Assembly (NCBI GenBank): GCA_937128595.1
Contig: CAKZMO010000222.1
Span: 1-35,408, forward strand
Reading direction: 5' to 3'
DNA: 35,408 nt
DNA from: an uncultured cyanobacterium
GTDB taxonomy: Bacteria > Cyanobacteriota > Cyanobacteriia > CAKZMO01
Part shown: in pieces, positions 1-35,408 of the stretch
Position numbering within the stretch: the stretch's first letter is position 1
Layout of the letters: every line of letters starts with the position of its first letter
Translations under genes and position numbers: made by a program
Notes under the pieces: model-generated
Database searches by the model: none
The model's input: the letters and a program-made list of their open reading frames with translations, nothing else
Told to the model about the DNA's origin: nothing

Positions 1-463
1 TGACGACATCTCTGTGGGTGACGCGATGATGGGCGATCGCTGCGGCCCCATCATCAGCCAAGTCTTCTAGTCCTTCAGAGCTGCGCAGCAGCGCGGCGGC
101 TCCTCCGGCCAAAATGCCCTGCACCATCTCCGGTGGAGTGCAAAACGTGGGCGGACATTCAGCCGCATCGAGTACGCCTAATCTGCCGCTCGTGCCTGCT
201 CCAACATAGAAGAGACGCCCCCCTTCTGCCAGAGATTTCGCCGTGTAGTCGATGGCTTCAGCCAATGCCTCTCGTGCTGCCGATACGGCTGTAATCACCT
301 GCTGATCTTCCTGACAGAACACATCCACAATTTCTAGAGCGCTCATTTGGTCTAGGTTAGCGCTGTTGGGATTCTCCTGCTCAGTGAGAAGGTGCCCGCG
401 TTCGACAGCAGGAGACGAGGAAAAATCATCGTCAGTTGGCGCTTGAAAATCAGGTGAAGTCAT
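1..463 (-). CDS. murQ: N-acetylmuramic acid 6-phosphate etherase (MurQ), partial: C-terminus runs off the window
   Basis: Reverse-strand translation MTSPDFQAPTDDDFSSSPAVERGHLLTEQENPNSANLDQMSALEIVDVFCQEDQQVITAVSAAREALAEAIDYTAKSLAEGGRLFYVGAGTSGRLGVLDAAECPPTFCTPPEMVQGILAGG; MurQ SIS-domain motif GRLFYVGAGTSGRLGVLDAAECPPTF. Confidence 0.93.
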   Translation of the reverse strand, partial: MTSPDFQAPTDDDFSSSPAVERGHLLTEQENPNSANLDQMSALEIVDVFCQEDQQVITAVSAAREALAEAIDYTAKSLAEGGRLFYVGAGTSGRLGVLDAAECPPTFCTPPEMVQGILAGGAAALLRSSEGLEDLADDGAAAIAHHRVTHRDVV

Positions 464-623
464 AACCTCTTAAAGCATAGATTAACTAGAGTTGTGCATC
501 GCTGCCGCGAGCAAGGGACTTGCCTCAGGCGATTTCTGGACATGAATATAAAATTACCGAATCGGCGGTACCTTACACTTCGCCAACGACACCCTAACGA
601 CCCCCTACAGAAGGAATGAATCC

Positions 624-2114
624 CTAGAGACTAAACAGCTTCTCAAGATTCTTCCGAATCCATGCAACGGGATTAATATCGTATTCTGCCGGGTTAATTA
701 GTCCCAGCTCTTGTAGACGGCGCTGCTGCATCGACAACTCTGCTCGATGCTTGCCCATTTCTTTGACAATCAAATCATAGATACGGGGCTGATCGTTCAA
801 CAGTTTCTTAAACCCTTGAGGACTGATCGAAAAAACAGTCGTCTCTTCAAGGGCTTTGACAGTCACGGTGCGCGGCACATTTAACATTAGAGAAAATTCG
901 CCAATATACTGCCCCGCCTCTAAAACCGTGGGAGAGGACTGACCTCCGATGGCGTATCCCACTGAGCCTGACAGAATGATGTAGAAAGCATCCCCTGGCC
1001 CGCCTTCTTCGTAGAGAATTTCACCGACTTGGAGATGGCGACGGTGACCGATTTCAACTAGCTTGCGTAGCTCGATTTCGCTACAGCTTTCGAAGTAAGA
1101 AAGCTGTTTCAAAAGTGTGCGCACGGGCACGGGCTTTGTAAATTGTCCGATTATGACGTTTGCTGGCTGCTGTAAGACAGCATGTTCGTCGTAGCTTTCT
1201 GGACTTGATTTGATGACAACATTGGGATTTCGTTGCCACACATCGAGCCGAGGAGAAGCGAGTTTGAGACCATGCTGCCTCAAATTTTGCTCAATGATGA
1301 ATCGTAGTGAGCTTTCGGTAATATATTTTTTGTCAATTTGCTTCATCCACACCCATAGATGGAAGTCGTAAGAATTGTGGGTGATGCCTGTGAAATATAC
1401 TTCAGGAGGATATTCATAGGACACACTCTCTTCTAAATAAGCAGAGTCCATCAAGACCTCAATCACCTGAACCGGATCGCTCTCGTGGGCAACGCTGATG
1501 GGAATCGATACCCAACCGTAGGGATTTTGATACGTCCAGTTGACGATTTGATTGCCGACGAGGTGACTGTTGGGCAACACAATATGTCGCTGGGTAATGG
1601 TGCGCACCACCGTGGAGCGCAGAGAAATATCGACGATGTAGCCTGACATTCCGTCCCATTCGATAAAGTCACCGACCTTCAGCTTTTGCTCGATCAGAAG
1701 AGTAATGCCGCTGATGAAGTTGCGAGTGATTTCCTGTAGACCAAAACCAATCCCAATACCCAGACTGCCTGCAAGAACTGCGAGGGATGCGAGATTAATA
1801 CCGATCGCCTGAAGTAAAGCAATACAAAACAGAGTGCCCAGGCTATAGCTGGTCACGGTGGCGATCGCCTCACGGGTTCCTTGCTTTAGCCCGATGCTGC
1901 CGAGCACGTAGTTTGACAGCACTTGCTTGAGGCTAAGAGAGATTACCAGAGCGATGAGCAAAACGAGCATGAACTGGGCGATCGCCCCTAAGGAAACCAA
2001 ACTATTCCCGATTCGCAGCAGGGGATAGTCAAGAACGTTGTTGATCGATTCTGAGAACCGAACAACAAGAGAATAAAGAGCTGAATCTGTAAATGGAACC
2101 GACAGCAGGTGCAC
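624..2114 (-). CDS. MscS-family mechanosensitive channel with C-terminal cyclic nucleotide-binding domain (bCNG-like)
   Basis: 496 aa; N-terminal TM segments, MscS signature GSLGIGIGFGLQEITRNFISGITLLIEQKLKVGDFIEW, C-terminal CNB fold LQVGEILYEEGGPGDAFYIILSGSVGYAI...GQYIGEFSLMLNVPRTVTVKA. Confidence 0.92.
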   Translation of the reverse strand: MHLLSVPFTDSALYSLVVRFSESINNVLDYPLLRIGNSLVSLGAIAQFMLVLLIALVISLSLKQVLSNYVLGSIGLKQGTREAIATVTSYSLGTLFCIALLQAIGINLASLAVLAGSLGIGIGFGLQEITRNFISGITLLIEQKLKVGDFIEWDGMSGYIVDISLRSTVVRTITQRHIVLPNSHLVGNQIVNWTYQNPYGWVSIPISVAHESDPVQVIEVLMDSAYLEESVSYEYPPEVYFTGITHNSYDFHLWVWMKQIDKKYITESSLRFIIEQNLRQHGLKLASPRLDVWQRNPNVVIKSSPESYDEHAVLQQPANVIIGQFTKPVPVRTLLKQLSYFESCSEIELRKLVEIGHRRHLQVGEILYEEGGPGDAFYIILSGSVGYAIGGQSSPTVLEAGQYIGEFSLMLNVPRTVTVKALEETTVFSISPQGFKKLLNDQPRIYDLIVKEMGKHRAELSMQQRRLQELGLINPAEYDINPVAWIRKNLEKLFSL

Positions 2115-2611
2115 AGGAATAACGTGGGCTTGAGGTGGATGACAAAAAGGAAAAGAAGTATTGGGCGATGCCTTTACCCCCCCGAAAATGAATTGCGGGT
2201 TAGTTAGTGAAAGCCTCCCTTTGGAAAAAGATATGTCGGCTGTCAGTTCCAGAAGGATTTGATCTTCTCTGAAGGGACTTAATCTTCTGTAGCAGTCTCA
2301 AATAATTTATGAGTCTTCATTGCTCAAAACGACAAAAGTTGGTGCTATTCCTCAAAAATGAAGCAGCCCTACAGCATTATTCCGCATCATGCCTCCTAAA
2401 TAACGATGTCCGAGCCTGTGCCGCTAAAAATCATGCCATCAGGTGATTCTGCTTTTGTAACGAACTGTTCACGGACTGAGGAAAGGATCGTTACATCGAA
2501 TACAGTTTCAAATTCCAGCAAGCTTAAGAGTCTATGGATAAACCGTGCGATCAAAAATATTTCGTGAACGGCCTCTATGAAGTACTGAACTATTACTGAA
2601 CTGAAATTGCT

Positions 2612-4054
2612 ATGGCACAAGAGTCTGATAACTTGACACCTTCCCCTGATAGGGAATCTGAATCATCGGGGGCGATCGCCAGTCCTCCTCAGCCCTCTGA
2701 GTCTCATGACTTTCCCCACCAGTCGGGGGCGATCGCCGACTTCTTCGGGTTCAATACTCTGCGCACCACCATGCGTAACGAAGTGCTGGCCGGGGTCACG
2801 ACCTTTGTCACGATGGCTTATATCCTGGCTGTCAATCCTGGCATTTTGTCAGAGGCAGTTTTCTTACAAGAACCAGGCGATCTTTTCGGCGAACTGGTGA
2901 TGGCGACGGCGCTATCTGCGGCTCTCGCCACCCTGATCATGGGGCTTTACGCCAAATTACCCTTCGTTTTGGCCCCCGGAATGGGTGTCAATGCCTACTT
3001 TGCTTTTTCTGTCGTTTTGGGACTAGGCATCGACTGGCGTGTTGCTCTCGCAGCGGTTTTTATTGAAGGCATCATTTTCATTTTGATGACCATCAGTAAC
3101 CTCCGAAGCAAAATCGTATCAGCCATTCCTGAATGTATTAAGCACGCGACGACCGCAGGTATTGGTCTGTTTATCGCCTACATCGCCCTCAAAAATGCGG
3201 GCATTATTGTCGCAGATGAGGCGACCTTTACAACTCTGGGAGATTTAAAGTCGCCTGCAACGCTGGTCGCAGTCATCGGTATTCTTCTGACCTCAGCCTT
3301 CATGGCTCGCCGCATCACGGGTGCTCTTCTGTGGGGCATTTTGGCTACCGCGCTGCTCGGATGGATTGTCGGCGCTGCGCCTTGGCCGAGTGGGTTTATT
3401 GGGGTACCACCGCTACCGACGGATCTCTTTGGTCAAGCGTTTGTTGGGCTAGCAGATGTTCTTGCGACTAGCGTTTGGCAGCTTTTCGGTATTGTCTTTG
3501 TACTCCTGTTTGTCGATTTGTTTGACACCATTGGAACGCTAACAGGATTAGGGGCTAAGGCTGGTTATATCGACGAAGAGGGTAACTTTCCTGGGGTTGA
3601 ACAAGCCTTTATGGCAGATGCTGTGGGCACGACGGCAGGTGCTGTGTTAGGAACGTCCACAGTGACGACCTATATCGAGTCCGCATCGGGGATCTCAGAA
3701 GGAGGACGGAGTGGTTTCACAGCTATTGTGGCTGCGGCGTTGTTTGCCCTGTCGATTTTGTTTATTCCTCTACTGTCGGGTATTCCCGCATTTGCGACGA
3801 CTCCATCCTTGCTGATTGTGGGTGTGTTGATGATGACGGGAGTGCGTCGGATTCGCTGGGAAGATCCCGCAGAATCAATTCCGAGCTTCTTGACGATTCT
3901 GATTATGCCGCTCAGCTTTTCTATCGCAGAGGGTCTGGCGATGGGACTGATCGCATATCCGTTCATAAAAGCCTTTCAGGGCAAGAGCCATGAAGTCACC
4001 ATTGGGATGTGGATTTTGGCGATCGTCTTCATCATTCGATTTGCTGTGACCTAA
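2612..4054 (+). CDS. NCS2-family purine (adenine/guanine/hypoxanthine, AzgA-like) permease
   Basis: 480 aa; FFGFNTLRTTMRNEVLAGVTTFVTMAYILAVNPGILS, PFVLAPGMGVNAYFAF, LFVDLFDTIGTLTGLG motifs. Confidence 0.92.
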   Translation: MAQESDNLTPSPDRESESSGAIASPPQPSESHDFPHQSGAIADFFGFNTLRTTMRNEVLAGVTTFVTMAYILAVNPGILSEAVFLQEPGDLFGELVMATALSAALATLIMGLYAKLPFVLAPGMGVNAYFAFSVVLGLGIDWRVALAAVFIEGIIFILMTISNLRSKIVSAIPECIKHATTAGIGLFIAYIALKNAGIIVADEATFTTLGDLKSPATLVAVIGILLTSAFMARRITGALLWGILATALLGWIVGAAPWPSGFIGVPPLPTDLFGQAFVGLADVLATSVWQLFGIVFVLLFVDLFDTIGTLTGLGAKAGYIDEEGNFPGVEQAFMADAVGTTAGAVLGTSTVTTYIESASGISEGGRSGFTAIVAAALFALSILFIPLLSGIPAFATTPSLLIVGVLMMTGVRRIRWEDPAESIPSFLTILIMPLSFSIAEGLAMGLIAYPFIKAFQGKSHEVTIGMWILAIVFIIRFAVT

Positions 4055-4360
4055 GGCGAAATACTGCGGCTGACGTGCTGTTAGGGGCGATCGCCAACCT
4101 TCTGCTCTATTCTCAGTTCTCTGATTGGATTAGCGCCAGTCATTGCCTCAACTTGTGAATTCCTCTTCCAACCCTGGGAGAGGGATTTTGCTTTCTCGCC
4201 TCTCTGGAAGTTGGAAAGACATCGAAGGATAGGGAAGCGATAGAGAATTGTTGAGAACAGGCCAAAATTTATCCCTCACAGAGAATGCCTCGCGGGAATA
4301 GGTGCTGTGGTTTGTGAATTCTGAGCGGATGGAACGTGCCATTGCTAGAGAGCCGCAATG

Positions 4361-5473
4361 TTAGAGAGCCGCAATGGGCGATCGCACTTCATTCAATGCT
4401 GTTTTGACCCGGTCTAGGTGTCGAGCGACAAGTCCTTGAGTCAGCATCGTTTCCGCTTTCGCAAGTCCTGCCTCAAACGAGTCACAGACACCTCCACGCC
4501 AGAGATAAAAGCCGCTGTTCCAAATAGCAGACTTCATCAGTTCAGACGGGGTTCCGTGCAAGACTGACTTGAGCTGATCGAAATACGCCTCATCAGATTC
4601 GAGGGGAACATCTTTGCCCTCAAAGCCATAGTCTCTGGGGTGCAGGAGCAGGCGCTCCATTGTCGATTGCGGCTCGTGAGGTGAATCGTTCGATGCGACT
4701 TCTGATTCTGATGGTGTGAACAGACCCACAATGCACGTGCGATCGCGCGGCAGGTCGCAACTTCCTTCTAGTCCCTTGATTGTCATGAAGGAACGCACCT
4801 GATGCAGTGTGAGAGCGGTTTGAATCATCTGCTCTGTTGGCGGATGGACGAATCCACAGGTTACTAGAGCGTCTTGTTCTCGGTAAGGACTCCACATGAG
4901 TTCTAGGGTGGCCTGGGGCGGCCGCTTGCCAAGCTGGTCTCGGTAGGGAACGAGTCCCTGAGCGAGAGGAAAGTGATCGGGCAAGTAGACAAACCCTAAA
5001 TATATTTTTTCAAAGACAGTTTGTACTTGATCAATTGACAAGCCCGTCCAGTTGAGCCCCAGTCCTTGCCAGATTTCGACCAGCGGTAAGCCATATTTGG
5101 TGGGCATGCGTTCGCCACCGTGCAGCACTACGGGACAGCCTGCTGTTGCTAGCACCAAAGCTGTAATAGGAGTGACGGGAGCCGTGCGCGATCGCCCATC
5201 GTAGGGAGAATTCATCACGATCGGACGATAAGCCGCCTCAACAGAAGAAAGCTGTTGCCCAAATTCTTTGTAGGCATCTAGCATTCCAGCCAGTTCTTCT
5301 CCCGTCGGGCGGCGGATGCGATGGGCAATCATGAAGGCTCCAATCTGAGCCGGGGTCGCATCCTGAGTTAGCATCATGCGAGCTGCGTCAGAGGCTGCTT
5401 GACGAGACAGACTTTCGCTTGTGTGTTGCCCGCTGCCCACCTTGCGAAGCAGCTCTCGAAATTGCTCACTCAT
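4361..5473 (-). CDS. Anthranilate phosphoribosyltransferase family protein, TrpD2/YbiB-like
   Basis: 370 aa; N-terminal helical domain with QIGAFMIAHRIRRPTGEELAGMLDA, then VMNSPYDGRSRTAPVTPITALVLATAGCPVVLHGGER. Confidence 0.8.
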   Translation of the reverse strand: MSEQFRELLRKVGSGQHTSESLSRQAASDAARMMLTQDATPAQIGAFMIAHRIRRPTGEELAGMLDAYKEFGQQLSSVEAAYRPIVMNSPYDGRSRTAPVTPITALVLATAGCPVVLHGGERMPTKYGLPLVEIWQGLGLNWTGLSIDQVQTVFEKIYLGFVYLPDHFPLAQGLVPYRDQLGKRPPQATLELMWSPYREQDALVTCGFVHPPTEQMIQTALTLHQVRSFMTIKGLEGSCDLPRDRTCIVGLFTPSESEVASNDSPHEPQSTMERLLLHPRDYGFEGKDVPLESDEAYFDQLKSVLHGTPSELMKSAIWNSGFYLWRGGVCDSFEAGLAKAETMLTQGLVARHLDRVKTALNEVRSPIAAL

Positions 5474-5625
5474 AATCAGAAATGTAGACCTGATAGGATG
5501 GCAGAAAGATTAAACGGCTTCGATTCACAGAAATATCGATACTTGTTGTGGGCGTTGAGTGTCAGAATGTTAAGCTCCTCCATTCTTGAATAAAATCAGC
5601 TCTGAAGCGGATTCTTTTGGGATTT

Positions 5626-6591
5626 CTAAAAAGAATTGGCGGCGATTAAAGATTGAGCAGACTGACCATTGAACGACTGCTCATTGAATGACGTTTGATC
5701 CTCCACGATCAGCGTTTTGACTAGATTTCGAAAATGCTGAATGGGCGGAATATCGAGGCGATCGCGAGTGGTGACCAACACAACTTCGCGAGTCAAAATT
5801 TGTGGAGCAGTAGAGCGGGTTGTTAACGTCGAGTCAGCTTGGATGTCACTCATAGCAGAGCGCGGCAACAGGGCAACAGCGCTACCGCGTTTTACGATGC
5901 CACGAAAGGCATCAAGCGTGTTGAGTTCTAGAATAGACTTCAGCTCTAGATTTTGGCGTTGAAACTGTTCCTGCACCAGCCGTTGCATTCCATAACCATC
6001 TTTGAACACGACTTGCGGAAACTGAGCCAACTCCGTCCAGGGAACTTGATTGTGCTGAGCTAGAGGGTGACTGGCCGCCATCATGATCTCAATCGGCTCT
6101 TCAAACAGAGAGTCTACAACCATGTCGGAGCTAGCTGTAAGAAAGCGATTGTTCATGACGATCGCCGCATCGACTAGTCCATCTCGGAGAACCTTGAGGG
6201 CGCGATCGCTTCCCAGAGAGGTGACGCGCAACTGCACCTCAGGATAGCTATGGCAAAACTCTTGCAGTACCGGAGGCAGATGATAGGCGCAAACCGAGTG
6301 AATGACTGCGACACATAATTCTGGCTGCTTGCCCTGACGCAATTCTTCAAATTCGGCAACGGCTTGACTCCATTCGTGGCAAATTTTGCGGGCGCGATAG
6401 AGGAGGCGATCGCCCGCCACTGTGAGCTTTGCTTGGGCATTGCGATGAAAAACAGGCATACCTAGCTCAGCCTCCAAGGACTGAACCTGGCGACTAATAG
6501 TTGACTGCGTTACCCCACAGCGTTGAGCCGCCTGTTGGAAACTCTTCGTTTCAGTCACGGCTAAAAACGCCTGTAGTTGTTCGAGACGCAC
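5626..6591 (-). CDS. ntcB: LysR-family transcriptional regulator, NtcB-like
   Basis: 321 aa, GTG start; HTH MRLEQLQAFLAVTETKSFQQAAQRCGVTQSTISRQVQSLEAELGMPVFHR; effector domain resembles remembered NtcB sequences (symbol tentative, no nitrate genes adjacent). Confidence 0.6.
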   Translation of the reverse strand: MRLEQLQAFLAVTETKSFQQAAQRCGVTQSTISRQVQSLEAELGMPVFHRNAQAKLTVAGDRLLYRARKICHEWSQAVAEFEELRQGKQPELCVAVIHSVCAYHLPPVLQEFCHSYPEVQLRVTSLGSDRALKVLRDGLVDAAIVMNNRFLTASSDMVVDSLFEEPIEIMMAASHPLAQHNQVPWTELAQFPQVVFKDGYGMQRLVQEQFQRQNLELKSILELNTLDAFRGIVKRGSAVALLPRSAMSDIQADSTLTTRSTAPQILTREVVLVTTRDRLDIPPIQHFRNLVKTLIVEDQTSFNEQSFNGQSAQSLIAANSF

Positions 6592-6645
6592 GAGCGATCC
6601 CCCTTATTATGGGTTCCCATGGTGTTGCGGCAAGCTGAACGGCAA

Positions 6646-6690
6646 ACAGCATCTTTTACCTATGCCTAAACAGTAGGTAAAAGATGCTGT
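6646..6690. repeat. Perfect 16-bp inverted repeat (acagcatcttttacct / aggtaaaagatgctgt) with 13-nt loop
   Basis: Read directly: 6646-6661 and 6675-6690. Confidence 0.95.
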
Positions 6691-6963
6691 CGTCTTTGTA
6701 TCCTCAGCTACAGCTCCTTAGACAGATGCAGGCAATAGCCCGCCATCTTGGAGCTAGCTTCAGCAGCCCTCTACTCGTAGTGGAGCTGTTGATTACACAC
6801 AACTCGTTGATGACCCAGGAGGTCGTCTCGTTCACCCCTTCAATCTTCATTTTCAAAGAAGGCTGAAGCACGTGGATGCCGAATCTGTCGATGGGTGTGG
6901 CTTGACAGCTCAGGGGAGAGAGACCCGATTTAAACCCAGGAGCATGTCACTTGGATGGCTTTG

Positions 6964-7830
6964 TCACGAGCAGAGAATCTCAGCGTGATGGCGAATATGA
7001 TCGCCTACAAAAGTTGAAATGAAGTAATAGCCGTGATCATACTCAGGCTGCATCCTTAAGATCAGGGGTTGACCCACTTCTTCACAAGCGGATTGAAAAA
7101 GCTCTGGTAGGAGCTGCATTTGCTGCAAAAACGAGTCAGCGCTGCCTTGGTCGATGAGAATGGGGTGACTAAAAAGGGGGCGATCGCGCTTCGTTGTTCT
7201 GACCAGTGCGCTGGCATCATAGGTCGCCCATTGACTTTTGTCGTCGCCTAAATAATGGCGAAATGCTTTTTGCCCCCAGGGGCACTGCATCGGTGCGGCA
7301 ATTGGTGCAAAGGCAGACACCGAACGGTAGCGATCTGGATTTTTGAATGCACAAATCAGCGCCCCGTGGCCTCCCATCGAATGCCCGAAAATACTCTGAC
7401 GCTCCATATCAGCCGGAAAGTTTGCTGCGATGAGCTGAGGCAGTTCGTCCACCACATAGCTATACATGCGATAGTTCTGCTTCCAAGGGGATTCGGTTGC
7501 ATCAACATAGAATCCCGCACCTGTTCCAAAGTCCCAAGCATCGTCTTCGCCCGGAATGCCTGCATCGCGAGGGCTGGTATCAGGAGCGACAAGCATGATG
7601 CCATGCTCTGCGGCATAGCGCTGGGCTCCGGCCTTTGCCATAAAGTTTTCGTCGGTGCAGGTCAGCCCCGACAAAAAATACAGCACCGGAACCGCTTGTG
7701 TTTTGGCTTGGGGCGGCAGATAGACAGAAAATTTCATCTCGCCCTGACACGCCTCGGATGGATGACTGTAAAAGCGGGTAGAACCTCCAAAACAGGCGTG
7801 TTGGCCGCGAAGGGTGAGAGATGCAGACAT
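6964..7830 (-). CDS. fghA: S-formylglutathione hydrolase
   Basis: Start at [72 protein letters not shown] nucleophile elbow, [20 protein letters not shown]. Confidence 0.94.
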
Positions 7831-7915
7831 AAGATGACAGGCAATAGACGACGATGAACCCGCGAGAGTTGTTGAGCACTCTCTTGATTCAATCACTCTA
7901 GCGTAAGGTCTGAAG

Positions 7916-9130
7916 TTAGAGCGATCGCACTTGGTCTAGAACTCGATGAGCTAGCTCTAATTTGCTGCATAGGGGAATGTCGGTGCGATCGCCATGTCGA
8001 GTCAGTATGACAGCCTGATTTGTGCTGCTGCCGAAGCCACTAGAAGGCTGATCGATGGGGTTCGCTACAATCAGGTCGAGCCCTTTTCGCTTCAGCTTAT
8101 CGAGCGCAGGGGCAATGATATCGCCAGTCTGAGCTGCAAAGCCAATCAGTTTTTGATCAGACCGAAGATGGGTACGCAAGTCTTGCAAAATGTCAGGTAC
8201 GGACTGTAACGGCAGGCTGTCGGGCAAGTCTCCCTTGGGTAGTTTTGCTCCAGAGCAGCTTGCAGGTCTTACATCCGCAACTGCCGCCGCCATGATGATC
8301 CAGTCCGCCGTTTTGGTATGGCACAGCATCGCCTGATGCATCTCTGCTGCGGTGGTAATGGGAACGAAAGAGATGGCAGAATCAGCTTCGGCGAGTAATC
8401 GAGCCTCTATTGGTCCGTGGACTAAAGTGACGGTTGCGCCTCGGTGGTGGGCGGCTTGGGCAAGGGCAATTCCCATCTTTCCGGTTGCAGGATTGCCAAT
8501 AAAGCGGACGGGATCTAGAAACTCGCGGGTACTGCCTGCGCTGATCAGCACCTGCTTATTTTCTAAGTCTCGTTTGCCCAGAGTGTCAGCCAAAGAATGA
8601 AGATGAGCCAGAATTTGACTCGGCTCGGCCATGCGCCCTGTGCCAACGCGATCGCACGCCAGCAGTCCTGCGCCTGGGCCAATGGTGTGGTATCGAGGGT
8701 TTGACCGAATCGCCTGCCAGTTCTGCTGTACGGTCATCTGCTCCCACATATCAGTATTCATGGCAGGAGCAACCAACACGGGACAGGCCGAAGCCAAAAC
8801 CGTGTTGGTCAGCAGATTATCTGCTAGTCCGTGGGCTAGCTTGGCCAGAGTATTTGCCGTCACTGGAGCGAGGAGAATTAGGTCTGCCCATTCTCCCAAA
8901 GCGATATGAAGGGGGCGAGGCTCAGCTGCCTCCCAGAAATCGGAGTCATTGTAAGCGCGATGTCGCGACAGGCTTGCAAACGTCAACGGCGCGACAAACT
9001 GTTCCGCGCGATCGGTGAGCACCACCCGCACCTCAGCTCCAGCTTTGGCAAGGGATGATACGATTTCGCATACTTTGTAAGCCGCAATGCCCCCTCCTAC
9101 ACCGACCACAAACTTTCGATGGCTCAGCAT
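7916..9130 (-). CDS. coaBC: Bifunctional phosphopantothenoylcysteine decarboxylase / phosphopantothenate--cysteine ligase
   Basis: 404 aa; [81 protein letters not shown]. Confidence 0.96.
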
Positions 9131-9181
9131 CGGCAGCTTTAGGTGAAAATCGCAGAAGATCCAGGAAGGTGATAAATCTGG

Positions 9182-9394
9182 TTATGATTCGTCATAGGTT
9201 TCCATGTCTAATAGATAAAGATAAGACTCGACCATGTCCGGGCGTTGAAAGGCGATCGCCCGCAGCAAATGCCAGTCTTTCAGCCCATCAAATGGATTGG
9301 CGTACTCATCTGTTTCCAAGCGTTGAGCTAGACTTTCAACATCTGATTCAGTGATGTGGTCGATATCATGTCCGGCGAAGCTCATGGTTGTCAT
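9182..9394 (-). CDS. Small conserved cyanobacterial protein (DUF2555-like)
   Basis: 70 aa MTTMSFAGHDIDHITESDVESLAQRLETDEYANPFDGLKDWHLLRAIAFQRPDMVESYLYLLDMETYDES; family by recollection. Confidence 0.7.
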   Translation of the reverse strand: MTTMSFAGHDIDHITESDVESLAQRLETDEYANPFDGLKDWHLLRAIAFQRPDMVESYLYLLDMETYDES

Positions 9395-9542
9395 GGCTCA
9401 ATCCTTCCCCTCAAGAGCGTTTGCAGATTCGAACAGCAGACTTTCAAAACAACGAACGTCACCAGATATCAGAATCTGATCCGGGCAGGTATGAGGAACT
9501 GTTTCCTCTCAGTCATTAATGTACACTGCCGCATTTCTTATC

Positions 9543-10226
9543 CTAATCTTTCTGTTGGAGCTGTGTAACGACTTCACCCATAAAAGTTTGCATAAGATTC
9601 AATAACTCCAGCGAAATTTCGTGTCCCATGTCGAACTCGTGATATTGCAAGGGGGCATTGAGTTGTAGAAGCTGATCTCGTGCCTGTTGTGCAAGTTCTA
9701 GGGGAACTGCCGGGTCGGATCGTCCATGTCCCATCAGAATAGGGGGTAGTGGAAAATCCAGATCCTCAGGGCGTTTGGGCAGCGGCTCGTGAAGATAGCC
9801 GCTCATTACCATCAAAGCGGCAAAAGGGAGGCGACAGGACAAATCAAGAGTCATGGCTCCCCCCTGGGAAAATCCAGCCAACACCGTGCGCGATAGGGGA
9901 ATGTTTGTTTCTGAGGTTAGCTGGTGAATCCAGTCCATCAGGAGATGACGGCTGTTCTCCAGCTCAGCCTGAAAGTCATCACCCAGGTCAAACTGCGTTC
10001 CCGTACTGGTAAACGTTTCGGAGAGGTTGTACCACATGCGACCTCCGGGCACGAGCGGATGGGGCATGGGCGCATCGGGAAAGGCCATCTGAAAGTCAGG
10101 CCGCTGAAGATAGGGGGCAATGCCTAAGAGATCCTGACAGTTTGCACCCCAACCATGTAACAAGATCAGCAGTCCGATTGGAGAGTCGGGTGTTTGATGG
10201 GGAACGGCGATCGCATGAAGAGACAG
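9543..10226 (-). CDS. Alpha/beta hydrolase (phospholipase/carboxylesterase family), probable CTG start
   Basis: LILLHGWGANCQDLLGIAPYL, GFSQGGAM, MGHGRSDPAVPLELAQ, HEFDMGHEIS. The ORF track starts at TTG 10163, but the beta-strand preceding HGWGAN is encoded upstream; no ATG/GTG in frame; CTG at 10226-10224 preceded by AAGGAG. Confidence 0.82.
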   Translation of the reverse strand: MSLHAIAVPHQTPDSPIGLLILLHGWGANCQDLLGIAPYLQRPDFQMAFPDAPMPHPLVPGGRMWYNLSETFTSTGTQFDLGDDFQAELENSRHLLMDWIHQLTSETNIPLSRTVLAGFSQGGAMTLDLSCRLPFAALMVMSGYLHEPLPKRPEDLDFPLPPILMGHGRSDPAVPLELAQQARDQLLQLNAPLQYHEFDMGHEISLELLNLMQTFMGEVVTQLQQKD

Positions 10227-10414
10227 AAGCTTTCTCCTTACCGAATAAAAAGGATTGAATCAGGACAGTAAACAGTTGACGGTGAGCCGATAGGAAGACC
10301 TTAAATCAGTTAGCCTCCTTGAAAATCATAAGTTTATCTGACTTCCATTTCCATCTATCCTGGATAAGGCGTCGGGTCTTTCAAGACTAAATCAAAGATA
10401 AGCAGAGAAACAGC

Positions 10415-11983
10415 ATGGCAAAACTGGCACTATTGAGCGTTTCTGACAAAACCGGAGTCGTAGATCTCGCTCAAACCCTGGTTGATGAGTTCGGGTTTCA
10501 GATTATCAGCAGTGGCGGCACCGCAAAAGCCTTGCAAGAGGCGGGCATTGCCGTTACCAAGGTGTCGGACTACACGGGATCGCCCGAAATTTTAGGCGGA
10601 CGAGTAAAAACTCTGCATCCCCGGATTCACGGCGGTATTTTGGCACGACGTAATTTGCCAGAGGATGAAGCTGATTTGGCAGCAAACGATATCCAACCGA
10701 TTGATTTGGTTGTGGTCAATCTTTACCCCTTCGCGCAGACCATCATGAAACCTGATGTGACGCTACCAGAGGCGATTGAAAATATTGATATTGGGGGCCC
10801 AACGCTGCTGCGAGCTTCAGCCAAAAACTTTGCTCATCTAACGGTGCTGTGCAGTCCGGTGCAGTATGACGAATACCTCCACGAGTTGCGCCACAACCAG
10901 GGGGAGGCAACTCTGCAATTTCGGCAAAAGGCTTCGCTGCAAGCGTTTCGTCATACAGGCCAATATGACCAGGCGATCGCCACCTACTTAGCGAGTCTCG
11001 ATCCCTCTATCAGCGAAGTTGAAGCCGATGCGAACTTAATTCCTGAAACCTTTGCTATGTCGGGCTGTCAGATGCAAGAGCTGCGCTATGGCGAAAATCC
11101 CCACCAGCCAGCAGCTTGGTATCAATCGGGAACAGCCGTAACCGGATGGGCCGCTGCCGAAAAGCTCCAGGGCAAAGAGTTGAGCTACAACAATTTGGTT
11201 GATTTGGAAGCCGCGCGACGAATCATTGCCGATTTTGGGAGCAGACAGCCCGTTGCCGCAGTGTTGAAGCACACCAATCCTTGTGGAGTGGCGATCGCCA
11301 GTAGTTTATCCGAAGCCTATGAGCGAGCGTTTAACGCAGATTCGGTGTCAGCCTTTGGCGGCATTGTGGCGCTTAATCAGTCTATTGATGCTGCAACCGC
11401 TGAAGCCATGACCCGTACATTCTTAGAATGCGTCATCGCTCCAGGCTGTGAACCCGAAGCCCAAGACATTCTGGCGCGTAAGAAAAATTTGCGGGTGTTG
11501 GTAATGCCCGAGTTTCGCCAAGGGCCAGCCCAAACCATGAAGGCGATCGCCGGAGGCTTTTTGCTCCAGGCTAGCGACACCCACGAGGTCAACCCAACGG
11601 AATGGAAGATGGTGACTGACCTCAAGCCCTCAGCAGAGCAGCTCAATGAGCTGGTGTTTGCCTGGAGTGTGGTGAAGCATGTCAAGTCCAATGCCATCGT
11701 GATCACAGCCGATCAGACCACCCTTGGCATCGGTGCCGGTCAGATGAATCGGGTTGGAGCCGTGGCGATCGCCCTCGACCAGGCTGGCGATCGAACGAGG
11801 GGAGCGGTGATGGCAAGCGATGCGTTCTTCCCCTTTGACGACTCTGTGCGGACGGCGGCTGACAAAGGAATTGTGGCGATCGTGCAGCCCGGAGGCAGCA
11901 TGCGCGACGACGACTCGATCAAGGCCGCGAATGAGCTAGGCATCGCGATGGTGTTTACAGGCATACGTCATTTTCTGCACTAA
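10415..11983 (+). CDS. purH: Bifunctional AICAR formyltransferase/IMP cyclohydrolase
   Basis: 522 aa; MAKLALLSVSDKTGVVDLAQTLVDEFGFQIISSGGTAKALQEAG, GRVKTLHPRIHGGIL, RYGENPHQ, KHTNPCGVAIA. Confidence 0.98.
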   Translation: MAKLALLSVSDKTGVVDLAQTLVDEFGFQIISSGGTAKALQEAGIAVTKVSDYTGSPEILGGRVKTLHPRIHGGILARRNLPEDEADLAANDIQPIDLVVVNLYPFAQTIMKPDVTLPEAIENIDIGGPTLLRASAKNFAHLTVLCSPVQYDEYLHELRHNQGEATLQFRQKASLQAFRHTGQYDQAIATYLASLDPSISEVEADANLIPETFAMSGCQMQELRYGENPHQPAAWYQSGTAVTGWAAAEKLQGKELSYNNLVDLEAARRIIADFGSRQPVAAVLKHTNPCGVAIASSLSEAYERAFNADSVSAFGGIVALNQSIDAATAEAMTRTFLECVIAPGCEPEAQDILARKKNLRVLVMPEFRQGPAQTMKAIAGGFLLQASDTHEVNPTEWKMVTDLKPSAEQLNELVFAWSVVKHVKSNAIVITADQTTLGIGAGQMNRVGAVAIALDQAGDRTRGAVMASDAFFPFDDSVRTAADKGIVAIVQPGGSMRDDDSIKAANELGIAMVFTGIRHFLH

Positions 11984-12004
11984 CGCTTTTGCCTTCTTCC
12001 ATCA

Positions 12005-12793
12005 TCAAGACGATGAGTCGCTGCGCGATGGATGGCCGTGCCAACTGCGGTCATTTTCGTGATCATATTCTTGACGGAGCAAGTCGGTGACTTCGTCCAT
12101 CGTTCCCGTCGAAGGAATCCAGCTGGAGTTCACGTCAGGAAAATCGACCTTGCAGTTTTCGCATTTCTTTTCTGATGAAAAGCGAATAGGACACCAAAAT
12201 GACTCGACGTTCCTCAGCATTTCCGTGCCAAGCGACCAAACGCCCGTCATCCAGTCGCAGTATAAGCACCAAATGAGGTCGTAGCCTACGAGTCCTTCAA
12301 ACTTTTGACGCGACACATTGACCCAGTCTTTGGCGTCATAGGCAGGCAAGCGGATCAGCCAAGTCAGAGGCGGGTAGGCGAGCCATTCTGATAATCGTAC
12401 GACCCAGAAAGTTGGAATCGCAATGGCCGTGACCCAGAGTGCGGCATGGTTTTGCCATTTTCCAACAATGGTTCCCAGCGTAACGTGAATCGATTCGGTT
12501 CCAGATTGAGGCGATCGCACCCGTTCATCGATCGACACCCAGACCATCACAGCACTGACTTCTGCGGCGATCGCGACCGGAATGCCCCAAAAGCCGAGAG
12601 CCGAGAGGCTAACCACCAGAGGAAATAGAGTGAAGTAGGCCACGACTGCATCCAGTCCTGGAGCCTGAATTAGGTTTTGAGAGATAGGCTTCGTCCATGC
12701 TCCCAACAGCGGTAGAGTCTGCAAGATGAGTGCGCCCAGCACTAGCGCGCTCGTTAGGCCGAGATAGAGTACTAGGGTCGAAAGTAGAGTCAT
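12005..12793 (-). CDS. Hypothetical membrane protein
   Basis: 262 aa; several hydrophobic segments (STLVLYLGLTSALVLGALILQTL, AVVAYFTLFPLVVSLSALGFWGIPVAIAAEVSAVMVWV); Cys pairs CLYCDW and CENCK. Confidence 0.65.
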   Translation of the reverse strand: MTLLSTLVLYLGLTSALVLGALILQTLPLLGAWTKPISQNLIQAPGLDAVVAYFTLFPLVVSLSALGFWGIPVAIAAEVSAVMVWVSIDERVRSPQSGTESIHVTLGTIVGKWQNHAALWVTAIAIPTFWVVRLSEWLAYPPLTWLIRLPAYDAKDWVNVSRQKFEGLVGYDLIWCLYCDWMTGVWSLGTEMLRNVESFWCPIRFSSEKKCENCKVDFPDVNSSWIPSTGTMDEVTDLLRQEYDHENDRSWHGHPSRSDSSS

Positions 12794-13031
12794 GACAGTA
12801 GCCCTGGATAGACGAGAAACACGCTTAAGGAATTGGTCAAACGCTTCTTATCGAAGAGGATAGTGGGAAGCTTTGGATACCGTATACCCAACGTAATAAG
12901 TCGAAACAGTTTTGCAACTCATTGGCCACGTACCGATGTGACTTGTTTTGTCAGGGTTTGGAACTGAAAGCAGCTCGTGAATCTTGCGAATCCGAGGAAT
13001 AAGAGAGTCAACCCAGAGTTTCGGGGTGAGA

Positions 13032-13937
13032 TCAAGAGACGGTATCGCGCGGCGGTGAGGTGAGTGCAGATATGGCCTCAGGCGGGGGCAGAACAACGAG
13101 CACAGCAGCGCCTGCGGCTTCGAGTTGGTGGCGATAGCGTTCTGCGGTTGCTTGGTCTAATCCAGTCGCAACGATACTGAGGGGTTCTGTGAGAAGATTC
13201 GCGGCTATTTTTGCATCGTGCGGTCCGAAGACTTGGACAAGCTGCTGAATCTCAGCTTGGCGATCGCCTGGAACGGTCTTCAACAGAATGTCGAAAGATA
13301 GCCGGGTTGAAGAATCGTCAGCACTTTCTTCGGAATTCCCTTCCGAATGGGTTTGTGAGGGAGTTTGGCGATCGCCCACAAATTCTTCTGAAAACTGTTC
13401 GGAATCAGGGATCTCTTGACCATCGCTATCAAAATCCGATACTGGTCGAGGCAAATCAGTGAAGGCTTGCGATTGCAAGTCTTCCAACGGATGGGGGGTC
13501 GCATTGTTGAGCAGTCGTTGAGCATCGCTGTATCCCAGCGTGAAGAGATAGAAGATGCCTCCTTGGTCGTCAACGTGAAAGGTGGCATTGAACGTACGAG
13601 CACGCTCGTCCAGATAAAGGCGAGCGCGATCGCCCGATAGTCCAGTGGCTTCTGCGAAATCAAAGGCAGAGATTTTTCCCTGACCTTGCTTCACAAGATT
13701 GAAAAATGTAGTGCGAAAGCGATCGCGCTCTTGACGACGAGCATTAGTATGCAGCCCACCCGCTAGCCATGTACCGACGACAGTAGGGGGAATTCCGAGA
13801 ATAACAAGGGCAGCAATCGCATTGCTTTTTTCTTCCTGAGTCGATTCCGGATTTATGATGTCGATGGAGGTCAGCATGACAATAGGAACTCCGATAAGCA
13901 GCAGCAGTCCGGCGATCGCCTTTTTCAAAACTCTCAT
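13032..13937 (-). CDS. Hypothetical protein: two N-terminal TM segments plus helical/winged-helix-like region
   Basis: 301 aa; KKAIAGLLLLIGVPIVMLTSI, NAIAALVILGIPPTVVGTWLAGG, GKISAFDFAEATGLSGDRARLYLDERA, C-terminal HQLEAAGAAVLVVLPPP. Confidence 0.7.
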   Translation of the reverse strand: MRVLKKAIAGLLLLIGVPIVMLTSIDIINPESTQEEKSNAIAALVILGIPPTVVGTWLAGGLHTNARRQERDRFRTTFFNLVKQGQGKISAFDFAEATGLSGDRARLYLDERARTFNATFHVDDQGGIFYLFTLGYSDAQRLLNNATPHPLEDLQSQAFTDLPRPVSDFDSDGQEIPDSEQFSEEFVGDRQTPSQTHSEGNSEESADDSSTRLSFDILLKTVPGDRQAEIQQLVQVFGPHDAKIAANLLTEPLSIVATGLDQATAERYRHQLEAAGAAVLVVLPPPEAISALTSPPRDTVS

Positions 13938-14075
13938 GCGGGCGATTTTATCCGATAAAAATTGCGATTAAATTGCGATTAAACAGTGGTAGTCAAGACA
14001 ATCAAGCTTGCTCCTCATTATGCCCGACGGGTCGCCACTCGGTAGAATAGCGAGGTCAGGCCCACCAAAAACATC

Positions 14076-14648
14076 ATGACTCCAGACGATATTACAGCTC
14101 TGTTAAGCGAACTTTTTGACGAAGGGTTACGTAACAACTCTCCCGAGAGCTGGCAGATTGAAGACGGTAATTCCCGATTGCTGCTGTTGCTCTCAGAAGA
14201 CCAGACTTGGCTGCGAGTGCTAATTTCCATCGCTCCAGAGCAAGATGCTCAACCCTTCCTACAGCAGCTTCTCGAATCAAACTTCGATGAAACTCAAGAA
14301 ACTCGCTACGCACTCTATCAGCGAGTACTGTGGGGAGTATTTCAGCATAATTTCGCAACATTGACCCTGGAAGACTTGCGGCAGGCAATCGCGCGTCTCA
14401 CACAGCTCCAGCGCAAAGGGTTGTCAGACACTTTCAACCGGGTCGCAGAAGACCAAATTCGGCAAATTATCTATGCTGCTAAGCTTCAAGGGCAGTCGTT
14501 AGAAGCCACGATGAAAACCCTAGAACGGTTTTATCACGAAGGGGTCATGGGTGAAGTCAGCCAAAGTGCTGACCAACGAAATTCAGTATTGGCGGCATGG
14601 CGCTATCAGCTAGAGCGATTGTGGAATGAAGTGGGCAACGAGGGGTAA
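14076..14648 (+). CDS. Conserved hypothetical protein
   Basis: 190 aa, no overlapping better ORF, MTPDDITALLSELFDEGLRNNSPESWQIEDGNSRLLLLLSEDQTWLRVLISI. Confidence 0.65.
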   Translation: MTPDDITALLSELFDEGLRNNSPESWQIEDGNSRLLLLLSEDQTWLRVLISIAPEQDAQPFLQQLLESNFDETQETRYALYQRVLWGVFQHNFATLTLEDLRQAIARLTQLQRKGLSDTFNRVAEDQIRQIIYAAKLQGQSLEATMKTLERFYHEGVMGEVSQSADQRNSVLAAWRYQLERLWNEVGNEG

Positions 14649-14785
14649 CGCAGCAACATTGGGAAGGGGTAATTTGCAAACTTGGGATGCACCCAGTGAA
14701 TTGCAATCACATCAGTGATAAAAAGCTTTGACGTTGATCATCTAAACGAGTTCTCAGCCTTAACGTTTAACTGAATCCAGGTTTT

Positions 14786-16231
14786 ATGACCGTAGACTAT
14801 AACCTTGTCATTGTTGGCGGTAGTGTGACAGCTCGATATGCCGCAGAGTTGGCTCGTCGATTGAAGGCACGGGTTGCCCTGGTTGAACCCTATGCTGTCA
14901 CTCAACTCCCCTTAGAGTCTGTGCTAGTGAGCAGCGAATCTGAAATACTGGCTCTTCAGGCCATTCAACATGCTCCGTCTGGAGATTGGCAAGATCGCTG
15001 TCGCTGGGGCCAAACGGTGATTCGACAACAATCGCAGCAGCAATCACTCAGCTCTCTCGCAATGTTGGGGGTCGATGTGGTTGTGGGCAATGCTGAGTTT
15101 TGTCGGCGCGATCGCGACTTTGGGGTGTGGGTGAAAGGCGCTAAAGGAACAAGCGATCGCTGGCTCACGGCTCACAGCTATTTGCTTTGTCCAGGTTCTG
15201 TCCCGACTCTGCCACCGATTACTGGCCTCATTGATGTTCCATTTCTTACCCTGGATGATGTCCTCGCGCTGAAGCCGGGACAGCAAACTGTGGCATTAAA
15301 CGGACACAGCCTCATCGTGGGTCAGTCGGCGCGCAGTATAGAGCTGGCTCAAGCGTTGGCACAGCAGGGCAAAGCTGTGACTCTCCTGGTGGAGTCACAG
15401 CAGTTTGAGCTGGGATGGGATGCGGATGTGTCGCGATTGCTGCTGGCTCAGCTAGAGGCCGATGGGGTCGCAGTTCAAACCGGAACGCAGGCTTTGCAAG
15501 CCAAGTGGATTGATGGGCAAGTGTGGGTGCAGACGACCCATCGGGCGATCGCCGTTGACCATCTCATTCTTGCAACTCAGCGGCAGCCTCTGTTGGGGCA
15601 AATGAATCCAGGAGCCGCCCAAATAGAAATGCAGGACGGACTAGCTCTAGTCAATAAGAAACTGCAAACCTCTAATCACTGCATCTACGCTTGTGGAGAT
15701 GCAATCGCTGCCTGCTTGCCCCCCAATCAAATGCGATCGCAGGTCGATGTGGCCGTTCGCAATGGTCTGTTTTTGCCAACGCGATCGCAGCATGACTCCC
15801 TGATTGCCAAGCAAATCAATACGGTTCCTCCAGCAGTTCAGCTAGGCTCTACGGAGGCTGAAGCTCGGAAGCAGTGGGGCGATCGCCTTCATGTCGTGCA
15901 GGGGCAAGTGGGGCTGACCAACCGCGCTGCCCTAGAACAGAGAAGTGCTGGATTCTGCAAGCTATTGCTCCGTTCCAATGGCACGATCTTAGGGGCTCAT
16001 GCGGTAGGAGGTGAGGCCGGAGAATGGGTTGGGGCGATCGCCCTAGCCATGCAGGAAAAAATCACCTTTCAAAAGCTCGCGAAGATTCATGCGCCTTCGG
16101 CTACCTTCTCAGAATTGCTCAACCAAATGGCCTTGGATTGGTCAACTCAGAAGCTTCAGCGCGATCGCTTCAGATTCAATCTATTAGAACTAGCAATGAA
16201 CTGGCGACGAGACTGGAGCAATAGTCGATAG
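14786..16231 (+). CDS. FAD/NAD(P)-binding pyridine nucleotide-disulfide oxidoreductase family protein lacking the CxxxxC pair
   Basis: 481 aa; YNLVIVGGSVTARYAAELARR, second Rossmann LIVGQSARSIELAQALAQQGK, CIYACGDAIA, C-terminal dimerisation domain GFCKLLLRSNGTILGAHAVGGEAGE and IHAPSATFSELL. Confidence 0.88.
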   Translation: MTVDYNLVIVGGSVTARYAAELARRLKARVALVEPYAVTQLPLESVLVSSESEILALQAIQHAPSGDWQDRCRWGQTVIRQQSQQQSLSSLAMLGVDVVVGNAEFCRRDRDFGVWVKGAKGTSDRWLTAHSYLLCPGSVPTLPPITGLIDVPFLTLDDVLALKPGQQTVALNGHSLIVGQSARSIELAQALAQQGKAVTLLVESQQFELGWDADVSRLLLAQLEADGVAVQTGTQALQAKWIDGQVWVQTTHRAIAVDHLILATQRQPLLGQMNPGAAQIEMQDGLALVNKKLQTSNHCIYACGDAIAACLPPNQMRSQVDVAVRNGLFLPTRSQHDSLIAKQINTVPPAVQLGSTEAEARKQWGDRLHVVQGQVGLTNRAALEQRSAGFCKLLLRSNGTILGAHAVGGEAGEWVGAIALAMQEKITFQKLAKIHAPSATFSELLNQMALDWSTQKLQRDRFRFNLLELAMNWRRDWSNSR

Positions 16232-16298
16232 CTTGCATGGGTTGAGCTTAGCGTTGGGACTCAAACAAAAAGCAACTCACACAAGCAGGTATTCATAC

Positions 16299-16325
16299 AA
16301 AAAACCCCGCATTGCGAGGCTTTTC
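16299..16325. terminator. Bidirectional-looking Rho-independent terminator
   Basis: aaaaaaccccgcattgcgaggctttt: ccccgc/gcgagg stem with A/T tracts on both sides, between the oxidoreductase (+) and psb30 (-). Confidence 0.75.
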
Positions 16326-16376
16326 ATAGTTGACGTATGTTGGTCGCGCTTCAAATATGATGGAGCGCTTTAACCT

Positions 16377-16508
16377 TCACAGATCGCCACGGTTAGCAGC
16401 TAACAAGAAGATAACGACGGGGCCAGAAATCATGATTGCTGCGACTAAGGATAGCTGAACGATCGCTTCCCAGTTAACGCCACCGATAATGCTTGTTAAA
16501 GAATCCAT
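16377..16508 (-). CDS. psb30: Photosystem II reaction centre protein Psb30/Ycf12
   Basis: MDSLTSIIGGVNWEAIVQLSLVAAIMISGPVVIFLLAANRGDL, 43 aa single TM; GGGAGGAGC ribosome-binding site just upstream. Confidence 0.87.
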   Translation of the reverse strand: MDSLTSIIGGVNWEAIVQLSLVAAIMISGPVVIFLLAANRGDL

Positions 16509-16680
16509 TGCTCCTCCCAAAACAACCCAGTAATAAATAATATTTAACGCCTTAGCCATATTTTACCCGATGGAATGCGCCCTACAGAAGCCGATTTTTT
16601 TAGCCTCACGTTTCGTAATAGGCTCCGCGATATGATGAAGGCCGAATACTCTTTGAACGTAACAGGGCGATTTCTCACTT

Positions 16681-17064
16681 ATGGCTACGTGGCGCTGTAT
16701 TCAAGGCTGTGGCGCGTGTTGTTATCTCAATCCTTCTGAGCGACCAGACTTGAGCGATTATTTAACCTCTGCTCAGCTCCAAGAATACCTAAAGATGGTT
16801 GGCACTGACGGCTGGTGCATTCACTTTGACTCCGCCAGCCGTCAGTGCCGTATTTATGAACAACGCCCTCGCTTTTGCCGGGTGGAGGCTGAGACGTTTC
16901 AGGAAATGTATGGCATCGAACCCAGTGAATTAGACGAGTTTGCGATCGCCTGTTGCGTTGAGCAAATTGAAGATGTGTATGGCGATCGCAGTTTGGAATT
17001 GCTGCGATTTCAGAAGGAAGTAAGCGATAATGCTGGGATTCGGTGGAGCCGAAATGACAACTGA
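16681..17064 (+). CDS. YkgJ-family cysteine cluster protein
   Basis: 127 aa; WRCIQGCGACCYLNP, GWCIHFDSASRQCRIYEQRPRFCR. Confidence 0.88.
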   Translation: MATWRCIQGCGACCYLNPSERPDLSDYLTSAQLQEYLKMVGTDGWCIHFDSASRQCRIYEQRPRFCRVEAETFQEMYGIEPSELDEFAIACCVEQIEDVYGDRSLELLRFQKEVSDNAGIRWSRNDN

Positions 17065-18754
17065 ACCGCTGTTTTGCATAGACCATCTCCGAGTCTCTTA
17101 TCCTTCTTCGGCATCATCGATCGAGTGGGCTGTGGATGATGTTTCTTTGATCTTGCAACCTGGAGAACGAGTCGGTTTAGTGGGCGAGTCGGGTTGTGGT
17201 AAATCGACTCTCGGACGAGCCGCGATGCGATTGCTGCCGTCTGGCTCTCAGGTTGAGGGGCGGGTGACATTTACGGGGCGATCGGTATTTGACCTATCTC
17301 CAGAGGGACTCCGGCAGTTTCGCGGAGAAGCTGTGGCGCTGGTGTTTCAAGACCCGATGACGCGTCTTGATCCGCTGATGACAATCGGAGAGCACTGTGT
17401 CGAAACCCTGCGATCGCACCGTCCTGATCTATCGCGAGCAGATGCAAAGGCAGAAGCGATCGCCACTCTAGAAGCCGTGAGCATCCCGGCAGAACGATGG
17501 AGCCAATATCCTCACGAATTTAGTGGAGGAATGCGGCAGCGGGTGGCGATCGCCCTAGCGCTGTTGCTTAACCCCAAGCTAATCGTTGCAGATGAGCCAA
17601 CGACAAGCCTGGATGTCACCGTATCCGCCCAGATTTTGAGAGAACTGACTCGCCTGTGTGAGGAGCGCAACATGGCGCTGTTGTTGATTTCTCACGATCT
17701 AGCGATGGTAGCTGAATATTGCGATCGCATTGCGGTCATGTACGAAGGCAAACTGGTCGAAGAGGGAGCCGTCGCATCGGTACTCGACCAGCCCCAACAT
17801 GCCTATACGCGATCGCTCTTGAATGCGGCACTGCATCTTCAGTCGTCCAAACGAGACTCTCCTGCTGAAGGATCTCCTGCTGGGGAAGAGGGGGGAGAGG
17901 CGCATGCAACGGCGGATGTCATCCCCTCAGATTCAGCCCGTCCGCTGCTTCATGTCGATGCTCTCGAAAAGTACTATGTTCTAGAACAAAATCTATTGGG
18001 GCGACTGTTGAAACAGACAAAGTCCCGCACCATTAAAGCGGTCGATGGCGTCAGCCTCAAGCTCTATCCCGGCGAAATCGTGGGCTTGGTTGGAGAATCG
18101 GGCTGCGGCAAAAGCACTCTATCGCGCACCATTTTGCAACTCGTACGTCCCACATCTGGACGAGTGGAATTTCTCGGCAACGATCTGACTCAAATGGCGA
18201 CTTCCGCCCTGCTGCGCGAGCGACGGCAGATTCAAATGATCTTTCAAGATCCTCATGCCTGCCTTAATCCTTTGATGACGGTCGGGCGTGGGATTGCCGA
18301 TCCGCTACTGATTCACCATATGGCCTCGCTTGACGAAGCCTTGGAACAATCTAGAAAAATGCTAGAGCGAGTGGGACTGACGCCCGCCGAGGCTTACTTT
18401 TCCCGCTATCCTGGAGAGCTATCCGGGGGACAGCAGCAGCGAGTGGCGATCGCCCGTGCTTTGATCACGCAACCGAAGCTGCTGATCTGTGATGAACCTG
18501 TCAGTATGCTAGACGCCAGCGTGCAGACGCAGGTGCTTGAACTAATGCTAGAGCTGAAGGCCGAGTTTGATTTGACCTACCTCTTCATCACCCATGATTT
18601 GTGGGTGGCGCGGTTTTTGTGCGATCGCATTGCAGTCATGTATGCCGGAGAAATTGTCGAACAGGGCGACACTGAAACGCTGTTTACTCAGCCCCAACAT
18701 CCTTACACGAAGACACTTTTGGGTGCTGCGCCGCTACTCTCTCGGGTCAAATAA
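17054..18754 (+). CDS. ABC transporter, two fused ATP-binding domains (DppD-DppF / oligopeptide-nickel type)
   Basis: Start [18 protein letters not shown] (overlaps the previous gene by 11 nt); two Walker A motifs [12 protein letters not shown] and [12 protein letters not shown]; two signature motifs ([18 protein letters not shown]); two Walker B motifs. Confidence 0.95.
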
Positions 18755-18828
18755 TGTGGGGAAATAATGAAAAGGGATGGGTGGCGATCGCTCAGTAGCT
18801 TGAGCCGCCTGCATCAGGACAAGACTGG

Positions 18829-18917
18829 ATCCGCAGATATCGCAGATCAGCGCAGATTGTTTAGTCGATGAAGGATACAGCTTCTTTATCTGCGGACTAT
18901 CTACGCCATCTGCGGAT
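18829..18917. repeat. Inverted/iterated repeat with GCAGAT/ATCTGC units
   Basis: atccgcagat(18829-18838)...atctgcggat(18908-18917), perfect 10-bp terminal IR, with iterated cGCAGAT units in the left half and ATCTGCGg in the right; between convergent genes. Confidence 0.85.
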
Positions 18918-18979
18918 GAATCTCTTCCCTTGGTCGATAGTTAGAGATTTATTTAGAGATTTTCGGATGGCCGATAGAG

Positions 18980-19726
18980 CTATTCCACAATAGGGACTAG
19001 CTCTACCGAACCAATCACATCTTCGTACATGTCTTGCACAAGGTTGTCTTGGAAGGTCTGATACATGCCTGTGAAGCCCCAAGTGTAGACACGCTCATTG
19101 CCAAACACAATCAGGTGCCAGCGGTGGATATCGTCAGGAGCTTTTTCATCGCGGCTGCCCTGACGGTTATTGACCTCACGAACTCGGAGAGCTGGAACCG
19201 TAGAGTCGCCATAGGGAACTGTCGTGGCAACAACGTCGGTATAAAAGCGGTCTTGCTCGTATTGCTGCTGATAGGTTTGCAGCAACGTGCCGGAACTAAC
19301 GCCTGGAAGCGGCGCAGCATTGACATAGATGCCGACGGCTCCGCTGTTGAGAATCGGGCCAGTCCAATTCGTTGTTTGGCCTGATACGTCCAGTGCGAAC
19401 TCGGCAGGAATTGAGACTTGGAAGCCGTTGTAATCGTCAACATGTACAGAGGCTTCCCCTGAAAATCCAGAAAAACTCTCGGTAGTAGGAGTGGACTCAA
19501 CCTCTTCGCTGTCGTCCGAGCCGCGACCTGGAATGCGAATGCCGCCAAATTGAGCTAGTAATGTTCTAGAGCTGTGACTGAATTCTGTTGAATGGGAGCC
19601 TGCGGCAGGATGCGCTTGTGCAGTAGCCGAGGCGATCATCCCAAACGGAAATAGAAGAGCGATCGCTCCTATCCCAAATCCAGCAACTTGGGCACGACGA
19701 AGATGGGTCTTAAAGCTATGATTCAT
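18980..19726 (-). CDS. Secreted/lipid-exposed conserved hypothetical protein (possibly PsbP-like fold)
   Basis: 248 aa; N-terminal hydrophobic signal AGFGIGAIALLFPFGMIASATAQAHPA; YNGFQVSIPAEFALDVSGQTTNWTGPILN; fold assignment is a guess. Confidence 0.7.
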   Translation of the reverse strand: MNHSFKTHLRRAQVAGFGIGAIALLFPFGMIASATAQAHPAAGSHSTEFSHSSRTLLAQFGGIRIPGRGSDDSEEVESTPTTESFSGFSGEASVHVDDYNGFQVSIPAEFALDVSGQTTNWTGPILNSGAVGIYVNAAPLPGVSSGTLLQTYQQQYEQDRFYTDVVATTVPYGDSTVPALRVREVNNRQGSRDEKAPDDIHRWHLIVFGNERVYTWGFTGMYQTFQDNLVQDMYEDVIGSVELVPIVE

Positions 19727-19998
19727 AACACTTTGTTGTAGCTACAATTGATAGAATTTCCAAAGTTCCAGCTCCAAAGTTCAGGAACTCTACAGGTAGA
19801 TTCAGTTCAGAGTGGACGTATTCCAGATAAAAAATTCTGAATAATACAGCTCAATACACAAATCAACTGAAGCACAAAGACGTCCAGAGTATGCGGAGAG
19901 CTGCATCTGGATGAAGAGGAGTTTCTGATTCTATGCGTTTGTCCGTAGTCCAAGCAGTCTAATGTGGGATAATTACACTGCGCCACTAATTGCGGACT

Positions 19999-20985
19999 AT
20001 GGCTACCACGAAAGAACGGAAACCGATTCTTCTAGATTTTGAAAAACCTCTAGTCGAACTTGAACAGCGCATCGAGCAAATTCGTGACTTGGCAGAGGAG
20101 AACGATGTCAATGTTGCGGAGCAGATTCGACAGTTAGAAATCCGAGCCTCTCAACTGAGAAAAGAAATTTTTGACACGTTGACTCCTGCTCAACGACTGC
20201 AAGTAGCTCGACATCCTCGTCGTCCTAGTACCCTTGACTACATCCAAGCGATTAGCGACGAGTGGGTAGAGCTGCACGGCGATCGCGCCACGGGTACCGA
20301 TGACCCGGCAATGGTCGGAGGCATTGCTCGCTTGGACGGTCGCCCGGTTGTGATCCTAGGGCATCAGAAGGGACGTGATACTAAGGACAACGTTGCTCGA
20401 AACTTTGGGATGGCCTCTCCCGGCGGCTATCGCAAGGCAATTCGCTTAATGACCCATGCCAATCGTTTCGGAATGCCCATCATCACCTTTATCGATACAC
20501 CGGGAGCCTATGCCGGGTTAGAAGCAGAGCGCTTAGGGCAAGGGGAAGCTATTGCTTATAACCTGCGCGAAATGTTTCGTCTGGATGTGCCGATTCTGTG
20601 TACGGTGATTGGAGAAGGTGGTTCGGGTGGGGCGCTCGGAATTGGAGTGGGCGATCGCCTGCTGATGTTCGAGCATTCTGTCTATACCGTCGCGAGTCCT
20701 GAAGCCTGTGCAGCCATTCTTTGGAAAGATGCTGGCAAGGCGGCTGAGGCGGCTGAGGCTCTTAAAATAACAGCGCCGGATTTGCTCGACCTCGGGGTGC
20801 TAGACGAAATTTTGCCCGAGCCAAGTGGAGGGGCCCATGCCGATCCGTTGCAAGCTGCAGCGACACTGAAGACCGCCCTCTTGAACCATCTATCGATGCT
20901 AGATGCGCTCACCAGTCAACAACGTCGAGATCTTCGTTACCAAAAGTTTCGGGCGATCGGCAAGTTTGACGAGATTCCAGCGTGA
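19999..20985 (+). CDS. accA: Acetyl-CoA carboxylase carboxyltransferase subunit alpha
   Basis: [92 protein letters not shown]. Confidence 0.98.
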
Positions 20986-21041
20986 TGGACTGACTCCAAT
21001 GCATTTGAACCGTCTCGATTTGCTACGGTATGCGAATTGAA

Positions 21042-21066
21042 ATCGGAACTGTGATTCAGTTCCGAT
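21042..21066. repeat. 9-bp perfect inverted repeat downstream of accA
   Basis: atcggaact gtgattc agttccgat. Confidence 0.85.
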
Positions 21067-21079
21067 GGTTGTGCTGTTG

Positions 21080-21108
21080 CAAAGATGCATTGACTTGATG
21101 CATCTTTG
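21080..21108. repeat. 10-bp perfect inverted repeat downstream of accA (possible terminator/processing hairpin)
   Basis: caaagatgca ttgacttga tgcatctttg. Confidence 0.85.
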
Positions 21109-21248
21109 AAAGATTACTCAAGTTGCTTTGAGGGGACGGGCTTGGAACTCTTTGCCTAGCTCAGCTCATTCCTAAAAATTGAAGAATTTGACCCAAATCA
21201 GCGAATGTACCAGCGCCGTCAGTCAAAGCTTTTTCAGAATTTTTAATC

Positions 21249-21351
21249 TATAGCAATGCGCAGATAGGTTAGGACAGATATTGATGGAGAAGCCGCGCGG
21301 TGCGCGGCTTCTCCATCAACGATTGGTTTTATATCAGCGCGTAGCGCTATA
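21249..21351. mobile_element. MITE-like element, copy 1 (103 bp), with internal perfect 18-bp hairpin at 21281-21319
   Basis: tatagcaatgcgcagataggttaggacagata...gcgcgtagcgctata; imperfect terminal inverted repeats beginning TATAGC; near-identical second copy at 35296. Confidence 0.75.
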
Positions 21352-21997
21352 GCCATAATGTCAAGCGTCCTCGGGAGGTTGGTCTACAACGCGAATGTCA
21401 CGATGCTATAATAAAGTCGCAACAAAAGTTTACATGTGATGTGTGACTTTGTATCTAGATTGCTTTTAGCAATGGTTTCTGCGTGCTCTTGTTGAGAGTT
21501 TCGGGAAGAGATTACGCAGGATTCTCGCGATAGATTTGAAGATGACTGAACCTGGATATTGGTATTTGAAGAGACCGCTGAGATTAGCGTTTCTTAGTTG
21601 AGTTACCAAGGTTGGATTGTTTGAGTGCTACGGCTAGCAAGGTTCTAAGATGCAACGCCGAGTAATCTCGTTGAAGCTTGCAGCTTAGAAAACTCTGTCC
21701 AATTGGGAGGCATGGTTTTGGACTGAGGCAAATCTCGAGAATATAGAGTGCTTTGTTGGTGAGCCACGGCAGTAGCGGTAATTTGCATCAGATATTTGCA
21801 GCGCGATGTCTCAATCCAAATTCATCATCGTTATTCACAGTAAACGTTCCTACTCAATACGCTTGACTGTGCTTTTATCGAGCGCATTGATCTCTGAAAA
21901 GCCGAGCCTGAGATGTATGCATTAAAGCTTCGAAGGTCTACAGGTGCAATGTTCTTGTTCTCAAAACAATTGATGTAATGAAAGGTTGAAAATTTAC

Positions 21998-22723
21998 ATG
22001 ACAGGTTCAAAGGCTCGTCGCGCTCTGATTACTGGAGCGAGCAGCGGAATTGGCAAAGCAACAGCATTGTCCCTAGCAAAAGCTGGATTTCATATAGTGG
22101 TGTTGGGGCGTTCTCAAGCCAAACTGGATGCTGTTGTGTCTGAAATCCAGAAGCATGATGTTGATGTCCGTTCCTACTGCCTTGATTTGGCAAAGGTTGA
22201 TCAGGTGAAATCTTCTATGGAGGCAATCCTCCAAGACTGCGGTCAAGTTGATGTGTTGGTCAACAATGCTGGCATCGGGTACACCGGCACTTTGGCTGAG
22301 ACGCCTCTAGAAGACTGGCTTTACACCATGAATCTCAACCTGACTGGTGTCTTTCAGTGTATTCAGGCTGTGTTGCCAGGAATGCGCGATCGCCATCACG
22401 GCATGATTATCAACATCGCATCTATCGCAGCCAGCACGCCCTTTCCGGGCTGGGGAGCCTACAGTGTCAGCAAAGCGGGGTTGGTTGCATTGTCGAAGAC
22501 TCTGGCAGGAGAGGAGCGAGCCAATGGCATTCGAGTTGTGACCATCTCTCCAGGCGCGGTCAATACTCCAATTTGGGATACAGACACTGTTAATGCAGAT
22601 TTTGATCGCTCCAAGATGCTGACTCCTGACGTGATTGCTGACACAATTCTCCATGCGGTGCAGATGCCTGTCTATGCTGTCGTGGAAGAGATGACTGTGA
22701 CCCCTAGCGCCGGAGCATTGTAG
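21998..22723 (+). CDS. Short-chain dehydrogenase/reductase (SDR family)
   Basis: MTGSKARRALITGASSGIGKATALSLAKAGFHIVVLGR, NNAG, S...YSVSKAG catalytic motif. Confidence 0.93.
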   Translation: MTGSKARRALITGASSGIGKATALSLAKAGFHIVVLGRSQAKLDAVVSEIQKHDVDVRSYCLDLAKVDQVKSSMEAILQDCGQVDVLVNNAGIGYTGTLAETPLEDWLYTMNLNLTGVFQCIQAVLPGMRDRHHGMIINIASIAASTPFPGWGAYSVSKAGLVALSKTLAGEERANGIRVVTISPGAVNTPIWDTDTVNADFDRSKMLTPDVIADTILHAVQMPVYAVVEEMTVTPSAGAL

Positions 22724-22897
22724 TCAGAAGGGCTACGGTGAGAACCATGAGAATCAAGAACGAAACAAAGCGATGCTGACTCTGACGTATTGAAACGTAT
22801 TGCTTTAGCCTCTCTAGGTTCTTCAATCCAAGTTTCCAAGTTAAATTTCCAGATTGTTTTTCCAATATCAAGTTTTCGGAGATAGTGAACACGCACC

Positions 22898-23641
22898 ATG
22901 ACAATTTCTAGCAGCGGTATCAATAACGGCACTAGCGAATCGAACGCGGCAATGAATCGTGAAAGCGAATCTTTAGATACGCTGGATACGTCCAAAACGG
23001 TGTCGAGCCGCCCCGACCGCAACACGTCTCGCGGTCAAGAGTCGAGACACAATCCCCCCTCACCTGACTCGAAAGACAAGATGATGGATGCCGTACGTAC
23101 GATTTTGATGGGGGTGGGTGAAGACCCAAATCGTGAGGGCTTGCTCAAAACTCCCAAGCGCGTTGCTGAAGCGATGCATTTTCTAACCAGTGGCTACAAC
23201 CAATCTCTCGAAGAATTGGTGAATGGGGCCATCTTCGATGAAGGTCACAACGAAATGGTGTTGGTTCGAGATATCACCGCATTTAGCCTTTGTGAGCATC
23301 ATATGTTGCCGTTTATGGGTAAGGTCCATGTGGCTTACATCCCCAATCAAAAAGTAGTTGGATTAAGCAAACTAGCTCGCCTTGTGGAGATGTATTCTCG
23401 CCGTCTTCAAGTGCAAGAACGCCTGACTCGACAGATCGCGGAAGCAGTTCAGGAAATTCTGGAACCGCAAGGCGTTGCCGTCGTTATGGAAGCGACCCAC
23501 ATGTGCATGGTGATGCGAGGTGTTCAAAAGCCCGGTTCTTGGACAGTTACCAGTGCGATGTTGGGCGTGTTCCAAGATGAACAAAAGACTCGTGAAGAGT
23601 TTTTAAGCTTGATTCGCCATCAGCCAGCATTTTTTGCTTAG
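22898..23641 (+). CDS. folE: GTP cyclohydrolase I
   Basis: 247 aa; [92 protein letters not shown]. Confidence 0.97.
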
Positions 23642-23706
23642 AAATTGGGTCAAAAAAGTTGTTGAGTATGACAGTTTCTGGAATGGCTGTCTTTTGAACT
23701 GTGTTT

Positions 23707-23745
23707 AGGGGTGGGAGTTCTTCAGTAGGAGAAACCCACCCTTTT
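23707..23745 (+). terminator. Probable Rho-independent terminator of folE
   Basis: aggggtggg - agttcttcagtaggagaaa - cccaccctttt. Confidence 0.7.
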
Positions 23746-23995
23746 CTGCATGTTGTATCTGCTATTTGCAAAACATTTTGCAAAAGCTCGAAGACGATAT
23801 CTTAACGTTGAGCCGATCTCAACCATCGAGAGAACTCAGTGCTTTTATCCTAAGTTAGTTGGCTCCTAGTGGGGCTGTGGCGATCGCCCTCCATCAGCGA
23901 ATAGGGGTATAAAAATGCTCAAATATGAACGATAGCCATCTACTGTCTTGGTGCTTTCACGGCATCGCTTAGTCGGAAAACGGGGTTCACTACAC

Positions 23996-26896
23996 ATGAT
24001 GGAGCTTCCTAACGGAGTGGTTACGTTTTTGTTCACAGACATTGCAGGAAGCACACGTCTTTGGGAGCAATCTCCTGAAGTGATGCGGCAATCTCTCCAG
24101 CGACATGATGTTCTTGTTGAGGAGTGTATTCGGAATGCAGGAGGGTTGACCATCAAGCCCAGAGGCGAGGGAGACAGCTTCTTTGCCGTGTTTAATCGAG
24201 CAACAGAAGCGGTAACAGCAGCAAGGTATCTCCAGCTCGGCATCATTCAAGAAAATTGGCATCCAGAGACCCCTCTCAGCGTGCGAGTCGCTCTCCATAC
24301 AGGCGAAGCCGATTTGCGCGATGGCGACTATTACGGCACAACTGTTAACCGCTGTGCTCGCCTGCGCTCGATTGGTCATGGAGGACAGGTTTTGCTGTCC
24401 CACGCGACTTACGAACTTGTTCAAGACAGTCTGCCAGATGAAATTACTCTGCAGAATCTAGGACGACATCGCCTGCGAGACCTACAGCGCCCAGAGGAGG
24501 TGTTTCAGCTTCTCCATCCCGAGCTGCCATCAGATTTTCCGCCACTCCGCTCTCTCAATGTAATTCCGAATAATTTGCCGCAGCAGTTGACGAGTTTCGT
24601 GGGACGAGAACAGGAAACACGGGAAGTAACTCAACTGTTGCAGACAACGAGATTGCTGACGCTGACGGGAGCCGGAGGCTGTGGAAAAACGCGGTTAGCG
24701 CTCCAAGCGGCAGCAGCAGTCTTGGAAGACTATGCTGATGGGGTGTGGTTCATTGATTTGGCTCCCGTCAATGATCCGAATCTCATTCCTCAGACGGTCG
24801 CTGAAGCACTAAACGTCAAGGAAGAGCCTGGAAATTCTCTCAACCAAACACTGCTTGACTTCCTGTGTGACAAGTCGATTTTGCTGGTGTTCGACAACTT
24901 GGAGCACCTGATGCAATCGCGAGACTTGCTGGCGCACCTTTTACAACGGTCAAATCCACAGCTCCGTGTGTTGGTCACGAGTCGTGAGATTTTGAGGACT
25001 CCGGGAGAAACCATTTTGCGGGTTCCGTCGTTATCAATTCCGTCAACGAGTCATCTTCCAACACTCGACAGCTTGACCCAGTATGAAGCTGTCAGGCTGT
25101 TTGTAGAACGGGCGGTTGTTGCGCGCCCCTCTTTCTTGGTGACGAGTGAAAATGCTCCAGCAGTGGCTCAGATTTGCCATCGTCTCGATGGAATTCCCCT
25201 TGCGATTGAATTGGCGGCGGCTCGTGTCCGAGTGCTGACTGTCGAGCAAATCAATGAGCGACTCGATGAGCGGTTTCGGCTGCTAACGGGAGGCAGTCGT
25301 ACTCTTTTGCCTCGTCAACAGACCTTGAGAGCTTTGTTGGACTGGGGATACAACTTACTCACGGAAGCGGAGAAAACACTATGTTATCGCCTCTCTGTTT
25401 TTGGTGGAGGCTGGACTTTAGACGCGGCAGAATCGGTTTGTGCAGGAGAGGGAATTGACGAATTTGAGGTGTTGGATCTGCTGTCGGCTTTAATCGATCG
25501 CTCAATGGTCGTGCTTGAGGAAAAAGAATTAGGATTGCGTTACCGATTTCTCGAAACCATTCGTCAGTATGGGCAAGAGCGGTTGCTGGAAGAAGGCGAG
25601 AAGCATCGTTTAGAACAGCGCTATGGTGACTTTTTCTCTCAGCTGGCAGAGGCATCCGCACCTAAGCTGCAAACGATCTCAGCGGGAGAGTGGTTGACTC
25701 GGTTGGATGCTGAAATCAACAATCTGCGAGCCGTGCTCAGATTCTATGAACGCAGTGAAAATGGAGCTGAGGCAGGTCTGAAGCTCGTGCTCAATCTAGC
25801 GATGTTTTGGACGCTGAGAGGTCACTGGGCTGAAGGACGCGAGTGGCTGGAGAAGTCGTTGGCGAAAGGATGGGTGCGATCGCCAACTGACCATGCTCAG
25901 GTGCTTGACTGTATTAGCGGCATTGCCTTGCGCCAGGGTGACTATGACACCACAAAGCAGCTCTATGAGAGGGATGCTAGTCCTCTAGAGGACTCATCCG
26001 GTGGAGCCCAAAGTGATCCGCTTGATATCGCTAGGCAGCTTTTCAACGTTGGCTTAGTTGATCTGTGTCAGGCCAACTATCCAGCCGCGCGTGCTCTTTT
26101 GCAGAAAAGTTTGGCCATTCGACAGCAGCACGACGATCGTTCTGCGATCGCCAGCTCTATGTACGTTTTGGGTATTGTGGCCGAATATCAGTTGTCGTTT
26201 GACAACGCCCAAGCTCTCTACGAAGCAAGCGCTCAGATCTGGCAAGAAACAGGCGATCGCTATAGCCTTGCCTACGCGGTTCAAAGCCTAGGGAACCTAG
26301 CCGAGAAGCGAGGAGACTACGACACGGCTGAATCGCGTTATCAAGAAAGTCTCGATATGCGGCGAGATTTGGGCGATCGCCAGGGCATTGCCTTCTCTCT
26401 CTGCTGTTTTGGCAGCCTTGCCGAACAGCGAGGAGACTATGCTAGAGCGCGATCGCTCTACAACGATAGTCTGACCATCCAACGGGAGTTGGGAGACAGA
26501 AATGGCATGCCCCAATCTCTTATTTATCTAGGGCGTGTTGCTGAAAAAGAGGAAAATTTTGTGACGGCCCAGTCTTTTTACAGACAGGCGTTAGCTGTTT
26601 GTTGGCAACAGAATCAGCGGTTACAGACAACGTTGTGTTTGGAGGGCATCGCTAGAGTGAAAATTGCTCAACAAGATTGTCAGTCATCCATCGGGCTTTT
26701 GAGTCGAGCATCTGTAATTCGGAAAGAGATTGGGTGCCCGGTTGCGCCCTTTGAGCGAGAACTCTACGACAAAGCAATGCAAGCTGCTCAACAAGAAATA
26801 AGCGTCGATATGTTTGCTCAACTCTGGACTGCTGGACAAATGCTGCCTCTAGATACAGCGATTGGAGATTGCCTGAGCTTGGCGGAGGCCAGCTAA
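23996..26896 (+). CDS. Class III adenylate/guanylate cyclase domain + STAND/NB-ARC-type ATPase + TPR repeats
   Basis: FLFTDIAGSTRLWE, RGEGDSFFAVF, YYGTTVNRCARLRS; P-loop LTGAGGCGKTRLALQAA, Walker B ILLVFDNLEHL; at least four C-terminal TPR units. Confidence 0.93.
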   Translation: MMELPNGVVTFLFTDIAGSTRLWEQSPEVMRQSLQRHDVLVEECIRNAGGLTIKPRGEGDSFFAVFNRATEAVTAARYLQLGIIQENWHPETPLSVRVALHTGEADLRDGDYYGTTVNRCARLRSIGHGGQVLLSHATYELVQDSLPDEITLQNLGRHRLRDLQRPEEVFQLLHPELPSDFPPLRSLNVIPNNLPQQLTSFVGREQETREVTQLLQTTRLLTLTGAGGCGKTRLALQAAAAVLEDYADGVWFIDLAPVNDPNLIPQTVAEALNVKEEPGNSLNQTLLDFLCDKSILLVFDNLEHLMQSRDLLAHLLQRSNPQLRVLVTSREILRTPGETILRVPSLSIPSTSHLPTLDSLTQYEAVRLFVERAVVARPSFLVTSENAPAVAQICHRLDGIPLAIELAAARVRVLTVEQINERLDERFRLLTGGSRTLLPRQQTLRALLDWGYNLLTEAEKTLCYRLSVFGGGWTLDAAESVCAGEGIDEFEVLDLLSALIDRSMVVLEEKELGLRYRFLETIRQYGQERLLEEGEKHRLEQRYGDFFSQLAEASAPKLQTISAGEWLTRLDAEINNLRAVLRFYERSENGAEAGLKLVLNLAMFWTLRGHWAEGREWLEKSLAKGWVRSPTDHAQVLDCISGIALRQGDYDTTKQLYERDASPLEDSSGGAQSDPLDIARQLFNVGLVDLCQANYPAARALLQKSLAIRQQHDDRSAIASSMYVLGIVAEYQLSFDNAQALYEASAQIWQETGDRYSLAYAVQSLGNLAEKRGDYDTAESRYQESLDMRRDLGDRQGIAFSLCCFGSLAEQRGDYARARSLYNDSLTIQRELGDRNGMPQSLIYLGRVAEKEENFVTAQSFYRQALAVCWQQNQRLQTTLCLEGIARVKIAQQDCQSSIGLLSRASVIRKEIGCPVAPFERELYDKAMQAAQQEISVDMFAQLWTAGQMLPLDTAIGDCLSLAEAS

Positions 26897-26904
26897 AGGA
26901 GTCC

Positions 26905-26950
26905 TGTACCATGCGATGCAGTGTGAAAGAGAGTGCGGTGACATGGTACA
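26905..26950. repeat. 9-bp inverted repeat just after the cyclase gene
   Basis: tgtaccatg (26905-26913) / catggtaca (26942-26950). Confidence 0.8.
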
Positions 26951-27101
26951 TTGCAATCTAGTTTGTGCTGCACCGCAACAGAGACGAGAGGCAAATCTAC
27001 AGGCAATCTACGGAGCAACTACAGACGACACGAGCAGGCATGAAAAAGGTATTCCTCCAATGAATAGTACCTATCTGTCGGTTCTAGATTGAAGATGGAG
27101 T

Positions 27102-27127
27102 TTTGCCTGAGACATTTGCCTGAGACA
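27102..27127. repeat. Tandem 13-bp duplication upstream of ridA
   Basis: tttgcctgagaca x2, perfect. Confidence 0.9.
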
Positions 27128-27163
27128 ATAGTCGTCTCCTTACCTTGACCTCTTATCGTATCC

Positions 27164-27559
27164 ATGATGAAACGAACCGTTATTCAGACCGATCAGGCTC
27201 CGGCTCCCGTTGGCCCCTACAACCAAGCGATCGCCGCATCCGGTACGATGCTTTTTGTTGCAGGACAGGTATCGCTCGATCCGAAGACTGGAACCATCGT
27301 GGGAGAGGGCGACGTGGAGGCACAGACTCAGCAAGTGATGAAAAATTTAGAGGCCATTCTCAAAGCCGCTGGGGCAGATTTTGGGTGTGTGGTCAAAACA
27401 ACAGTGTTCCTAGCCGATATGAATGATTTTGCTACGGTGAATGCGGTGTATTCTCAATATTTTGATGAGGCATCTGCTCCAGCTCGTGCTTGCGTTGAAG
27501 TCTCCCGTCTGCCAAAGGATGTGCAGGTTGAGATCGAATGTATTGCCATGATGACTTGA
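27164..27559 (+). CDS. ridA: RidA family (enamine/imine deaminase, YjgF)
   Basis: 131 aa; [72 protein letters not shown]. Confidence 0.96.
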
Positions 27560-27583
27560 GACTGCAATGAGCTAAATTTCACT

Positions 27584-28057
27584 ATGGAACCCCGTAGATC
27601 CTCCGTTGAACGCCTGCGATCGCTCTTTAGTGACGAACATTTTCTAAGCTTTCTCAAGCTTGTCGAGTCCGTCGCTGCAAAGTTGCTGTCGATCGCAATG
27701 GTTGTTGTCCTGTTCGTTGCCGTTGTTGACCTGTTCATCTTCCTGGCTCAAGAAATCTTTGAAACGCCTCGTGGATTTTTCACGGTGACCTTGTTTGAGG
27801 TGTTTGGGCTTTTCCTCAATATTCTGATTGCCTTAGAAGTTTTGGAAAATATTACGGCCTACCTCAAACGTCATGTTGTGCAGGTAGAGCTGGTGATTGT
27901 CACCTCACTGACGGCGATCGCCCGTAAGATCATCATTTTCGAATTTAGTAAAGCCGGAGGACTGGAGCTGATTGGGTTGGGTGTGGCAATTCTAGCGTTG
28001 TCGATTAGCTATTTGATTGTGCGGAAAATCACACCCCAGCCAGAAGAGGCCGAGTAA
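27584..28057 (+). CDS. Phosphate-starvation-inducible PsiE-like membrane protein
   Basis: 157 aa, 4 TM; FLNILIALEVLENITAYLKRHVVQVELVIVTSLTAIARKIIIFEF. Confidence 0.83.
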   Translation: MEPRRSSVERLRSLFSDEHFLSFLKLVESVAAKLLSIAMVVVLFVAVVDLFIFLAQEIFETPRGFFTVTLFEVFGLFLNILIALEVLENITAYLKRHVVQVELVIVTSLTAIARKIIIFEFSKAGGLELIGLGVAILALSISYLIVRKITPQPEEAE

Positions 28058-28069
28058 CGGTTCTGGAAA

Positions 28070-28330
28070 GGAGCAGTAGCGTATGCTCCAATCTCGTAGA
28101 TCAATACACCGTCCCGACTTCAGGATCATATTTTGTGCTCGGCCATCGTCGGTCTTTCCGCATCCCTGTCGCTGAAATGTGACGACAAATTCGTCGATAT
28201 TTGAACAAAGAAACGAGTAAAGTTGAATTCGCTTGAGCATGGTTGGATAATGGGTCATCTCTTCAAGCACCGGATTGCCATACATGGGGCTTGCACCAAA
28301 GAGAGTTTGAGTGACGAATAATTTGAATGC
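28070..28330 (-). pseudogene. Probable relic of polyphosphate kinase (ppk1) N-terminal domain
   Basis: Reverse-strand MYGNPVLEEMTHYPTMLKRIQLYSFLCSNIDEFVVTFQRQGCGKTDDGRAQN resembles the PPK1 pattern FN.RVLEE...PLLERLKFL.IFSSNLDEFFMVR...TPDGRTPQQ; too short and lacking downstream domains. Confidence 0.4.
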
Positions 28331-31300
28331 TTAAGAACCGCAAACTGCTGAAAGGAAAGAGTCGGGATTTTCAACAGAGTGTCCTTCGATGGTTTAATAT
28401 CCGTCCTGACGAAGCATCGCGAACATTCTTAATGTTCGCGTTTTACACTGTTTCCTATATCGGCATTCTCTGGTTAGAAATTAGTGCTGCGGCTTTGTTT
28501 ATTGGCGAATATGGTGCCAATACGCTGCCCTGGATCTATATTGCTAGTGCAGGAATGGGAACGGGGTTTGGAGTGTTTTACTCTATGCTTCAGCGCTTCT
28601 TGCCCTTGCGCCATGTCATTGTCATTACTCCTATCTTTCTCGCGATTCCGCTGCTCTTTTTCGGGCTGGGGCTCAACCCAGTTTTTCTAGGAGCCTATAG
28701 CGTCTTCTTCATGCGTCTTTGGCTAGATGCGCTCTATACTCTTACTGAATTAAATACGTCTATTGCCTCCAATCAGCTTTTCAACATTCGGGAAATCAAG
28801 CGAAGCTATCCCTTTATCAGTAGCGGCATTTTAGTCGCTGATGTAGTGAGTGGGTTTTCTCTACCTTTGCTACGGCAGCTTATTGGCTTAGAGAACATTA
28901 TTCTTCTTTCATCAGTCATGCTGCTGGTTGGCGCTGCCATTCTGATGGTCATCGTTACTTTCTACAGCCAAGCTTTTCCAAAGTTACCCTATCGACATAC
29001 TCCGCAAGAACGACCCAACTTTGCGTCGCGTCGGCTTCAAGGACCTCTGAGGCGCTATGTGGCGCTGGTGATCACCTTTTTCGTGATGAGTCAGATTCTT
29101 CTGATTCAGCTTGATTTTCAGTACTTAAGTCAAGTGGAGCAAACTCTAGATATCAGTCAGGGGGGTGTCGCTGACTTCCTTGCGCTTTTTAGCGGATTTC
29201 TGGGCATTGTCGAGCTGTTGACGCAGTGGTTTGTTTCGAACCGAGTAGTTGAACGCATCGGAGTCTTCATGATTGCGATGCTGCCGCCGATTCTGCTGCT
29301 GGTGGTCGGTTTCTTATCCCTGTTTGGGATTATCTCTTTGTTTATTGGGGTGATCGTTCTCAAGTTTGTGGATGACTGGCTCCGCTATACCGTCATTGCT
29401 GGAACCTCCCCAGTGTTCTTTCAGCCTATTCCTGACCATGCGAAGGGTCGTATTCAAGAATGGGTGCGTGGGATTGCTGAACCCGTTTCAATGGGAGTTA
29501 CAGGGGGCACTATTCTGCTTTCGATCTGGCTCTGTCGACGGTTGGTGTCGGGGCCAGAAGAGGTAGTTCAGTTTTGGCAAAACCGAATCTTTATTGCAGA
29601 AATCTTAATTGCTTCGGGAATTTGGCTGGCCGCTGTGGTGCTGTTGCGATCGCGCTATTTGAACTTGTTGGTATTGAGTGCCGAAAAGGGGCAGCTGACC
29701 CTTTCTGCCAATGACTTGGATGCGCGCACCTTTCGCAGAGCCGTTGTCGAAGCTTTAGAAAGCGAGGACAACCAAGGAGATAAACGTCAATATATTCAGC
29801 TCTTAGCCAACATTGATCCCGAGGGTGTCGAGGGTGTTTTGGCATCACTACTGCATCGATTAGATCCAGCACTACAGCGACAAAGCCTGGAAGTGATGCT
29901 TGAGCATCCAAACGCAAAGTCGCTGCCTTATGTGCGATCGCTGTTAGACAATGAGAATGCATCGCCCGACGTCTTTGCGATGGCTCTGCGCTATGTGTGG
30001 CTTTCAGGCGAAGGTCAATCGATTGATGACCTTCGCCCTTATCTACGTCTCGATGTGGATGCAGCTATTCGCAGTACGGCAGCAGCGCTGATGCTGCAGA
30101 AGGGCAATTCTAAAGAAAAAGCGGAAGCGACAAACGTTCTCCGTCGCATGTTGACGAATCAATCTCAAGAACGAGAACGACTGATGGGGTGTCGCGCGCT
30201 TGAAAATGCTGTATATCTGCAAGCGCTGCGACTGTATATTCCTGCATTGCTCAAAGACTCATCGTTGCGGGTGCGATGTGCCGTGTTGGAGGCGATCGCC
30301 AGCACTAGGCTGGAAGAATATTATCCCTCAGTTATCCGAGCCCTCTATTACCGATCGACTCGTGAGGCCGCCATCCAAGCCCTAACTCGACTAGGCCCTG
30401 AAGCGATGCCCATGTTGATCGATTTGGCGGAAGATCATCATCGACCTCAGGTGGTGCGAGCATCTGCATGGGCAGCTACAAGTTCGATGGGAACAGAGGA
30501 ATCACTTGATGTTTTAGTCAATCACTTGATGTCGTCGTGGGGTGCCGATCGCCGTAGCCTCTTACGTATTTTGCTTAACGCTGAAGACGAAGATGGTATC
30601 GATGCTGTCGCTGAAGCTCTTGGACGGAGTGGGGTCGAAGAACTGATTGACCAAGAGCTGTCACTGATTGGTCATGCTTACGCTGCTTTGGTTGATATGA
30701 CTCCGACTCATGAAGTCACGCAAGAGTTGGCCTTGCTGCGTCGTGCGCTCCGATATCAGCAGCAGGATGCGATTGATCGGCTCTTTCTGCTGATGCGATT
30801 CCTCTATCCTTCCTCAACCGTTCAGGCCGCATCATTTAACATCCAGGCTGAGTCCTCGGACAGCATAGCGCGAGGCATAGAAATTCTTGACAACACCATC
30901 GATTTGCCCAAGAAGCAGATTGTCCTCAATATTCTTGATCCCCAACTATCAGACTCTGCAAAACTCACGCTTTTGAGTGATGTTGTACGATATAGCCCGA
31001 TGGCTCCCAGTCGCAGGCTTCGCAATTTGCTGGATTTGCGGCAGTTTCTTTCCGATTGGACAATCACCTGCTGTTTTCACCTGGCTCGGAGATCGCGCTG
31101 GAGCGTGACAATAGACCATGTTTTGGCAGGACTTCATCATGAGATCGCCTTTGTTCGAGAAGCGGCACTCATGTATCTCTACACAGCTTCCCCTGGAGTG
31201 CTGACTGAGTTGTTACCTATCCTCAAGCATGACCCTGATCCGGCCATCGCCTTACAGGTTGATGACATGCAAAAAGTGCTGCAAGCCAACGGAGAAGGTC

Positions 31301-31344
31301 GCACCGATTCGTCGCCCACGGATCAAAATGGGCGATCGCACTAA
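28327..31344 (+). CDS. Large membrane protein: MFS/nucleotide-transporter (NTT)-like N-terminal domain fused to a HEAT-repeat-like C-terminal half
   Basis: 1005 aa; about 12 hydrophobic segments in residues 30-450, then helical repeats (VEGVLASLLHRLDPALQRQSLEVMLEHPNAKSLPYVRSLL, LRVRCAVLEAIASTRLEEYYPSVIRALYY). Confidence 0.85.
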   Translation: MLKNRKLLKGKSRDFQQSVLRWFNIRPDEASRTFLMFAFYTVSYIGILWLEISAAALFIGEYGANTLPWIYIASAGMGTGFGVFYSMLQRFLPLRHVIVITPIFLAIPLLFFGLGLNPVFLGAYSVFFMRLWLDALYTLTELNTSIASNQLFNIREIKRSYPFISSGILVADVVSGFSLPLLRQLIGLENIILLSSVMLLVGAAILMVIVTFYSQAFPKLPYRHTPQERPNFASRRLQGPLRRYVALVITFFVMSQILLIQLDFQYLSQVEQTLDISQGGVADFLALFSGFLGIVELLTQWFVSNRVVERIGVFMIAMLPPILLLVVGFLSLFGIISLFIGVIVLKFVDDWLRYTVIAGTSPVFFQPIPDHAKGRIQEWVRGIAEPVSMGVTGGTILLSIWLCRRLVSGPEEVVQFWQNRIFIAEILIASGIWLAAVVLLRSRYLNLLVLSAEKGQLTLSANDLDARTFRRAVVEALESEDNQGDKRQYIQLLANIDPEGVEGVLASLLHRLDPALQRQSLEVMLEHPNAKSLPYVRSLLDNENASPDVFAMALRYVWLSGEGQSIDDLRPYLRLDVDAAIRSTAAALMLQKGNSKEKAEATNVLRRMLTNQSQERERLMGCRALENAVYLQALRLYIPALLKDSSLRVRCAVLEAIASTRLEEYYPSVIRALYYRSTREAAIQALTRLGPEAMPMLIDLAEDHHRPQVVRASAWAATSSMGTEESLDVLVNHLMSSWGADRRSLLRILLNAEDEDGIDAVAEALGRSGVEELIDQELSLIGHAYAALVDMTPTHEVTQELALLRRALRYQQQDAIDRLFLLMRFLYPSSTVQAASFNIQAESSDSIARGIEILDNTIDLPKKQIVLNILDPQLSDSAKLTLLSDVVRYSPMAPSRRLRNLLDLRQFLSDWTITCCFHLARRSRWSVTIDHVLAGLHHEIAFVREAALMYLYTASPGVLTELLPILKHDPDPAIALQVDDMQKVLQANGEGRTDSSPTDQNGRSH

Positions 31345-31361
31345 AACTCTTTCAAGGCTCT

Positions 31362-32336
31362 TTATCGTCGTAAGCTAGAGGCCGTAGGGGAAGGCGCGGA
31401 CAGGTCGATGCCTGCGCGATCGAGAATGTCGGGAATCAGATCTTCGCGGCGCACCGCCATCATGTGGACACCCTGACACAATTCGCGAGCCATCTTAACC
31501 TGTTCGGCTGCGATCACGACCCCTTCCTGTAAAGGGTTTTCAGCCTTTTCGAGCCGATCAATAATGGTGTCAGGAATTTGAACACCCGGAACGCAGCGAT
31601 TGATAAACCGAGCATTTTTCGCTGATTTCAGTAAAAAGATCCCGGCTAGAATTGGGCGATCGCAGCCCACTGCCACCTGATCCATGAACTTAGACAATCT
31701 TTCAAAATCAGAAATGAGCTGACTTTGAAAAAACTGTGCTCCTGCTTCTAGCTTGCGCTCAAATCGACGCTGTAGCCCTGACCAGCTGCGGCTCTGAGGG
31801 TCAACAGCCGCACCAACAAACAATTCTGTTGCCCCATCAGTGAGTTTTTTTTGATTTGAGTCTAAGCCATGATTCATTTGATTGATCAAACGCAGCAGCC
31901 GAACGGACTCCAGATCATATACGCTCTTGGCTTCAGGATGATCTCCTGCCTTCACAGGATCGCCCGTCAGTGCCAAAACGTTACGGATGCCCAGTGCATG
32001 GGCTCCCATCAGGTCGGCTTGAAGACCGATACGGTTGCGATCGCGACAGGCCACCTGATAAATCGGCTCGATCCCTTTTTGCTGCAAAATAGCGGATGCT
32101 GCCAAGGAAGACATTCTCAGGACTGCACGACTGCCATCAGTGATGTTGACTGCATGGACGCGATCGCGCAGCAGTTCCGCCATCTGAACCATGTGCGCCG
32201 GATTGCCCCCTTTGGGTGGCATCACTTCTGCTGTGACCAAAAAATCACCTCGTCGGGCAGCGTTGCGAAACCGCACACTGGGCTGATCAAGGGAGTGAGC
32301 CATAGATGGGGAGGCAGAATCAACAACTGAGTGCAT
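31362..32336 (-). CDS. Methylenetetrahydrofolate reductase (MetF-like); start uncertain (32336 or 32303)
   Basis: FLVTAEVMPPKGGNPAHMVQMAELLRDRVHAVNITDGSRAVLRMS, QVACRDRNRIGLQADLMGAHALGIRNVLALTGDPVKAGDHPEAKSVYDLESVRLL. Confidence 0.87.
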   Translation of the reverse strand: MHSVVDSASPSMAHSLDQPSVRFRNAARRGDFLVTAEVMPPKGGNPAHMVQMAELLRDRVHAVNITDGSRAVLRMSSLAASAILQQKGIEPIYQVACRDRNRIGLQADLMGAHALGIRNVLALTGDPVKAGDHPEAKSVYDLESVRLLRLINQMNHGLDSNQKKLTDGATELFVGAAVDPQSRSWSGLQRRFERKLEAGAQFFQSQLISDFERLSKFMDQVAVGCDRPILAGIFLLKSAKNARFINRCVPGVQIPDTIIDRLEKAENPLQEGVVIAAEQVKMARELCQGVHMMAVRREDLIPDILDRAGIDLSAPSPTASSLRR

Positions 32337-32601
32337 GGGCTGCGTCAACAGTAAAATTTTGAATGGAGTAGATCGAAGCACGGTTGATATATCAGTCAAC
32401 CACAGGAACAGACTCAATTGGAGTGGCATAAAAGCTCGCAACTCTTCGCCCTTCAAACGTCTGACACTATGAGATTCGACATCACAAAGACTGATGTTGT
32501 TTCATTCCATCATGCCTTATTGAGGCGGCTGATTTGGCGCACTTAGGCAGAAGTACAGTTGAGGTCAATGTTTGAGTCGATGTTCGGAACTTGTTCTAAT
32601 T

Positions 32602-33615
32602 CTACAGAGGACGAGAATACCCCATCGATTGCTTGACCCGACTAAGTGTTTGGTTGGCGATCGCCGCTGCTTTCTCATTTCCATCTCGCAAAACCGATTC
32701 CAGGATAGTTTTGTCTTGAGTAATCTCAGCGTAGCGTTCTTGAATTGGCTTCAGCGCTTCAACAATAGTGTCTGTCAGCAGAGGCTTAAACTGCCCCCAA
32801 CCCATATCTGCACAATCCTGAGCCACGGTTTCCTTAGTCTGGCTTGACAGCAACATGTAGAGCGTCAGCAGGTTGTTGCATTCTGGGCGATCGGGATTGT
32901 CAAACTCCAGCCCGCGCACGGGGTCAGTCTTACACTTCTTAATCTTCTTTTTAATCAAGTCCGGCGGGTCAAGCAAATTGATGCGACTGAGTTCTGATGG
33001 ATCGGATTTCGACATCTTGCGAGTTCCGTCGCTGAGGCTCATCACTCGCGCTCCTTCCTTTCGAATCATAGGCTCCGGCATTTTGAGAACAGGAGTCTCA
33101 GACGTGCCAAATTGATGGTTGATCCGCACAGCGATGTCTCGTGTCAGTTCTAAATGCTGCTTTTGGTCTTCGCCCACGGGCACCTTGTCCGGATCGTAAA
33201 GCAAGATATCAGCCGCCTGTAGCGCTGGGTAGCACAGCAACCCTGCTCCGACGTTCTCGCCTTGACGCACCGCTTTTTCCTTGAACTGCACCATGTCTTG
33301 CAGCCAGTTGAGGGGAGTGACGCAAGTCAGCAGCCAGCCCAGTTCGCTGTGAGCAGGAATGTGGGATTGCACAAAAATCGTGGAGTCTTGTTCTGCCGTG
33401 AGGCCGCAGGCGAGATAGATGGCCGCTGTCTTGTAGGTATTTTCTGCCAATACGGCAGGATCGTGGGACACAGTAATCGCATGCAGATCAGCCATGAATA
33501 GAAAACTTTCGTAATCCTTCTGCATCTCAACCCAATTGCGAAGAGCCCCTAGATAGTTTCCTAAGTGAAGCTCACCCGTGGGTTGAATGCCAGATAGAAT
33601 GCGCTGCTTTGCCAT
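32602..33615 (-). CDS. trpS: Tryptophanyl-tRNA synthetase
   Basis: MAKQRILSGIQPTGELHLGNYLGALRNWV; KMSKS motif in DGTRKMSKSDPSELSRINLLDPPDLIKKKIKKCKTDP. Confidence 0.98.
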   Translation of the reverse strand: MAKQRILSGIQPTGELHLGNYLGALRNWVEMQKDYESFLFMADLHAITVSHDPAVLAENTYKTAAIYLACGLTAEQDSTIFVQSHIPAHSELGWLLTCVTPLNWLQDMVQFKEKAVRQGENVGAGLLCYPALQAADILLYDPDKVPVGEDQKQHLELTRDIAVRINHQFGTSETPVLKMPEPMIRKEGARVMSLSDGTRKMSKSDPSELSRINLLDPPDLIKKKIKKCKTDPVRGLEFDNPDRPECNNLLTLYMLLSSQTKETVAQDCADMGWGQFKPLLTDTIVEALKPIQERYAEITQDKTILESVLRDGNEKAAAIANQTLSRVKQSMGYSRPL

Positions 33616-33869
33616 AACTGCCAGCCTGTTGCTCCTCGATTCGTAACGGATAACTCGTGGGCTTTGCTTGGACAACCCAGAGTGTGTGCTTTAATAGAAT
33701 TAAAGTTGGTTTAAGAATTGTAACAAGATTCTGTGTTGAACGATTGCTGAAATATGGAATCGCTGAAATCAAAAGCGGGTTGTAGCTCTACGATAGTCCA
33801 AGACGGATGGTTCAAAAACCTGAGCTCAACGTACCAACTTCCTGTCGTTACTAGCGTTCCAAAACTCCC

Positions 33870-34184
33870 ATGAATTATTCTTCTAATCCATCTGCACAGC
33901 ATGAACGCCTAGGTCAGTTGCAGCAGTGCTTATCCCTGGCTCAGGATGTTTCGACCCATGCGAAGGCGAAAGAGTCCTATAGCGATCTGCGCGATCGCCT
34001 TGCGGACGATGCTCCAGAAGTGACTGAACTGATGGACATGCTGTGGACAGAGATGCTGTCGAGTCGTCGGTCAGCCCTGTTCTGGGAAGAGCTGTGCAAC
34101 GTGGAGAAAAAGCTCACGGATCGCATGGCTGAGAACAACATACAGCTCCGACAAAACTACATTCGTCTTGTGCAAGAGCAGTAA
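33870..34184 (+). CDS. Small conserved hypothetical protein
   Basis: 104 aa acidic/helical: ESYSDLRDRLADDAPEVTELMDMLWTEMLSSRRSALFWEELCNVEKKLTDRMAENN. Confidence 0.65.
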   Translation: MNYSSNPSAQHERLGQLQQCLSLAQDVSTHAKAKESYSDLRDRLADDAPEVTELMDMLWTEMLSSRRSALFWEELCNVEKKLTDRMAENNIQLRQNYIRLVQEQ

Positions 34185-34306
34185 TTTTCCAGCCGAAAAT
34201 CCTCGTCAGGGTTCTTCGATGCCAAAAGCTTCAGTGGTTATCGAGCCGTTCTTTGCCGATGGCTGCCTAAACAGTGAAAAGCGAAAGCTGAGATGGAGAG
34301 GGAAAG

Positions 34307-35176
34307 CTGAGTTCGGACACCGCATGCTTTATCGGAATCGATCTCGGCTGGTCGTCGGGTGCTACGGGACTGTCGTGCCTAGGGTGGGATGGAAAGTTTC
34401 TGCATATCCGAGCACTAACCTGTGAGATGGCGATCGCTGATATCTTTGACTGGATTCAAGTTCAGCTTGATGAAGAGGGAAAGCAAACTGCTGCGAGGCC
34501 AACTGTTATTGCGGTCGATGCTCCAACCATCATTCCAAATGAAAAAGGGATGAGGCTTCCCGATCGACTGGCTCACCGCTACTTTCATCGTTATCATGCT
34601 GGATGCTATCCCGCAAATTTAGGTCGCCCCTTTGCAGCTCGAACCTTGAAGTTTGGGCAACGTCTTGAATCTATGGGGTTTGTGCATCAGCCAGATTTAG
34701 ATTCTCCACAATCTTCAGGACGCTATCAGCTCGAAGTCTTTCCTCATGCAGCCATCATCCATCTGTTTCAGCTCGATCGAATTCTCAAGTACAAGAAGGG
34801 ACGACTTGCTGAGCGTCGAGCTGAACTTTTGCGGTTGCGGAATTTGATGCGATCGCATCTACCTTACTTAGCTCCACCGCTTTGCCTCCCGACTCCTTCA
34901 GATTCTCAATCTGGAGCTATTGGTTCAAGCGGGCTTGATTTGCCTAATATCCCCTTTGGAGGCCGAGCCCTCAAGGCAGTAGAAGATCAGCTCGACAGCT
35001 TAATTTGCGCCTATGTGGCAGCTCATTGGTGGTATTGGAGTAAGGAGAAAAATTGGGTCTTGGGCGATCGCACTGCGGGATATATCGTTGTCCCGACTCC
35101 TTTCGGGCGTTTAGGAATGGATCAGGCTACGCAACAGATGAGTCGAAAAAGGAACCGAATAATACGGCGTGAATAG
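34307..35176 (+). CDS. DUF429 (predicted RNase H-like nuclease) protein; N-terminus requires a CTG start or a frameshift
   Basis: Frame from CTG 34307: (M)SSDTACFIGIDLGWSSGATGLSCLGWDGKFLHIRALTCEMAIADIFDW...VIAVDAPTIIPNEKGMRLPDRLAHRYFHRYHAGCYPANLGRPFAARTLKFGQRLES; the first in-frame ATG (34427) would drop the GIDLGW core. Confidence 0.82.
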   Translation: MSSDTACFIGIDLGWSSGATGLSCLGWDGKFLHIRALTCEMAIADIFDWIQVQLDEEGKQTAARPTVIAVDAPTIIPNEKGMRLPDRLAHRYFHRYHAGCYPANLGRPFAARTLKFGQRLESMGFVHQPDLDSPQSSGRYQLEVFPHAAIIHLFQLDRILKYKKGRLAERRAELLRLRNLMRSHLPYLAPPLCLPTPSDSQSGAIGSSGLDLPNIPFGGRALKAVEDQLDSLICAYVAAHWWYWSKEKNWVLGDRTAGYIVVPTPFGRLGMDQATQQMSRKRNRIIRRE

Positions 35177-35295
35177 AGTGCAAAGCAATTGCGTAATGCG
35201 AAAATAGGCTGGTTCATCAAAGGGATACGTGCTTCACCCAAGCTATCTTCCTCATCTATAGCTGCAGATTGATGCTCTGAGTTGATGACTCAGCA

Positions 35296-35408
35296 TATAG
35301 CAATGCGCAGATAGGTTAGGACAGATATTGGTGGAGAAGCCGCGCGGTGCGCGGCTTCTCCACCAACTACTGGTTTTATATCAGCGCGTAGCATTATGGT
35401 TTTAATGT
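35296..35408. mobile_element. MITE-like element, copy 2 (runs to window end), internal hairpin at 35328-35366
   Basis: tatagcaatgcgcagataggttaggacagatattggtggagaagccgcgcggtgcgcggcttctccaccaac...gcgcgtagcattatggttttaatgt; near-identical to 21249 copy. Confidence 0.75.

Follow-up and report, generated by a model that had tools for sequence, protein, structure and literature searches.

The window analysed here (35,408 nucleotides, the entire contig C222 of an uncultured cyanobacterium whose assembly comprises 801 contigs and 6.4 Mb) contains two copies of a short non-coding element that belongs to a large dispersed family. We assign this element as a non-autonomous MITE of IS630/Tc1-mariner type, an assignment supported by its copy number, by TA duplication at empty sites and by an IS630 element elsewhere whose ends match. 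As a MITE family it is new, but of a kind already known. The perfect hairpin at its centre is most likely maintained by slips in DNA copying rather than by selection on RNA. The explanation that we consider probable as a whole is that an IS630 transposase moved the element and that template switching rewrites the hairpin in place.

Two copies of the element in the window

A 103-bp repeat had been predicted from the sequence to occur twice in the window. Both copies are present, with 0 matches in shuffled sequence, and their features are as follows.

21249–21351, + strand: MITE copy 1 together with the flanking TA that belongs to the target duplication; the element itself spans about 21251–21349
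21249–21275, + strand: left terminal sequence TATAGCAATGCGCAGATAGGTTAGGAC, an IS630-type end; about 255–266 copies in the genome, aligns with the Microcoleus IS630 left end
21281–21298, + strand: left arm of the 18-bp stem
21299–21301, + strand: loop GGT; its reverse complement ACC is found in many other copies
21302–21319, + strand: right arm of the 18-bp stem
21333–21351, + strand: right terminal sequence ATCAGCGCGTAGCGCTATA, an imperfect inverse of the left end
35296–35398, + strand: MITE copy 2, in which the right-hand TA is now TG
35328–35345, + strand: left arm of copy 2, variant TTGGTGG; elsewhere in the assembly only in its own right arm
35349–35366, + strand: right arm of copy 2, with the matching change

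The TA duplication at copy 1 is presumed by reading across from the empty sites of other copies. For copy 2, the original prediction gave a span of 35296 to 35408, of which the start stands but the end does not: the copy ends at 35398, and the last 10 bases (35399–35408) are flank, after which the contig stops. Seven of the 103 positions distinguish the two copies. Each has, as predicted, a perfect 18-bp stem and a GGT loop, and the predicted matched change in the stem was found as a single A-T to G-C pair from copy 1 to copy 2 (21284/21316 versus 35331/35363), the remaining 5 differences all lying outside the stem. When folded as RNA, copy 1 has a free energy of -56.6 kcal/mol (z = -10).

Copy 1 is flanked by genes for the acetyl-CoA carboxylase alpha subunit (19990–20985) and a short-chain dehydrogenase (21986–22723), and copy 2 lies 120 bases past a DUF429 gene; we found no sign that these neighbouring genes belong to the MITE. 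The window also includes 72 occurrences of HIP1 (GCGATCGC) and a repeat rich in CGCAGAT units (18816–18922), which recurs at 77% identity near another MITE copy (L080).

Copy number, target duplication and parental transposase

The left end is present in about 255–266 copies in the host genome (up to 3 mismatches), compared with 0–6 matches for a reversed control pattern, and nearly all of the left-end matches that we inspected run into the same hairpin. Approximately 100 of the roughly 260 copies were read. They have a common length of 103 bp, unrelated flanks, no coding capacity, and terminal inverted repeats that are imperfect (left, TATAGCAATGCGCAGATA; inverse of the right, TATAGTGCTACGCGCTGATA). 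A pattern search of the host genome returned two left ends that are not followed by the hairpin; both are truncated or rearranged copies, and no full-length element was found among them.

To identify empty sites, the flanks of each copy were joined by a single TA and queried against the fetched genome DNA. Two copies proved to lie within other dispersed repeats: C5:26188-26290, for which the uninterrupted repeat is present at five distinct loci, and one on C401, for which it is present at one. In both comparisons the empty site has one TA whereas the filled site has two, and we therefore regard the element as a transposon that duplicates TA. Such duplication has been shown experimentally for the IS630 element ISY100 (PMC2170065). 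An orthologous empty site was also sought in the genus of a second genome (G088), where only one flank matched. The repeat interrupted on C5 belongs to a second dispersed family (TATAGCTGTAGTCAGCTTATTTAGGACATAGACG...GTAGCCGC), itself MITE-like, that serves as a target for the MITE (C5 around 26188; L312:15784-15836; L285:279-334).

A class-wide search identified full-length relatives at approximately 73–76% identity in other cyanobacterial families, and these have the ends in common but different hairpins. A pattern scan with TATAGCNCTACGCNNNNAGGTTAGGACA recovered at least 114 stretches, in Prochloron, Okeania, Microcoleus, Calothrix, Trichodesmium, Symploca, Moorena and others. Every relative that carries a name is cyanobacterial, and on this and the HIP1 sites of the window the host is taken to be a cyanobacterium. 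The middles of the Prochloron elements are usually a GAATTTT tandem array, and those of Okeania are often TTCCCTA repeats. Across one set of loci (L134-L211, in Prochloron, Okeania and Calothrix) the same ends enclose tandem-repeat middles of GAATTTT, TTCCCTA or TTACTTA, as if the interior readily gains repeats.

The end TATAGC...GGTTAGGACA is common to the window MITE, to the elements of many named cyanobacteria and to an IS630 element of Microcoleus vaginatus. The latter is 961 bp long (L206:5095-6055), has the same ends, and encodes two ORFs around an A-run that match HTH_Tnp_IS630 and DDE_3. None of 20,000 shuffles aligned as well as its left end does with that of the window MITE; the match of the right ends is weaker yet significant (5 of 20,000 shuffles). 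Because the two ORFs of this transposase (L206:5165-6048) are parted near a run of ten A, a programmed frameshift is possible.

An intact parental transposase was not found in the host assembly, in which the nearest relative is a decayed fragment of the Microcoleus transposase subgroup (C471, 56% amino-acid identity) and the other IS630 elements that we saw have different ends. The full-length element with the same end that was called for in the original prediction therefore exists in Microcoleus vaginatus, while the host genome yielded only the decayed fragment. Another genome (G385) contains a degraded 0.77-kb remnant with the MITE ends and no readable gene. The family may be without a transposase source in this host, unless another IS630 element serves or the gene is absent from the assembly. 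As a candidate parent we examined an ISAzo13-family transposase on C49 that has a MITE right end beside it, and rejected it: its own inverted ends lie inside the position of that right end, and it merely adjoins half a MITE. The reading frame of this transposase (L099, 52–1375 of C49) is broken in two at a T/A run, and a split at about the same place is seen in C382 and in C297, a possible programmed frameshift.

The view that the element is a TA-targeting MITE of IS630/Tc1 type, starting with TATAGC and closing in an imperfectly inverted right end, was thus upheld: the proposed copy search returned hundreds of genome copies plus relatives in many cyanobacteria, the empty-site check demonstrated TA duplication twice, and the ends are shared with an IS630 element. 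Among known systems, it resembles the IS630 family member ISY100 (ISTcSa) of Synechocystis, which is Tc1/mariner-like, in its TA target duplication and IS630-type ends; unlike ISY100 it is non-coding, and the end match is to the Microcoleus 961-bp element. It is like the bacterial MITEs, including Nezha of cyanobacteria (compared by description only), in being short, non-coding, dispersed, high in copy number and bounded by terminal repeats, but differs from them in that a perfect internal hairpin fills its middle.

Matched stem changes and loop inversion

Stem changes were counted in the 90 host-genome copies that are exactly 103 bp long, and the counts are of copies, not events. The paired changes noted in the original prediction are real and far more frequent than chance allows: there were 20 matched double changes and 0 unmatched doubles, alongside 38 single-arm changes. 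Independence with uniform rates would predict 0.3 matched doubles, and a permutation in which partners were shuffled within each pair gave a mean of 1.6 and a maximum of 7. The matched doubles comprise ten distinct pair types, most of them single-copy among the copies read. One stem variant, TTTATGG, is present in about ten copies and with both loop orientations, and the variant of copy 2 (TTGGTGGAGAAGCCGCGC) has exactly two matches in the assembly, one in each arm of that copy.

Within the hairpin, at element positions 33–71, matched changes fall mostly in the outer 12 pairs of the stem and single changes in the inner 6 (11:2 versus 14:24 distinct events as counted by hand, p = 0.004). One reading, arrived at after seeing the data, is that the switch is primed by the inner pairs and that these are not copied again, so that the position pattern would fit hairpin priming.

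The loop also varies. Among the host-genome copies we found GGT in 56, ACC in 32 and ACT in 7, with an inverted loop in approximately 40% of copies. Because ACC is the reverse complement of GGT, the change between them requires either three substitutions or one inversion. Seven copies that are otherwise identical (the outermost two bases at each end excluded) have GGT in 4 cases and ACC in 3. For every flank marker that we tested against loop orientation, all four combinations were present (the four-gamete test), and therefore orientation has changed repeatedly or has recombined.

Both patterns recur in G088, a different genome in which the hairpin has another sequence and a stem of at least 23 bp. 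Its 30 copies have the loops GGA (23), TCC (6) and TCT (1), and there are four matched doubles, 0 unmatched doubles and nine single changes; two of the copies (L392 and L405) are identical but for an inverted loop. In a further genome (G295), the elements are too diverged from one another for loops to be compared.

Proposed template switching and its alternatives

We propose that an IS630-family (Tc1/mariner-like, DDE) transposase would recognise the ends TATAGC...GGTTAGGAC and GCGCGTAGC(A/G)CTATA, excise the element and insert it at a TA, which would be duplicated; these steps, and the identity of the enzyme that moved the family, are inferred. The near-perfect 39-bp inverted repeat of each copy would be rewritten in place during DNA replication, when the polymerase may jump to the other arm (on the same or the sister strand), copy there, and jump back. 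Such a switch would convert a one-arm mutation into a matched pair, and one that spans the centre would turn the 3-base loop over.

The physical mechanism that we suggest here has precedents. One report describes template switching between the arms of inverted repeats as homogenising the arms and inverting the spacer (PMC8604942). A second puts it forward as a process by which RNA hairpins arise and are maintained, and names fully inverted loops as its clearest sign; they are seldom seen in rRNA, and the authors link this rarity to loop conservation (PMC8794818). In a probably neutral hairpin, frequent inverted loops should be expected, and they are observed here. The two signatures of a template-switch hairpin, matched arm changes and loop inversion, are both found in this family. 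We note that mismatch repair in a cruciform could also yield matched pairs, though not loop inversion.

The original prediction left a choice between selection on the hairpin and a copying mechanism that maintains it. Of these we favour copying and not selection, because the matched changes go together with loops that are often inverted, G-U pairs are not preferred, and the wider family keeps the ends but not the hairpin. A stronger version, in which the hairpin flips and self-corrects far faster than substitution and is rewritten at each transposition or replication, making it an actively maintained, self-repairing module that is possibly required for mobility, seems to us unlikely.

Natural selection for a structure in the RNA or DNA that serves termination, mRNA stability or a transposition step would account for the matched changes as sequential compensatory substitutions. 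The stem is indeed very stable, matched doubles exceed chance, and the + strand offers a weak terminator-like context. However, single-arm changes produce G-U pairs and A-C mismatches about equally often (15 versus 14), and the arms are not less variable than the flanks (2.3–2.5% versus 1.3–2.9% substitutions per site). The loop is present in either orientation, the ends persist in other cyanobacteria with a different hairpin, tandem repeats or no hairpin, there is no Rfam match, and two independent changes at one pair in near-identical copies are improbable. Matched changes do exist, but the other marks of a structured RNA, G-U tolerance and a structure conserved among relatives, were not found, and we judge selection to be quite improbable.

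We consider it equally improbable that whole arms are spread, and the loop is flipped, through gene conversion or recombination between oppositely oriented copies. There are hundreds of near-identical copies to recombine, and TTTATGG is common to copies of both loop orientations. Yet several matched variants are single-copy among the copies read, and conversion spreads existing matched pairs without creating them. It fails for the change seen in the window, because no other copy in the assembly has that arm sequence and there is no known donor.

Could the inversions be artefacts of assembling palindromes from short reads, such that only the matched stem changes are real? Many of the 801 host contigs end inside the hairpin or a copy, so the MITE probably limits this assembly. 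Given the fragmentation and the difficulty of assembling palindromes, the loop could be wrongly oriented in some copies. Random mis-joining would make the loop classes mirror one another, and they do not (ACT:AGT 7:1 versus ACC:GGT 32:56, p = 0.007), and the same inversions are present in G088, a less fragmented assembly of 90 contigs, where they lie within long contigs and partly follow subfamilies. The imbalance and this replicate argue against assembly error for most copies, and as a general explanation it is very improbable. A suspicion that neighbouring contigs of equal length duplicate a single locus proved unfounded.

Finally, a REP/BIME-type palindrome moved by a RAYT tyrosine transposase would likewise be intergenic and high-copy, and GTAG is present in the right end, but that motif is part of the terminal repeat, some 20 bases away from the stem, with none at the stem foot, and the TA duplication and long IS630-shared terminal sequences largely refute the idea, to which we give almost no credence.

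Template switching thus remains our preferred account. The earlier cases likewise trace matched changes in the arms and inversion of the loop to a single process (PMC8794818 and PMC8604942), but concern rRNA genes or yeast coding sequence, whereas here the hairpin is in a mobile element; loop inversion is rare in rRNA, compared with its high frequency in the window's MITE family.

These results define a MITE family whose members in different cyanobacteria have one end motif in common while their middles change. Covariation is commonly held to prove that an RNA structure is under selection. In this case, hundreds of near-identical and probably neutral copies exhibit strong covariation together with loop inversion, and selection does not predict inversion. 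The family is a caution for covariation-based RNA discovery in repeats, as well as a good natural test case for template switching, and its copies offer a way to measure its natural rates.
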